A stretch of 63,358 nt of DNA, taken from the NCBI GenBank assembly GCA_021792975.1, contig JAJYTR010000008.1, positions 1 through 63,358 of the forward strand, in the 5' to 3' direction. The notes below the pieces were generated by a model that was not told the DNA's origin, made no database searches, and saw nothing but the letters and a program-made list of their open reading frames with translations. The stretch is from Pseudomonadota bacterium. GTDB lineage: Bacteria > Pseudomonadota > Gammaproteobacteria > Xanthomonadales > Rhodanobacteraceae. Shown in pieces: positions 1-63,358 of this stretch. The translations under genes were made by a program, and so were the position numbers. The first letter of the stretch is position 1; each line of letters begins with the position of its first letter.

Positions 1-160
1 CGGCGGTCTTGCCGGTGCCGGTTTGCGCGGCGGCCAGCAGGTCGTGTCCGGACAGCACCATGGGAATGGCCTGGATCTGGATCGGGGTGGGCGTGAGGTA
101 GCCGGACTCGCGCACCGCGCGCGTCAGGGCTTCGGCCAGGCCGAAGGAATCGAATGTCAT
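1..160 (-). CDS. DEAD-box ATP-dependent RNA helicase, N-terminal fragment (RhlE-like)
   Basis: The reading frame starts at the ATG complementary to 158-160 and runs off the window edge after 53 codons. It begins [16 protein letters not shown], has the Q motif ([11 protein letters not shown]), then Walker A / motif [11 protein letters not shown] at the edge. Together these identify a DEAD-box RNA helicase, an ATP-driven RNA remodelling enzyme of ribosome assembly or mRNA turnover. The opening resembles RhlE, but the C-terminal tail that separates RhlE, SrmB and DbpA lies outside the window. The upstream region carries a 15-bp inverted repeat at 205-219. Confidence 0.85.
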
Positions 161-515
161 GAAATGGAATCCGTGACCCGCAGGGCGGGCGCAAGTCCGC
201 GGCCGTCGCACAGTGCGACACCAGTCCGCAGCGGGGAAAGTCGGCGCGGCCGACAGATCTTCAGAACGAGCGCGGAGCGACGACTGGGCTGCACTCCGGC
301 ACGCGCATGCTAGCAGTTATGCCGGATGGACGCCGCGCGGCCCGCTTGGTGCGGATGCCTGCACCCGTTCGCCGGGGCCTGCGGCCGTACGCGCGCGATG
401 CGGGGAAATCGCGACGGGCGCGATGGCGACCGCGCCAGCCGTCGGCCGGCAAGGGTGCCGCCGGGATCCGCATGCCCGGGCCTGCGGCCCGCGCATACGG
501 GGCCGCACTGAAAAC
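161..515. other. 355-bp stretch without a recognisable gene
   Basis: This lies between the start of the helicase gene (leftward) and the 3' end of the HiPIP gene (also leftward). Frames open here are GC-rich shadows without recognisable protein sequence. It holds two inverted repeats: GTCGCAC-A-GTGCGAC at 205-219 and GTCGGC-gcg-GCCGAC at 240-254. Both would lie in the promoter or 5' leader of the helicase gene. No U-tract terminator for the HiPIP gene was found. Confidence 0.5.
205..219. promoter_or_regulatory. 15-bp inverted repeat upstream of the helicase gene
   Basis: Seven-base arms GTCGCAC / GTGCGAC flank a single A, about 45 bp upstream of the helicase start codon. It could be an operator or a small hairpin in the leader. 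The inner arms (GTCGCA / TGCGAC) match the arms of the inverted repeat in front of recA at 1637-1653, though the spacing differs. No regulator can be named. Confidence 0.3.
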
Positions 516-857
516 CTACTTGCGCGTGGCGTGCGCCGTGCACCAGCCCCTGGCCGGTACGGCGAAACCCTTGAAGATCGCGCAGGGACCCCACGCCGCG
601 CCTGCAGCACCCTGGAAAAAGGTGCAATTGGCGCAGTCTTGGGTGGGTTTGTGGTTGGGATACTTCGCCTGGTCCACCTGCGCGGTGTTTTCGACGAAGC
701 CCAGCGCCTTGGCTTGCGGATTGGCGGGGCTGAGATGCGGCAGTTGCGCCGCGTGCGCCAGACGCGGGAGCAGGCTGCCGGCGGCCAGCGTGGCGGTGGC
801 GCCCGCGGCGATCGCGAGGAAGCGGCGGCGCGAGGGATCGTTGGTTTGCTTCGACAT
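516..857 (-). CDS. High-potential iron-sulfur protein (HiPIP) 1, Tat-exported
   Basis: A 113-residue precursor of a periplasmic 4Fe-4S electron carrier. Residues 5-35 form a Tat signal (SRRRFLAIAAG, then a hydrophobic stretch and AHA), and the mature domain has the four cluster ligands C75, C78, C92 and C106 in the HiPIP pattern. The chosen ATG is preceded by a strong GGAGG, which excludes the longer upstream reading. HiPIPs shuttle electrons between membrane complexes, for example from bc1 to terminal reductases or oxidases. No redox partner gene is adjacent, so the partner is unknown. A close paralogue is encoded at 21455-21799. Confidence 0.93.
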   Translation of the reverse strand: MSKQTNDPSRRRFLAIAAGATATLAAGSLLPRLAHAAQLPHLSPANPQAKALGFVENTAQVDQAKYPNHKPTQDCANCTFFQGAAGAAWGPCAIFKGFAVPARGWCTAHATRK

Positions 858-1084
858 GAAAACCTCCAGGGTTGCACTGCATCCGGTGCCCGCCGTCGCG
901 CACGGCACGCACTGCGCGGAGGGCGCCGCACCGGCGGCACATGCCTGTATGCCTCGATCCGCGGCGCGTATCCACTTACAGAATCGCAATGCCCGGACCT
1001 CGCGCCGCGGCGCGCTGGCCGGACTTCCCTGCTGCATGCCCGCGCGGTACAAGTCGGTTCTGCCCGCCGAGTCCGGAAACTGCC

Positions 1085-1585
1085 GTGTCCAACCCTCCCT
1101 GCGATGCCCGCCTGCACGACGCTGCGCGGGCGGTGTCCGAACTGCTGGTCGCGCGCGGCCTGATGCTGGTGACCGCCGAATCCTGCACCGGCGGCTGGAT
1201 CGCCAAGACCCTGACCGACCTGCCGGGCAGTTCGGCCTGGTTCGAAGCCGGCGTGGTGGCCTACAGCTACGAGGCCAAGGAGGCGCTGCTGGGCGTGAAC
1301 CCGCACACGCTGGAGCGCGCCGGCGCGGTCAGCGAGGAGACCGTGATCGAGATGGTCTCCGGCGCGCTGGCCCGCTTCGGCGCCGGGGTGGCGGTGGCGG
1401 TCACGGGCATCGCCGGCCCGGGCGGCGGTACCCCGGGCAAGCCCGTGGGCAGCGTCTGGATCAGCTGGAAACGGCGCGGCGGCTACGCGCAGGCGCAACT
1501 GTTCCATTTCGCGGGCGACCGCGAGGCCGTGCGCCGGCAGACCGTGGCCGAAGCCCTCTGCGGCATTCGGAAAATCCTGACATGA
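1085..1585 (+). CDS. pncC: Nicotinamide-nucleotide amidohydrolase PncC (CinA C-terminal family)
   Basis: A 166-residue protein made only of the CinA C-terminal domain, which deamidates nicotinamide mononucleotide to nicotinate mononucleotide in pyridine-nucleotide recycling. Recognisable segments are [14 protein letters not shown] near the N-terminus, [12 protein letters not shown], and [18 protein letters not shown]. The length matches E. coli PncC (about 165). I chose the GTG at 1085 because the family begins at this point; an ATG at 990 would add about 32 residues of low-complexity sequence. It sits just upstream of recA, as cinA/pncC often does. Confidence 0.88.
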
Positions 1586-1624
1586 ACGGCGGTGCGCGCC
1601 GGCTTCGGGTGCGTGCCGGCGTGG

Positions 1625-1653
1625 GATAATCGCGCTGTCGCAGCCGTTGCGAC
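1625..1653 (+). promoter_or_regulatory. Probable recA promoter -10 with adjacent inverted repeat
   Basis: GATAAT at 1625-1630 is a 5/6 match to the -10 consensus. Seven bases further is the inverted repeat GTCGCA-gccgt-TGCGAC (1637-1653), placed where transcription would start. No E. coli-type LexA box (CTGT-N8-ACAG) was found, and no lexA gene lies next to recA. The repeat is a candidate operator, but its relation to SOS control is inference. Confidence 0.4.
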
Positions 1654-1700
1654 GCGTCCGCGGCAGTCTGGCCGCACTTCCACCCGAACGAGGCCCCACG

Positions 1701-2697
<997 letters not shown>

Positions 2698-2726
<29 letters not shown>

Positions 2727-3210
2727 GCGGCGCAACCGGCGTCCGGCAGCGGGGTCGCGCAGCGCGCTGGAGCATGGAGTCGCGCTGCTGGCCCGGCGCG
2801 AGTACTCGCGGCACGAGCTGCGCCGGCGCATGGATGCGCGCGGTTTTGACGCCGCCGATGCCGAAGCGGCGCTTGCCGAACTGGCCGCGCGCGGCTGGCA
2901 GTCCGATGCGCGCTATGCCACGCTGCTGGCGCGCAGCCGTGCGGCGCAGGGGTACGGCCCGCGTCGGATCCGCATGGAGCTGGCCGCGCAGGGTATCGCG
3001 CGCGATGAGGCGCAGGCTGCAGTGCAGGCGCTCGATCACGACTGGACGCGCGCGGCGACGGATCTGGTGCGGCGCCGCTGCGGCAGCCTCGCCGATGCGG
3101 CGTCGCGCCGGCGTGCCGCGCAGATGCTGCTGCGCCGCGGTTTCGAGACCGCCACGGTAAGATGCGTCACCCGCACCGGGATCGAGGATGCGGCCGACGG
3201 CGAGGATTGA
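2698..3210 (+). CDS. recX: Regulatory protein RecX
   Basis: A 170-residue RecX, which caps RecA filaments and inhibits strand exchange and SOS signalling. It is made of three-helix repeats, visible as [17 protein letters not shown], then [16 protein letters not shown]. It overlaps the end of recA by 29 bp, so production is probably coupled to RecA translation. The start is ATG at 2698 or the next codon, GTG. Confidence 0.93.
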
Positions 3211-3260
3211 TCCCTCCGCGCCGGGCCGCATACTCGCAGCGTGCCTCCGTCCGCCGACGC

Positions 3261-5909
3261 ATGAAAACCGCCGAGATCCGCAGCCGTTTCCTCGAGTTCT
3301 TCCGCCAGCGGGGCCACAGCATCGTGCCCTCGGCCACGCTGGTGCCGGCCAACGACCCGACACTGCTGTTCACCAACTCGGGCATGGTGCAGTTCAAGAA
3401 CGTGTTCCTGGGCAGCGAGAAGCCCGGCTACGTGCGCGCCGCCGACGTGCAGCGCTGCCTGCGTGCCGGCGGCAAGCACAACGACCTCGACCAGGTGGGC
3501 TACACCGCGCGCCACCACACCTTCTTCGAGATGCTCGGCAACTGGTCGTTCGGCGACTACTTCAAGAAGGACGCCATCGTCTGGGCCTGGGAACTGCTGA
3601 CCGCCGAGTTCGGATTGCTGCCGGAACGGCTGTGGGTGACGGTCTACCACACCGACGACGAGGCCTACCGCATCTGGAACGAGGCCATCGGCGTGCCCGC
3701 CGCGCGCATCGTGCGCATCGGCGACAACAAGGGCGCGCCCTATGCCTCGGACAACTTCTGGCAGATGGCCGATACCGGTCCCTGCGGTCCCTGCACCGAG
3801 ATCTTCTACGACCACGGTCCGGAAGTGGCGGGCGGCCCGCCCGGTTCGCCCGACGGGGACGGCGACCGCTACATCGAGATCTGGAACCTGGTGTTCATGC
3901 AGTTCGACCGCGCCGCCGACGGTACCCTGTCGCCGCTGCCGGCACCCTGCGTCGATACCGGCATGGGCCTGGAGCGCCTGGCCGCGGTGCTGCAGGGCGT
4001 GCATTCCAACTACGAGACCGACCTGTTCCGGCACCTGATCGCGCGGGCCGCCGAACTCACCGCCACCGCCGACCGCACGGACAAGTCGCTGCGCGTGATC
4101 GCCGACCACATCCGTGCCGGGGCCTTCCTCATCGTCGATGGCGTGCTGCCCTCCAACGAGGGACGTGGCTACGTGTTGCGCCGGATCATCCGCCGTGCGC
4201 TGCGCCACGGCTGGATGCTGGGCGTGCGCGGCGAGTTCTTCTGGAAGATGGTCGCGCCGCTGGTGGACGAGATGGGCGCGGCCTATCCGGAACTGGCCGC
4301 CCGGCAAGCCTTCGTCGAGGACACGCTGCGTGCCGAAGAGCGGCGCTTCGGCGAGACGCTGGAACATGGCATGCGTGTGTTCGACGAGGTGGTCGAACGC
4401 TGCGGCGGCACCATTCCCGGCGAAGACGTGTTCCGCCTCTACGACACCTACGGTTTTCCGGTCGATCTCACCGCCGACATTGCGCGCGAGCGCGGCCTCG
4501 AGGTGGATCTCGCGGGCTTCGAGCGGGCCATGGCCGCCCAGCGCGGGCGTGCGCGCGCCGCGGGCCGGTTCGAGGCCAGGGGCCAGATGCCGGCCGAACT
4601 GGCCAGTCAGCTCGCGCCCACGGTCTTTCTCGGCTACCAGACACTGACGGAGACCGGTGCCACCGTGATCGGCATCGTGCGTGATGGCCGCCAGGCCGGT
4701 GCGCTGAACGACGGCGAGGAAGGCTTCGTCATCCTCGATCGCACGCCGTTCTATGCCGAGTCGGGCGGCCAGGTGGGCGATGCCGGCACCCTGTCGAACG
4801 CCGCCGGCACCTTCGAGGTGACGGACACGCTGAAGATGGGCGGCGTGTTCACCGGGCATGCCGGATGCTGGTCGGGCGCGCAGCCGCTGCACCGCGGCGA
4901 TACGGTCCGCACGCAGGTGGATGCCGCCCGCCGCCAGGCCATCGTGCTGAACCATTCCGCCACCCACCTGCTGCATGCGGCGTTGCGCAAGGCGCTGGGG
5001 GGGCACGTGACGCAGAAAGGCTCGCTGGTCGCGCCGGATCGTCTGCGCTTCGACTTTTCGCACCCCGGACCGATGACGCAGCCGGAGCTGGCGGAGGTCG
5101 AGGCGCTGGTCAACGCGGAGATCCGCCGCAATGTCGAGGTCGAGGTGCGCCACATGGCCTACGACGACGCCATCGCCTCCGGCGCGATGGCGCTGTTCGG
5201 CGAGAAATACGGCGACCGTGTACGCGTGCTGCGCATGGGCGAATTCTCCACCGAGCTGTGCGGCGGCACCCACGTCGGGCGTACGGGCGACATCGGTCTG
5301 TTCAAGATCCTCGGCGAATCGGGCGTGGCTTCGGGCGTGCGCCGCATCGAGGCCGTCACCGGTGCAGCCGCACTGGCGTCGGTACGTCGGCAGGAGCAGC
5401 AGCTCGAACAACTGGCGCTGCTGCTCGGCAGCGCACCGGCGGAGAGCGCAACGCGTCTGCAAGCGCTGCTGGAGCGGCAGCGCCGGCTCGAGCGCGAGCT
5501 CGAGAGCCTCAAGGCCAAGACGGCCGGTGCGGTCGTCGACGAACTGGCCGCGCGCGCGATCGAAGCCGGCGGGATCCGGTTGCTGGCCGCGCGGCTGGAC
5601 GGTCTCGACGCCAAGGCCCTGCGCGAGGCCCTGGACCGGCTGAAGCAGCGGCTGGGCGACTGCGCAGTGCTGCTGGCTTCGGTCAGCGAAGGCAGGGCCA
5701 GCCTGATCGCGGGCGTGCAGGGCACCGCGCTGGCGCGGCTCAAGGCCGGTGATCTGGTGGCCCACGTGGCGCACCAGATCGGCGGCAGGGGCGGCGGCCG
5801 CGCCGACATGGCACAGGGCGGGGGTAACGCGGGGCCCGAACTCGACCAGGCACTGGGCGCGGCACCGGCATGGCTGGCCGGGCAGCTTGCCGCGGCCGGG
5901 CAATCGTAA
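3261..5909 (+). CDS. alaS: Alanine-tRNA ligase
   Basis: An 882-residue alanyl-tRNA synthetase (E. coli 876). The order is class II aminoacylation domain (start [14 protein letters not shown]), tRNA-binding middle, editing domain with HNSATHLLH and the zinc motif CGGTHVG, then the C-terminal glycine-rich domain ([14 protein letters not shown]). The editing domain clears mischarged Ser- and Gly-tRNA(Ala). The start at 3261 matches the family N-terminus; in-frame sequence further upstream is unrelated. It follows recX by 50 bp, giving the common recA-recX-alaS order. Confidence 0.98.
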
Positions 5910-5937
5910 GTTTGTGTGGATGGCGCCTTCACGCGCG

Positions 5938-5967
5938 TTGCTGCGCGCTGCCGGAGTTCGCTAGTAT
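5938..5967 (+). promoter_or_regulatory. Candidate csrA promoter
   Basis: TTGCTG (5938-5943) and TAGTAT (5962-5967) are separated by 18 bp in the gap between alaS and csrA. Both are partial matches to sigma-70 elements (four of six each). Transcription would start near 5974, giving a leader of about 135 nt. Confidence 0.4.
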
Positions 5968-5978
5968 CGTCCGCTGCA

Positions 5979-6004
5979 CGGAGGTCTGCCCCCGCTGACC
6001 TCCG
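5979..6004 (+). promoter_or_regulatory. Leader hairpin with a GGA motif upstream of csrA
   Basis: CGGAGGTC (5979-5986) pairs perfectly with GACCTCCG (5997-6004) across a 10-base loop. The 5' arm sits in CACGGAGGT, which resembles the CsrA binding consensus (ACA-N-GGA-N-GU). Together with the GGA in the csrA ribosome-binding site this suggests translational autoregulation, as known for csrA in other gammaproteobacteria. The assignment here is inference. Confidence 0.4.
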
Positions 6005-6109
6005 CGTCTGACAACCATGAACGGCACATCGCTGTGTCCGCTGCGTGGCGACGCGGTGTGCGTCCGGGTGGGGCGACGCCGCGACCACGCGAATCCTTGG
6101 AGCTCCAAC

Positions 6110-6304
6110 ATGCTGATTCTGACCCGCCGGGTCGGCGAAACCCTGATGATCGGCGACGAGGTGACCGTCACCGTGCTGGGTGTGAAAGGCAACCAGGTAC
6201 GCCTGGGCATCAACGCGCCCAAGACAGTGTCGGTCCACCGCGAAGAGATCTACCAGCGCATCAAGGCCGAGCAGGCCGAAGGCGGTGCGCCCAAGCAGGA
6301 CTGA
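6110..6304 (+). CDS. csrA: Carbon storage regulator CsrA
   Basis: A 64-residue CsrA (RsmA), the dimeric RNA-binding protein that represses or stabilises mRNAs by binding GGA motifs. The N-terminal [16 protein letters not shown], the core [13 protein letters not shown] and [10 protein letters not shown] are all conserved. The start at 6110 is set by the family N-terminus and by GGAG at 6099-6102. That ribosome-binding site lies inside the perfect palindrome TTGGAGCTCCAA (6097-6108). An in-frame ATG 31 codons upstream exists but is unlikely to be used. Confidence 0.97.
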
Positions 6305-6315
6305 CAGCGCTGCCG

Positions 6316-6344
6316 TTTCCAGATATCCGGAGACAGGTTATGCT
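6316..6344 (+). promoter_or_regulatory. Probable tRNA-Ser promoter
   Basis: TTTCCA (6316-6321), a 17-bp spacer and TATGCT (6339-6344) precede the tRNA-Ser gene by about 40 bp. Transcription would begin near 6351, giving a short leader that contains the small hairpin CACACAA-ctg-TTGTGTG. Confidence 0.5.
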
Positions 6345-6384
6345 TGCCGGCTTCACACAACTGTTGTGTGCGCCGCGCCGATGT

Positions 6385-6477
6385 GGAGAGATGCCCGAGA
6401 GGCCGAAGGGGCTCCCCTGCTAAGGGAGTATAGGGTCAAAAGCTCTATCGAGGGTTCGAATCCCTCTCTCTCCGCCA
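6385..6477 (+). tRNA. tRNA-Ser (anticodon GCU)
   Basis: This folds as a class II tRNA of 93 nt with encoded CCA. The acceptor stem is GGAGAGA / TCTCTCC with discriminator G. The anticodon loop CTGCTAA carries GCT between CTCCC and GGGAG, there is a long variable arm, and GGTTCGAAT is in the T arm. It decodes AGC and AGU. Confidence 0.97.
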
Positions 6478-6585
6478 GTTCATCCGCAGCCGCGCGGATG
6501 GCGGTCGTAGGGTCCGGCGCGCCGGCTGGACCATGATCCCCGGCCGGCGGGTCCGCCCGATGCAGCGCCACCGGTCGCCCAGCAG

Positions 6586-6613
6586 AAAGCCCGGCTCGTA
6601 GGCCGGGCTTTTT
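6586..6613 (+). terminator. Rho-independent terminator after tRNA-Ser
   Basis: GCCCGGC (6589-6595), a six-base loop and GCCGGGC (6602-6608) form a perfect stem followed by TTTTT. It ends the tRNA-Ser transcript before the oppositely oriented tRNA-Pro gene. Confidence 0.85.
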
Positions 6614-6624
6614 CGTGGCTGCGG

Positions 6625-6701
6625 TGGTCGGGGTGACAGGATTCGAACCTGCGACTTCTACCTCCCGAAAGTAGCGCTCTACCAGGCTGAGCTACACCCC
6701 G
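6625..6701 (-). tRNA. tRNA-Pro (anticodon CGG)
   Basis: A 77-nt tRNA read leftward with encoded CCA. The acceptor stem is CGGGGTG / CACCCCG with discriminator A, the anticodon loop TTCGGGA gives CGG, and the T arm has GGTTCGAAT. It decodes CCG, a heavily used proline codon in this GC-rich genome. Confidence 0.97.
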
Positions 6702-6715
6702 ACGGAAGGCCGCGG

Positions 6716-6721
6716 ATGATA
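6716..6721 (-). promoter_or_regulatory. Candidate -10 element of the tRNA-Pro promoter
   Basis: TATCAT, preceded by TG on the same strand (an extended -10), lies 15 bp upstream of the tRNA-Pro 5' end. No clear -35 was seen. Confidence 0.4.
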
Positions 6722-6822
6722 CAGGCGCGCCGCGGCGCGTCGCAACACGACGCAGGTGCGGCGGAGGGGCGCGGACGTGTTCGGATAGACTGGCGCGCTG
6801 TTCCGATGCCCCGGATCCATCG

Positions 6823-8208
6823 ATGACGCTGACCTCCGCCCGCACCGTACCCGGCGTGCTGGAACTGCTGCCGGCCGAGCAGATCGCTTTCCAGGACATG
6901 CTGGACACGATCCGCCGCAATTACGAGCGCTTCGGGTTTCTGCCGATCGAGACGCCGGTCATGGAGTTCAGCGAGGTTCTGCTGACCAAGCAGGGCGGCG
7001 AGACCGAGCGCCAGGTCTATTTCGTGCAGTCCACCGGCGCGCTGGAGCAGGGCGGGCGCCCGGAACTCGCGCTGCGTTTCGATCTCACCGTGCCGCTGGC
7101 GCGCTACGTGGCCGAGCACGAGCATGCGCTGAGCTTCCCGTTCCGCCGCTACCAGATGCAGCGCGTGTACCGCGGCGAGCGTGCCCAGCGCGGGCGCTTC
7201 CGCGAGTTCTACCAGTGCGACATCGACGTCATCGGCAAGGACAGCCTCTCGGTGCGCTACGACGCCGAGATGCCGGCGGTGATCTACAGCGTGTTCCGTG
7301 ACCTCGACATCGGGCCGTTCCAGATCCAGCTCAACAACCGCAAGCTGATGCGCGGCTACTTTGAGAGCCTGGGTATCGCGGATGAACAGCAGGCCGGCGT
7401 GCTGCGCGAAGTGGACAAGCTGGACAAACACGGGGAGGAGGCCGTGCGCGCCGTTCTGGCCGGACCCGGTCACGGACTGGGCGACGGTGCAGTGGATCGC
7501 ATCATGTCATTCATCGGCGTGCGTTCGCAGGACCATGCCGATGCGCTGGCGCGGCTGGATGCGCTGCAGGGCTCGGGCGCCCGGTTCGAACAGGGCCGGG
7601 CGGAACTGCGCGAGGTGCTCGGCCTGATCCGCGCGTTCGGCGTTCCCGAATCGCATTACGCGCTGAATCTCTCGATTGCGCGCGGATTGGACTACTACAC
7701 CGGCACGGTCTACGAGACCCGCCTCGTGCAGCATCCGCAGATCGGGTCGATCTGTTCGGGTGGCCGCTACGACGATCTCGCCGGCAGCTACACGAAGTCG
7801 CACCTGCCGGGCGTCGGCATCTCGATCGGTGCCACGCGGCTGTTCTGGCAGCTGCGTGAGGCCGGGCTGCTGGGTCCGGTGCAGAGTACGGTGCAGGTGT
7901 TGGTGACGATGATGGACGAGGCGCAACTGCCGGCCTACCTCGCGCTGGCCGCGCAACTGCGCGGCGCCGGCATCGCCACCGAGGCGGTGATGGAACCGTC
8001 TAAGCTGGCGCGGCAGTTTCGGCACGCCGACCGCGCGGGCATCCGTTTCGTCGTCGTGCTGGGGCCGGACGAGCTGGCCAGGGACATGGTCACGCTGAAG
8101 GACATGCGCAAGCAGGAGCAATTCCAGGTGCCGCGCGGCGAGCTGGTGAAGACGCTGCGCGTCGAGCTGGAACAGGCCACGGCGATGGCGCGGATGGGAC
8201 GCGGCTGA
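6823..8208 (+). CDS. hisS: Histidine-tRNA ligase
   Basis: A 461-residue class II histidyl-tRNA synthetase. Motif 2 is [28 protein letters not shown], the histidine-binding HisA loop is [13 protein letters not shown], and motif 3 includes [11 protein letters not shown]. The C-terminal anticodon-binding domain starts near residue 360 ([20 protein letters not shown]). It could be confused with HisZ, but the intact catalytic motifs and the anticodon-binding domain indicate the synthetase. The ammonia-lyase homologue begins 2 bp after its stop codon, so the two are almost certainly co-transcribed. Confidence 0.95.
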
Positions 8209-8210
8209 AG

Positions 8211-10097
8211 ATGGCGACGCGTACAATTGAGTTGGATGGCCGCAGCCTGACTGCGGCCGCGCTGATGACGCTGGCGCAGGGCGACGCCCGCATTGCGCTG
8301 GCGCCAGCCGCCCTGGCCCAGGTGCGGCGGGCGGCGGACTTCCTGTCCGAGCAGGTACGCCGGGGCGAGCCGATCTACGGCGTGACCACCGGCTTTGGCA
8401 GCAATGCGGACAAGCTGCTGGGTGCCCACCGCGCGCGCGACGAGTTGCCGGGCGGCAATCCCGATCCCCGCGCGGGCGGCCTGCCGGAAGAGCTGCAGCA
8501 CAACCTCATCGTGACCCACGCGGTGTGTACGGGCGAGCCGTTCGCACCCGAGGTGGTGCGCGCGATGCTGGTGATCCGCATCAACACGCTGCTGCGCGGC
8601 CATTCCGGCATCCGCGCGGAAACGCTGCAGGCGCTGGCCGAATTGTTCAACCGTGGCGTGGTGCCGGTGATTCCGCAACTGGGCTCGGTCGGCGCCAGTG
8701 GCGACCTCGCGCCGCTCTCGCATCTGGCCATCGTGCTGCTGGGTGGAGGCGAGGCGTTCCACGCAGGCGAACGCCTGCCCGGTGCAACAGCGCTGCGACG
8801 GGCGGGGCTGCAGCCCGTGCGCCTGTCCTACAAGGAGGGCCTGGCGCTCAACAACGGCACGGCGCAGATGCTGGCCTGTGCGGTTCTGGCCTTGGACCGG
8901 CTGCAGCGCCTGGCCACCACCGCCGATCTCGCCGCGGCGATGACGCTGGAGGCTTTCGCCGGCCGTGGCAGCGCCTTCCGCGCGGATGTGCATGCGCTGC
9001 GTCCGCATCCCGGGCAGGTGGCCTGTGCGGCGCATCTGCGCGAACTGCTGGACGGTTCGACGCTGATCGACATTCCCTACCACCTGGTGCCGCGCTTCGC
9101 GACATGGACGGCGCAGGCCTGGCACGAACCCGAAGACCAGGCCGTGCACTTCGACATCGCGTGGGACTGGGTGCCCGCGCACCGGCGTCATGGCCGCGAG
9201 GCGTTCTACACCCGTTTCCTGCCCTTCCGCGGCGGCAAGAAGCACCAGCCGCAGGATGCCTACAGCCTGCGCTGCATCCCGCAGGTGCACGGCGCCGTGC
9301 GTGACGCGCTGGCGCAAGCCGCCCGCGTGCTCGACATCGAACTCAACGCCGTCACCGACAATCCTCTGCTGTTTCCCGATCGTGCCGGCGCGCGCGTGAT
9401 CGAGGACCGGGTGGTCTCGGCCGGCCATTTCCACGGCATGCCGCTGGCGCTGGCCATGAGTTACGTCAAGGCCGCCATCCCCGTACTGGCCTCGATCAGC
9501 GAGCGCCGTATCGCCAAACTGGTGGATGCGGCGACCAATGACGGTCTGCCGGCCTTCCTCGCCGGCAACGAGGACGCCACCGATTCCGGCTTCATGATCG
9601 TGCAGTACACCGCTGCCGCGCTGGTCAACGATCTGGCCAGCAGGGCGCACCCGGCCAGCGTCTATTCCATTCCCACCAGCGCCAATGCCGAGGACCATGT
9701 CTCGATGGGCGCCAACGAGGCGCGCCAGGTGCTGGCGATGTGCGAGCCGCTGGAGCAGGTGCTGGCGCTGGAGCTCTACACCGCTGCGCAGGCGCTGGAC
9801 TACCGCCGCGACATGCTCAACGCTGCGCGCCGACTGGCCCGGCGCGGCGACTGGCGCGTGCTAGCGGCCAAGATCGGCGGCGCCCCCGAGGCCGGGCATC
9901 CGCAACACGCGCAGTTCGAGCAGGAAGTGCGCGCGCTGATGCGGGCCCTGGCCGAGGCGTCCGAATTCCATCCCGGGCCGGCCGTGGCCGAGGCGCTGCA
10001 GCGCATCCGCGCCGAGGTGGCCTTCATGCCGCGCGATCGCGCCATGGACGGGGACATCGCGCGCATGCTGGCCCTGGTGCGGCGTGGCGGGATCTGA
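8211..10097 (+). CDS. Histidine/aromatic ammonia-lyase family protein, extended form
   Basis: A 628-residue member of the MIO-dependent lyases, which eliminate ammonia from His, Phe or Tyr. The MIO-forming Ala162-Ser163-Gly164 lies in GSVGASGDLAPL. Also present are YGVTTGFG, DAYSLRC, the loop NLIVTH (Thr-His where HutH has Ser-His, arguing for histidine) and PTSANAEDHVSM. It is over 100 residues longer than typical HutH (about 510). About 55 extra residues, rich in Trp and His, fall at 284-345 just before DAYSLRC, and there are smaller additions near 65-95 and in the C-terminal part. No hutU, hutI or hutG is nearby, so a plain Hut role is uncertain. Confidence 0.85.
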   Translation: MATRTIELDGRSLTAAALMTLAQGDARIALAPAALAQVRRAADFLSEQVRRGEPIYGVTTGFGSNADKLLGAHRARDELPGGNPDPRAGGLPEELQHNLIVTHAVCTGEPFAPEVVRAMLVIRINTLLRGHSGIRAETLQALAELFNRGVVPVIPQLGSVGASGDLAPLSHLAIVLLGGGEAFHAGERLPGATALRRAGLQPVRLSYKEGLALNNGTAQMLACAVLALDRLQRLATTADLAAAMTLEAFAGRGSAFRADVHALRPHPGQVACAAHLRELLDGSTLIDIPYHLVPRFATWTAQAWHEPEDQAVHFDIAWDWVPAHRRHGREAFYTRFLPFRGGKKHQPQDAYSLRCIPQVHGAVRDALAQAARVLDIELNAVTDNPLLFPDRAGARVIEDRVVSAGHFHGMPLALAMSYVKAAIPVLASISERRIAKLVDAATNDGLPAFLAGNEDATDSGFMIVQYTAAALVNDLASRAHPASVYSIPTSANAEDHVSMGANEARQVLAMCEPLEQVLALELYTAAQALDYRRDMLNAARRLARRGDWRVLAAKIGGAPEAGHPQHAQFEQEVRALMRALAEASEFHPGPAVAEALQRIRAEVAFMPRDRAMDGDIARMLALVRRGGI

Positions 10098-10112
10098 ACC
10101 GCCGCGCCGCAC

Positions 10113-10514
10113 TCAGGACGCGCGGTCGGCCGGGTGGTGGATGCCGTCGCGGGTGGGAATCCCGTCCAGCAGGAACGGATTGATGCCCTCCAGGCAGGCC
10201 ACGTTGTAGCCGTACTGGCCGGGCGTGGAGCGGCGCTGGTGGTGGGTGTGGATGCCGCAGTTCGAGCAGAAGTAGTGCCGCGCCGTGCGGGTGTTGAACC
10301 GGTAGATCTGCAGGACATCTTCGCCGCGGACGACGTGCAGTCCGGACAGCGGCACCGAGGCGACGATGGTGCCCCGACGGCGGCAGTACGAGCAGTCGCA
10401 GCGGCGCGGATCGACGATGCCATCAGGCAGGTCGAGCTCGATCGCCACCGCGCCGCAGTGGCAGGAAAGCCGGTGCCGGGGCAGGACCGGGACGCCGCCG
10501 ACGGATCGGATCAT
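10113..10514 (-). CDS. GFA / CENP-V fold zinc-binding protein
   Basis: A 133-residue protein of the GFA family (named after glutathione-dependent formaldehyde-activating enzyme). Zinc-ligand cysteines are in CHCGAV, CDCSYC and CSNCGIHTHH. The substrate cannot be read from sequence; many members are uncharacterised. It is convergent with the ammonia-lyase gene (15-bp gap) and divergent from the TrpR-like gene. I chose the ATG at 10514; an ATG 19 codons upstream is also possible. Confidence 0.8.
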   Translation of the reverse strand: MIRSVGGVPVLPRHRLSCHCGAVAIELDLPDGIVDPRRCDCSYCRRRGTIVASVPLSGLHVVRGEDVLQIYRFNTRTARHYFCSNCGIHTHHQRRSTPGQYGYNVACLEGINPFLLDGIPTRDGIHHPADRAS

Positions 10515-10648
10515 GGGCGCACCTGGGGCCAGGGAGGACCGATTCACGCGCGATGGCGCGTTTCCTGTCAACCGTCACGTGCCGGCACATGGAACCGGCG
10601 GCGTCGCAGCCGCGGGCTTGCATCGGGTGCGGCGTTGCCGTTAGCATC

Positions 10649-10670
10649 ATGTACTAATGCATTAGTACAT
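10649..10670. promoter_or_regulatory. Perfect palindromic operator of the TrpR type upstream of the his operon
   Basis: A 22-bp perfect palindrome with core TGTACTAATGCATTAGTACA ends 11 bp before the ATG of the TrpR-family gene that heads the his operon. Its half sites TGTACTA / TAGTACA and their 6-bp separation are the same as in the idealised E. coli trp operator; only the central six bases differ. It is AT-rich in a very GC-rich region. The natural reading is the binding site of the adjacent TrpR-family protein, giving autoregulation and control of histidine synthesis. Confidence 0.85.
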
Positions 10671-10681
10671 AAGCCTGTGCC

Positions 10682-11062
10682 ATGAAGAGACGATCGCTGG
10701 AACCGCTGCAGCCGCGTGCCCAGGCCGAGGAGGGCCTGTGCCGCGCGCTGCTGTCGATGCGCACGGTGGCGGAGATGCGGGCCCTGCTGCGCGATCTGTG
10801 CACACCGGCCGAGGTCGAGGCCCTGGTGGACCGCTGGTCGGTGGTGCCCTACCTGCTGGACGGCCGGCCTTACCGCGAGATCCACGACCTCACCGCGGTC
10901 AGCATCACCACCATCGGCCGGGTGGCGCGCTATCTCAGTCAGGGCAACGGCGGCTATCTGGCCGCGGCGGCGCGCGCGCAGCATGCACGCAGGCCGCGCC
11001 GCGCGACAGGCGCGGCCGGCGAAGCGCCCAGGCCGCGGCGCGCGGCGGAGGTGCGGACATGA
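10682..11062 (+). CDS. TrpR-family transcriptional repressor (YerC/YecD type), probable his operon regulator
   Basis: A 126-residue protein. Residues about 15-100 match the TrpR/YerC helical domain, including [23 protein letters not shown] and the helix-turn-helix [23 protein letters not shown]. The tail after about 100 is Arg/Ala-rich and looks disordered. Its stop overlaps the hisG start (ATGA), and it is preceded by a Trp-type operator. In Xanthomonadales such genes lead the his operon, so it probably senses histidine; the ligand is inference. No good Shine-Dalgarno precedes the ATG. Confidence 0.9.
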
Positions 11063-11958
11063 AGCCGCGCGACCGCCTGCGCATCGCCGCGCAGAAATCC
11101 GGCCGTCTTGCCGAGCCCTCGCAGGACCTGCTGACGCGCTGCGGGCTGAAGTTCCGGCAGAGCCGCGACCGCCTGTTCTGCTTCGGTGAAACCCTGCCGG
11201 TCGATCTGCTGCTGGTGCGCGACAACGACATCCCCGGGCTCATCGCCGACGGTGTCTGCGATCTCGGCGTGGTGGGACGCAACGTGCTGGGCGAGCAGGG
11301 CCTGACCCTGCAGGCCGCCGGTGACGTGCCCGCGTTCCGCGAACTGCGTGCGCTGGGCTTCGGCCAGTGCCGATTGTCGCTGGCGCTGCCGCAGGAGGCG
11401 GACTACGCCGGTCCGGCACAGTTGCAGGGCCTGCGCATCGCCACCACCTATCCGCAGCTGCTGGGCCAGTGGCTGCGGACGCAGAGGGTCGAGGCGCGGG
11501 TGGTGACCTTGTCCGGGTCGGTGGAGATCGCTCCGCGCCTGGGCACCGCCGATCTCATCTGCGATCTGGTCTCCAGCGGCGCCACGCTGGCGGCCAACCA
11601 ATTGCGCGAGGCGGTGGTGCTGATGGAGAGCGAGGCCGTGCTGGCAGCCGCCGCCGAACCGCCGGCGGACGAGCGCGGCGACCTGATCGAGTTGCTGCTG
11701 CGGCGGATCGACGGCGTGATCCGGGTGCGCGAGTCCAAGCTGCTGCTGCTGCACGCCCCGCGCGCGGCGGTCGAGGCCATCGGCCGGCTGCTGCCGGCGG
11801 ACGCCACCACCACCGTGATGCCCATCGACGGCCATGCCGACCGGGTGGCACTGCAGGCGCTCTGCCACGGCGCGGTGACCTGGCAGCACCTGGAGGACAT
11901 GAAGCGCGCCGGCGCCAGCGCCATGCTGGTGCTGCCGGTGGAGAAGATGCTGGCCTGA
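11059..11958 (+). CDS. hisG: ATP phosphoribosyltransferase HisG (long form)
   Basis: A 299-residue HisG, the first enzyme of histidine synthesis (ATP plus PRPP to phosphoribosyl-ATP). The length and the C-terminal regulatory domain (from about residue 225, with [20 protein letters not shown]) mark the hexameric, histidine-inhibited long form that needs no HisZ. The catalytic part contains [18 protein letters not shown]. Its start codon overlaps the stop of the TrpR-like gene by 4 bp. Pathway entry can therefore be controlled both by feedback and by the repressor. Confidence 0.98.
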
Positions 11959-11970
11959 GCGCGGACGACC

Positions 11971-13278
11971 ATGAACCGTATCGACTGGAACCGACTCGAC
12001 GAAGCCGCGCGGGCCGAGGCGCTGGCGCGTCCGGTGCGCGAGCGCACCGTGGAAGTGCGCCTGGGCGTGGAGCGCATCCTCGCGCAGGTGCGCGCCGATG
12101 GCGACCACGCACTGCGCCTGCTGACCCGCCGCTTCGACGGCTGCGAACTCGATGCGCTGGAGGTCGCCGGGGACGAGTTCGCCGCGGCCGCGGCCGCCGT
12201 CCCTGCGGATCTGCATGCGGCGATCGAGGAGGCGGCCGGGCGCATCGAGGCCTTCCACCGTGCCACCGCGCCGCAGGCGGTGCAGGTGGAGACCGCGCCC
12301 GGCGTGCGCTGCGAGCGCGTGCTGCGACCCATCGCGCGCGTGGGCCTCTATGTGCCGGCCGGCGGTGCGCCGCTGCCCTCGACCGCGCTGATGCTGGGCG
12401 TGCCGGCGCGGCTGGCCGGCTGCGCCGAGGTGGTGATGTGCACGCCCGCACGCGCCGACGGGCGCTGCGATCCCGCGGTGCTGGTGGCGGCACGGCGCTG
12501 CGGCATCGGCCGCGTGTTCAAGCTGGGCGGCGCCCAGGCCATCGCCGCGATGGCCTTCGGCACAGCCGGCGTGCCCCGCTGCGACAAGCTGTTCGGGCCC
12601 GGCAATGCCTGGGTCACCGAGGCCAAGCAGCAGGTCAGCGTGCTGCCCGGCGGCCCGGCCATCGACATGCCGGCCGGCCCTTCCGAGGTGCTGGTGATCG
12701 CCGATGCCACCGCCGATCCCGCGCTGGTGGCTGCCGACCTGCTGGCGCAGGCCGAACACGGTCCGGATTCGCAAGTGCTGCTGGTCTCCCCCGCAGCGGC
12801 GCTGCTCGATGCGGTGGCCGCCGAGGTCGAGCGCCAGTGCCGGATCCTGCCGCGCGCGGACATCGCACGCCGGGCGCTGGCGGGCAGTCGACTCGTCCTG
12901 GTGGCCGATCTCGGCCAGGCGGTCGAAGTCAGCAACCGCTACGCGCCCGAGCACCTGATCCTGCAGGTGGCCGCGCCGCGCGCGCTGCTGGCCGGGGTGC
13001 ACAGCGCCGGTTCGGTGTTTCTGGGTGCCTGGTCGCCCGAGTCGGTGGGGGATTACTGCAGCGGCACCAACCACGTGCTGCCCACCGACGGCCACGCGCG
13101 TGCCTGGAGCGGCGCGTCGGTGGCCAGCTTCCAGAAGCAGATCACCGTGCAGGAGCTGAGCCCCCGGGGTCTGCGCGGCATCGGACCCTGCGCGGTGACG
13201 CTGGCACGGGCCGAGGGCTTGGAAGCGCATGCGCGCGCGGTGACGCTGCGGCTGGCCGCGCTGGAGACCGGTCCATGA
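11971..13278 (+). CDS. hisD: Histidinol dehydrogenase
   Basis: A 435-residue NAD- and zinc-dependent HisD, which oxidises histidinol to histidine in the last two steps. Visible signatures are [26 protein letters not shown], the zinc and catalytic region AEHGPDSQ, the base pair of residues in APEHL, and [18 protein letters not shown]. It follows hisG by 12 bp, and its stop overlaps the hisC start. Confidence 0.99.
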
Positions 13279-14342
13279 ACGTGCTCGATCTGGTGCGGCC
13301 CGAGATCCGCGACTTCGCGCCGTATTCTTCGGCGCGCATGGAGGCCGGCGGCGGCACGGTGCTGCTCAACGCCAACGAGTCGCCCTGGCCGCCGCCGCAG
13401 GATGGCGGGCATGACCTGCACCGCTACCCCGATCCGCAGCCCTTGGCGTTGCTGGATGCGCTAGCCGGTGTCTACGGCGTGCGCCGCGAACAAGTGCTGG
13501 CGGGCCGCGGCAGCGACGAGGCCATCGACCTGCTGACGCGCGCTTTCTGCCGGGCCGGCTGCGACGCCGTGCTGGTGGCGACGCCGACCTTCGGCATGTA
13601 CGCCGTCAGCGCGCGTGTCCAGGGCGCTCGCGTGGTCGAGGTGCCGCTGGACGAAGCTTTCGCGCTCGACCCGCGGGCCCTGCTGGCGGCGGTGTCGCCG
13701 GAAGTGAAGCTGGTTTACCTGTGCTCGCCCAACAATCCCAGCGGCGGGCTGGTGCCCATCGAGATGATCGACGCGCTGACGCGCGCGCTGGCCGGCCGTG
13801 CGCTGGTGGTGGTGGACGAGGCCTATGGCGAGTTCGCGCAATCGGCAAGCGCGAGCACGCTGCTGCAGCGGCACGCCAACCTGGCCGTGCTGCGCACGCT
13901 GTCGAAGGCCTGGGCGCTTGCCGGTGCGCGCGTCGGCGCATTGCTCGCCGCGCCCGAGGTGATCGCGCTGCTGCGCCGGATCATGCCGCCCTATCCGCTG
14001 CCCACGCCCAGCGTACGGGCGGCGCTGAGGGCGCTGGATGCCGATGGCCGCGCGCTGATGGCGAAGCGCGTCGCGGCCACGCTGGCCGAGCGGGCACGGG
14101 TGGCCGAGCGTCTGCGGCAGACGCCGGGCGTGCGCCGCGTGCTGCCTTCGCGCGCCAATTTCCTGGCGTTCCAGATCGATTCCGCGGCGGCGGTGCATGC
14201 GCGTCTGACCGCGCAGGGCGTGTTGCTGCGCGATATCGGCCGCTATCGCGGTCTGTCCGGTTTTCTGCGGCTCAGCGTGGGCCTGCCGCAGGAAAACGAC
14301 CGCGCGCTGGAACTGCTGGCCCCCGGCGGAGCGGCGGCATGA
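13275..14342 (+). CDS. hisC: Histidinol-phosphate aminotransferase
   Basis: A 355-residue fold-type I PLP enzyme that transaminates imidazole acetol phosphate with glutamate. The substrate segment [30 protein letters not shown] and the PLP lysine in [14 protein letters not shown] are present. The start is ATG 13275 in the ATGA overlap with hisD, and the stop overlaps hisB in the same way. Confidence 0.98.
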
Positions 14343-15472
14343 GCGCGCGCAAGCTGCTGTTCGTCGATCGTGATGGCTGCCTGATCGAGGAGCCCGCCGA
14401 TGAACAGGTGGATTGTTACGAGAAGCTGGCGTTGATGCCCGGGGTGATCACGGCCCTGCAGCGCATCGTTGCCGCCGGCTACGAACTGGTGATGGTGAGC
14501 AACCAGGATGGGCTGGGGACGCCCGCGTTTCCCGAGGCCGCCTTCGCGGGACCGCAGCGGCTGCTGCTGCAGGTGTTCGAGTCGCAGGGCATCCGGTTCC
14601 GCGAGGTGCTGGTCGACCGCAGTTTCGCGCACGAGGGGCGTGACACCCGCAAGCCCGGCGTGGGGCTGGCCCGCCATTACCTGGCCGACGATGGCTGGAG
14701 CCGCGCCGCCTCGGCCATGGTCGGTGACCGCGAGACCGACATGCAGTTCGCCGCCAATCTGGGCGTGCGCGGCCTGCGTGTCGGGCCGCAGGGGCTGTCC
14801 TGGGCCGAGGTCGCGCACCGCCTCTGCGACGCCCCGCGGAGGGCCGAGCTGGAGCGCGCCACGCGCGAGACGCGCATCCGCGTGCGCGTGGACCTGGACC
14901 GCGAGGCCACGCCCGAGGTGCGCACCGGCCTGGGCTATTTCGACCACATGCTGGAGCAGTTGGGCAAGCACGGCGGCTTCGCGCTCGATCTGCAGGCGCG
15001 CGGCGATCTCGAGATCGACGAGCACCACACCGTCGAGGACTGCGCGCTGGCGCTGGGCCAGGCGCTGCGCCAGGCGCTGAGCGACAAGCGCGGCATCGGC
15101 CGCTACGGTGATGCCGAGGTCGCGGCGGATGCGGCCGACGCCGCGCCGGCCGCCGGGGCGGATGCGGCGGTGCGCGTGCGCCTGCCGATGGACGAGAGCC
15201 GGTGCAGTGCGCTGCTGGACCTCTCCGGCAGGCCCTACTTCGTCTTCGACGGCCGGTTCCCGCGCGAGCGCGTGGGCGACCTGCCCACCGAGCTGGTGCC
15301 GCATTTCTTCCGTTCGTTGTGCGACAGCCTGGGCGCCAACCTGCACCTGGAAGTGCGCGGCGGGAACGCGCACCACATGGCCGAAGCCTGCTTCAAGGCC
15401 GTGGCGCGCGCGCTGCGCCAGGCGATCCGGCGCGAAGGCAGCGATCTGCCCAGCACCAAAGGTGCGCTCTGA
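14339..15472 (+). CDS. hisB: Bifunctional histidinol-phosphatase / imidazoleglycerol-phosphate dehydratase
   Basis: A 377-residue fusion. Residues 1-170 are the HAD phosphatase (DRDG with Asp10 and Asp12, VSNQDG, RKPGVGL, GDRETD). Residues about 178-377 are the IGP dehydratase, with metal-binding [21 protein letters not shown] and [13 protein letters not shown]. Two points differ from E. coli HisB: the zinc-cysteine loop of the phosphatase is replaced by [12 protein letters not shown], and about 22 Ala/Asp-rich residues (258-279) interrupt the dehydratase before LPMDE. I recall that Xanthomonas HisB also lacks the loop and has an insert at the same place. Confidence 0.97.
15110..15178 (+). 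other. Low-complexity Ala/Asp-rich insertion inside hisB
   Basis: This stretch encodes about 22 residues made almost only of Ala, Asp, Gly, Val and Pro between the dehydratase segments GIGRYG and LPMDE. The frame stays open and both flanks are well conserved, so this is an in-frame surface-loop expansion and not a frameshift. Confidence 0.7.
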
Positions 15473-16062
15473 TGGCCCTCGTGCTGGTCGACGCCGGCGG
15501 CACCAACATCGGCTCGGTGCGCTACGCGCTGCAGCGATTGGGTGTGGACGCGGAACTCAGCGCCGACGCGGCGGCGATCCGCGCCGCGGACAAGGTGATC
15601 CTGCCCGGCGTGGGCGCGGCTGGTCCGGGCATGGCGCGCTTGCGCGGGCTGGGCCTGGTGGAGGTGGTGCGCAGCCTCACTCAGCCGGTACTGGGCGTAT
15701 GCCTGGGCATGCAACTGCTGTGCGCGCATTCGGAGGAGGGCGACACCGACTGTCTCGGCGTGATTCCCGCCGTGGTGCGCCGTTTCGCCGAGGTGCCCGG
15801 GTTGCGCGTGCCGCAGATGGGCTGGAACCGCCTGCAGGCGGTTCGCGAGCATGTGCTGCTGGCCGGGCTGGGCGCGGATGACCGGGCCTATTTCGTGCAC
15901 GGCTATGCGGTGCCCGTGGGTGGCTACACCCTGGCCACGGCCGACTACGGTGGGCCGTTCTCGGCGGTGGTCGCGCGCGGCAATTTCCACGGCATGCAGT
16001 TCCACCCCGAGCGCTCGGCCGGTGTCGGTGCCAGGCTGCTGAAGAACTTCCTCGAGCTATGA
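15472..16062 (+). CDS. hisH: Imidazole glycerol phosphate synthase, glutaminase subunit
   Basis: A 196-residue class I glutamine amidotransferase that delivers ammonia to HisF. The nucleophilic cysteine is in LGVCLGMQLL, the His/Glu pair in MQFHPERS, and the oxyanion region in PGVGAAGPGM. The ATG at 15472 shares one base with the hisB stop. Confidence 0.98.
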   Translation: MALVLVDAGGTNIGSVRYALQRLGVDAELSADAAAIRAADKVILPGVGAAGPGMARLRGLGLVEVVRSLTQPVLGVCLGMQLLCAHSEEGDTDCLGVIPAVVRRFAEVPGLRVPQMGWNRLQAVREHVLLAGLGADDRAYFVHGYAVPVGGYTLATADYGGPFSAVVARGNFHGMQFHPERSAGVGARLLKNFLEL

Positions 16063-16787
16063 GCTTCACCGTCATCCCCGCCATCGACCTGCGCGGCGGC
16101 AAGGTCGTGCGCCTGCAGCAGGGCGACTACGAACGCCAGGCCACCTATGGCGACGATCCGCGCGCCTTCGTCGCACGCTACGCGCAGGCAGGTGCTGCCT
16201 GGCTGCACGTGGTTGACCTGGACGGCGCGCGTTCCGGCGGCCTGGGGAACCTCAGGACGATCGAGGCGATCGCCCGGGACGGCCTGCGGATCCAGGCCGG
16301 CGGCGGCGTGCGCGGCGAGGACGATCTGCGTCGCCTGTTCAGCGCCGGCGTGAGCCGCGCGGTGGTGGGCAGCCTGGCGGTCCGCGAACCGGACGCCGTT
16401 GCGGGCTGGCTGGCCGGCTACGGCAGCGAGTGCCTGACGATCGCGCTGGACACACGTCGCAGCGACGGTTGCTGGACCCTGCCGAGCGCCGGCTGGACCG
16501 AGACCGAGGCGCGCACGCTGGACGAGCTGGCGCCCTGGTATGCCGCCCGCGGTGCGCGCCACCTGCTGTGCACCGACATCGAGCGCGACGGCATGCTGGC
16601 CGGCTTCAACCTCGGTCTGTACCGCCATCTGGCCGAGATGGCACCGACGATGGCCGTGCAGGCCTCCGGCGGCGTGCGCGACCTGGACGACATCCGCGGC
16701 GCGCGTGCCGCCGGAGCCGCCGCCGTGATCCTGGGCCGCGCGCTGCTCGAAGGCCGCTTCACCGTCGAGGAGGCGCTGGCATGTTGA
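16059..16787 (+). CDS. hisA: ProFAR isomerase HisA
   Basis: A 242-residue (beta/alpha)8 barrel isomerase converting ProFAR to PRFAR. It has [19 protein letters not shown] at the start, the catalytic Asp in the first strand, and the phosphate-binding segments QAGGGVR and [12 protein letters not shown]. It overlaps hisH by 4 bp, and its end overlaps hisF by 7 bp. Confidence 0.98.
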
Positions 16788-17551
16788 GCCGCCGCATCAT
16801 TCCGTGTCTGGACGTGCGCAAGGGGCGAGTGGTCAAAGGCGTGCGCTTCCGCGATCACGTTGACATGGGCGACATCGTCGAACGGGCGCGGCACTATCGC
16901 GACGCCGGCGCCGATGAGCTGGTGTTCTACGATATCGGCGCCAGCCCTGAGGGGCGCCGCGTCGATGTCGCCTGGGTCGAGCGCGTGGCGCGCGAGCTGG
17001 ATATTCCGTTCTGCGTCGCCGGCGGCATCCGCAGCGTCGAGGACGCACGCGCGGTGCTGTACGCCGGCGCCGACAAGATCTCGGTGAATTCGCCGGCGCT
17101 GGCGCGGCCGGCGCTGATCGACGAACTGGCCGAGGCCTTCGGTGTGCAGTGCGTGGTGGTGGGCGTCGACAGCCTGCGCGACGCTGACGGCGAGTGGCGC
17201 GTGCGCCAGTACACCGGCGATCCCTCCAGGACCCAGGTGCTGGCGCGCCGCACCCTGGACTGGATCGCCGAGGCCCAGCGTCGCGGCGCCGGCGAGATCG
17301 TGCTCAACTGCATGGGCAGCGACGGCGTGCGTCAGGGCTACGACCTGGAACAACTCGCCGCGGCGCGTGCGATCTGCAGCGTGCCGTTGGTCGCCTCCGG
17401 CGGCGCGGGCACGCCGGAGCACTTCCGCGACGCTTTCCTGCAGGTCGACGCGGACGCCGCGCTGGCCGCCAGCGTATTCCACTCCGGCGCCATCGCCATC
17501 CCCGAACTCAAGCGCTACCTGCGCGCGCAGGGCGTGATCATCCGGCAATAG
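16781..17551 (+). CDS. hisF: Imidazole glycerol phosphate synthase, cyclase subunit
   Basis: A 256-residue barrel cyclase that forms IGP and AICAR with ammonia from HisH. It begins [21 protein letters not shown] and contains [28 protein letters not shown] and [13 protein letters not shown]. The catalytic Asp in CLDV and the Asp of the VGVDS segment are kept. AICAR output links this operon to purine synthesis. Confidence 0.98.
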
Positions 17552-17570
17552 CACGGAGGACCCGATTCCC

Positions 17571-18227
17571 ATGAACGCCACCGACGCACTCGAACGACTC
17601 GACTGGGCCAAGGGCAACGGCCTGCTTCCCGCCATCGTGCAGCACTGGCTGAGCGGCGAGGTGCTGATGCTGGGCTACATGAACGCCGAGGCGCTGGCGC
17701 AGACGCGGCGCAGCGGCCAGATTACCTTCTGGAGCCGCAGCAAGGGCCGCCTGTGGACCAAGGGCGAGACTTCGGGCCACGTGCTGGCATTGAAGTCGAT
17801 CCGTGCCGACTGCGACGCCGACAGCCTGCTGCTGCTGGCCGATCCGGTCGGCCCGACCTGTCATCGAGGGACCGACAGCTGCTTCGGCGACGCCGCGGCG
17901 CCGGCGCTGGCCTTCCTCGGGCGGCTCGATGCCCTGGTCGCGCGGCGCGAACGCGAGCGGCCGGCCGACAGTTACACCACGTGCCTGTTCGAGGACGGCA
18001 TCCGCCGCATCGCGCAGAAGGTGGGCGAGGAGGGCGTGGAAACCGCGCTGGCCGCGGTAGCACAGGACGACGACGCGCTGCTGGGCGAGGCCGCCGATCT
18101 GCTCTATCACCTGATCGTGCTGCTGCGTGCGCGCGGTTTAGGTCTGCAAGCCGCTGTCGCGGTACTGGCGGCGCGTCACGCGAAGGGGCAAGCGGCTATT
18201 CCGGATGGGCCGGGGGAAAGGCCATGA
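17571..18227 (+). CDS. hisI: Bifunctional phosphoribosyl-AMP cyclohydrolase / phosphoribosyl-ATP pyrophosphatase
   Basis: A 218-residue HisIE fusion. The N-terminal cyclohydrolase has the zinc and metal ligands in DCDADSLL, TCHRGTDSCF and the segment TFWSRSKGRLWTKGETSGH. The C-terminal pyrophosphatase starts near residue 127 with YTTCLFEDGIRRIAQKVGEEGVETALAA. It follows hisF by 19 bp and ends in an ATGA overlap with the DHFR-like gene. Confidence 0.97.
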   Translation: MNATDALERLDWAKGNGLLPAIVQHWLSGEVLMLGYMNAEALAQTRRSGQITFWSRSKGRLWTKGETSGHVLALKSIRADCDADSLLLLADPVGPTCHRGTDSCFGDAAAPALAFLGRLDALVARRERERPADSYTTCLFEDGIRRIAQKVGEEGVETALAAVAQDDDALLGEAADLLYHLIVLLRARGLGLQAAVAVLAARHAKGQAAIPDGPGERP

Positions 18228-18766
18228 AAGCATCGGTCTTTGTCGGCACGAGCGTGGACGGCTATATCGCCCGCTCCGACGGGGCGCTCGATTTTCTTCC
18301 GCCCGACGGCGGGGAGCCTCACGGATACGACGAGTTCATGGCATCGGTGGACGCATTGATCATCGGGCGCCACACCTATGAAACCGTCCTGGCATTTGCT
18401 GCCTGGCCCTACGGAGAAAAGCCCGTTTTCGTGCTGAGTACGAAAGCGCTCAAGCCCCCGCCCGCAGGAGCGGTCGTCGAAAGAATGACGGGATCCCCGG
18501 AAGAGATCGTGGCAACGCTCACAAGCCGCGGCTTCCAGCACACCTATGTCGACGGCGGCGTCACGATCCAGTCGTTCCTGCGGGCCGGGCTCATTCAGCG
18601 CCTGACCATCACGCGCGTGCCGGTGATCATCGGCACCGGGATCCCGCTCTTCGGCCCGACGGCGCGCGACGTCAGGCTCAAGCACATCAAGACGCAGCAG
18701 TACCCGAGCGGCCTGGTCAAGAGCGAATACGAGATCCTGGCCCAGTCGGAACGTGCCGCGCGGTAG
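18224..18766 (+). CDS. Dihydrofolate reductase-like protein (RibD C-terminal / YwjB-YyaP family)
   Basis: A 180-residue DHFR-fold protein beginning MKASVFVGTSVDGYIARSDG, with IGRHTYETVLAFAAWPYGEKP, YVDGGVTIQSFL and a terminal VKSEYEI. Members are annotated as DHFR-like reductases, but most have no proven substrate. Its start overlaps the hisI stop (ATGA), so it is translated as the last cistron of the his operon. Its wobble positions look less GC-biased than its neighbours', hinting at a recent arrival. A histidine role is not established. Confidence 0.85.
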   Translation: MKASVFVGTSVDGYIARSDGALDFLPPDGGEPHGYDEFMASVDALIIGRHTYETVLAFAAWPYGEKPVFVLSTKALKPPPAGAVVERMTGSPEEIVATLTSRGFQHTYVDGGVTIQSFLRAGLIQRLTITRVPVIIGTGIPLFGPTARDVRLKHIKTQQYPSGLVKSEYEILAQSERAAR

Positions 18767-19369
18767 TCAGACCGCCGGCGGCGCGCTGGCCTGCAGCGAC
18801 GGCCGCGCGGCGGCCCATGCCTGCCAGTCGGTGAGGCGCGGCGCGCTCTTGCGCCAGGGCCATTCGGGCAGGCGCAGGTCGAGGTAGCCCAGCGCGCAGG
18901 CGACGCCGATCGCGTCGATCTGGAAGCGGTCACGCTGGACGTGGAAACGGTTTTCCAGCTGCGCCATGGCCCGCTGCAGGGCCTGGGTGCGGCGCTCGAT
19001 CAGCGCCGCCGACTGTTGCTCGGGCGCGCGCCGGCGCTCCAGCACGATGGCCACGGTCATTTCGATCATGCCCTGGCAGAGGCCTGCAATGGCCAGCGCG
19101 CGGGCGGCTTCGGCATTGCCTGCCGGCAGCAGCGGCGGGCTCGGCGCGTGGCGCTCCAGCCAGGTCAGGATGGTTTCGCTGTTGACCAGCGTCTCGCCCG
19201 TGTCGGTGACCAGGGTCGGCACTTGCGAGAGCGGGTTGGCCTGCAGCAGGACCTTGGGCACCGCCCACGGGTCGACGCGTATCTCCTCGAAGGGCAGCGC
19301 CTTTTCGATCAATGCGACCTTGACCTTGCGGGCGAACGGCGAGGTGAGGCTGAGCATCAGCTTGAGCAT
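18767..19369 (-). CDS. Glutathione S-transferase family protein
   Basis: A 200-residue cytosolic GST. The thioredoxin-like N-domain has LTSPFARKVKVALIEKALPFEE and the glutathione-binding segment QVPTLVTDTGETLVNSETIL; an all-helical C-domain follows. The catalytic residue is probably Ser at the N-terminus (SLTSPFARK). Substrate is unknown. It is directly convergent with the DHFR-like gene and lies 27 bp after mtnC, so it may be read with the mtn genes. Confidence 0.9.
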   Translation of the reverse strand: MLKLMLSLTSPFARKVKVALIEKALPFEEIRVDPWAVPKVLLQANPLSQVPTLVTDTGETLVNSETILTWLERHAPSPPLLPAGNAEAARALAIAGLCQGMIEMTVAIVLERRRAPEQQSAALIERRTQALQRAMAQLENRFHVQRDRFQIDAIGVACALGYLDLRLPEWPWRKSAPRLTDWQAWAAARPSLQASAPPAV

Positions 19370-19396
19370 GGCGAGGCTCCGGGAAAAGGGCGGAGA

Positions 19397-20092
19397 TCAG
19401 ACCGCGATCGCGCGGAAATCATTCGCGCAGGGGTGCGCCGGCGTCGCCGGGCAGGCCAGCGGCGGGCGGCACAGCCAGGTGGTGCGCAGGCCGGCCGCGC
19501 GCGCGACGTCCAGCTCCTCGACCACGTCGGACAGGAACAAGATGCACGCCGGGTCCAGGCCGATGGCGGCGGCGATGCGCACGTAAGACGCGGACTCGCG
19601 CTTGGGTCCGGTCCCGGTGTCGAAATAGCCATCGAACAGCGGCGTGAGGTCGCCGGCCTCGCTGTGCGCGAAAAACAGCTTCTGCGCCTCGACCGATCCG
19701 GAGGAATACACGTACAGCGCCAGTCCGCGCGCGCGCCAGTCGCGCAGTGCGGGGGCCACGTCGGCATAAACGTGCGCGCGGAATGCGCCGTCGGCATAGC
19801 CTTCGCGCCAGATCATGCCCTGCAGCGCCTTCAGCGCGGTGGACTTGCGGTCGGCGTCGATCCACTCCTGCAGCTGGCCGGCGCGGCGGTCCAGCGGCGT
19901 GTCCGCCGGCAGACCGGCCTCGCGCGCGGCTTCGTCCAGCCAGTGCGCCACCTCGGGCTGCGCGGCATGGGCCGCGACCCACGCGGGCAGGCGCCGGCGC
20001 GCGTACGGAAACAGCACCTCCCGCACGAAGCGGATGTCGCTGGTGGTGCCCTCGATATCGGTGAGGATGGCGCGGACGGGCGCAGCGCTCAT
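19397..20092 (-). CDS. mtnC: Enolase-phosphatase MtnC
   Basis: A 231-residue HAD phosphatase of the methionine salvage pathway, which enolises and dephosphorylates 2,3-diketomethylthiopentyl-1-phosphate. It begins with the nucleophile motif [12 protein letters not shown], then has [15 protein letters not shown] and the C-terminal [17 protein letters not shown]. The start at 20092 overlaps the mtnD stop by 4 bp. Confidence 0.97.
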
Positions 20093-20649
20093 GCGGCCGT
20101 GTGTCCGGCCTCGTGGCGCGGAAACCGCGTCGCGATGTCGCTGCCGGTGAACTGCGCGACCCAGCCGGCGGGGTTGGTGAACAGCCGGATGGCGACGAAA
20201 CTCGGAGCGGGGCCCATGTCGAACCAGTGACGGGTACCGTCGGGCACTCCGATCAGGTCTCCCTGCTCGCACAGCACTTCGTAGACGCGCGTTCCCAGAT
20301 GCAGCGAGAACAGCCCCGAGCCGGCCACGAAGAAACGCACCTCGTCTTCGGCGTGGGTGTGCTCGTCGAGGAATTTTTTGCGGAGTGCCGCGCGATCCGG
20401 ATGATCGGGGGTGAGGCTCACCACGTCTACGGCCCGGTAACCCTCCTCGGCCATCAGCCGGTCGATTTCGCGACGATAGGCGCGGATCACCTCGTCGGCG
20501 TCGGCGCCCGGCGCCGGCGGCGCCTCCGTCCGCCAGTGCTCGAAGCGCACGCCCACGGCGGCAAGCTCGGCGGCGATGCCGCCATGGTCGTGCAGCGTCC
20601 GCAGCGGATGCAGCGGCCGGTGTTCATCGAAAATACGCAGACGGCTCAT
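20089..20649 (-). CDS. mtnD: Acireductone dioxygenase MtnD
   Basis: A 186-residue cupin. The metal ligands are in [11 protein letters not shown] (two His and Glu) and GTRHWFDMG. With iron it converts acireductone to the methionine keto-acid precursor and formate; with nickel it gives an off-pathway product. It sits between mtnB and mtnC with 4-bp overlaps on both sides. Confidence 0.97.
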
Positions 20650-21287
20650 GTCGGTTTCACCCGTTCCCGCTCGCAGGCGAGCATGAAGTCGATGGCCTCG
20701 AGATGGCGCATCGCCTCGGCGATGTCACACCCCCAGGCGTACAGGCCGTGGCCGGCGATCAGGTAGCCGTGCAGCGCGTGCCCGGCGTCAAGCCATGACT
20801 GGACCGCGTGCTCGATCGCAGCCATGTCCTGGCTGTTGGGAAAGACCGGCAGCAGCAGATCCTGCTCATGGCTGTCGTGGCCGGCGAGGGCCTTGACCAG
20901 TTCGTAACCGGACAGCCGCACCGCGCCGTCGCGGGCGTAATGCAGCGAGGCCACCGTCTGTATCAGCGAGTGCGTGTGCAGCACGCTGCCGGCATGCGGG
21001 AACAGCCGGTACAGCTGTGCGTGCAGCCGCGCCTCAGCCGAGGGGCGGCCTTCTTCCAGCGGTTGCGCGTCGCTGTCCATCAGCATGAAGTCGCCCGCGC
21101 CGAGCCTGCCCTTGTCGACGCCGGACCGGGTGATGAGGATGCGCCGTGCGTCCAGGCGGACGGAGAAGTTGCCACTCGTCGCCGGTGTCGCGCCGCGCTG
21201 CGAGAGCAGGGCCGCGGCCCGCGCCAGTTCGCTTTGCAATTGCGCGCGCACCGCGTCGGCACGGGTCGAGGTAAACGGTAGCGACAT
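20646..21287 (-). CDS. mtnB: Methylthioribulose-1-phosphate dehydratase MtnB
   Basis: A 213-residue class II aldolase-family dehydratase. Zinc ligands are in VLHTHSLIQT and the C-terminal YLIAGHGLYAWG; SGNFSVRLD marks the substrate loop. It heads mtnB-mtnD-mtnC, three consecutive salvage steps. mtnA and the MTA nucleosidase or phosphorylase are not in the window. The start is taken as ATG 21287; ATG 21299 would add four residues. Confidence 0.95.
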   Translation of the reverse strand: MSLPFTSTRADAVRAQLQSELARAAALLSQRGATPATSGNFSVRLDARRILITRSGVDKGRLGAGDFMLMDSDAQPLEEGRPSAEARLHAQLYRLFPHAGSVLHTHSLIQTVASLHYARDGAVRLSGYELVKALAGHDSHEQDLLLPVFPNSQDMAAIEHAVQSWLDAGHALHGYLIAGHGLYAWGCDIAEAMRHLEAIDFMLACERERVKPT

Positions 21288-21313
21288 CGGACGAACCATC
21301 CGGAACGCGCGCG

Positions 21314-21319
21314 ACTATA
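21314..21319 (-). promoter_or_regulatory. Probable -10 element of the mtnBDC promoter
   Basis: TATAGT, a 5/6 match to the consensus, lies 27 bp upstream of the mtnB start codon at 21287. No convincing -35 was found at the right distance. No SAM riboswitch-like fold was recognised in the short leader. Confidence 0.5.
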
Positions 21320-21454
21320 ACAGAGGCGGGTGCTGCGGCTGCCGCGATCCGCGGACGGCGCCGCCGCTCGATCCCTCCATGACGCAGGCCGCGCGCGCGG
21401 GTAGCATCGTGATCGCCCGATCGTTGTTCCCTTTTTCGTCCCATGGAGGTTTTC

Positions 21455-21799
21455 ATGTCCGATCTGCACGCCGATCCGTCGCGCCGGCTGTTTCTGGGGT
21501 GGGCTGCGGGCACCGCAGCCGCGGTCTCGCTCGGTGCGGTCCTGCCGCGCGCGGCGCGTGCGGCCGATCTGCCGCATTTGAATCCTGCCGATCCCGCCGC
21601 GCAGGCGCTGGGCTATGTCGAGAACACCGCGCAGGTCAGCCAGGCGCGATACCCCGGCCACAAGTCCACGCAAAATTGCAGCAACTGCAGTTTCTTCCAG
21701 GAAGTCGCCGGTTCGGCCTGGGGGCCATGCCAGTTGTTCCCCGGCAAGTCGGTTGCCGCGCAGGGATGGTGTTCGGCGTATGCGCCCAAGGCCGCGTGA
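21455..21799 (+). CDS. High-potential iron-sulfur protein (HiPIP) 2, Tat-exported
   Basis: A 114-residue paralogue of HiPIP 1. The Tat signal is DPSRRLFLGWAAG plus a hydrophobic stretch ending ARA; cluster ligands are C75, C78, C92 and C106, at the same positions as in HiPIP 1. The preceding ATGGAGGTTTTC contains an ATG in frame, but it is better read as the ribosome-binding site of the chosen start. The gene is divergent from mtnB and stands alone. Two HiPIPs suggest different partners or redox potentials, which sequence alone does not show. Confidence 0.93.
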   Translation: MSDLHADPSRRLFLGWAAGTAAAVSLGAVLPRAARAADLPHLNPADPAAQALGYVENTAQVSQARYPGHKSTQNCSNCSFFQEVAGSAWGPCQLFPGKSVAAQGWCSAYAPKAA

Positions 21800-21800
21800 A

Positions 21801-21841
21801 TTCCCGGACGCGTTCGGGAAACCGCTGCGGGGCCGGTTTTT
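21801..21841 (+). terminator. Terminator-like hairpins after HiPIP 2
   Basis: Right after the stop codon, TTCCCG and CGGGAA can pair. They are followed by AAACCG (21819-21824) pairing with CGGTTT (21834-21839) and a T run. The two stems are mutually exclusive in part, and the second ends in the T tract. Confidence 0.5.
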
Positions 21842-22240
21842 CGACGTGTGCCCGAGGCGTCCGGGCCGCGGCGGATAAAAGGCGGCCCGAAGGTCGGGCG
21901 GGAGCTGATCGCCTTTCCCCTCGGGCCGCGCATCGGGGGTCCACTGCCATGGAAACCTCCGGGAATCGAGCATAGCGCGGGGTTTTCCGGGTGCCAATCG
22001 GCGGTTTGAACCGGAGCTCGATCCGATCGCCATGGCTCCAGAAAAACAGTCAGTTGGGACCCTTTACAAAGCCGGGTTCGAGCTCGATTTCTGCAATACC
22101 ATACCGTATGGTATGGATACCTCGCCCGTGAACAGGCGCGCGGCAACCGGGTACGAACGCACATCGCCGGCGAGGCGCGCTGCAACGGACGCGATCGCGG
22201 CCGTCGGCGGCCGCGGCGGGGAGCGTCGAACCGGAACGAC
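21842..22240. other. Non-coding gap between convergent genes, with an orphan palindrome
   Basis: About 400 bp without a supported gene between HiPIP 2 (rightward) and the amino-acid permease (leftward). It is locally AT-richer around 22030-22120 and holds the palindrome described separately. Short frames on both strands lack recognisable protein sequence. An ATG at 22113, within the palindrome, opens a frame whose first 40 residues are only faintly like a TetR N-terminus, so a decayed regulator is possible but unproven. Confidence 0.4.
22096..22114. promoter_or_regulatory. Orphan 19-bp palindrome of repressor-operator type
   Basis: ATACCATAC-C-GTATGGTAT: perfect nine-base arms around one central base. 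It is AT-rich in GC-rich surroundings and of the form often bound by TetR-type dimers. It lies between the 3' ends of two convergent genes, so it has no obvious target promoter. Confidence 0.5.
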
Positions 22241-23728
22241 TCAGCTTTGCCGGTGCGCCAGATCGCTGTTGCGCAGACCGTACAGCGTGTAGATCACCAG
22301 ACCGGCTGCGGCCCAGCCGAGGAAAAAGTACTTGGTGAATGCGCTGAGGCTGAGGAACAGCACGATGCAGCCGATCACCGCGCCGATGCAGACCGGCCAG
22401 ACCAGCGCGTTGGGGATGCGGAACGGTCGTGGGCGGTCGGGCTGGGTATAGCGCAGGACCAGCACGCCCAGCGCCACCATGGCGAACGCGAACAGCGTGC
22501 CCGAGTTGGACACGTCGGCGAGCAGGCCCACCGGGAACAGCGCCGAGAAGAACGCCACAGCGATACCGGTGATCAGCGTGATCACGTGCGGCGTGTGAAA
22601 GCGCGGATGGACCTTGGCCAGTCCCTGCGGCAGCAGGCCGTCGCGCGACATGGTGAAGAAGATGCGCGTCTGGCCGTAGATCATCATCAGGATGACCGAG
22701 GGCAGGGCGATGCTGGCCGCCAGCGCCACCATGTTGCCCAGAGAGGGAAACCCCAGATCCTTCAGCACGAAAGACAACGCCTCCTTGCTGCACACCAGGT
22801 TGTGCACGCCGTGGCAGGCGGCGGCCATTTCAGGACTGCCCGGCTGCAGAACCCTGCCGTCGACGATCATCGGCTGCGCCCCGGCCGCGCCGGCGGCACC
22901 GTAGCCGACCAGGAGATAGAAAACGGTGCAGACCAGCAGCGAGCCGATCAGGCCGATGGGAATGTTGCGGTTGGGATTCCTGGTTTCTTCCGCGGCCGTG
23001 GAGACCGCATCGAAGCCGACATAGGCGAAGAAGATGGATGCGGCCGCACCCAGAACGCCGAGCCCGCTGCCGCTGAGCGGACTGCCCCAGCCGGTCGGCA
23101 GGAAGGGTTCGAAGTGGGCGGTCTTGGCCGCGGGAACCGCGACGAACACGAACACGGTCAACGCCGCGACCTTGATCAGCACGAGAATGGCATTGACCGT
23201 GGCGCTCTCGGTGGTGCCGATCACCAGCAGTCCGGTGATCACCAGCGAGATGGTGAAGGCCACGAAATTGAAGACGCCGCCGGCATAGGGTCCGGCGCGC
23301 AGGAACTCCGGCAGACCCAGTCCGGCCGACTGCAGCAAACCGTTGAAGTAGCCGGACCAGCCGACCGCCACCGCGCCGGCGGACACCGCGTACTCGAGGA
23401 TCAGCGCCCAGCCCACCACCCAGGCCAGCGCCTCGCCCATCACCGCGTACGTGTAGGTGTAGGCCGAGCCGGAGACCGGCACCATCGCGGCCAGTTCGGC
23501 GTAGGCCAGCGCGGCCAGTGCGCAGACCACCGCGGCGATGACGAAGGAAACCATCATGCCCGGGCCGGCCTTCTGCGCCGCCTCGGCGGTGAGTACGAAG
23601 ATGCCGGTGCCGATGATGGCGCCGATGCCCAGCATGGTGAGCTGGAACGCACCGAGCTGGCGTTTGAGGCTGTGCTTCTCCGCGGTGGCGAGAATGTCGT
23701 CGAGCGGCTTGACGCGGAACGAGTTCAT
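22241..23728 (-). CDS. APC-superfamily cationic amino-acid permease (YhdG/CAT-like)
   Basis: A 495-residue inner-membrane transporter with about 12 hydrophobic segments. The first has the APC signature LGIGAIIGTGIFVLTAEAA; later come GSAYTYTYAVMGEALAWVVGW, FFAYVGFDAVSTAAEE and QTRIFFTMSRDGLLP. These match the bacterial CAT-like group related to YhdG, which move basic or neutral amino acids with protons. Exact substrate is unknown. The start at 23728 gives the usual cytoplasmic N-terminus; longer upstream sequence is Arg-rich and unconserved. Confidence 0.92.
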   Translation of the reverse strand: MNSFRVKPLDDILATAEKHSLKRQLGAFQLTMLGIGAIIGTGIFVLTAEAAQKAGPGMMVSFVIAAVVCALAALAYAELAAMVPVSGSAYTYTYAVMGEALAWVVGWALILEYAVSAGAVAVGWSGYFNGLLQSAGLGLPEFLRAGPYAGGVFNFVAFTISLVITGLLVIGTTESATVNAILVLIKVAALTVFVFVAVPAAKTAHFEPFLPTGWGSPLSGSGLGVLGAAASIFFAYVGFDAVSTAAEETRNPNRNIPIGLIGSLLVCTVFYLLVGYGAAGAAGAQPMIVDGRVLQPGSPEMAAACHGVHNLVCSKEALSFVLKDLGFPSLGNMVALAASIALPSVILMMIYGQTRIFFTMSRDGLLPQGLAKVHPRFHTPHVITLITGIAVAFFSALFPVGLLADVSNSGTLFAFAMVALGVLVLRYTQPDRPRPFRIPNALVWPVCIGAVIGCIVLFLSLSAFTKYFFLGWAAAGLVIYTLYGLRNSDLAHRQS

Positions 23729-23888
23729 GCGTGCTCCCGTGCATGCGCAATCCCGGAACGGGCTGCGCCGGTGGATGGTCGCCGTCACAGGCTGAGCCTG
23801 CGCCACGCGGTGCGCGACGCGGACGGCGACGGACCGCCTCGGGCGCCGGCGTACCATACGCGAGCCTCCCCGACACCAGCAAGGCCGC

Positions 23889-24470
23889 ATGCAGCACCGT
23901 CCGCCCCGCGCGCCAGCACTGAGTCCCGGACAGCAGCGGCTGCTGGTCGTGCTGACCGCCTACCGGCCCGATTCGGCCGCACAGGCGGCGGCACGCGAGG
24001 CGTTCATCGGCTTCGCGCGCAGTCATCCCGATTGCTGCCGGCGCCAGCATGTGCCCGGCCACTTCACCGGTTCCGCCTGGCTGGTCAGTGCCGACGGCCG
24101 GCGCGTGCTGCTGACCCATCACCGCAAGCTGCGGCGCTGGTTGCAGCTGGGCGGACATGCCGATGGCGAGAGCGACTTGGCACGGGTCGCGCTGCGCGAG
24201 GCCGAAGAGGAATCCGGACTTGCGGGGCTGCGGGTGGAGGCCGGTGTGTTCGACCTGGATTGTCATCCGATTCCGGCGCACGGCAGCGAACCCGGGCACC
24301 GGCACTGGGACGTGCGCTACATCGTGCGCGCGGGCGCGGACGAGCGTTTCCGTGTCGGTGCCGAATCGCTCGATCTGGCCTGGTGGCCGGTGCGTGATCT
24401 GGCGCGGGATGCGGCGGCCGATCCTTCGCTGCGGCGCATGGCGGGCAAGTGGCTCGCGCGCACCGGCTGA
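23889..24470 (+). CDS. Nudix hydrolase
   Basis: A 193-residue protein with a Nudix box at about residues 88-110 (GGHADGESDLARVALREAEEESG). The REAEEE core that binds catalytic magnesium is intact. Substrate is not predictable, though nucleoside diphosphate derivatives are typical. WWPVRDL near the C-terminus is common in the family. It is divergent from the amino-acid permease and convergent with the SLC13 transporter. Confidence 0.9.
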   Translation: MQHRPPRAPALSPGQQRLLVVLTAYRPDSAAQAAAREAFIGFARSHPDCCRRQHVPGHFTGSAWLVSADGRRVLLTHHRKLRRWLQLGGHADGESDLARVALREAEEESGLAGLRVEAGVFDLDCHPIPAHGSEPGHRHWDVRYIVRAGADERFRVGAESLDLAWWPVRDLARDAAADPSLRRMAGKWLARTG

Positions 24471-24524
24471 TGCGCGGCGGCACGCGGGCGATGGCGTGTG
24501 GCTGGGGTGCGCGAGAGTACGCGG

Positions 24525-26324
24525 TCACGCCAGCGGAAACAGCCGCGGGGTGATCCATGCGGTGGCCAGTGTCACCAGCACGGTCAGCGGCAGGCCCAGT
24601 CGCAGGAAATCGCCGAGGCGGTAGTCACCGGCGCGCAGCACCAGCAGGCTGCCGTGGTGGCCGACGGGGGTGATGAACGCCGTGACTGCGCCGGTGGTGA
24701 CGGTCACCGCCGCGGCCGTGGCACTGACCGGCACGGTGTCGGCGAAGGCGATGGCCACCGGCACCAGCAGCGCGGCGGTGGCGGTGTCGGACAGCGGCTG
24801 GGTCAACAGCGCCGCCGCCGCAAACAGGATCAGCAACGCCACGGATGGCGACTGCCCTTGCAGCAGCAGTGCCAGTCCGTGCGCGAGCCACTGTGCCGTG
24901 CCGCTGGTCTGCATCGCCACGCCCAGCGGGACGGCCGCGGCGATCATCAGGTAAGGCCGCAGATCGATGGCGCGATAGCCCTGCTCCACGGGCACACAGC
25001 CGCTGAGCATCATGGCGACGCCGCCGCCCATGAAGGCCAGTACCGGCTCGACCACGCCGCTGGCCGCGCACAGCACGCTGGCGGCCAGAACGAGCAGCGC
25101 GTGGGGTGCCTTGTGGCGCCGCCGCGGATCGGCACGCAGCGGCGCCAGCGTGAGAAAGCCGCGGAACTGCGCCAGCGCGGCGAAACGTTCGGGCGCACCC
25201 CACAGCACCAGCACATCGCCGGCCTCCAGCGTGACCCGTGCCGGTTCGCCGCCCAGCCAGCCGCTGCGCCGCCACAGCCCGACGGCCACCACGCCGAAGC
25301 GTCCCGGCAGATCGGCTTCATCCAGTGCCAGGCCGATCAGTGCCGACTGCGGTGCCAGCATGGCCTGGAACAGCCGGGCGCGGCCCTGCGCCTGTTCGCT
25401 CAGCCCCTGCGGCAGCGCCTCGCCGGCGCGGGCGACCGCATGCAGCACCAGATCCGGTTGCGAGATGAAACCCGCCAGTTCTTCAGCGCTGGCCTGGACC
25501 AGCAGCACATCGCCATCCAGCAGGGGCAGCGGGCTGAACGGTCGCGGCAGCGACACACCGTGGCGCAGCCAGTCCAGCACTTGCAGATGCGAGCCGTACT
25601 GGGCCAAAAACTCCTCCATGGTGCGGCCGGCCCAGCGCGATCCCCTGGGCACGGCGATCTCGGTGAAATAACGGTCCAGTCCACCCAGCGCGTCGCTGCG
25701 CTCGTCGATGCCGGCGCGGCGGGGCAGCAGGCCACGCAGCAGCGGCATCGCGACCGTGCCCAGACCCACCAGCAGCAGCCCCAGCGGCGCGATCGAGAAC
25801 ACGCCGAGGGCCGGCTGCCCGGAATGCCGCAACAGACTCGATGTCAGCAGGAAGGCCGGGGCGCCCAGGACTGCCAGCGTGGTGCCCAGCGAGGCGGCGT
25901 AGGCCATGGGCAGCAGCAGCCGCGAAGCCGCCAGATGCTGCGCGCGCGCCAGGGCCAGCAGCGCCGGCAGCATCATCGCCACGACCATCAGTTGATGGGT
26001 GAACGCCGCCACCAGCGAAACAGCCGGTACCAGCACCAGCAGGGTGAGTCCTTCACTGCCGCCGGCGAACCGGCCGATCCAGTGCCCGACGCGATCGGCC
26101 ACGCCGGTGGCGGCCAGCCCCGCCGAGATGACGAAGACACTGGCGGTGATCAGGGCCGCCTCGCTCGAAAAACCCGACAGCGCCTCGTGCACGGGCAACT
26201 GACCGCTCAGGGCCAGGGCCACGATGACCACCAGCGCCGCGACCTCCATGCGCACGCGCCCGCCCAGGAACAGTGCCAGCGCAACGGCCAGAATCAGCAG
26301 ATAGATCGCGATCCCCGGCGTCAT
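24525..26324 (-). CDS. SLC13/DASS-type transporter with central TrkA-C (RCK_C) domains
   Basis: A 599-residue membrane protein. Two blocks of hydrophobic segments (about 1-180 and 395-599) flank a soluble centre with two RCK_C-like domains (about 195-390, for example GDVLLVQASAEELAGFI and GDVLVLWGAPERFAAL). The C-terminal half has LTQPLSDTATAALLVPVAIA and TPVGHHGSLLVL, like the SNT motifs of SLC13 anion/dicarboxylate carriers. The central domains suggest ligand gating. Sulfate or dicarboxylates are the usual substrates, but this is not shown. The start is ATG 26324. Confidence 0.9.
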   Translation of the reverse strand: MTPGIAIYLLILAVALALFLGGRVRMEVAALVVIVALALSGQLPVHEALSGFSSEAALITASVFVISAGLAATGVADRVGHWIGRFAGGSEGLTLLVLVPAVSLVAAFTHQLMVVAMMLPALLALARAQHLAASRLLLPMAYAASLGTTLAVLGAPAFLLTSSLLRHSGQPALGVFSIAPLGLLLVGLGTVAMPLLRGLLPRRAGIDERSDALGGLDRYFTEIAVPRGSRWAGRTMEEFLAQYGSHLQVLDWLRHGVSLPRPFSPLPLLDGDVLLVQASAEELAGFISQPDLVLHAVARAGEALPQGLSEQAQGRARLFQAMLAPQSALIGLALDEADLPGRFGVVAVGLWRRSGWLGGEPARVTLEAGDVLVLWGAPERFAALAQFRGFLTLAPLRADPRRRHKAPHALLVLAASVLCAASGVVEPVLAFMGGGVAMMLSGCVPVEQGYRAIDLRPYLMIAAAVPLGVAMQTSGTAQWLAHGLALLLQGQSPSVALLILFAAAALLTQPLSDTATAALLVPVAIAFADTVPVSATAAAVTVTTGAVTAFITPVGHHGSLLVLRAGDYRLGDFLRLGLPLTVLVTLATAWITPRLFPLA

Positions 26325-26578
26325 GGCACGCAGGCTCGCCGCGGTCGGCGCGTACAGGATGCTGGAAACATGGTCGCGTCCCGAAGGGGATCCGGTCGCC
26401 AGCAGGGTAGCGCGCGCGGGCGGTGCGGCGGGACTGCCGGCGGTCAGGGGCATGGCCCTGCATCCCGGCGCGTCCAGTGCGACCGCGGCGTGCGCTGCAG
26501 CGGATGCGATTCCGCCACGCATCGGCGGCGGCGCGGCGTAGATGCCACAATTCCCGCTTTCCACAGCGCGGGTGCGGC

Positions 26579-26899
26579 ATGGATCAGGTGCTGTTTCAGA
26601 TACAGGGCTGGGTGGTGACGCCCTGGAAACTGGTCGGTTATGGCGGAACGCTGCTGTTTGCGGGACGCTGGTTCGTGCAGATGTACGCCACCCGCCGTGC
26701 GCGGCGGGTGCACATGCCGGCCGCGTTCTGGTGGATGTCGATTATCGGCAGCCTGATGACGCTCAGTTATTTCGTGTTCGGCAAGAACGACTCGGTCGGC
26801 ATTCTCTCCAACGCCTTCCCCGCGCTGGTGGCCAGCTACAACCTGCTGGTGGAGTACCGTCATCGCGGCCTGACCCGGCATGCGGGAACCGGCGGCTGA
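26579..26899 (+). CDS. LAB_N domain membrane protein (lipid A biosynthesis N-terminal type)
   Basis: A 106-residue membrane protein with three hydrophobic segments: WKLVGYGGTLLFAGRWFVQM, PAAFWWMSIIGSLMTLSYFVFG and GILSNAFPALVASYNLLVEY. This is the domain found alone or next to lipid-A-disaccharide synthase; its function is unclear. The start ATG 26579 is fixed by the domain. It is divergent from the SLC13 gene and separated from the next gene by a strong hairpin. Confidence 0.85.
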   Translation: MDQVLFQIQGWVVTPWKLVGYGGTLLFAGRWFVQMYATRRARRVHMPAAFWWMSIIGSLMTLSYFVFGKNDSVGILSNAFPALVASYNLLVEYRHRGLTRHAGTGG

Positions 26900-26911
26900 C
26901 GCGCGCCTTCA

Positions 26912-26946
26912 ACACGAAGCCGCAGCGCGGACGCTGCGGCTCGTGT
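26912..26946. terminator. Strong hairpin between convergent genes
   Basis: A 15-bp stem with one bulged A and loop CGGA: the 5' arm is 26912-26927 and the 3' arm 26932-26946 (core GCCGCAGCG / CGCTGCGGC). It lies between the convergent LAB_N and Slp genes. There is no T tract, so it may act as a bidirectional, Rho-assisted terminator or mRNA end stabiliser. Confidence 0.6.
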
Positions 26947-26962
26947 ATGCGACCGTGTGCTG

Positions 26963-27589
26963 TCAGCCCTTGGGCGGCGGCGGAGGAGGAGGCGGAGGCG
27001 GTGCCGGCGGATCGACGTCGGGTACCACCACCACCGGCGCGGGGGCGTACCAGAAGGGGTCGTAACCCCAGCCGCCCCAGGGCCCCCACCAGCCCGGGCC
27101 GCCCCAGAACGGATCGTTCCAGCGGCTGTAGTAGCCGCGGCTGTAGGCCATCCGCACTGGCCATAGGTGCACCGCGCCGGCTTCGACGCGCGGGTAGGGG
27201 TATTCGTAGTCGCCCACCTTGCGCGTCACCACGCCCTGCAGCACGCCGGTCACGGTGATGGCGCGGCCCTTGGCGTAGACCTCGGGGTCATAGAAGCCCT
27301 GCCGGCAGGCTACGAAGCGGCCGGTGGAGTCGCGCGAGAGTTCCGGGCGCGCGTCGCTGCTGTCCAGCGGCTTGCCCAGCACGTAGAAGCAGGTGTGATC
27401 GTGGCCCGGTTCGGTCTGGATGATCTGCCCGCCCCAGCGCACCGAGGCGCCCGAGACACTGCCGTTGCCGGCCTGTTGCGGCGAGATGTCGGCATAGCTG
27501 CCGGCCAGGTCCTTGGGCACCGTGGCGCAGGACGCCAGCAGCACGGTGCCCAGTGCCATGGCGAGTGGTTTGAGAACGCGGGTTTTCAT
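26963..27589 (-). CDS. Slp-family outer-membrane lipoprotein with polyproline tail
   Basis: A 208-residue lipoprotein. A hydrophobic signal ends in the lipobox LLASC (Cys near residue 20). The Slp domain follows (VRWGGQIIQTE, FYVLGKPLDSSDARPELSRDSTGRF, YDPEVYAKGRAITVTGVLQG). Then comes a Trp/Gly/Pro-rich stretch (FWGGPGWWGPWGGWGYDPFW) and ten consecutive prolines before the final Lys-Gly. Slp proteins are linked to starvation and acid stress in E. coli; the role here is inferred. The start is ATG 27589. Confidence 0.92.
   Translation of the reverse strand: MKTRVLKPLAMALGTVLLASCATVPKDLAGSYADISPQQAGNGSVSGASVRWGGQIIQTEPGHDHTCFYVLGKPLDSSDARPELSRDSTGRFVACRQGFYDPEVYAKGRAITVTGVLQGVVTRKVGDYEYPYPRVEAGAVHLWPVRMAYSRGYYSRWNDPFWGGPGWWGPWGGWGYDPFWYAPAPVVVVPDVDPPAPPPPPPPPPPKG
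26972..27001 (-). repeat. Polyproline-coding CCN tract
   Basis: Ten consecutive proline codons (a mix of CCG, CCT and CCC) two codons before the stop of the Slp lipoprotein gene. A run this long normally needs EF-P for translation. As a simple repeat it may vary in length between strains. Confidence 0.9.
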
Positions 27590-27641
27590 GACGGCCTCGT
27601 AAAGTGATTCCGCTCTCCGGCAGCGCTCATTCGACCACAAT

Positions 27642-29582
27642 TCATAGACGGAATTCCCGCGCCCGCCGGATCCAGTCACGCACGGCTAAGGCAGGTGCAG
27701 AAGGCGTGCACGCGTAACGCAGACGGGCGTAGCCGGTTGACAGCTCGTACAGCCTCCGCGCCGGCTGCGGCGGCAGCGTAGTGGCCACGCGCTGCAGGAA
27801 CTGCGCGGGCGGTTCACTGCCGGAGCGCCGGTAGCCGTGGCGTGCCAGCCGGCGCTCCAGCACGGCATAGGCGCGCGCCAGGGCATCGACACGCGCGCGC
27901 GGTTCGTGCAGGGTCAGCGCCATTGCCACGGCCATCAGCGCGCCCAGCAGCAGCGCGAGGGCCAGCGCCAGCGATTGCCAGCGCGCCGGATCCACGCCGA
28001 ACCGCGTCAGCAGCCCGCGCTGGCGCAGGGCATCGAAGCCGACCACGGCCTGGTCCCAGAGCCGGTTGACGATGTCGATGCGGTCGCGCAGGCCCAGCCA
28101 CCAGCCGGAGAGGTACCACGGCGCACCGGCGCCCTGCGCGGCCGCGGTGGCGCCCAGGCTGATGCGCTCGGGACGTACCGCCGCGGTGGGATCGACGCGC
28201 ACCCAGCCGCGGCCGCGCAGCCAGACCTCCGCCCAGGCGTGCGCGTCGGACTGGCGTACCAGCACATAGCCGGCCAGGCGGTTGGCGTAGCCGCCCTGGT
28301 AGCCGGCGACCACGCGTGCCGGCAGCCCCGCGGCACGCATCAGGAATACGAAAGCCGAGGCATAGTGCTCACAGAAGCCGGCACGGGTATCGAACAGGAA
28401 GTCGTCCACCTGCTGGTGACCCAGGGGCGGCGGTACCAGCGTGTAGCGGAAACCGCCGTCGTGGAACAGTCTGAGCGCCGCCGCGATGATCGCTGCGCCG
28501 GCCCCTCCGGTCTGCCGTCTCCAGCGCGCTGCCAGGGCGCGCGTGCGCGGATCGGCGCCGGCCGGCAACTGCAGCGCCAGCGCCCGTTCGGCGGGCGAAA
28601 GGCGGGGATCGAGCGCGTACCCGGTCGCGGACTCCAGCGTGTAGCGCAGTCGCTGGTCCACCGGATGCGCGGCCAGCAGCGTGCGGGCGGCAGTGAAGCG
28701 CGTGCCGGCCGCGGCGCGCAACGGTATGTCCAGCGCCGGCAGCAGCGTCTGCCGCGTGGCCTCCAGGCTGATGGTGTAGCGCAGCGGCGGGCGGCGTGCC
28801 GCCAGCGGCTCCAGCGGCAGCGCAGCGTGTCCCGGCGTCCAGCTGCGCCCGTCGAAATGCCACAGCACGACGGCACGGAAATAGCGCTGTGCCCGCGGCG
28901 GGATGGCACCGTCGAAGCCGACCCGGAAGGCCGGGCTGTCGTCGATCAGCAACTGCGCGATCGCTCCGGGCGACATGCGCGCGCTGATGCCGGTGCGCGC
29001 TTCGCCGGCGCCGGGCGCACCCCACAGCGGCGTGGACAGGCGCGGTACCAGAACGAATGCCAGCAGCGCGACCGGCAGCGCCAGCGCCAGCCGCAGGGCG
29101 CTTTCGCGCAGCAGCGCCGCCGTGCCGCCGCTGCCCGGTTGCAGCGCCGCCAGCGTCGCCAGCGCCGGCCACAGCGTCGCGCAGACCAGCACGGTCATCA
29201 GCAGCGATTGGCCGAACAGCAGCGCGCTCATCAGCACGAACGCGGCTACGGCCACGGCGATGCGCGCATCGCGCAGGCGTTCGGTTTCGGTCAGCTTGAG
29301 CACCAGCAGGCCGACGGCCAGCGCGGCGCCGGGCAGGCGGCCGAACAGCGTGCCGTAGCTGGCGACCACGGCCAGCGGCAGGGCCAGCACCAGCAGATAG
29401 CGCAGAGCGGCCGGAAAGCGCAGGCCGCGCCGATAGCCCTGCCAGCGCCACGCCAGCAGCAGCAGCAGCGGCGGCGGCAGCCACAGCGGCAGATGTCCGG
29501 CATGCAGCACCAATACTGCGGCCGCGGTCAGCGACAGCAGCGCAAAGCTGCGCAGGTCCGGGCGCTGCGCCGCGGCGTTCAC
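27642..29582 (-). CDS. Transglutaminase-like membrane protein TgpA
   Basis: A 646-residue TgpA-type protein. About seven N-terminal membrane segments (1-180) precede a periplasmic transglutaminase domain with the Cys-His-Asp triad in GFCEHYASAFVFLMRAAGLPARVV, DAHAWAEVW and VDPTAAV. A further membrane segment at about 530 and a DUF4129-like tail follow. It is the last gene of a MoxR-DUF58-TgpA set; the three usually occur together, and in Pseudomonas tgpA is important for viability. The start is the GTG at 29582 overlapping the DUF58 stop (GTGA). Confidence 0.9.
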   Translation of the reverse strand: MNAAAQRPDLRSFALLSLTAAAVLVLHAGHLPLWLPPPLLLLLAWRWQGYRRGLRFPAALRYLLVLALPLAVVASYGTLFGRLPGAALAVGLLVLKLTETERLRDARIAVAVAAFVLMSALLFGQSLLMTVLVCATLWPALATLAALQPGSGGTAALLRESALRLALALPVALLAFVLVPRLSTPLWGAPGAGEARTGISARMSPGAIAQLLIDDSPAFRVGFDGAIPPRAQRYFRAVVLWHFDGRSWTPGHAALPLEPLAARRPPLRYTISLEATRQTLLPALDIPLRAAAGTRFTAARTLLAAHPVDQRLRYTLESATGYALDPRLSPAERALALQLPAGADPRTRALAARWRRQTGGAGAAIIAAALRLFHDGGFRYTLVPPPLGHQQVDDFLFDTRAGFCEHYASAFVFLMRAAGLPARVVAGYQGGYANRLAGYVLVRQSDAHAWAEVWLRGRGWVRVDPTAAVRPERISLGATAAAQGAGAPWYLSGWWLGLRDRIDIVNRLWDQAVVGFDALRQRGLLTRFGVDPARWQSLALALALLLGALMAVAMALTLHEPRARVDALARAYAVLERRLARHGYRRSGSEPPAQFLQRVATTLPPQPARRLYELSTGYARLRYACTPSAPALAVRDWIRRAREFRL

Positions 29583-30565
29583 GGCAGCAACGCCAGTGCG
29601 GCCAGGCAGGCATGGCAGTGGCCGCTGCCGCGATCCGGTCCCAGCACGCCCTGCGGCAGTTCCAGCGTCCAGCGCCGGTTCTCGAGATGGGCCTGCTGCA
29701 CCCAGCGCGCCAGCCGCTCGATGCGCTGCTCGTGCGGCAGGCCGCGCGTGTCCTGCCAGCGCAGCCGCCAGTCGGCGTGCTCGCGGGGCGGTTCGTGCAG
29801 CCGCAGCAGCAGCTGGCCGCTGCGCGCGCTGGGTTTCCAGGCGATATGCCGCGGTGGATCGCCCGGCTGGTAGTCGCGCAGCCCCGCGGGTTCGTCGCCG
29901 GCGGTGCCGCGATGCCGGGCGGTATCGCCGGGCCCGCCGGCTTGCGGCGGCGACGGGCCGCCCGCCTCGGTGCGCGGATACACCAGCATGCGCGCCTGCG
30001 GGCGCAGCCAGCTCCAGGCGCGGAACAGCCCGAACGGCCAGCTGCTGCCGAGACGCAGCGGCGGCAACGCCTGCCAGCCCCGGCGCGGGCAGTGCAGTTC
30101 GAGTGCGACGCAGCCCGGCACATCCGCCGGCAGCGCGAACGCGGCCCGTGCCGGTCCGGCTTCGATCTCCAGGCCGTGGCGCGTGCGCACCGACGCCGCG
30201 AAGACCAGTTCGACACGCACCTGTCCGCCGGCCTGCGCGCTGCCGCCGCGCACGCGCTCCAGGGACAGCCCGTGCAGCGTGCGGAAGGCACCGAGCATGC
30301 TCTGCGCGGCAGTGGCGCCCAGCAGGCAGGTCAGCAACAGCGCGGCGTTGTTGTTGTAGTTCAGCGCGCCGAGCAGCATCACCATCAGCAGCACGGCGAA
30401 GCCCACGCCGAAGCCGGTGGGCAGCACGTAGATGCGGCGCTGGTCCAGGCGGACAGGCAGCGTTTCCGTGCCGCGTTCGCGCAGCAATCCGGGATGACGC
30501 CGTGTCAGGCGTTCGCGTGCGATGGCCGCCAGCCGGACCAGGCGTCGCGCCCGCGGCGCGTTCAT
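29579..30565 (-). CDS. DUF58 domain protein
   Basis: A 328-residue protein with two hydrophobic segments near residues 45-85, then a beta-rich and von Willebrand-like region containing the DUF58 signature GLRDYQPGDPPRHIAWKPSARSGQLLLRL. It probably works with the MoxR ATPase upstream. The start at 30565 overlaps the moxR stop by 4 bp, and the gene is translationally coupled to tgpA. Confidence 0.9.
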   Translation of the reverse strand: MNAPRARRLVRLAAIARERLTRRHPGLLRERGTETLPVRLDQRRIYVLPTGFGVGFAVLLMVMLLGALNYNNNAALLLTCLLGATAAQSMLGAFRTLHGLSLERVRGGSAQAGGQVRVELVFAASVRTRHGLEIEAGPARAAFALPADVPGCVALELHCPRRGWQALPPLRLGSSWPFGLFRAWSWLRPQARMLVYPRTEAGGPSPPQAGGPGDTARHRGTAGDEPAGLRDYQPGDPPRHIAWKPSARSGQLLLRLHEPPREHADWRLRWQDTRGLPHEQRIERLARWVQQAHLENRRWTLELPQGVLGPDRGSGHCHACLAALALLP

Positions 30566-31506
30566 GCCTGCACGCCGACCTCGGCCAGCAGCGCCGCCGC
30601 CAGCGAATCGCGGGTAGCCTGCCGCAGCGGCTGCAACCGGTGTGCGGCGACGGCGGCGAACACCGCCTGCACGTCTTCGGGCATGACGTAGCCGCGGCCG
30701 GCCAGCAGCGCCCATGCCCGCGCCGCCGCCAGTAGCGCCAGCCCTGCGCGTGGCGACAGCCCGATGCGGATCTCGGCATGTGCGCGCGAGGCGGTCAACA
30801 GTGCCTGCAGGTAGTCCAGCACGGAGCTGCTCACGGTGAGTCGGCGCGCCCGTCCCCGCAGGTCCAGCAGGTCCTGGGCGTCCAGCAGCGGCGGCAGCTC
30901 GCGCAGCAGGGTACGCCTCGCTTCGCCGGCCAGCAGCGCGCGTTCGGCCTGCGTATCCGGATAACCCAGGCTGAGCCGCATCAGGAACCGGTCCAGTTGC
31001 GAATCGGGCAGCGCGAAGGTGCCGGCCGCATCCAGCGGGTTCTGGGTGGCGATGACCGTGAACACGGCGGGCAGGGCGCGCGTTTCGCCTTCGATGCTGA
31101 CCTGTTCTTCGGCCATCGCCTCGAGCAGCGCGCTCTGCACTTTGGGCGTGCCGCGGTTGATCTCGTCGGCCAGCAGCAGTTCGGTGAACAGCGGCCCGGG
31201 GTGGAAGCGGAAACCTCCCTGTTCGCGTTCGTAGATGCCCACGCCGATGATGTCACCGGGTGTCAGGTCGTGGGTGAACTGCACGCGCTGGAATGCCAGT
31301 CCCCAGGTCTGCGCCAGCGCGTGCGCGAGCGTGGTCTTGCCCACGCCGGGAATGTCCTCCAGCAGCAGGTGCCCGCCTGCCAGCAAGCAGGCGAAGGCCA
31401 GCCGCACCGCGTGCGGCTTGCCCAGGACCACGGCGTTGACCTGGGCCAGCGCCTGCCGCAGCCGCGGCAGCGGATCGGAGGCTGGACGAGGCGCATTGGC
31501 GGACAT
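30562..31506 (-). CDS. MoxR-family AAA+ ATPase
   Basis: A 314-residue AAA+ protein. Walker A is DIPGVGKTTLAHALA, Walker B LLADEINRGTPKVQSALLEAM, sensor 1 ATQNPLD, and the C-terminal lid has SPRAGLALLAAARAWAL. MoxR ATPases act as chaperones, inserting cofactors or remodelling partner complexes. The first of the three-gene set. The start at 31506 is a choice; an ATG four codons upstream is possible. Confidence 0.93.
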   Translation of the reverse strand: MSANAPRPASDPLPRLRQALAQVNAVVLGKPHAVRLAFACLLAGGHLLLEDIPGVGKTTLAHALAQTWGLAFQRVQFTHDLTPGDIIGVGIYEREQGGFRFHPGPLFTELLLADEINRGTPKVQSALLEAMAEEQVSIEGETRALPAVFTVIATQNPLDAAGTFALPDSQLDRFLMRLSLGYPDTQAERALLAGEARRTLLRELPPLLDAQDLLDLRGRARRLTVSSSVLDYLQALLTASRAHAEIRIGLSPRAGLALLAAARAWALLAGRGYVMPEDVQAVFAAVAAHRLQPLRQATRDSLAAALLAEVGVQA

Positions 31507-31593
31507 GGCGGATTCCATGCGGACTGGGCGCGAGTCTAGCCAAGCCCGCCGCACCCGGGCGCGGTGTCGGCGTGACGGCGCGCGCGTCCCGGC

Positions 31594-32175
31594 TTACGGA
31601 ACCGCCAGTCCGGCCGCGCGCAACGCCGCAGCCACAGCGATCAACGGCAGTCCGACCAGCGCGGTCGGGTCCTGGCTGGTGATGGATTCGAACAGCGCGA
31701 TGCCCAGACCCTCGCTGCGGAAGCTGCCGGCGCAGTCGTAGGGGCGCTCGATCGTGAGGTAGCGCTCGATGGTGGCCTCGTCCAGTGCGCGCAACCGTAC
31801 GAGGGTGCGGTCGAGACCTGCCCAGCTGCGGCCCGCGGGCGCTTCCAGCAGGCACCACGCGGTGTGGAACACGAGTTCGCGGCCGCTGCCCGCGCACAGC
31901 TGCGTGCGGGCGACGGCATGATCGCCGGGCTTGCCCACCGCGGTGCCGTCGCGTTCGGCCAGCTGGTCGGAACCCAGCACCAGCATGCCCGCAGGCTGCG
32001 TGTCCGCCACGCTTTCGGCTTTCATGCGCGCCAGCCGCACCACCTGTGCGGACACCGTCTCGCCGGGTACGGCGCGTTCGTCGCAGTGCGGTGCGGCGGT
32101 CGTGAACGGCACGCCCAGCCGCTGCAGCAGCGCGGCGCGATAAGGCGAGGTCGAGGCGAGGATCAGTGCGGGCAT
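31594..32175 (-). CDS. Maf-family nucleotide pyrophosphatase (YceF type)
   Basis: A 193-residue Maf protein: ILASTSPYRAALLQRLGVPF at the start, catalytic DQLAERDG and GKPGDHAVARTQL in the middle. The LASTSPYR form and GSFRSEGLG resemble E. coli YceF, which hydrolyses 7-methyl-GTP, more than the dTTP/UTP-type YhdE. It is 3 bp downstream of the coiled-coil protein gene. Confidence 0.92.
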   Translation of the reverse strand: MPALILASTSPYRAALLQRLGVPFTTAAPHCDERAVPGETVSAQVVRLARMKAESVADTQPAGMLVLGSDQLAERDGTAVGKPGDHAVARTQLCAGSGRELVFHTAWCLLEAPAGRSWAGLDRTLVRLRALDEATIERYLTIERPYDCAGSFRSEGLGIALFESITSQDPTALVGLPLIAVAAALRAAGLAVP

Positions 32176-32178
32176 CGG

Positions 32179-32607
32179 TCAGTCCGGCCGGATCGCGGAG
32201 CGGTGGGCCTGTCGCAACGCGTGCTGCGCATCGCCCAGCGCGACGGAATCCTGTTCCAGCGACCGCGCGCGTGCGCGCCAGGCCGCGCGCACGCTACGCA
32301 GTTCGGCCAGCGGGGCACGCGCCGCGCGGTCGCGCAGCCAGAGCCGGTGCGCGAGCTGCTCGCGCAGCGCGGCGGCGATGGCCGCCGCGCCGCTGCTGTC
32401 ATCGGCGCGGTCGTCGATCTGCGCGATTTCGGCGTGCGCCGCATCCAGCCGCGAGCGCAAGTCGCGCAGCATGGTCTCCTGGCGGTCGGCCAGCTGGTGC
32501 AGTTCGCGCAGCAGCCGCAGCCGTCCGCGCCCGCGCAGCAGCCGCGCCGCCGCCAGCGATGCGACGACGGCCATGACGACAAGCAGGAGGATGGACGCGA
32601 TCGACAC
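32179..32607 (-). CDS. Small membrane-anchored coiled-coil protein, unknown function
   Basis: I do not recognise a family. Starting from the GTG at 32607 the product has 142 residues: one N-terminal membrane segment (SIASILLLVVMAVVASLAAARLL), then an Arg-, Ala- and Leu-rich helical region likely to form a coiled coil in the cytoplasm or periplasm. The start is uncertain; an upstream ATG at 32706 would add 33 residues. It is 3 bp from maf in the same direction, and divergent from the isocitrate dehydrogenase gene. Confidence 0.6.
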   Translation of the reverse strand: MSIASILLLVVMAVVASLAAARLLRGRGRLRLLRELHQLADRQETMLRDLRSRLDAAHAEIAQIDDRADDSSGAAAIAAALREQLAHRLWLRDRAARAPLAELRSVRAAWRARARSLEQDSVALGDAQHALRQAHRSAIRPD

Positions 32608-32686
32608 GGTGGCGGTCCGGCGGGATCGCGAGTCTGACGCAGCATACGGATGGCGTAAACCGCCACCGCCCGCACGGCGGACGTGG

Positions 32687-32716
32687 TTGAGCCGGCGGCC
32701 GCGCATCGCCGATAAT
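32687..32716 (+). promoter_or_regulatory. Probable promoter of the isocitrate dehydrogenase gene
   Basis: TTGAGC (32687-32692), an 18-bp spacer and GATAAT (32711-32716, 5/6 match). Transcription would start near 32723, about 37 bp before the ATG. Confidence 0.55.
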
Positions 32717-32759
32717 ATGCGGCTGCGCGGGCGCGGCTGGTGCCCGGACGGGACGGGAC

Positions 32760-33788
32760 ATGGGCGGCACTGGCATTGCGGTGATTCGTGGCGACGGCAT
32801 CGGTCCGGAAATCATGCAGGCCACGCTGCGTGTTCTCGACAGCCTGCACTGCGGGCTCGATTACTGCTTCGTCGATGCGGGCATGGCCGCGCTGGAACAT
32901 CAGGGCGAGCTGCTGCCGCAGGCGACGCTGGAGGCGATCAGCCGCTGCGGGGTGGCGCTGAAGGGTCCGCTGACCACGCCGATCGGGGGAGGCTTCAGCT
33001 CGCTCAACGTCGAACTGCGCCGCCGTTTCGATCTCTACGCCAACGTACGTCCGGCCATCAGTTTTCCCAACACCCGCGCGCGCTACAGCGGGATCGACAT
33101 CCTCACCGTGCGCGAGAATACCGAGGGCGCCTATCTCAACGAGGGCCAGACGGTGTCGCCCGACGGCGAAACCGCCCAGTCGATCATCCGCATTACCCGC
33201 CGCGGTTCCGAACGCATCGTGCGCTACGCCTTCGAACTGGCGCGACGCCGCGGCCGCCGCAAGGTGACGGTGGTGCACAAGGCCAACATCATGAAGACCA
33301 CCTCGGGTCTGTTCCTGAGCGTGGCGCGCGAGGTGGCCCGCGAATTTCCGGAGATCGAATGCAACGAGCTGATCGTGGACAACACCTGCATGCAGCTGGT
33401 GATGCGGCCCGAGCAGTTCGACGTGATCGTCACCACCAACCTGTTCGGCGACATCCTCTCGGATCTTTGCGCCGGACTGGTGGGGGGCCTGGGACTGGCG
33501 CCGGGCGCCAACATCGGTTCCGGTGCGGCCATCTTCGAGGCCGTGCACGGATCGGCGCCGGACATCGCCGGCAAGGGCATCGCCAATCCGTGCGCATTGC
33601 TGCTGGCGGCTGCTGACATGCTCGACCACATCGATCGGGTGGAGCAGGGCAAGCGTGTGCGCGAGGCCATCCGGGCCACGCTGGCCGCCGCGGACAGGCG
33701 CATGACGCCCGATCTGGGCGGCAGCGGCGGCACGGAGAGCTTTGCCGATGCGCTGATCGAACGGCTGCAGACGCGCGCCGCAGCCTGA
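32760..33788 (+). CDS. NAD-type isocitrate dehydrogenase
   Basis: A 342-residue beta-decarboxylating dehydrogenase. The substrate loop FSSLNVELRRRFDLYANVRP keeps the Ser-x-x-Asn pattern of isocitrate dehydrogenases. The cofactor segment HGSAPDIAGKGIANP has Asp-Ile, the NAD+ pattern, where NADP+ enzymes have Lys-Tyr. ENTEGAY, the lysine in VHKANIMK, and GDILSD also match. The expected role is the TCA step isocitrate to 2-oxoglutarate. Isopropylmalate or homoisocitrate dehydrogenase are less likely. Confidence 0.88.
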   Translation: MGGTGIAVIRGDGIGPEIMQATLRVLDSLHCGLDYCFVDAGMAALEHQGELLPQATLEAISRCGVALKGPLTTPIGGGFSSLNVELRRRFDLYANVRPAISFPNTRARYSGIDILTVRENTEGAYLNEGQTVSPDGETAQSIIRITRRGSERIVRYAFELARRRGRRKVTVVHKANIMKTTSGLFLSVAREVAREFPEIECNELIVDNTCMQLVMRPEQFDVIVTTNLFGDILSDLCAGLVGGLGLAPGANIGSGAAIFEAVHGSAPDIAGKGIANPCALLLAAADMLDHIDRVEQGKRVREAIRATLAAADRRMTPDLGGSGGTESFADALIERLQTRAAA

Positions 33789-33826
33789 ATGGAGTCGGGT
33801 GCGCGCCGCAGCGCAGGAGCGGCCGC

Positions 33827-34786
33827 TCAGCCCTCGCTGAAGGCGCCGTAGCCGCGCAGCCGCTGATAACGGCGCGCCTGCAGTTCGCTGCTGGGGACCA
33901 CCTGCAGCTCGCGCAGCGTGTCCGCAAGCACCTTCTTCAAGGTGGCGGCCATCGCCTCGGGGTCGCGGTGCGCGCCGCCCAGCGGTTCGGGGATGACGCT
34001 GTCGATCAGGCCCAGCTCCAGCAGGCGCGGCGCGGTCAGGCCCAGCTGACCGGCGGCGTCGCGGGCTTTCTCGGCGCTCTTCCACAGGATCGAGGCGCAG
34101 CCTTCGGGGCTGATCACCGAATACGTGCTGTACTCGAGCATCAGGGTGCGGTCGCCGACGCCGATGGCCAGCGCGCCGCCGGAACCGCCTTCGCCGATCA
34201 CCGTGCAGATGATCGGCACATGCAGCGCGGCCATCTCCAACAGGTTGCGCGCGATGGCCTCGGATTGTCCGCGCTCTTCCGCGCCGACGCCCGGGTAGGC
34301 GCCGGGGGTGTCGATGAAGGTGAGGATCGGCAGGCCGAAGCGCTCGGCGAGATGCATCAGACGCAGCGCCTTGCGGTAGCCTTCGGGGCGCGGCATGCCA
34401 AAATTGCGGCGGATCTTGGTGCGCGTGTCGCGTCCCTTCTGGTGGCCGATCACCATCACCGGCTCGTCCTCCAGGCGCGCCAGGCCGCAGACGATCGCGG
34501 CATCGTCGGCGTAGGCGCGGTCACCGGCCAGTTCGTGGAATTCGCCCATGATGGCGCCCACGTAGTCCAGCGTATAGGGGCGCGCCGGGTGGCGCGAGAG
34601 CTGGGTGATCTGCCACGGCGTCAGCTCACGGAAGATCTCGGCGGTGCGCTTGCGCAGCTTGTCCTCGAGTTTGGCGAGGTCTTCGTCGAGGTCCAGCGAC
34701 TGCCCGGCACCGGTCTGGCGCAGGGCCTCGATGCGGGCCTGCAGTTCGGCCAGCGGCTGCTCGAAATCGAGGAAGTTCGGATTCAT
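33827..34786 (-). CDS. accA: Acetyl-CoA carboxylase carboxyltransferase subunit alpha
   Basis: A 319-residue AccA, which with AccD transfers the carboxyl group from biotin to acetyl-CoA in fatty acid synthesis. The start is [15 protein letters not shown], followed by [44 protein letters not shown] and [15 protein letters not shown]. The length equals E. coli AccA. It lies 57 bp downstream of dnaE in the same direction, the usual arrangement in gammaproteobacteria. Confidence 0.98.
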
Positions 34787-34843
34787 TCGCAGCCGTTCGG
34801 CCGATGCAGTCCGCGAGTATAACGGCTGCGGTAGGTACAGGCT

Positions 34844-38371
<3,528 letters not shown>

Positions 38372-38457
38372 GGGCACCCGCGCGCGACAAGGCCGTCAGC
38401 CTAGCCAGCGCGTCCGGCACCTACAAGCTCGACCATGCCGGCGCGCGCGAACGCAGC

Positions 38458-38946
38458 TCAGGGCAGCGCCTCGAAACGGTTGGCTTCGCGGTTCTTGCGC
38501 ACCCGTGATGGCGCCCACACGCGGCCGTTCATGGCGATCCAGACACCTTCCGCCAGCGACTGCACGGCACCCACCGCGCAGCCGATGTTGAACACCGCAT
38601 CGGAACCCTGGAAGCGCGCCGGATTCAGCGCGCCGGTGAGCACGATCACCTTGCCTGCGATGCCGGTCAGCGCGCGCGCCGTTTCCACCATCGTGTCGGT
38701 GCCGTGCGTCACCAGCACGTGGCGCTCGGATTGGCGTTCGATCACCTCACGCAGCAGCATGCGGTCGGCGGCATCCATGTGCAGCGAGTCCTTGCGCATC
38801 AACGGGATCACATTGAAGCGGAACGCCACGCCGATGCCGCTGAGGATCTGGCCGATCTGCGGCTCGCCGATCTGGTAGTCCGACCTGTCGTCGAAGTAGG
38901 TCTTGTCGATGGTGCCGCCGGTGGTGACGATGCAGAGCTGGTCCAT
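38458..38946 (-). CDS. Short asparaginase-family protein (N-terminal domain only)
   Basis: A 162-residue protein that covers only the N-terminal catalytic domain of L-asparaginases (about 330 in E. coli). TTGGTIDKTYFD supplies the first catalytic Thr, THGTDTM the second Thr-Asp pair, and the Lys of RVRKNREANRF matches the position of the active-site Lys. The C-terminal domain that helps complete the active site at the dimer interface is missing. Similar short forms occur in Xanthomonadales, so this is probably not a local truncation. The start is ATG 38946. Confidence 0.85.
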   Translation of the reverse strand: MDQLCIVTTGGTIDKTYFDDRSDYQIGEPQIGQILSGIGVAFRFNVIPLMRKDSLHMDAADRMLLREVIERQSERHVLVTHGTDTMVETARALTGIAGKVIVLTGALNPARFQGSDAVFNIGCAVGAVQSLAEGVWIAMNGRVWAPSRVRKNREANRFEALP

Positions 38947-38973
38947 GGGCGGCCTCGCGCGGCTACGCTTGCG

Positions 38974-39003
38974 CAAAAACAGGAAAGCCCCGCGGACGGG
39001 GCT
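38974..39003 (-). terminator. Rho-independent terminator after tRNA-Leu
   Basis: Read leftward, AGCCCCG-tccg-CGGGGCT (38986-39003) forms a 7-bp stem followed by TTCCTGTTTTT. It lies between tRNA-Leu and the asparaginase gene, so the latter needs its own promoter or readthrough. Confidence 0.8.
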
Positions 39004-39031
39004 GGATGCTGCGGCTCTGCCGCGTCCGCAG

Positions 39032-39116
<85 letters not shown>

Positions 39117-39149
39117 AGGTGGTTCGCAGCGATGCCGCGAGAGTCGCGT

Positions 39150-39178
39150 AATCTAGGTGCGGCATTGGGCTTTGTCAA
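39150..39178 (-). promoter_or_regulatory. Strong sigma-70 promoter of tRNA-Leu
   Basis: TTGACA (39173-39178, perfect) and TAGATT (39150-39155) are separated by 17 bp, reading leftward into the tRNA-Leu gene. The best promoter match in the window. Confidence 0.8.
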
Positions 39179-39220
39179 CGCGCGCTTGCAAATGCGCATG
39201 CGCTGGGTGAGGCTGCCGCG

Positions 39221-41425
39221 ATGAGCCGCAACCGCGATCCGAAACCCGGGCGCACGCAGCCGCGTGATCCGCATGCCGCGCGCGAGGCGGCGCGCTACGC
39301 GCACCCGATTCCCAGTCGCGAGGCCATCCTGCTGCTGCTGGAGGACCATGCGGCGCCGATGACGGGCGAGGCCATCGCTTCGGCCTTGCGACTGGCCGAC
39401 GCACCGGGCCGCGAGGCCTTGGACAAGCGCCTGGCGGCCATGTTGCGCGATGGCCAGCTGCTGCTGAATCGCCGCGGCGGCTATGCGCCGGCGCGTCGAC
39501 TGGACCTGGTCACGGGTGCGGTGATCGCCAACAGCGACGGGTACGGCTTCCTGCGTCCGGAAGGCGGCGGCGACGATCTGTATCTGGCGCCGCTGGAAAT
39601 GCGCAAGGTGATGCACGGTGACCGCGTGCTGGCCAGCGTGGTGGGGATGGACCGGCGCGGCCGGCGCCAGGGCGCCGTCGTCGAAGTGCTCGAGCGCCGC
39701 ACCACGCGGTTGGTCGGGCGCCTCAGCCGCGCGCGCGGTGGCATCACCACCGTGGTGCCCGACGACACGCGATTGCAGCGGCCGGTGCTGATCCCGCCGG
39801 GCGAGGACGCCGGTGCGCGCGAGGGCCAGATCGTGGTGGCTACGATCATCGAGCCGCCGGATGGCGCGCATGGGCCGATCGGCCGCGTGGTCGAGATCCT
39901 GGGCGATGCCCTCAACGCCTCGTTGATCGTGCGCATGGCCATCGCCGCACACCAGTTGCCCGAACACTGGCCGGACGCGGTGCAGGCCGAGGCTGCCACC
40001 GCGCCGCTGCAGGTGCAGCACGACGAACTGGCGGGGCGCGTGGACCTGCGCGCGCTGCCGCTGGTCACCATCGACGGCGAGGATGCGCGCGACTTTGACG
40101 ATGCCGTCTGCGCGCGCGCGCTGCCCGACGGCGGGTTCCGGCTGTGGGTGGCGATCGCCGATGTCGCCCGTTATGTGAGCCCGGGCAGCGCACTGGACCG
40201 CGAGGCCGGATCGCGCGGCACCTCGGTGTACTTCCCCGGTTACGTCGTGCCGATGCTGCCGGAGGTGCTGTCGAACGGCATCTGCTCGCTGAAACCGGAC
40301 GTCGAACGGCTGGCGCTGGTGTGCGAGATGCGCGTGGACGCGCAAGGGCAGGTGGCGCGCGCCCGCTTCCAGCGGGCGGTGATCCGATCGCATGCGCGTC
40401 TTACCTACGCCGGTGCCTGGCAGGCGCTCAGCGGCGATGCTGCCGCGCGCCGCAGGCTGGGTGCGCTGTGGCCTGCATTGCAGCAGTTGCACGCGCTGTA
40501 CCGGGTGCTGGCAGCGGCGCGCGTCGCGCGCGGCGCGATCGAGTTCGACAGCCCCGAGGCGCGCTTCAGTCTCGATGCCAACGGCGAGGTGCAGGCACTC
40601 GGCACGTACGCCCGCAACGATGCGCACCGACTGATCGAGGAGTGCATGATCGCCGCCAACGTGCAGGCCGCGCTGTTCCTGCAGCGCCGGCGCCTGCCGG
40701 CGCCCTACCGGGTACACGAGAAGCCGCCGCCGGAGAAATACGCCGATCTGCTGGAGTTCCTGCGCGAGTTCAAGCTGCGGTTGCCACCCTGGGAGGTGGT
40801 GACGCCGAAGGATTTCACGCATCTTCTAGCACGCGTGCGCGTGCGCCCCGAAGCGCTGCTGCTGCAACAGGTGCTGCTGCGCGCGCAGTCGCTGGCGGTC
40901 TACCAGGTGCAGAACGCCGGCCATTTCGGCCTGGCCCTGGAGGCCTACACGCATTTCACCTCGCCGATCCGCCGCTACCCCGATCTGCTGGTGCATCGCG
41001 CCATCGGCCACGCGCTGGATGGGGCACCGCGCGGCACGTTTTCCTGCAGCACCGAACAGATGGCCGTTCTGGCGCAGCACTGCTCACAGCGTGAGCGCGT
41101 GGCCGACGAGGCCGAACGCGAGGTGGACCAGCGGTACCAGTGCGCCTATATGGAACGCCACGTCGGCGCTCGCTTCGCCGGCGTGGTCGCGGGGGTGACG
41201 TCGTTCGGCCTGTTCGTCGAGATGGTCGAAACCCGCATCAGCGGGCTGGTGCATGTCACCCAGCTGCCGGCCGATTTCTACCATTTCGACGCCGCGCGGC
41301 GTCTGTTGCAGGGCGAACGCAGCCGGCGCGTGTTCCGCCTGGGGGACCGCGTGCAGGTGCAGGTGCTGCGAGCCAGCCTCGAGGAGCGCAAGATCGATCT
41401 GCGTCTGGTCGCGGAGGGCAGCTGA
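39221..41425 (+). CDS. rnr: Ribonuclease R
   Basis: A 734-residue RNase II/R exonuclease that degrades structured RNA 3' to 5'. The order is N-terminal helix-turn-helix (SREAILLLLEDHAAPMTGEAIA), two cold-shock domains, the RNB domain with catalytic aspartates in DGEDARDFDDAV, EECMIAANV and HFTSPIRRYPDLLVHR, and the C-terminal S1 domain from about residue 645 (FAGVVAGVTSFGLFVEM). It is shorter than E. coli RNase R (813) because it lacks the long basic tail. It overlaps rlmB by one base. Confidence 0.97.
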   Translation: MSRNRDPKPGRTQPRDPHAAREAARYAHPIPSREAILLLLEDHAAPMTGEAIASALRLADAPGREALDKRLAAMLRDGQLLLNRRGGYAPARRLDLVTGAVIANSDGYGFLRPEGGGDDLYLAPLEMRKVMHGDRVLASVVGMDRRGRRQGAVVEVLERRTTRLVGRLSRARGGITTVVPDDTRLQRPVLIPPGEDAGAREGQIVVATIIEPPDGAHGPIGRVVEILGDALNASLIVRMAIAAHQLPEHWPDAVQAEAATAPLQVQHDELAGRVDLRALPLVTIDGEDARDFDDAVCARALPDGGFRLWVAIADVARYVSPGSALDREAGSRGTSVYFPGYVVPMLPEVLSNGICSLKPDVERLALVCEMRVDAQGQVARARFQRAVIRSHARLTYAGAWQALSGDAAARRRLGALWPALQQLHALYRVLAAARVARGAIEFDSPEARFSLDANGEVQALGTYARNDAHRLIEECMIAANVQAALFLQRRRLPAPYRVHEKPPPEKYADLLEFLREFKLRLPPWEVVTPKDFTHLLARVRVRPEALLLQQVLLRAQSLAVYQVQNAGHFGLALEAYTHFTSPIRRYPDLLVHRAIGHALDGAPRGTFSCSTEQMAVLAQHCSQRERVADEAEREVDQRYQCAYMERHVGARFAGVVAGVTSFGLFVEMVETRISGLVHVTQLPADFYHFDAARRLLQGERSRRVFRLGDRVQVQVLRASLEERKIDLRLVAEGS

Positions 41426-42183
41426 TGCAGGACGAGTGGGTGCTGGGCATCAACCCCGTGCAGGCGGTACTGGCCGAAGGCGCGGCGCGGGTCCGCGAGC
41501 TGTGGCTGGCGCGCGAGGCCGGCAATGCGAGGCTGGCCGCGCTGGAGCGGCTGGCACGGCAGCAGGATATTGCGGTGCAACTGCATCCGCGCGCCAGCCT
41601 CGACCGCATCGCCAGCGGCGCGCGCCATCAGGGCGTGGCGGCGCGCTGCGTGGCGGCACCGGCAGCGGACGAGCGCAGTCTGGCGCGGCGGCTGGCCGAA
41701 GCCGGGGACCGCGCGCTGCTGCTGGTGCTGGACGGGGTGACCGATCCGCACAATCTCGGTGCCTGCCTGCGTTCGGCCGCCGCGGCCGGCGCCACGGCGG
41801 TGATCGCGCCGCGCGACCGTGCCGCGGGACTGACGCCGGTGGCGCGCCGCGCTGCCGCGGGTGGTGCCGAACGCGTGCCGCTGCTGCAGGTCACCAACCT
41901 CGCGCGTACGCTGGAGATGCTGCGCAAGGCCGGTGTGTGGCTGGTGGGGCTGGACGCCGCGGCGCCCGAAGCGCGCCCGCTCTATGCGATCGACCTGCGT
42001 GGTCCGCTGGGCCTGGTACTGGGTGCCGAAGGCGGGGGCATGCGCCGTCTCACCCGCGAAGCGTGCGATCATCTGGCCCGCATTCCCATGGCGAGCGCCA
42101 TGGAAAGCCTGAACGTGTCGGTGGCCGCAGGGATCGCGCTGTTCGAGACGCTGCGCCAACGCGGCGCGGGAGCCCAACCATGA
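41425..42183 (+). CDS. rlmB: 23S rRNA 2'-O-ribose methyltransferase RlmB (TrmH/SPOUT family)
   Basis: A 252-residue SPOUT enzyme that modifies G2251 of 23S rRNA. The N-terminal substrate-binding domain (1-85) is followed by the knot with motifs DPHNLGACLRSAAAAG, LVLGAEGGGM and IPMASAMESLNVSVAAGIAL. Its ATG shares one base with the rnr stop; rnr-rlmB is the usual gammaproteobacterial pair. Confidence 0.96.
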   Translation: MQDEWVLGINPVQAVLAEGAARVRELWLAREAGNARLAALERLARQQDIAVQLHPRASLDRIASGARHQGVAARCVAAPAADERSLARRLAEAGDRALLLVLDGVTDPHNLGACLRSAAAAGATAVIAPRDRAAGLTPVARRAAAGGAERVPLLQVTNLARTLEMLRKAGVWLVGLDAAAPEARPLYAIDLRGPLGLVLGAEGGGMRRLTREACDHLARIPMASAMESLNVSVAAGIALFETLRQRGAGAQP

Positions 42184-42446
42184 CCTTGCAGTGGTTCGAC
42201 TACGTGGGTTTTGCCGGCACGGCGCTGATCATACTGGCGTATTTCCTGGTGCAGGCGGGGCGCCTGCGCGGGGACGGCTACGGCAACCAGGTGCTGAACG
42301 CGCTGGGTGCGCTGGGTGTGCTCGTGTCGCTGCTGCTGGGATCGTTCAACGGGCCGGCGTTCGTGCTGGAGTTGGCCTGGCTGCTGATCAGCCTGTACGG
42401 CATCGGCTGGGGCGCGCGCCGCCGCCGCACGCGCATGTTCCGCTGA
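42180..42446 (+). CDS. Small membrane protein, CBU_0592-like
   Basis: An 88-residue protein with three hydrophobic segments: YVGFAGTALIILAYFLVQAG, VLNALGALGVLVSLLLGSF and AFVLELAWLLISLYGIGWG. A short Arg-rich end follows. It resembles the CBU_0592 domain of unknown function. Its start overlaps the rlmB stop (ATGA), so it is translated with rnr and rlmB. Confidence 0.75.
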   Translation: MTLQWFDYVGFAGTALIILAYFLVQAGRLRGDGYGNQVLNALGALGVLVSLLLGSFNGPAFVLELAWLLISLYGIGWGARRRRTRMFR

Positions 42447-42458
42447 GCGCGGGCTTTT

Positions 42459-43424
42459 TCAGCCTGCGCCCTCGAGCGTACGCAGCCAGTCGTCGTCGGA
42501 GCCCTCGTTGACGCCCTCGAACAGCCAGGTGGACAGATAGCGCTCGCCGGTATCCGGCAGCATGGCCAGTACGACGCTGCCGGGCGCCGCACGGCGCGCC
42601 ACCTCCAGCGCCGCCGCGAAGGTGCCGCCGCAGGACAGGCCCACCAGCAGGCCTTCCTCGCGTGCCAGTGCGCGCGCCTGCTCGCGGGCCTGCTCCTCGG
42701 TGACGGTGACCACGCGGTTGGCCACGCGGCGGTCCAGCACCGCAGGGACGAAATCGGGCGTCCAGCCCTGGATCTTGTGCGGGTGCCACTCGCCACCCTC
42801 CAGTAGCGCCGCGGTGGTCGGTTCGGTGGCGATGACCTCCACCTCGGGCCGCGCCAGCTTCAGCATCTGGCCGACGCCGGTGAGGGTACCGCCGGTGCCC
42901 CAGCCGGAAACGAAGTAGTCCAGTCGGCGGCCGGCGAAATCCTGCAGGATCTCGGCGGCGGTGGTGTTGCGATGCCAGGCCGGATTGGCGGGGTTCTCGA
43001 ACTGCCGAGCCAGGAACGCACCGTGCTTCTCGGCGAAGGCCTGTGCGCGCCGCACCATGCCGGTGCCGCGTTCGGCGGCCGGGGTCAGGATGACCTTGGC
43101 TCCGTAGGCGCGCATCAGCTTGCGCCGCTCGATCGAGAAAGTCTCGGTCATGAACGCGACGAACGGATAGCCGCGCGCGGCGCAGACCATGGCCAGCGCG
43201 ACGCCGGTGTTGCCGGAAGTGGCCTCCACGACCATCTGGCCGGGCTTGAGTGCGCCGCTGCGCTCGCCGTCGAGGATCACGGCGAGGGCCAGGCGGTCCT
43301 TGACCGACCCGCCCGGATTGAACGATTCGACCTTGGTGTAGATCTCCACGCCGGCCGGCGCGAGGCGGTTGATGCGCACGACCGGGGTACGGCCGATCGT
43401 GTCGGTGATGCTGGAGAGGATCAT
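42459..43424 (-). CDS. cysK: Cysteine synthase / O-acetylserine sulfhydrylase family
   Basis: A 321-residue fold-type II PLP enzyme making cysteine from O-acetylserine and sulfide. The PLP lysine lies in NPGGSVKDRLA, the substrate loop is EATSGNTGVALA, the phosphate cup is GWGTGGTLTGVG, and GLSCGGTFAAALEVA is also present. CysM is an alternative, but the sequence around TSGNTG and the length fit CysK. It is separated from phoU by 193 bp. Confidence 0.92.
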   Translation of the reverse strand: MILSSITDTIGRTPVVRINRLAPAGVEIYTKVESFNPGGSVKDRLALAVILDGERSGALKPGQMVVEATSGNTGVALAMVCAARGYPFVAFMTETFSIERRKLMRAYGAKVILTPAAERGTGMVRRAQAFAEKHGAFLARQFENPANPAWHRNTTAAEILQDFAGRRLDYFVSGWGTGGTLTGVGQMLKLARPEVEVIATEPTTAALLEGGEWHPHKIQGWTPDFVPAVLDRRVANRVVTVTEEQAREQARALAREEGLLVGLSCGGTFAAALEVARRAAPGSVVLAMLPDTGERYLSTWLFEGVNEGSDDDWLRTLEGAG

Positions 43425-43547
43425 GGCGACTCCGCTGGGAAGAGACGGGCCCGCGCGGACGCGGGCCGGCGACAGGCGTTCAGCGGCGGCGACATCGCGC
43501 GCGGGGGCGGAAACCAGGCTGCATGGACCGCAGCTTACGCGGATGTC

Positions 43548-43583
43548 CGCGCGGCCGCAACGAAACGGACGTCCGGACGTCCG
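43548..43583. repeat. Clustered GGAYGTCCG repeats upstream of cysK
   Basis: GGATGTCCG occurs near 43551, and two adjoining GGACGTCCG copies form the perfect 18-bp palindrome CGGACGTCCGGACGTCCG at 43566-43583. It is about 140 bp upstream of the cysK start codon, in the phoU-cysK gap. It could be an operator region for cysK; no regulator is assigned. Confidence 0.35.
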
Positions 43584-43617
43584 AATGCAGACCGTGCCAC
43601 GGGTGCATGGCGGTCGC

Positions 43618-44349
43618 TCAGGGGCGGGTGCCCGACTCGGGCAACACCGTGGTCGTGGAGGTCGTATCGCCCTTCTTGCGCGGCTCGGCCAGCGGTGTGC
43701 CGTTGACCAGGAACCACACGTTCTCGGCGATGTTGGTGGCGTGATCGCCGATGCGCTCGATGTTCTTGGCCATGAACAGCACGTGGGTGGAGGGCGTGAT
43801 GTTGCGCGGATCCTCCATCATGTAGGTCAGCAGCTCGCGGAACAGCGAGGTGTACAACGCATCCAGCTCGACGTCACGTTCCCATACCTGCCGCGCCAGC
43901 TCGGCGTCGCCGTCCCGGTAGGCCTGCAGCACGTCGCGCAGCAGCTCCACCGCCGCCTCCGCCAGCCCCGGCAGGTTGGCCGCGGGCGGGATCGGTGCGG
44001 TCTGGTTGAGGGCGATGCTGCGCTTGGCCACGTTGGCAGCGTAGTCGCCGACGCGCTCGATGTCCGATGCGATGCGCAGCGCCGCCATCACTTCGCGCAG
44101 GTCACGTGCCATCGGCTGCCGTCTGGCCAGCAGCAGCAACACGTCATGGCTGACGGTGGCCTCGATCTGGTCGACTGCCTCGTCGTTGAGGATCACGCGC
44201 TCTGCGGCGCGGCTGTCGCGGCGCTCGAGCACGTCCATCGAGGCTTCGATCTGCGCCACGGCCAACTGGCCCATGCGCGCCAGTTCGCCCTTCAGTCGCG
44301 CCAGCTCCTCGTCGTAGCTGCGCAGGATGTGTTCGCTGGTGGTGGGCAT
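43618..44349 (-). CDS. phoU: Phosphate signalling protein PhoU
   Basis: A 243-residue protein of two three-helix bundles, each with the metal-binding ExxxD-type motif (ASDIERVGDYAANVAKR and AKNIERIGDHATNIAE). PhoU links the Pst transporter to the PhoR sensor and keeps the Pho regulon off when phosphate is plentiful. It is the last gene of the pstS1 operon. Confidence 0.97.
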   Translation of the reverse strand: MPTTSEHILRSYDEELARLKGELARMGQLAVAQIEASMDVLERRDSRAAERVILNDEAVDQIEATVSHDVLLLLARRQPMARDLREVMAALRIASDIERVGDYAANVAKRSIALNQTAPIPPAANLPGLAEAAVELLRDVLQAYRDGDAELARQVWERDVELDALYTSLFRELLTYMMEDPRNITPSTHVLFMAKNIERIGDHATNIAENVWFLVNGTPLAEPRKKGDTTSTTTVLPESGTRP

Positions 44350-44374
44350 GTTCGTGTCCTCGTCCCGATGCGGA

Positions 44375-45178
44375 TCAACCGAAGCGGCCGGTAATGTAGT
44401 CCTCGGTCTGTTTCCTGTCGGGCTTGGTGAAAATCTTCTCGGTGTCGCCGAACTCGATCAGCTCGCCCATGTACATGAATGCGGTCTGGTCGGACACGCG
44501 TGCGGCCTGCTGCATGTTGTGGGTGACGATGACGATGGTGAAATCGCACTTCAGCTCCTCGACCAGCTGCTCGATGCGCCCGGTGGCAATCGGGTCGAGC
44601 GCGGAGGTCGGTTCGTCCAGCAGCAGCACGTCGGGCTTCAGCGCCACGGCGCGTGCGATGCACAGCCGCTGCTGCTGGCCCCCGGAGAGGCTCAGTGCGC
44701 TCTGCTTGAGCTTGTCCTTGACCTCGTCCCACAAAACGGCCTGGCGCAGCGCCTGCTCCACACGCGCGTCCATCTTCGCCTTCGCAAGCCGCTCATGATG
44801 GCGGATTCCGTAGGCGATGTTCTCGTAGATCGACATCGGAAACGGCACGGGTTTCTGGAACACCATGCCGACCTTGCTGCGCAGCCGGTTGAGCGGATAG
44901 CGTGCGTCGAGGATGTTCTCGCCGTCCATCAGCACTTCGCCGCGCGCCTCCTGCTTGGGGTAGATCGCGTAAATGCGGTTGAACACGCGCAGCAGCGTGG
45001 ACTTGCCGCAGCCGGACGGACCGATGATCGCCGTGACCTGGCGTTCAGGCACGTCCATGTCGATGTTCCTGAGCGTCTGTGTGGCGCCGTAGAAGAAGTC
45101 CAGCCCGCGAACACGCAGCTTGCTGGCCGCAGCAGCGTCCCGGCCGTGGCCGGCGGATTGGAGATCAGCATCAGTCAT
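44375..45178 (-). CDS. pstB: Phosphate ABC transporter ATPase PstB
   Basis: A 267-residue ABC ATPase: Walker [16 protein letters not shown]-loop [12 protein letters not shown], signature [14 protein letters not shown] and Walker [15 protein letters not shown]. It is the only PstB in the window, while there are two sets of PstC and PstA, so it may power both transporters. The start overlaps the pstA1 stop by 8 bp. Confidence 0.98.
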
Positions 45179-46034
45179 GGATCACCTTGGAGCGGGCGAG
45201 GAGCAGGCGCGACAGCAGGCCGAGCACGAACACGAGCAGCGTCACCACCAGGGCACCGGCCCAGGCCAGCGCGTGCCAACCGGAGAACGGGCTCATGGCG
45301 AACTGGAAAATCACCACCGGCACCGTGGCGATGGGCTTGAGCGGATCGTGATTCCAGTACTGGTTGTTGAGCGAGGTGAACAACAGCGGTGCGGTCTCGC
45401 CGCTGATGCGCGCCAAGGCCAGCAGGATACCGGTGACCACGCCCGCGCGTGCCGAGCGCAGCAGGATCTGCAGGATCACCTTCCATTGCGGCACGCCCAG
45501 CGATAGCGCGGCCTCGCGCATGGTCGACGGCACCAGGCGCAACATCTCGTCGGTGGTGCGCACCACTACCGGCAGCACGATCAGCGCCAGCGCCAGCCCG
45601 CCGGCCAGCGCCGAAAAATGGCCCAGTGGCCTGACCACCAGCGCGTACACGAACAGCCCCAGCACGATCGACGGCGCCGACAGCAGGATGTCGTTGAGAA
45701 AACGGATGATCGTGCCCAGCGCATTGCGCTGCGCGTATTCGGCGAGCCACATTCCGGCGCCGATGCCGACCGGCGTTCCGGCCAGCAGCGCGATCACGTT
45801 GACCTCGAGGCTGCCGATGAACGCGTTGGCCAGTCCGCCGCCGTTGCCCGGTGGCGGCGGCGTCAATTGTGTGAACAGCGCCGGGCTGATCGCGGCCAGA
45901 CCCCTGCTCACCGTTACCCAGAGGATCCAGACCAGCCAGAACAACCCGAACAAGGTGGCCAGTGTGCCCAGCAGCAGCGCCATGGCATTGGCCAGTCTGC
46001 GATGCCGATAGCGCGAGACGCTGCCGGCGTTCAC
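45171..46034 (-). CDS. pstA: Phosphate ABC transporter permease PstA (copy 1)
   Basis: A 287-residue inner-membrane permease with six predicted membrane segments. The ABC-coupling EAA loop is [64 protein letters not shown] and [12 protein letters not shown] are typical of PstA. It pairs with PstC1; the coding regions overlap by 4 bp. Confidence 0.96.
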
Positions 46035-47029
46035 ACGTCGCCTTCCTTGCGCGCCAGTCGCAGCAGCAGCAGCTTGGCGAAAGCCAGCACGACGAACGTC
46101 ACCATGAACAGCAGGAAGCCCAGCGCGATCAGGGCTGAACGGTGCAGATCCGTATACGCTTCGGTGAATTCGTTGGCGATCACCGAGGCGATCGAACTGG
46201 AGGGCATCAGCAGCGATTCAGAGAACTGGTGTGCATTGCCGAGTACGAAGGTGACCGCCATCGTCTCGCCCAGCGCACGCCCGAGGCCGAGGAATATTCC
46301 GCCGATCACCGCCGAGCGCGTATAGGGCAGGACGATGTTCCAGACCACCTCCCAGGTCGTCGAGCCCAGTGCGTAAGCGGACTCCTTCAACCGTGCCGGC
46401 ACCGTCTTGAACACCTCGCGCATCACCGAGGAAATGAACGGGATGACCATGACCGCCAGCACCAGCCCGGCGGTCAGCATGCCAATGCCCAGCGGCGGCC
46501 CGCGGAACAGGCGCCCGATGCCGGGCAGGGCGCCCAGCCTGTCATTGAGCCACGGATCGACGTGCGCAGCCAGGAAGGGCGCGAGGACGAACAGTCCCCA
46601 CATGCCGTAGATGATCGAGGGAATGCCCGCCAGCAGTTCGACTGCGGCGGCCACCGGCGCGCGCAGCCACGCCGGCGCCACTTCGGTGAGGAACAGGGCG
46701 ATGCCGAAACTGACCGGCACCGCCAGCAGCATTGCCAGCAGCGAGGTCATCAGCGTGCCCCAGATCGGCACCAGCGCGCCGAACTGGCCGTTGACCGCGT
46801 CCCACCGGTCGGAGACCAGGAACTTCCAGCCAAAGCTGTGGAAGGCCAGCCGGCCGCCCCACAGGGTCGAGCCCGCGGCACCCAGGAGTGCCGCCAGGAC
46901 CAGCAGCGCGCAGCCCAGCAGGAGGCCGCGGAACAGCCGGTCGTTCCAGGCGTCGTGCGCGATGCGCTGCCGGCTCGCGATCTGCGTGCCGGTGCCTGGC
47001 GAGGCGGACGGCGGTACGAGTGCGGACAT
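46031..47029 (-). CDS. pstC: Phosphate ABC transporter permease PstC (copy 1)
   Basis: A 332-residue permease with six membrane segments. GQFGALVPIWGTLMTSLLAM, GIPSIIYGMWGLFVLAPFL, the EAA loop RLKESAYALGSTTWEVVWNIVLPYTRSAVIG and GETMAVTFVLGNAHQF match classical PstC. Its ATG lies only 9 bases beyond the T tract of an intercistronic terminator, so its expression depends on readthrough from pstS1. Confidence 0.96.
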   Translation of the reverse strand: MSALVPPSASPGTGTQIASRQRIAHDAWNDRLFRGLLLGCALLVLAALLGAAGSTLWGGRLAFHSFGWKFLVSDRWDAVNGQFGALVPIWGTLMTSLLAMLLAVPVSFGIALFLTEVAPAWLRAPVAAAVELLAGIPSIIYGMWGLFVLAPFLAAHVDPWLNDRLGALPGIGRLFRGPPLGIGMLTAGLVLAVMVIPFISSVMREVFKTVPARLKESAYALGSTTWEVVWNIVLPYTRSAVIGGIFLGLGRALGETMAVTFVLGNAHQFSESLLMPSSSIASVIANEFTEAYTDLHRSALIALGFLLFMVTFVVLAFAKLLLLRLARKEGDV

Positions 47030-47038
47030 GGGGCTCTC

Positions 47039-47067
47039 AAAAAAACCGCGCGCGCCGAGGCGCGCGC
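47039..47067 (-). terminator. Intercistronic terminator between pstS1 and pstC1
   Basis: Reading leftward, a GC-only stem (CGCGCGC / GCGCGCG around CTCG) is followed by seven T residues (47039-47045). It lies between pstS1 and pstC1 and probably reduces readthrough, so that the periplasmic binding protein is made in excess over the membrane subunits. Confidence 0.8.
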
Positions 47068-47125
47068 AGTCGATGATCGGGGCCGTCGGCTACAGCGTTG
47101 CGACGGACATTATGCGACGACGGGC

Positions 47126-48145
47126 TCAGCTCTTGAACCGCTCGTGCCAGTAGCCCTCGATTTGCCTGACCAGGGAGGGCGGTAGCGGCACGTAGTCCAG
47201 CGACCCGGCCTGCGGCTGGCCGTGTTCGAAGGCCCACTTGAAGAACTCGAAAGCGGCCCTGGCGCGGGTGGCGTCTTTGGGCTGCTTGTACATGATCGCC
47301 CAGGTCGTCGCGGTGATCGGCCAGGCCTTTTCGCCCGGGGCGTTGGTCATGATCAGGTTGAAGTCCTCGGCGTGCGCCCAGTCGGCCGTGGCCGCGGCGG
47401 CGGCGAATGCGGCGTTGTTCGGCTCGAGAAACCTGCCCGCGGCGTTCTCGAGCTGGGTGTAGGCCATCCTGTTCTGCAGCGCGTAGGCGTATTCGACATA
47501 GCCGATCGAATTGCGGATCTGGTTGACGTAGGCCGAAACGCCCTCATTGCCCTTGCCACCCACGCCGACCGGCCACGGCACCGAGGTCCCGAAACCCAGT
47601 GACTTCTGCCAGCGCGGGCTGACCTTGGCGAGATAGTTGGTGAAGTTGTAGGTGGTGCCGGAACCATCCGAACGATGCACCACGAAGATGGCGCTCGCGG
47701 GCAGTTTCAGGCCGGGGTTGATCCGGCTCAGGGCGGGATCATTCCAGGTCTTGATCTCGCCCATGAAAATCCGTGCCAGCAGGGGACCGGTCAGGCGCAG
47801 TCTGCCGGGCGCGATGCCCTCGATGTGCACCACCGGCACGATGCCGCCGATCACCACGGGGAACTGGCCCAGCCCGAACTGCGCCAGGTCACTGGCGGGG
47901 AGTGGCGCATCGGATGCGCCGAAATCGACCGTGCCGGCCTTGATCTGGGCGATGCCGCCGCCCGAGCCGATCGACTGGTAGTTGATTTGGTGGCCGGTCT
48001 TCTCATGGAAGCTCGCCGACCATTTCGACAGCACCGGATAGACGAAACTGGAGCCCGCGCCGGTGACCTCCGCGGCATGTGCCGTGACGGCCATCAGGGG
48101 GACGAGCGCAAGCCCGAACAGACGCGACAGGTATGGGAACGACAT
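47126..48145 (-). CDS. pstS: Periplasmic phosphate-binding protein PstS (copy 1)
   Basis: A 339-residue precursor with a signal peptide (MSFPYLSRLFGLALVPLMAVTAHA). Phosphate-binding loops are TGAGSSFVYPVLSKW, SIGSGGGIAQIKAGTVDFGASDAPL and HRSDGSGTTYNFTNYL. It matches the classical E. coli-like PstS. GAGGAGG precedes the chosen ATG. A Pho box with a well-placed -10 sits upstream, making this the first gene of pstS1-C1-A1-B-phoU. Confidence 0.97.
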   Translation of the reverse strand: MSFPYLSRLFGLALVPLMAVTAHAAEVTGAGSSFVYPVLSKWSASFHEKTGHQINYQSIGSGGGIAQIKAGTVDFGASDAPLPASDLAQFGLGQFPVVIGGIVPVVHIEGIAPGRLRLTGPLLARIFMGEIKTWNDPALSRINPGLKLPASAIFVVHRSDGSGTTYNFTNYLAKVSPRWQKSLGFGTSVPWPVGVGGKGNEGVSAYVNQIRNSIGYVEYAYALQNRMAYTQLENAAGRFLEPNNAAFAAAAATADWAHAEDFNLIMTNAPGEKAWPITATTWAIMYKQPKDATRARAAFEFFKWAFEHGQPQAGSLDYVPLPPSLVRQIEGYWHERFKS

Positions 48146-48212
48146 GAGCGATCCTCCTCGACAGGTATGGAAGCTGCCGGCACGCACGGCATCCGCGGCG
48201 CCTTCATTACGA

Positions 48213-48247
48213 AGTGTAATGTCGTGCTGTTGACAGATCGATGACAG
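48213..48247 (-). promoter_or_regulatory. Pho box and -10 of the pstS1 operon
   Basis: CTGTCAT-CGAT-CTGTCAA (48230-48247) matches the PhoB consensus CTGTCAT-N4-CTGTCAT at 13 of 14 positions. Eleven bases downstream is TACACT (48213-48218), the usual placement for a PhoB-activated promoter lacking a good -35. It lies between pstA2 and pstS1, so the two pst sets have separate promoters. Confidence 0.9.
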
Positions 48248-48267
48248 CGCGTACGCGCCGGCGCGGC

Positions 48268-49155
48268 TTATGCGGAGCGGCGCACCGTGAGCCGGTTCAG
48301 CGACAGCCGGGCCAGCAGGGTCAGCGCCAGCACGAACAGCGTGATCATCAGCGCCGCGGCATAGGCCAGTGCATGCGCACTGGCGAAGGGTTCGTTGATG
48401 AAGGACCAGATCACGTAGGTCAGATAGGCAACCGGTTCGTGGGTGAGATGCCCGTTCCAGTAATAGTTGGACCAATTCACGGTGTAGATCAGCGGCGCGG
48501 TTTCGCCCATCGAGATCGCCGTGGCGAGAAGGATGCCGGTCAGCACACGGCTGGCACATTCACGCAGCAGCACGTGCGTCACCGTGGCGGCCTGGCCGGC
48601 GCCCAGCGCGTAACTGGCCTCGCGCAGTTCGTGCGGCACGCCGCGCAGGGCCAGCTCGGTGGTGCGCAGCATGTAGGGCGCGATCATCAGCGCCAGCGTG
48701 ATGCAGCCGGCGGCCATCGAGAAATGCCAGTCCAGGGCCGTGACCATCGTCAGGTAGCCGAACAGGCCGAACACGATGGACGGCACGCCCACCAGCACGT
48801 CGGCGACGAAGCGCACGCCGTGCGCCAGCCAGTCGCGCGAGTACTCGCTGACGTAGATGCCGCCCAGCACGCCGATCGGCACCGCCAGCAGCAGCGCGCC
48901 CAGCGTCAGCAGCACGCTGCCCTCGATCGCGTTCAGCAGGCCGCCGCCGATGCCGCTGGTGGGGGTCAGGAACAGTTGCAGGTTCAGTGCCGACAGACCG
49001 CGGTGGAATACCAGGAAGAGGATGTCCAGCAGGGCCGAGGCCAGCAGCGCGAAGGCCAGCGCACAGGCGGCCCAGCCCAGCGCGCTGACCCGGGCATTGC
49101 GGCGCTGGCGGCGCTCGAAGGCCGCCGGTGCATAGCGGATGTCGATGGCGCTCAT
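48268..49155 (-). CDS. Phosphate ABC transporter permease PstA (copy 2)
   Basis: A 295-residue PstA-type permease with six membrane segments. SGIGGGLLNAIEGSVLLTLG, VGVPSIVFGLFGYLTM, the EAA loop ELREASYALGAGQAATVTHVLLRECASRVLTG and MGETAPLIYTVNWSNYYW are present. It is clearly diverged from copy 1, so this is not a recent duplication. The start overlaps the pstC2 stop by 4 bp. Confidence 0.93.
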   Translation of the reverse strand: MSAIDIRYAPAAFERRQRRNARVSALGWAACALAFALLASALLDILFLVFHRGLSALNLQLFLTPTSGIGGGLLNAIEGSVLLTLGALLLAVPIGVLGGIYVSEYSRDWLAHGVRFVADVLVGVPSIVFGLFGYLTMVTALDWHFSMAAGCITLALMIAPYMLRTTELALRGVPHELREASYALGAGQAATVTHVLLRECASRVLTGILLATAISMGETAPLIYTVNWSNYYWNGHLTHEPVAYLTYVIWSFINEPFASAHALAYAAALMITLFVLALTLLARLSLNRLTVRRSA

Positions 49156-50114
49156 GCGGAGAGGCCGCGCGGCATGAGTACACGCGCGACGGCGTTGACC
49201 AGCAGCGAGAGCAGCAGTAACGCCAGCCCGATCTCCGCGATGCCATACACCGCCATGTTCGTGGGATCCTGCAGGGCGCTGTCGAGCTGCGAGACCATGA
49301 ACGAGGCCATCGTCGAGATCGGGCTGTAGATGTTCCCGGGGAGGATGTTGAGCGCGTTGCCGCTGATCATCAGCACTGCCATGGTCTCGCCCAGCGCCCG
49401 GCCCAGCGCCAGCGTGCTGACGCCGATCAACGGCAGCCGCAGCCGCGGCAGGATGATCTTGCGCACGATCTCGAAACGGGTTGCGCCCACCGCCAGGCCC
49501 GCCTCCCGCAGCGCCTGCGGCGTGGCCTCGATCGCCTCGCGCAGGTTGGCGGCGATCAGCGGCACGCACATCAGCGCCAGCACGATGCCGGCGGTGAGGA
49601 GCCCATAACCGCTGCCGGGCGGCGGGCCGAGGAACGGCACGCCGGACAACCATCTGGCGAGGTGCGGATAGACGTGGTGCGCCAGCAGCGGGATCAGCAC
49701 CACGTAGCCCCACAGCCCGAACACCACACTGGGCACCGAAGCGAGCAGTTCGACCAGCAGAGCCAGATAGCTGCGCAGCCCGGCCGGTACGGCCTCGGCC
49801 AGGAAAATGGCGGCGCCCACGCCCAGAGGCACTGCCAGCAGCAACGCGATGAGCGAACTGGCCAGGGTGCCGACGATCAGGAACAGGATCGCGAAGGACG
49901 CCCCCGGCATCACCTGCTGGCCGTGCACGGTGACCGGGTTGCCGTACTGGTTGCCCAGATTCCAGGCGTTCTTGAAGAGGAAATCGACGCCGTTGAAGCG
50001 GATCGCCGGCCATGCGTCGTGCAGCAGGAACAGCAGCAGTACCAGCAGGCTCAACGGAATCACTGCCGCGAACAGGGTGACCGTCACGCGGAAGAGGGCG
50101 TCGCTCGGGCGCAT
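49152..50114 (-). CDS. Phosphate ABC transporter permease PstC (copy 2)
   Basis: A 320-residue PstC-type permease. ILFLIVGTLASSLIALLLAVPLGVGAAIFLAE, ASVPSVVFGLWGYVVLIPLL, the EAA loop ALREAGLAVGATRFEIVRKIILPRLRLPLIG and LGETMAVLMISGNA are visible. An insertion, absent from copy 1, contains GNQYGNPVTVHGQQVM in the first periplasmic loop. No pstB follows pstC2-pstA2; the ATPase is presumably the shared one at 44375-45178. Confidence 0.93.
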   Translation of the reverse strand: MRPSDALFRVTVTLFAAVIPLSLLVLLLFLLHDAWPAIRFNGVDFLFKNAWNLGNQYGNPVTVHGQQVMPGASFAILFLIVGTLASSLIALLLAVPLGVGAAIFLAEAVPAGLRSYLALLVELLASVPSVVFGLWGYVVLIPLLAHHVYPHLARWLSGVPFLGPPPGSGYGLLTAGIVLALMCVPLIAANLREAIEATPQALREAGLAVGATRFEIVRKIILPRLRLPLIGVSTLALGRALGETMAVLMISGNALNILPGNIYSPISTMASFMVSQLDSALQDPTNMAVYGIAEIGLALLLLSLLVNAVARVLMPRGLSA

Positions 50115-50247
50115 GGGGCGTGATTCGCGGCGGCGGGGATGGTGGGTGGGTGGACCACAGGCAGGGCCCGGAGTTTCGCACCTCGTACCGCCGCGTGTCT
50201 GTGCGGGCGCGATGGGGCACGTCCCTGTGCCGAGGATCGCGATGCGT

Positions 50248-51327
50248 TTACCGGATCTGCCCGATCTGCGCCAGCGTCAGTGCGCGTGCCGAGGCCGGCA
50301 GGGGCAGGAAGTTGACCTGCTTGAGGAATCCGAGCGCGTTGCCGCCCTGCGGACTGACCGCCCAGGTCAGGAACTGCTTGATGGCCGCGGCCTGCTGCGC
50401 GTCGGGCTGGTCGCGTTTCACCATCACGTACTCGTAGTTGATGATCGGATAGGACTCGGCGCCCGGCGCGTAGATCATGCTGATGCGCTCGTCACGCGGA
50501 GTCTTCGGCACCATCGCCGCGGCGGCCGCGGGCACGGTCTTCTCGTTGATCATCACGAAACGGCCGGCGCGGTTCTGCAGCATCGCCTCGCCCAGGCCGT
50601 CCTTTTCGGTCTGGTTCTTGAAACTGACGCCGACGTAGGCGATCGAATACGGCGCGTTCCTCAGAGCACTGACCATGCCCGGGTTGCCGTTGGCGCCGAT
50701 CGCGCCCGGCACGGCAGGCCAATTGACCGAGGTGCCGTAGCCGACCTTCTGTGCCCAGGTCTTGTCGGTAAAGCTGAGGAACTGGCTGAACATGAAGGTG
50801 TCACCGCTGCCGTCCGTGCGGTGCACCGTCACGATCAGGTGGTGCGGCAGGTTGACGCCGGGGTTGAGCTGCTTGAGCGCCGCGTTGTCCCAGTAACGGA
50901 TGCGGCCGTCGTACATCCCCGCGACCGTCGTGCCGTTGAGCTTGAGGTGCACATTGTTCAGGCCGGGGAGGTTGTAGTTGATCATCTGCGAGGAGATGGC
51001 CACGGGGATGTTGAGCATCTCCGGGTTTTTCTTCATCTGCGCGTCGCTGAGGTAGGCATCCGAGGCGCCGAACTGCACCAGGCCCTCGATGCTCTGAGCG
51101 ATGCCGGTGCCGCTGCCCGTGGAGGCGGTGTTGATCTGCACGCCCGGGTGTGCCTTGGTGTAAGCCGGCACCCAGAGGTTGAACAGCGGGTACAGCAGGC
51201 TGGATCCGGTCTCGTTGAGCGTGAGGGTGGCGGCGGCGGCACTGCCGGCCGCCAGCAGGCCGGCGGCTGCGGCCAGCAGCGCGAAGCGCGGCGCGCGGAG
51301 GCGCGTAGGCTGCGAACGGTGCGTCAT
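50248..51327 (-). CDS. Periplasmic phosphate-binding protein PstS (copy 2)
   Basis: A 359-residue precursor with a signal peptide (about 1-35, ending AAGSAAAA). The binding loops are NETGSSLLYPLFNLW, ASTGSGTGIAQSIEGLVQFGASDAYL and HRTDGSGDTFMFSQFLSF. Sequence between loops is very different from copy 1. The start is ATG 51327; ATG 51339 would add four residues. It leads pstS2-pstC2-pstA2, with a Pho-box-like site upstream. Confidence 0.93.
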   Translation of the reverse strand: MTHRSQPTRLRAPRFALLAAAAGLLAAGSAAAATLTLNETGSSLLYPLFNLWVPAYTKAHPGVQINTASTGSGTGIAQSIEGLVQFGASDAYLSDAQMKKNPEMLNIPVAISSQMINYNLPGLNNVHLKLNGTTVAGMYDGRIRYWDNAALKQLNPGVNLPHHLIVTVHRTDGSGDTFMFSQFLSFTDKTWAQKVGYGTSVNWPAVPGAIGANGNPGMVSALRNAPYSIAYVGVSFKNQTEKDGLGEAMLQNRAGRFVMINEKTVPAAAAAMVPKTPRDERISMIYAPGAESYPIINYEYVMVKRDQPDAQQAAAIKQFLTWAVSPQGGNALGFLKQVNFLPLPASARALTLAQIGQIR

Positions 51328-51391
51328 GGCTGGGTCCATAGGTGGGAGAAGGGTGTGGCCGCAAGGGCCGCCGACACTGTGTGCGCCCAGT

Positions 51392-51409
51392 GTGACAGCA
51401 CGGTTGCAG
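51392..51409 (-). promoter_or_regulatory. Pho-box-like site upstream of pstS2
   Basis: CTGCAAC-CGTG-CTGTCAC reads leftward 65 bp before the pstS2 start. The second half matches CTGTCAT in 6 of 7 positions, the first in 4 of 7. It is weaker than the pstS1 box, so induction may need lower phosphate or more PhoB~P. Confidence 0.65.
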
Positions 51410-51437
51410 CGCCCCGGATGTATACAAAAAGTAATCT

Positions 51438-52112
51438 TCACCCGGGCGCCACGCGCCGGGGTTGGCCGCCGGACGTCATCGCGGGCGGCCCGCCTCCCGC
51501 TGCCTGCATCAGGGTTCCCCACGTGTTGACGATGCGGCAGAACAGCTCGGCGGTACGTTCGGCGTCGTACACCGCCGAATGCGCCTGGCCGGCGTCCCAT
51601 TCGATCCCGGCGGCCTGCAGCGCGCGCGCCAGCACGGTCTGGCCGTACGCCAGCCCGGCCAGGCTGACCGTGTCGAAGCAGCTGAAAGGGTGGAACGGGC
51701 TGCGCTTGTTGCTGCAGCGCGCGACGGCGGCGTTGAGAAATCCCAGGTCGAATGCGGCGTTGTGGCCCACCAGGATGGCGCGCTGGCAGCCGCTGGCACG
51801 CACCGCCTGGCGTACCGGCGTGAAGATGTGCTCCAGCGCATCCGCTTCGGGCCGCGCCAGCCGCAGCGGATGGTCGGGCCGGATGCCGTTGACCTCCAGC
51901 GACTTGGGGTCCAGTTCACTGCCGGCAAAGGGCTGCACGTGCGTGCTGACGGTCTGTGCCGGGTGCAGTGCGCCGTCCGCATCCATCGCCGGGATGACCG
52001 CGGCCACTTCGAGCAGCGCATGGCGGCCGGCATCGAAGCCGCCGGTCTCGACGTCGACGATCACCGGCAGGAAGCCGCGGAAGCGCTGCGCGAGCGGGGT
52101 GGATGCGGGCAT
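51438..52112 (-). CDS. rnt: Ribonuclease T
   Basis: A 224-residue DEDD-family 3'-5' exonuclease that matures tRNA CCA ends and other stable RNAs. [17 protein letters not shown] carries the first Asp-Glu of the active site, [18 protein letters not shown] the next Asp, and [15 protein letters not shown] the last His and Asp. The FRGFLPV start is characteristic of RNase T and argues against DnaQ epsilon. It is divergent from the porin gene. Confidence 0.93.
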
Positions 52113-52149
52113 CGCGCCAGCTTAGCAGGCGCCCGCGCGGCCCCGCGTG

Positions 52150-52167
52150 CTGTCATCAGCGTGTCAC
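52150..52167 (+). promoter_or_regulatory. Pho box upstream of the porin gene
   Basis: CTGTCAT-CAGC-GTGTCAC matches the PhoB consensus at 12 of 14 positions, 120 bp upstream of the porin ATG and pointing toward it. It is just outside the divergent rnt start. A candidate -10, GATGCT, follows 10 bases later but is weak. Confidence 0.8.
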
Positions 52168-52287
52168 AGGCCACGGCGATGCTGCACGCGCTTAACGGCG
52201 CGTTTACGACTTCGGCAGGACCTGCCGGTGCCGCGCGCGACCGCATCCGAGGCCTTTCAACCCAGTCCTTCCACGGAGCACCGACCC

Positions 52288-53604
52288 ATGCGCAAGACCC
52301 TACTCGCCGCCGCCGTCGCCCTGACGCTGGGGGCGAACAGCCTGGCCGCCCGCGCCGATGCGCTCAGCGACATCTTTACCCAGGGCCATGTCGACGGCCA
52401 GCTGCGCGCCTACTACTTCAGTCGCCTCTACGATGCCTCCAACGTGCCCGACGCCAGCGCGTTCTCGGGTGCGGCACTGCTGAACCTGCGCTCGGGAACC
52501 TTCGGCGACGGCTTCAGCCTGGGCGCCTCGTTCCTCACCGCCAACAGCTTCGGCGTGCAGTCGGGCAATCCGGCGACGATCGACAGCACGCTGATGGGCC
52601 TGGGCAATTCGGTGAGCGCGCTGGGGCAGGCCTACGTGCAGTACGAAAACGCGCTGATGCAGGTGCGCGCCGGCTACCAGTACCTCAACACGCCCTGGCT
52701 CGGGCAGAGCGATTCGCGCGTGATGCCGGCCTCGTACAACGCGGTGTCGGCGGTGTTCAAGCCGGCCAAGGGCTGGGAACTGTACGCGCTGCGCAGCTTT
52801 GCCTGGAAGAGCCGCACCTCGGGCGGCTACACGAACGACAACCTGTACTACCCGCCCACCTTCAACGGCGATGCCATGTATGGCGGTCTGGGTGGCCTGC
52901 CCGCCACGGCGCACGCGTCCAACGGCACCTGGGCGCTGGGCACCGGCTACGGTGCGGACGGTTTCAAGGGCCAGGCCTGGTACTACGACTTCCTCAACTT
53001 CGCGCGCATGGGCTATCTGGAAGGCGGCTACACGCTGAAGACCGGCACCGGCTTCGATCCCTTCGTCGGTGCGCAGTACGTGGACGAGACCAGCGGCAGC
53101 AACAACTTCCTGGTGGTCAACCACGCCGCACTGTTCGGCGTGCCCGGCAGTTCGGTGAAGAGCCGCGTGTGGGGCGTGACCGGCGGCGTGATCATCCCCC
53201 ACGGTCGCATCGACCTGGGCTACAACAAAGTCGCCGGCGAGACCGGCGCAGTGGGTGGGGGCGCCATCATTTCGCCCTACACCGCCGCCTACGCCACCGA
53301 TCCGCTGTACACCACCTCGATGATCCGCGGCCTGGTGGAAATGGGTCCCGGCCACGCCTGGAAGGCCAAGTTCACCTACAACCTGCTGCAGAACCTGCAG
53401 GTGATCGCGGCCTACGCCAAGTACACCACGCAGTACCGCGGCAACAGCCACGACGTGTACGTCGACGTGATCTACAACCTGGGCGGCTACCTCAAGGGCC
53501 TGACCCTGCGCAACCGCTGGGAGCGTTCGGTGGGCGGCTGGAACCTCAACCCCGGCAACAAACCGTTCACCTACAACCGCGTGATGGTCAGCTACCAGTT
53601 CTGA
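52288..53604 (+). CDS. OprD-family outer-membrane porin, probable Pho regulon member
   Basis: A 438-residue beta-barrel precursor. A signal peptide (MRKTLLAAAVALTLGANSLAARA) is followed by GHVDGQLRAYYFSRLYD, many alternating aromatic strands, YDFLNFARMGYLEGGYTL, and the terminal strand YNRVMVSYQF ending in Phe, as needed for BAM insertion. The barrel resembles OprD-type specific porins. A Pho box upstream suggests it admits phosphate or organophosphate, unlike typical OprD porins for amino acids or carboxylates. Substrate is inference. Confidence 0.9.
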   Translation: MRKTLLAAAVALTLGANSLAARADALSDIFTQGHVDGQLRAYYFSRLYDASNVPDASAFSGAALLNLRSGTFGDGFSLGASFLTANSFGVQSGNPATIDSTLMGLGNSVSALGQAYVQYENALMQVRAGYQYLNTPWLGQSDSRVMPASYNAVSAVFKPAKGWELYALRSFAWKSRTSGGYTNDNLYYPPTFNGDAMYGGLGGLPATAHASNGTWALGTGYGADGFKGQAWYYDFLNFARMGYLEGGYTLKTGTGFDPFVGAQYVDETSGSNNFLVVNHAALFGVPGSSVKSRVWGVTGGVIIPHGRIDLGYNKVAGETGAVGGGAIISPYTAAYATDPLYTTSMIRGLVEMGPGHAWKAKFTYNLLQNLQVIAAYAKYTTQYRGNSHDVYVDVIYNLGGYLKGLTLRNRWERSVGGWNLNPGNKPFTYNRVMVSYQF

Positions 53605-53627
53605 GCCGTGGCGCAGGCTGGTGCGGG

Positions 53628-53660
53628 ACGGCGGCGGGCGCGGGTCCGCCGCCGCCGTTT
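53628..53660. terminator. Terminator between the porin gene and nth
   Basis: ACGGCGGCGG (53628-53637) pairs perfectly with CCGCCGCCGT (53649-53658), followed by TTT. It ends the porin transcript and may also serve the convergent nth gene. Confidence 0.65.
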
Positions 53661-54325
53661 CAGACCGTTCCGTGGGCGGTCTTTCCCGGCCACAGGCAGA
53701 GATCGCGCAGTACGCAGCGGCCGCAGTCCGGCCGGCGCGCCTTGCACACGTATCGTCCGTGCAGGATCAACCAGTGATGCGCGTGCCGGCGGTAGGTCGC
53801 CGGCACGCGCCGCAGCAGACCCCGTTCGACCTCGAGCACCGTGCGCCCGGGCGCGAGGCCGGTGCGGTTGGCCACGCGGAAGATATGGGTGTCCACGGCC
53901 ATGGTGGGCTCGCCGAAGACGACGTTGAGCACGACGCTGGCGGTCTTGCGGCCGACGCCGGGCAGGGCTTCGAGCGCCTCGCGCGTGCGCGGCACCTCGC
54001 CGCCGTGACGCTCCAGCAGCAGCTGGCCCAGTCCTGCCAGATGCCGCGCCTTGCTGCGGTACAGCCCCAGGCTGCCGATCAGCCGCGCAATGCCGTCCTC
54101 GCCCAGCGCGAGCATCCCCGCAGGGTCGGGCGCGCGTTCGAACAGCCGCGGGGTCACCTTGTTGACCCCGGCATCCGTGGCCTGCGCCGAGAGCACCACC
54201 GCCACCAGCAGTTCGAAGGCGTTGCGGTAGTGCAGTTCGGTGCGCGGTTCGGGATCGAGCGCGGCCAGGCGCCGGAAGATTTCCCCCACTGCCGGTGGCG
54301 GCAGCATGCTCCGGGAAGGGAGCAT
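53660..54325 (-). CDS. nth: Endonuclease III
   Basis: A base-excision glycosylase/AP lyase for oxidised pyrimidines, 221 residues from this start. FELLVAVVLSAQATD, the helix-hairpin-helix LPGVGRKTASVVLNV with catalytic Lys, VDTHIFRVANR with catalytic Asp, and the 4Fe-4S ligands CKARRPDCGRCVLRDLC are all present. The N-terminus is uncertain: ATG 54307 gives a length closest to E. coli Nth, and ATG 54379 adds 18 residues. 54325 was chosen for a GGAG ten bases upstream. Confidence 0.95.
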   Translation of the reverse strand: MLPSRSMLPPPAVGEIFRRLAALDPEPRTELHYRNAFELLVAVVLSAQATDAGVNKVTPRLFERAPDPAGMLALGEDGIARLIGSLGLYRSKARHLAGLGQLLLERHGGEVPRTREALEALPGVGRKTASVVLNVVFGEPTMAVDTHIFRVANRTGLAPGRTVLEVERGLLRRVPATYRRHAHHWLILHGRYVCKARRPDCGRCVLRDLCLWPGKTAHGTV

Positions 54326-54433
54326 GCGCGCGGGACTCCGTGACGGGCGGCGGCGCGGCGCGGGAGACGGGCGGGACATGGTCGCAGCGTAGCAGCCGCA
54401 GGGCGCCGCGCCGTTCGGCCGCGCAGCGGTGGC

Positions 54434-54988
54434 TCAGGGCCCGAAACCCAGCATCACGCCGGCCACCAGCATTGCGGTACCCAGCAGCAGCCCGATGCCG
54501 GCCGCCGCCAGCACGTCACTGGGATAGTGCAAACCCAGCACGATCCGCGAGGCCGCGATCAGCAGGGTGAACACCAGCAGCAGCGGCGTCAGGGCAGGGA
54601 ACCAGGCACAGGCCACCAGGCTAAAGCTGACCGCCTGCAGCGTGTGGCCCGAAGGAAAGCTGAACTCGTCCAGCGGCGGCAGGTGGGCGACGATGCCGTC
54701 GACGCTGCGGAAAGGCCGCGGCCGCCGGGTCATCGCCTTCAGCATCCAGTACAGGCCCAGCGCCAGCAGGCCCGAGGCCGCCATCTCGGCGGTGGCGCGC
54801 AGACCGCGCTCGCCGCCCAGCAGCACCAGCGCGCCCATCAGCGCATACCAGAACACGCCATCGCCCAGCCGGCTGATGCCGCCGAAAAAGGCACGTACCG
54901 CGCGCCGCGCGCCCCAGCGGTTGGCGCGCCGGCACAACTTCAGCCCCAGTACCGTACGCGGGCGGCTAAGCGGCGGCAGGCTGGCCAT
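54434..54988 (-). CDS. PAP2-family membrane phosphatase
   Basis: A 184-residue integral membrane phosphatase. The tripartite signature is KAMTRRPRP, FPSGHTLQAVSFSLVACA and SRIVLGLHYPSDVLAA, with about five membrane segments. Members act on undecaprenyl pyrophosphate, phosphatidic acid or phosphatidylglycerol phosphate. The start at 54988 overlaps the end of the glycosyltransferase gene by 23 bp, suggesting a joint role in a glycolipid or envelope polymer; this is inference. Confidence 0.92.
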   Translation of the reverse strand: MASLPPLSRPRTVLGLKLCRRANRWGARRAVRAFFGGISRLGDGVFWYALMGALVLLGGERGLRATAEMAASGLLALGLYWMLKAMTRRPRPFRSVDGIVAHLPPLDEFSFPSGHTLQAVSFSLVACAWFPALTPLLLVFTLLIAASRIVLGLHYPSDVLAAAGIGLLLGTAMLVAGVMLGFGP

Positions 54989-56123
54989 GGCGGACCTCCA
55001 GCGCGAGCTCGCGCAGCAGGGTTTCGAAATCGGAGAGGATGGCGTCGGCTCCCAGCGCCTCGACACTACACCGCGCCGCGATGCCGAGACGCTGGCGCAA
55101 TGCCGCGTCCTGGCCCAGCCGGAAGGCCGCGTCGATGAAGTCATGATCGGCACCGGCCGTCACGCGCAGGCCGTTTTCACCATCACGCAGGTGCTCGCGC
55201 GCTGCGGCGTGATCGAAGGCCACCACCGGCAGGCCGCTGGCCATGGCCTCGAGCACGACGTTGCCGAAGGTCTCACTGAGGCTGGGGAAGAAGAATGCAT
55301 CGGCGCTGGCGTAGTGACCTGCCAGTGCCTCGCCGCGCTGCACGCCGGCGAAGACGAACTCGGGATGTGCGGCCTGCAGCTGCGCGCGTGCCGGACCGTC
55401 ACCCACCCAGACATAGCGCGCGCCGGGATGGCGCATGGAAAACGCGCGGAACGCGCGCACGGCCAGGTCGAGATTCTTCTCGGGCGCCAGGCGGCCCACA
55501 TACACCGCGACCGGTTCATCCCCGCGCACGCCCCACTGCGCACGCAACGCCGCGTCGCGGCGCGCGGGCGCGAACAGCTGCGTGTCCACCGTGCGCCGCA
55601 GCAGGCGCGCGTTGGGCAGGCCCATGGCCCGCAGTTCCTCGCACAACGCCTGGGTCGGCACCAGCACCGCCTGTGCACGGCGGTGGAAATGGCGCAGCCA
55701 GGCACGCGCCACCGGCTCCAGTGCAGCGGCGACATAGTGCGCCATGTAATGATCGAAGCGGGTATGGAAGCCGGTGGCCACGGCGATGCCGAGAGCGCGT
55801 GCGGCACGCACGCCCGAATCGCCCAACGGCCCCTCGGTGGCCACGTAGACGGCATCGGGGCGCTGCGCCTGCCAGCGCCGGCGCAGCCGCGCGGCGGCCG
55901 GCAGGCCCAGGCGCAGGCCGGGATAACGCGGCAGCGCCATCCCCGGCAGCAGCACCGAGTGCACCGCCGACTGCGCACTGGGCACGGCCGGCCCCGGCTG
56001 GCGCGGCCGCAGCACTTCCACCGCATGGCCGCGCGCGGCCAGGCCCTCGGCCAGCGTCTGCACGGTCAGCGCCACGCCATTGATCTCGGGCGGGTAGGTC
56101 TCGGTGACGATGGCGACGCGCAT
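54966..56123 (-). CDS. Family 4 glycosyltransferase
   Basis: A 385-residue GT-B enzyme. It starts MRVAIVTETYPPEINGVALTV (acceptor domain). The donor domain has VYVGRLAPEKNLDLAVRAF and the sugar-nucleotide motif FPSLSETFGNVVLEAMASGLPVVAFDH with the EX7E glutamates. The N-terminus resembles mannosyl- and glucuronosyl-transferases making glycolipids (MgtA/GumH-like). No polysaccharide cluster is nearby. It overlaps the PAP2 gene. Confidence 0.92.
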   Translation of the reverse strand: MRVAIVTETYPPEINGVALTVQTLAEGLAARGHAVEVLRPRQPGPAVPSAQSAVHSVLLPGMALPRYPGLRLGLPAAARLRRRWQAQRPDAVYVATEGPLGDSGVRAARALGIAVATGFHTRFDHYMAHYVAAALEPVARAWLRHFHRRAQAVLVPTQALCEELRAMGLPNARLLRRTVDTQLFAPARRDAALRAQWGVRGDEPVAVYVGRLAPEKNLDLAVRAFRAFSMRHPGARYVWVGDGPARAQLQAAHPEFVFAGVQRGEALAGHYASADAFFFPSLSETFGNVVLEAMASGLPVVAFDHAAAREHLRDGENGLRVTAGADHDFIDAAFRLGQDAALRQRLGIAARCSVEALGADAILSDFETLLRELALEVRHGQPAAA

Positions 56124-56308
56124 AAGCCTGATCCTCGGTCCGACCCCGATCCACCACGACCGCAGCGGGGCCCGGGCGGCCGGATGCCGTCCGTGCTGCC
56201 GGATATCGCCATGCAGGCCGCTGTACCCGGTGTGCACCTGCGTACCCCCGCAGCTTGATGCAGTCGCGTGGCACGGATTTGAACGGATTATGACCGCAGG
56301 ATGACGGC

Positions 56309-56332
56309 GGCGCCGGCCGGCCGGCCGGCGCC
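56309..56332. repeat. 24-bp GC-only palindrome of CCGG units
   Basis: A perfect palindrome built of tandem CCGG units, in the 275-bp gap between the divergent glycosyltransferase and quinone oxidoreductase genes. It is about 67 bp before the oxidoreductase start. There is no T tract, so it is not a terminator. The rest of the gap (56124-56398) shows nothing recognisable. Confidence 0.4.
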
Positions 56333-56398
56333 AGCGCGCTCGCCGCGGCCGCAGCGGTGCGCGCACAATCGTCGGCCGGTCCGCCCGGAGTCGCATCC

Positions 56399-57376
56399 AT
56401 GAGCTTGCGCATCCAGTTCGCCCGCCACGGCGGCCCCGAAGTGCTCGAGGGGGCGGACGTCGCAGTACCCGCGCCCGAACCGGGCGAGCTGCGCATCCGC
56501 CATCGCGCGATCGGCATCAATTTCGTGGATACATACCTGCGCGAGGGGCTGTATCCGGTGGCCGCGCTGCCCTCGGGATTGGGCAGCGAGGCAGCCGGCG
56601 TGGTCGAAGCCGTGGGCGCTGGCGTCGAGGGCTTCGCGCCCGGCGACCGGGTGGCGTATGCGGATGGGCCACCGGGCGCCTACGCCGAGGTGCGGCTGCT
56701 GCCGGCGCGGCACGCCGTGAAGCTGCCACCCGGGGTGGATTTCGAGACCGCCGCGGCGCTGATGCTGAAAGGCCTCACCGTGCAGTTCCTGCTGGAGCGC
56801 ACGTATCGGCCGGTACCGGGTGAGGCGATCCTGTGGTGGGCCGCGGCCGGCGGCGTCGGCCTGCTGGCCTGCCAGTGGGCGCGCGCCGCGGGGCTGCGGC
56901 TGATCGGCGTGGTGGGCAGTGACGCCAAGGCCGAGCAGGCCCGCGCCGCCGGTGCCTGGGCCACGATCGTCTGGCCGCGCGAAGATGTGCCCGCGCGCGT
57001 GCGCGAACTCACCGGCGGCGCCATGCTGCGCGTGGTGTACGACTCGGTAGGCCGCGACAGTTTCATGGCCTCGCTGGACTGTCTGGCACCGTTCGCCCTG
57101 CTGGTGAGCTTCGGCAACGCTTCCGGACCGGTGACCGGCGTCGATCTCGGCATCCTGGCGCGCAAAGGTTCGCTGTACGTGACCCGGCCTACGCTGGCCA
57201 CGCATCTGGCCACGCGCGAGCGTCTGCAGGACGGCGCGGCAGCGCTGTTCCGGCGCGTGCAGGATGGAACCCTGTCGGTGCGCGTCGGCCAGCGCTGGCC
57301 GCTGTCCGCCGCCGCCGCCGCGCATCGCGCGCTGGCGGCGCGTCAGACGGTGGGGGCCTCGCTGCTGCTGCCCTGA
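56399..57376 (+). CDS. NADPH:quinone oxidoreductase
   Basis: A 325-residue medium-chain dehydrogenase/reductase of the zeta-crystallin type, without zinc ligands. It opens LRIQFARHGGPEVLEGADV. NFVDTYLREGLYP, GSEAAGVVEAVG, the nucleotide-binding WAAAGGVGLLACQWARAAG, and NASGPVTGVDLGIL are close to E. coli QorA. It reduces quinones with NADPH. GGAG precedes the ATG. Its 3' end overlaps queG (convergent) by 34 bp. Confidence 0.94.
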   Translation: MSLRIQFARHGGPEVLEGADVAVPAPEPGELRIRHRAIGINFVDTYLREGLYPVAALPSGLGSEAAGVVEAVGAGVEGFAPGDRVAYADGPPGAYAEVRLLPARHAVKLPPGVDFETAAALMLKGLTVQFLLERTYRPVPGEAILWWAAAGGVGLLACQWARAAGLRLIGVVGSDAKAEQARAAGAWATIVWPREDVPARVRELTGGAMLRVVYDSVGRDSFMASLDCLAPFALLVSFGNASGPVTGVDLGILARKGSLYVTRPTLATHLATRERLQDGAAALFRRVQDGTLSVRVGQRWPLSAAAAAHRALAARQTVGASLLLP

Positions 57377-58470
57377 TCGCCGGCCTTGCGTTGCTGCTGG
57401 GCCAGTGCCCAGGCCACATGCTCGCGCACCAGGGCATGCGGATGCTGCGCGCGCGCGGCCAGCGCCTGCGTCACCGCGGGCGTGTGCGGCGCGTTGCCCA
57501 GCGCGACCGCGAGGTTGCGCAGCCAGCCGGCGTAGCCGGCGCGGCGCAGCGCCATGCCTTCGGTGCGGGTGTTCCAGGCAGCCTCGTCCCAGGCGATGAG
57601 TTCGACCAGCAACGGCGCGTCCAGCCCGTGGCGTGGCGCGAAATCGGGCACTTCGCTCGCGCGCGCGTAGCGGTTCCAGGGGCACACCAACTGGCAGTCG
57701 TCGCAGCCGAAGATGCGGTTGCCGAGCGCGGGACGCAGATCTTCGGGGATCGACCCCTTGTGCTCGATGGTGAGGTAGGCGATGCAGCGCCGCGCGTCCA
57801 GCCGACGCGGCGCCACGATGGCGCGCGTCGGGCAGATCTCGATGCAGCGCGTACAGCTCCCGCAATGCTCGCCCGGGGCCGTGTCCACCGGCAGCGGCAG
57901 GTCGGTGAACAGCTCACCCAGAAAGAAATACGAGCCCGCGTCGCGTGCGAGCAGCAGCGTGTGCTTGCCGATCCAGCCCAGGCCGGCGTTGCGCGCCAGG
58001 GCTTTCTCCAGCACCGGCGCCGAATCCACGAAGGCGCGGTAGCCGAACGGTCCGATCGCGGCGGCGATGCGGTCGGCCAGTTTTTGCAGGCGCTTGCGCA
58101 TCAGGCCGTGGTAGTCGCGGCCCAGCGCGTAGCGGGCGATGTAGCCGCGCCGGCCGTCGCGCAGCACACCCCAGGGTTCGGCCGCCGGTGCCGGCCAGTA
58201 GTGCATGCGCACCGAGATCACCCGCAGCGTGCCCACGTGCAACGCCGCCGGGTCGCTGCGCAGCGCGGCGTGCCGGGCCATGTACGCCATTTCGCCGTGT
58301 TCCCCCCGCGCCAGCCAGCCGCGCAGGTGCAGGGCGTCCTCGGGCAGGTCGATGCCGGACACGCCGGTGCCGGCAAAGCCCAGTTCGCGCGCCCAGCCGT
58401 CGATGCGCTGGCGCAGCGCGGCGTAATCGATCCCGGACCGGGAGCCGGCAGCGGATGCGGTTTCGCTCAC
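57343..58470 (-). CDS. queG: Epoxyqueuosine reductase QueG
   Basis: A 375-residue iron-sulfur and cobalamin enzyme for the last step of queuosine tRNA modification. The N-terminal cobalamin-binding domain contains YARYALGRDYHGLMRKRL-type sequence and FVDSAPVLEKALARNAGLGWIGKHT. The 4Fe-4S ligands are CGSCTRCIEICPT and CDDCQLVCPWN, and a C-terminal HEAT-like repeat follows. It is divergent from nnr; in many gammaproteobacteria queG likewise adjoins nnr-tsaE. Confidence 0.97.
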   Translation of the reverse strand: MSETASAAGSRSGIDYAALRQRIDGWARELGFAGTGVSGIDLPEDALHLRGWLARGEHGEMAYMARHAALRSDPAALHVGTLRVISVRMHYWPAPAAEPWGVLRDGRRGYIARYALGRDYHGLMRKRLQKLADRIAAAIGPFGYRAFVDSAPVLEKALARNAGLGWIGKHTLLLARDAGSYFFLGELFTDLPLPVDTAPGEHCGSCTRCIEICPTRAIVAPRRLDARRCIAYLTIEHKGSIPEDLRPALGNRIFGCDDCQLVCPWNRYARASEVPDFAPRHGLDAPLLVELIAWDEAAWNTRTEGMALRRAGYAGWLRNLAVALGNAPHTPAVTQALAARAQHPHALVREHVAWALAQQQRKAGDQGSSSEAPTV

Positions 58471-58478
58471 GCGGCGAT

Positions 58479-58484
58479 CATAAT
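58479..58484 (+). promoter_or_regulatory. Candidate -10 of nnr, very close to the start codon
   Basis: CATAAT (5/6 match) ends 6 bases before the nnr ATG. If used, transcription would start at or next to the ATG, giving a leaderless or nearly leaderless mRNA. No -35 match or Shine-Dalgarno was seen. Confidence 0.4.
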
Positions 58485-58490
58485 CGGGCC

Positions 58491-59960
58491 ATGCACGCCG
58501 ACGCTTTTCCCCGCGCGCTGTACCGCACGCAGCAGGTGCGCGCCATCGAGCAGGCCGCAGCCGCCGGCGGCATCGCCGCGGCGACGCTGATGGAACGGGC
58601 CGCGACCGCGGCCTGGCGGCTGCTCCAGCAGCGCTGGCCGCAGGCGCGGCGCATCAACGTGCTGGCCGGACCGGGCGACAACGGCGGCGACGGGCTGTGG
58701 CTGGCGGCGCTGGCGCGGCGGGCCGGGCGCTCGGTCAGCGTCTGTGAACTGGCGCCAGCGGCTGCGCGCAGCGCCGCGGCCGCGCAGGCGTGTGCGCTGG
58801 CGCAGCAGGCGGGGGTGGTGCTGTCGGATGCGCCGGACAGCTTGCCCGATGCCGATCTGCACATCGATGCGCTGTTCGGCATCGGCCTGTCGCGCGCGCC
58901 GCAGGGCCTGGCGGCGCAGTGGATCGCGGCGCTGAACGCGCAGCGCGCGCCGGTGCTGGCGCTGGACGTGCCCTCGGGCCTGGATGCTGACACCGGCGCG
59001 GCGACGGACGCAGCGGTGCGCGCGACGGTCACGCTCAGTTTCGTGGCCTGGAAACGCGGCCTGTTCACCGGTCGCGCGCGCGCGCTGTGCGGCGAACCGG
59101 TGCTGGACCCGCTCGACCTGGCGCCCGCGGGAATGCCCGTGCCCGACGCCTGGCTGCTGGATCCGCCGCGCCTGCCGCCACGCGCCCGCGATGCGCACAA
59201 GGGCATGTTCGGCCACGTGCTGGTGATCGGCGGCAGCCAAGGATTCGCCGGTGCCGCGCGTCTGGCCGGCGAAGCGGCGCTGCGCTGCGGCGCGGGGCTG
59301 GTCAGCGTGGCCACGCGCGCATCGCATGCGGCGGCGGTCGCGGCACAGCGGCCGGAACTGATGGCGCATGCCGTCGAGTCGGTCGACCAGCTTGCCCCGC
59401 TGCTGGCGCGTGCCAGCGTGCTCGCGGTGGGTCCGGGCCTGGGGCAGGGAACCTGGGGTGCGTCCATGCTCGATGCGGCGCTGGCCGGCGGCACGCGACT
59501 GGTGCTGGATGCCGATGCGCTGAACCTGCTGGCGCGTGCGCCGCGGCCGCTGCCGCCCGGTTGCGTGCTGACGCCGCACCCGGGAGAAGCCGCGCGTCTG
59601 CTCGCCTGCGGGGCGGAAGCCGTCGAGGCGGACCGTTTCGCCGCCGTGCGCCGGTTGGCGCAGGCGCACGGCGGCACGGTCGTGCTGAAGGGCGCGGGCA
59701 CGCTGGTGGCGGCGCCGGACGGGAACGTGGAAGTCTGTACCGGCGGCAATCCCGGCATGGCCAGCGGTGGCATGGGCGACGTGCTCACCGGCACCATCGC
59801 CGCCTTGCGCGCGCAAGGCCTGCAAGCGTGGGACGCCGCGCGGCTGGGCGTGTGGCTGCACGCACGCGCGGGCGATGCCGCCGCGGCCGATGGCGAACGC
59901 GGCCTGCTGGCGGGCGATCTGCTGCCGCATTTGCGCCGGTTGTGCAATGAGCACGCCTGA
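58491..59960 (+). CDS. nnr: Bifunctional NAD(P)H-hydrate epimerase / dehydratase
   Basis: A 489-residue fusion that repairs hydrated NAD(P)H. The N-terminal YjeF epimerase domain (1-210) has LAGPGDNGGDGLWLAALA and DALFGIGLSR. The C-terminal dehydratase (about 220-489) has VLVIGGSQGFAGAARLAGEAALRCGAGLV, the ATP/ADP-binding GNPGMASGGMGDVLTG and VLTPHPGEAARLL. The last 14 bp overlap tsaE. Confidence 0.97.
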   Translation: MHADAFPRALYRTQQVRAIEQAAAAGGIAAATLMERAATAAWRLLQQRWPQARRINVLAGPGDNGGDGLWLAALARRAGRSVSVCELAPAAARSAAAAQACALAQQAGVVLSDAPDSLPDADLHIDALFGIGLSRAPQGLAAQWIAALNAQRAPVLALDVPSGLDADTGAATDAAVRATVTLSFVAWKRGLFTGRARALCGEPVLDPLDLAPAGMPVPDAWLLDPPRLPPRARDAHKGMFGHVLVIGGSQGFAGAARLAGEAALRCGAGLVSVATRASHAAAVAAQRPELMAHAVESVDQLAPLLARASVLAVGPGLGQGTWGASMLDAALAGGTRLVLDADALNLLARAPRPLPPGCVLTPHPGEAARLLACGAEAVEADRFAAVRRLAQAHGGTVVLKGAGTLVAAPDGNVEVCTGGNPGMASGGMGDVLTGTIAALRAQGLQAWDAARLGVWLHARAGDAAAADGERGLLAGDLLPHLRRLCNEHA

Positions 59961-60423
59961 AACGATCGGATTGCAGCTGCCCGATGCCGATGCCACCGCC
60001 ACCCTGGCGCGGCGACTGGCGCCGCTGGCGGCCGCGGGCGGCACGCTGTGGCTGCGGGGTGAGCTGGGTGCCGGCAAGACCAGCTTCGTGCGCGCGCTGC
60101 TGCAGGCGCTGGGCGTGCGCGAGCGCATCAAGAGTCCCACCTACAGCCTGGTCGAATCCTATGCGCTGCCCGCCGGCGGGACGGCCTGGCATGTGGACCT
60201 CTATCGCATCGCCGATGCGGCGGAACTGGAGCATCTCGGCCTCGACGCGTGGGCCGATGGTCCTGCGCTGGTGCTGGTGGAGTGGCCCGAGCGTGCCGCC
60301 GCCGCGCTGCCGCCCGCGGATCTCGAGATTGTGCTGGTGCACGCCGGCCAGGCCCGCACTGCCGGGCTTACCGCACGCAGCGCGCGCGGCCGCGCCTGGC
60401 TGGCGGCGCTCGGGTCGGCGTGA
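59947..60423 (+). CDS. tsaE: tRNA threonylcarbamoyladenosine biosynthesis ATPase TsaE
   Basis: A 158-residue P-loop ATPase that drives the TsaBDE complex in t6A modification of tRNAs reading ANN codons. Walker A is GELGAGKTSFVRALL; SPTYSLVESY, WHVDLYRI and VLVEWPERA are typical. The start at 59947 is within the end of nnr (14-bp overlap), so the two are coupled. Confidence 0.96.
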   Translation: MSTPETIGLQLPDADATATLARRLAPLAAAGGTLWLRGELGAGKTSFVRALLQALGVRERIKSPTYSLVESYALPAGGTAWHVDLYRIADAAELEHLGLDAWADGPALVLVEWPERAAAALPPADLEIVLVHAGQARTAGLTARSARGRAWLAALGSA

Positions 60424-60661
60424 AAGGCCGTCGGATCGCGCAGGATCGTTCGCGCCGGCACCGCCGCGTGGTATCCGATCTTCCGGCGTCCGCGTGATGC
60501 GGCGGCGGCGATTCGCTTGCGCCGGTCCGTGTGCCGGCCACCCGCCAAGGCGGCCGGGTGCGCCTGGCCGCCAACCAGTGTCACCCCACGCCAGGCCGAC
60601 ATGACTTCAAGCCGATTCTGACAATAAGTCTGCAGGTTGCGGATTCGAAAAGAAAAACAGC

Positions 60662-60690
60662 TTGCAAAGGCCTTGCGATTGCAGTTGAAT
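60662..60690 (+). promoter_or_regulatory. Candidate amiC promoter directly at the start codon
   Basis: TTGCAA (60662-60667), exactly 17 bp, then TTGAAT (60685-60690). The -10 ends 7 bases before the amidase ATG, so transcription would begin at about the start codon. No Shine-Dalgarno precedes the ATG, which fits a leaderless transcript. The remaining tsaE-amiC gap (60424-60661) holds nothing else recognised. Confidence 0.4.
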
Positions 60691-60697
60691 CCGGCGC

Positions 60698-61978
60698 ATG
60701 CGCAAGGCCGTCGCCCTGATCGTTGCGTGGGCCCTGGCCGTGGGGGTGTGTCTGCCCGCACGGAGCGCGCCTGCACCCGTGGCGGTGCGGCAACTGCAAC
60801 TCACCGCGCCGGACACCGCGCGCACCCGCGCGGTGTTCCTGCTGAACCGCAACGTCGACTATCGCCTGTTCCAGCTACGCGGCCCCGACCGCGTCGTGCT
60901 GGATCTGCGCGACGCGCGTCTCGCCGGCGGTTTCCACGCGCCGGACGGGGCCGGGCTGGTCCGCGATGTGCGCATGGGGGCACGTCCCGACGCCGGCCTG
61001 CGCTTCGTGTTCGACATGAACACCGCCGTGCAGCCGCGCAGCTTCCTGCTGCCGCCTACCGCCGATGCGCCGGGCTACCGGCTGGTGCTGGAACTGACGC
61101 CGGACGGCAGGATCACCGCGCTGCAGGCGCCCGAACTGGCGAAGCTGGCCGCCGGCGGCCGCAAGGTGGTGGTGGTGATCGACCCCGGACACGGCGGACA
61201 CGACACCGGCGCCATCGGCTACGGCGGCATCGAGGAGAAGAACATCACCCTGGCCGTGGCCAAGGACCTGGCGCGGCAGATCGACGCGCAGCGCGGCATG
61301 AAGGCGGTGCTCACGCGCACCGGCGATTACTACGTCAGCCTGGATCAGCGCCGCGAGATCGCCCGCAAGGCCAAGGCCGACATGTTCATCTCGATCCACG
61401 CCAACGCCTGCCCGGACGACTGCGACACCCGCGGCGGCTCGGTGTGGATCCTCTCGACCAAGGGCGCCAGCAGCACGGCGGCCAAGCTGCTGGCGCAGAG
61501 CGAGAACGATTCCTTCAGTCTGGTCGGCGGGGTCAACCTGCACGACCAGGGTTCGTCGCTGGCCTCGGTGCTGCTCAGCCTCTCGCAAGGGGTCACCATG
61601 GACGCCAGCCGGCGCGCCGCCAGCGACGTGCTGGCGGCCATGGGCAGGATCGAACCGCTGTACCGCGAGCGCGTCGAGCACGCCAATTTCGTCGTGCTGC
61701 GTGCACCGGACGTGCCCTCGATGCTGATCGAGACCGCGTTCATCACCGACCGGCGCGATGCGCTGCGGCTGGCCAATCCGCAGTTCCAGAACCGGCTTGC
61801 CGGTTCGATCCTGGTCGGCATCAAGCGCTACTTCATCGCCACGCCGCCGCCCGGCACCTGGTTCGCCTACCAGGCGGCCAGGCGCACACGTACGGCGGAA
61901 ACGACGCAGAAGCAGGCGCTGTGGCACGGGCCGGGGGCGCGCGCGCTGGATCTGCTCGACGGCCAGATCGCGCGCTGA
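60698..61978 (+). CDS. amiC: N-acetylmuramoyl-L-alanine amidase (AmiC type)
   Basis: A 426-residue periplasmic cell-separation amidase. A signal peptide (about 1-23) precedes an AMIN domain (about 30-130) that targets septal peptidoglycan, then Amidase_3 with zinc ligands in [37 protein letters not shown] and the catalytic Glu in SMLIETAFI. There is no C-terminal LysM domain, unlike some AmiB/AmiC relatives. It lies between tsaE and mutL, the common order tsaE-ami-mutL. Confidence 0.95.
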
Positions 61979-62021
61979 GGCTTGCGGCTATGCTTGCGAC
62001 CCTGCCGTGCCGCCAGCCCGC

Positions 62022-63358
62022 ATGCCGATCCGTGCCCTGCCGCCCAGCCTGATCAGCCAGATCGCCGCCGGCGAGGTGATCGAGCGGCCGGCTTCGGTCG
62101 TCAAGGAACTGGTCGAGAACAGCCTGGACGCGGGCGCCACGCGCATCGCCATCGAACTGGAAGGCGGCGGCATCCGTCTGATGCGCGTGCGCGATGACGG
62201 CGCCGGCATTCCGGCCGAGCAGCTTCCGCTGGCCGTGGCCGCGCACGCCACCAGCAAGATCGCGTGCTTCGAGGATCTGTTGCGCATCGCCACCATGGGC
62301 TTCCGCGGCGAGGCGCTGGCGGCGATCGCGTCGGTGTCGCGCTTCGCGCTCACCTCGCGCGCTCGCGGCGCCGCGCAGGCCGCGTGCATCGAGGTGCACG
62401 ACGGGCGCCCGCAGCCGCCGCGGCCGGCGCAGCACCCCGAGGGCACCTGCGTCGAGGTTCGCGAGCTGTTCCACACGGTGCCGGCGCGGCGCAAGTTCCT
62501 GCGTGCCGAGCGCACCGAACTGGGCCACATCGACGAGCGGGTGCGGGCCCTGGCCCTGGCGCATCCGCGCGTGGCCTTCCGTGTGGCGCATGAGGGCCGT
62601 GATCTGTTCGAACTGCACGCCGCACTCGACGAGGCGGCGCAACTGTCGCGGGTGGCGACGCTGCTGGGCGAGGACTTCGCCGCGCAGTGCCTGCGCATCG
62701 CGCAGGCCGCCGCGGGCCTGCGGCTGCACGGCTGGGTGGGCCTGCCCGCCGCCGCGCGCGCGCAGGCCGACCGCCAGTATTTCTACGTCAACGACCGCCT
62801 GGTGCGCGATCGCGTGGTCGCCCATGCGCTGCGCCAGGCCTACAGCGACGTGCTGTTCCACGGGCGGCATCCGGCCTACGTGCTGTTTCTCGAGCTCGAT
62901 GCCGCCGCCGTCGACGTCAACGTGCATCCGGCCAAGAGCGAGGTGCGCTTCCGCGAGCAGCGGCTGGTGCACGATTTCCTGTTCCGTGCGCTGCACGAGG
63001 CGCTGGCCGGCACGCGCGCGGGGCAGGGCGGCGGGCACACCCGCGCCGAGGCGCAGCCGCTGCGCGTCGAGCGGCCGGCGCCGGTCGCATGGTCCGGCGC
63101 CACGGTCTCCGGCACGCACGCCGCGCCGCAGGCCGCGCTCGGCCTGCACCACGGCGTGCGCGACGATGCGCGCGTGGCCTTCGGCACCGATCCCTACGCG
63201 CAATTGCTGGCTGGCGCACTGCCCGCGCCGTTGCCCGCGGCATCCGCCGATGCCGCCGCCATTCCGCCGCTGGGCCACGCGCTGGCGCAGCTCAAGGGCG
63301 TGTATGTGCTGGCCGAAAACGCGCACGGCCTGGTGCTGGTGGACATGCACGCCGCGCA
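62022..63358 (+). CDS. mutL: DNA mismatch repair protein MutL, 5' part
   Basis: The frame starts [30 protein letters not shown] and is cut by the window end after 445 codons. The GHKL ATPase motifs are present: [12 protein letters not shown] (motif I), DDGAGIP (motif II) and ATSKI with [15 protein letters not shown] (motif III). [11 protein letters not shown] marks the end of the transducer domain. A variable Ala/Pro-rich linker (about residues 330-410) follows, and the C-terminal dimerisation domain begins at the edge ([27 protein letters not shown]). Confidence 0.97.

Follow-up and report, generated by a model that had tools for sequence, protein, structure and literature searches.

Two described systems stand closest to the one considered here, TrpR of E. 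coli and HisR. The idealised trp operator carries the arms TGTACTA and TAGTACA around the centre GTTAAC, and TrpR binds in tandem with a register of 8 bp. According to the available part of a review, TrpR occupies some of its operators as tandem dimers (PMC8745587), and PDB entry 1trr is a tandem TrpR complex. As for HisR, the available passages of a study published in 2022 (PMC9413887) give that name to the product of yerC of B. subtilis, make use of 3g1c as a HisR structure, and report that HisR of R. gnavus, the only one for which they show this, binds its own site with histidine. The same passages place HisR, with a TrpR-like motif, at the head of his operons in Xanthomonadales, call the proteobacterial regulation local, and mention that control of his in Xanthomonas oryzae has been linked to a TrpR-like protein, whose mechanism, sites, and effectors they describe as unstudied. 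The remark in the first-pass annotation that HisR-type regulators are predicted in Xanthomonadales was thus already in print. A search of the literature turned up no binding data for any proteobacterial HisR. The arrangement of HisR and his operon set out below is of a kind already described, and it is well confirmed here.

The window (the whole stretch of 63,358 nucleotides that was analysed) carries hisR as the first gene of a hisGDCBHAFIE operon (Table 1), a genomic link to histidine biosynthesis. Overlaps join hisR to hisG, hisD to hisC, hisC to hisB, hisB to hisH, hisH to hisA, and hisA to hisF; as had been stated, the stop codon of the repressor gene (TGA, 11060-11062) runs into the start of hisG (ATG at 11059). 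The operator lies between divergent genes, the upstream one (10113-10571, on the opposite strand) encoding a GFA-like protein. Also near the operon, directly after hisS, is a gene (8211-10097) for a 628-aa histidine-ammonia-lyase-like protein (PF00221), which scores above the cut-off of NF006871 and below that of hutH (TIGR01225); it was matched in two stretches and may hold an insertion after residue 286.

Table 1. Features of the hisR-his locus (positions within the window)
Feature	Position	Strand	Basis or remark
Proposed -35 of the hisR-his promoter, TTGCAT	10618..10623	+	Sequence and relatives; weak
Proposed -10, TAGCAT, 18 bp after the -35	10642..10647	+	Inferred from sequence
Left outer 8-bp half-site position, TAGCATCA	10642..10649	+	Degenerate in this genome
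HisR operator (predicted), ATGTACTAATGCATTAGTACAT	10649..10670	.	Perfect palindrome; 20-bp core 10650-10669
Right outer 8-bp half-site position	10670..10677	-	Degenerate in this genome
hisR, TrpR-fold repressor of HisR/YerC type, 126 aa	10682..11062	+	PF01371, 71.2 bits; TIGR02531, 47.7 bits
hisG	11059..11958	+	TIGR00070, 169.1 bits
hisD	11971..13278	+	TIGR00069
hisC	13275..14342	+	TIGR01141
hisB (bifunctional)	14339..15472	+	NF003937
hisH	15472..16062	+	TIGR01855
hisA	16059..16787	+	TIGR00007, 223.2 bits, just below cut-off 228.95; operon position
hisF	16781..17551	+	TIGR00735
hisIE	17571..18227	+	NF002747

The palindrome is as first described, to be read directly in the sequence: 22 bp without a mismatch, arms TGTACTA and TAGTACA, a 6-bp centre ATGCAT, and 11 bp between its end and the ATG of hisR. 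Its length alone is not significant, as 25 of 200 dinucleotide shuffles of the window held a perfect palindrome of at least 22 bp. A chance palindrome was dismissed through conservation; it is position and conservation, not length, that raise this one above chance. (A GC-rich perfect palindrome of 24 bp, longer than the operator, lies at 56309-56332 of the window.) In its own genome (2.28 Mb, 76% complete), the arm pattern is matched with fewer than three mismatches only at the his operator; one further match appears at three mismatches, and the reversed control pattern gave seven at up to three.

A tryptophan sensor rewired to histidine synthesis, as initially proposed, is not what the protein resembles. 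It scores 47.7 bits against the NCBIfam model for YerC/YecD (TIGR02531, cut-off 42.2) and 27.1 bits against the model for TrpR (TIGR01321), far below that cut-off of 67.25, and no TrpR reaching cut-off turned up in the 298 genomes searched across the order. A profile of 12 sequences, the window's included, retrieved 3frw, 3g1c, and 3kor from the PDB with E-values no worse than 2.4e-16, whereas the value for E. coli TrpR was about 0.009. The AlphaFold model used, made from 25 sequences (mean pLDDT 78.0), matches 3frw and 3g1c ahead of TrpR; it superseded a poor model from the single sequence (pLDDT 62.4). To judge by these scores and matches, the protein is HisR, of the YerC/YecD type, and not TrpR. 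The half-site had also been called ancestral, a description that finds no support, as nothing in the analysis polarises HisR against TrpR.

Seven residues (T41, R51, T76, T77, G79, R80, and V81) are invariant in 158 HisR proteins, the window's included. T41 and R51 stand at what we take to be the places of T44 and R54 of TrpR, and R80 at that of R84. These residues, with a fold and a half-site core common to both proteins, are what might be said for a tryptophan-responsive TrpR recruited to the his operon as a form of cross-pathway control. Such a recruitment is nonetheless very improbable, given the low score with the TrpR model, the HisR-like nature of the closest solved structures (3frw and 3g1c), and a genome whose single good site is at his. 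Val81, which aligns with Gly85 of TrpR and is Val in 158 of 158, should fill the indole pocket. In the available part of the review, a change to Gly at the ligand's place is said, citing work on glycine 85, to have created the tryptophan site (PMC8745587); with valine in this position, tryptophan would therefore be an unlikely ligand of HisR here.

PF01371, represented by one gene in the window's genome, is found above cut-off in 268 of the 298 genomes of the order, and of the 127 genomes in the window's family, 119 have a match to its HisR. Among the best 80 of 576 matches, the named relatives include Dyella, Rhodanobacter, Frateuria, Dokdonella, Rudaea, and Oleiagrimonas, which makes Rhodanobacteraceae the probable family of the window; the nearest named record is the MAG Lysobacteraceae bacterium REEB27 (82%). 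Among the genomes lacking any PF01371 match, 20 are listed and nine more are not; family f9 alone accounts for 17 of the 20.

The search for the 20-bp core that had been recommended was run, with the best site of the window's own genome at his. Of 161 distinct loci, counting the window, 160 carry directly in front of hisR a site that agrees with 10 or more of the 14 arm bases; loci were taken as distinct if their 80-base neighbourhoods differed, which lets close relatives count separately. The sole locus without an operator (L168) begins at the end of a contig. In an overlapping set, the operator precedes hisR in 80 of 80 named loci. The loci were picked for spread over genera from listed places rather than from all 268 genomes with PF01371, and relatedness among genomes inflates all counts. 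At L102 (G318:C2:1275519-1282364), from a genome of the window's genus, hisR-hisG occurs twice at a distance of about 3 kb, with an operator before each hisR; the first hisG is shorter by eye (about 220 aa), and the contamination of the genome is given as 3%.

Genome-wide, TGTANTARYRYRYTANTACA, with up to one mismatch allowed, was matched in 243 of the 298 genomes, giving 262 forward matches against 14 for the reversed control; 225 of these genomes have exactly one match and 18 have more. Some genomes with HisR lack a one-mismatch site, and G166, G182, G196, and G284 match at two mismatches. A match to the motif does not by itself prove HisR, since a genome of family f9 without a PF01371 match (G104, locus L173) carries an AT-rich array, periodic at 8 bp and similar to a HisR operator, before a gene for a GntR-type-like regulator; at two mismatches that genome gives seven matches against six for the control.

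What precedes the operon is, then, a 20-bp palindromic operator with a consensus specific to the lineage, as expected of HisR. Columns 3, 7, 14, 15, and 18 are invariant over the 160 loci, and within the core variation is greatest at positions 5 and 16, the trp-like C5 with G16 occurring in 13 of 160 and in 10 of the 80 named loci. The phrase 'near-ideal trp operator' holds for the arms in this genome and is overstated beyond it, as positions 5 and 16 vary in relatives; going by these columns, the likeness is genuine in this genome, though in part coincidental, at a position free to vary. Nor can it be upheld, as a statement of specificity, that only the centre has changed. Positions 5 and 16 vary most, and A7 and T14, variable in the published TrpR consensus TGTAcTnGTnnACnAgTACA (PMC9413887), are kept in 160 of 160. 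Fold, half-site core GTAnT, and operator length (20 bp) are common to HisR and E. coli TrpR (TIGR01321; PDB 1tro, 1trr). At position 5, however, HisR operators accept any of T, C, and A, with G in just one of 160, and at positions 8-9/12-13 they prefer A-C/G-T, as opposed to G-T/A-C in the TrpR consensus. The Firmicute HisR operators, cacTTTAnnnnnnTAAAgtg as given in the available passages of PMC9413887, are likewise 20-bp palindromes before his genes and belong to the same protein family, but they differ from the window's in their half-sites.

Positions 8-13 of the operator read R-Y-R-Y-R-Y in 152 of 160 cases when sites are registered by their arms alone (154 if two sites are re-registered by the RY consensus) and in 79 of 80 named loci. 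When the half-site profile was slid along both strands, maxima fell at multiples of 8 bp, with weaker shoulders within the core where the shift was 10-11 bp. Outside the core, a gentler profile scored -2.45 in columns -8 to -1 (z 11.5) and 1.11 in columns 21 to 28 (z 14.2), against a background of 161 shifts with mean -17.7, sd 1.3, and maximum -12.1. The alternation of the centre follows from its being overlapped by the half-sites shifted 8 bp, and the central hexamer, conserved in this pattern, is constrained rather than neutral spacing. The question left by the first-pass annotation, what the central bases specify, is thereby answered in part, by the R-Y rule and the lattice. The lattice of HisR shares its 8-bp tandem register with the E. 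coli TrpR operator, from which the binding of neighbouring HisR dimers may be inferred. The half-sites at an 8-bp repeat are a property of the order and are weak in the window, where the core is perfect and the combined score of the outer half-sites is the fifth lowest of 160, so tandem binding may fail to apply to this genome. Several members of its genus, not all, also lean to weak flanks. A trade-off between core and flanks was sought by correlation over the operators, and none appeared (rho 0.03, p 0.67).

Perhaps the 8-bp periodicity merely reflects a -10 element and a start codon that overlap the operator. In many loci the TAA of the left flank, taken together with TGT, would pass for a -10 hexamer, in 56 the right flank overlaps the start codon, and in the second group of sites, linked to gyrB (described below), the left outer half-site scores -9.9, against -9.5 at a shift of -14. 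This explanation carries some weight and is still unlikely. The register is kept where the right flank is non-coding (columns 21-28 score 1.34 in 93 loci, compared with the background mean given above); the right flank of the gyrB-linked sites scores -3.6 as against -12 to -19 at the other shifts from 1 to 20; and those sites have the alternating centre without exception. Tandem binding is the preferred reading of the lattice.

The position of the promoter can be approached through the distance between operator and start codon. A scan for consensus promoters found none at the window locus. Of the 56 loci with a gap of 2-3 bp, 32 have TTG at -38, and T, A, and T are found at -15, -14, and -13 in 34, 34, and 31, respectively, with a spacer of 17 bp, a placement that would set the start of transcription at the operator's edge. 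The window's TTGCAT-18-TAGCAT resembles, as far as its letters go, this type of promoter. In the class with a gap of 10-12 bp, TTG is found at -32 in 8 of 25 loci. Two further classes of 30 loci each have TTG at -27 or -26 in 12, which together with TAATGT at -3 to +3 would place the operator over the -10; in one 30-locus class TTG is commoner at -9 (13 of 30), fitting no promoter proposed.

In 53 of 160 loci (e.g., L043, L049, and L051) only 2 bp separate the operator from the nearest in-frame start codon of hisR, a gap with no space for a ribosome-binding site; such loci possibly have very short or unusual leaders. This crowding, and the location of the palindrome inside the presumed 5' leader, might suggest that what is conserved is a hairpin of leader RNA, controlling translation or attenuation, and not a DNA operator. 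The idea is scarcely credible. A perfect palindrome is present in only 7 of 160 loci, positions 5 and 16 pair in just 97 of 160 even if G-U is allowed, the folds predicted for the two loci tested, the window (z -0.20) and L043 (z 1.81), are no better than those of shuffles, and Rfam has no match near gathering score. The palindrome is better taken as a DNA operator, one that may have a side effect on translation.

The model that best accommodates these observations, with a probability of roughly 0.88, is that HisR autoregulates hisR-hisGDCBHAFIE from this operator and its lattice, most likely with histidine as co-repressor and probably as tandem dimers. According to the model, a HisR dimer, most likely loaded with histidine, would sit on the palindrome at the start of transcription and block initiation of the operon; as histidine falls, HisR would release the operator. 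HisR would probably also bind as neighbouring dimers along the 8-bp lattice, and in this genome, with its perfect core and weak outer half-sites, one dimer may suffice. The role given to histidine is transferred by analogy from the distant HisR of Firmicutes. Whatever the details, a TrpR-fold regulator with an operator of its own probably represses the his operon.

A second operator of the same type is found in part of the family. Of 11 extra sites, 10 lie between gyrB and a gene for a TPR protein with a signal-like start; 10 of the 18 genomes with more than one match have one at this place (G092, G132, and G201 fall outside the set covered). A further match in G247 (L198) is away from gyrB-TPR, those in G141, G219, and G010 are elsewhere by eye, and that in G063 lies across the hisR operator at an offset of 8 bp. 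At L193, the TPR gene is followed by tonB, an ExbB/TolQ-like gene, and two ExbD/TolR-like genes (the second recognised by eye).

The second operator was present at 36 of 90 gyrB loci of Rhodanobacteraceae (L193:5001-5020 and 35 among L202-L291), the 90 being the 30 best matches plus 60 chosen from the 125 genomes of the family that match the TPR protein, with a score threshold of 4 set after the scores were seen to be bimodal. It occurs in all 25 examined members of genera g5, g14, g3, g90, g92, g22, and g16, in 8 of 9 of g7, and in 3 of 8 of g10; it was found in no member of 17 other genera, including the window's (0 of 6 examined), the window's own genome (L279) among these. The site lies 45-95 bp past the gyrB stop in 34 of 36 loci (242 and 518 bp in the other two); by eye, many of 16 aligned loci have it directly behind what seems to be a terminator of gyrB. 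From the site to the TPR start the distance is about 208-300 bp in 35 loci (L223 left out). The centre of the site is RYRYRY in 36 of 36 cases picked by arms alone, compared with 1 of 54 best arm matches in the remaining loci; of the outer half-sites, only the right stands out. A conserved stretch, possibly the TPR promoter, lies well downstream, which makes uncertain what transcript would be regulated. A search of Rfam with the gyrB-TPR gap gave no match near gathering score.

A link between HisR and tonB may make sense in the light of the HutC regulon of other lineages, in which TonB-dependent receptors for histidine uptake have been predicted (HisR does not figure in the available part of that work, PMC5343134). 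Neither the lattice nor the centre rule is described in the available passages of PMC9413887, and the word TonB is absent from its text; no lattice or gyrB-tonB site for HisR was reported in the titles and opening parts of abstracts searched, supplements, subscription papers, and RegPrecise aside. One might propose a wider scheme, for and against which the odds seem about even. HisR of Xanthomonadales would occupy its lattice as tandem dimers, with the R-Y centre as the code that sets its specificity apart from that of TrpR, and the branch of Dyella, Frateuria, and Rhodanobacter would have gained a second operator at gyrB/TPR-tonB-exbB-exbD, coupling histidine status to TonB-dependent uptake, or else to some unannotated small RNA in the gap between gyrB and the TPR gene.

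TrpR is a textbook repressor, and HisR belongs to a sister family with a nearly identical operator, a probably different ligand, and a different pathway. With the centre rule and the 8-bp lattice known, a few oligonucleotides would be enough to test the specificity of the operator. The tonB-linked site would be, in the literature searched, the first target of a proteobacterial HisR beyond histidine metabolism. HisR in genomes with no TrpR above cut-off amounts to a natural experiment in the change of effector and operator within a single fold.
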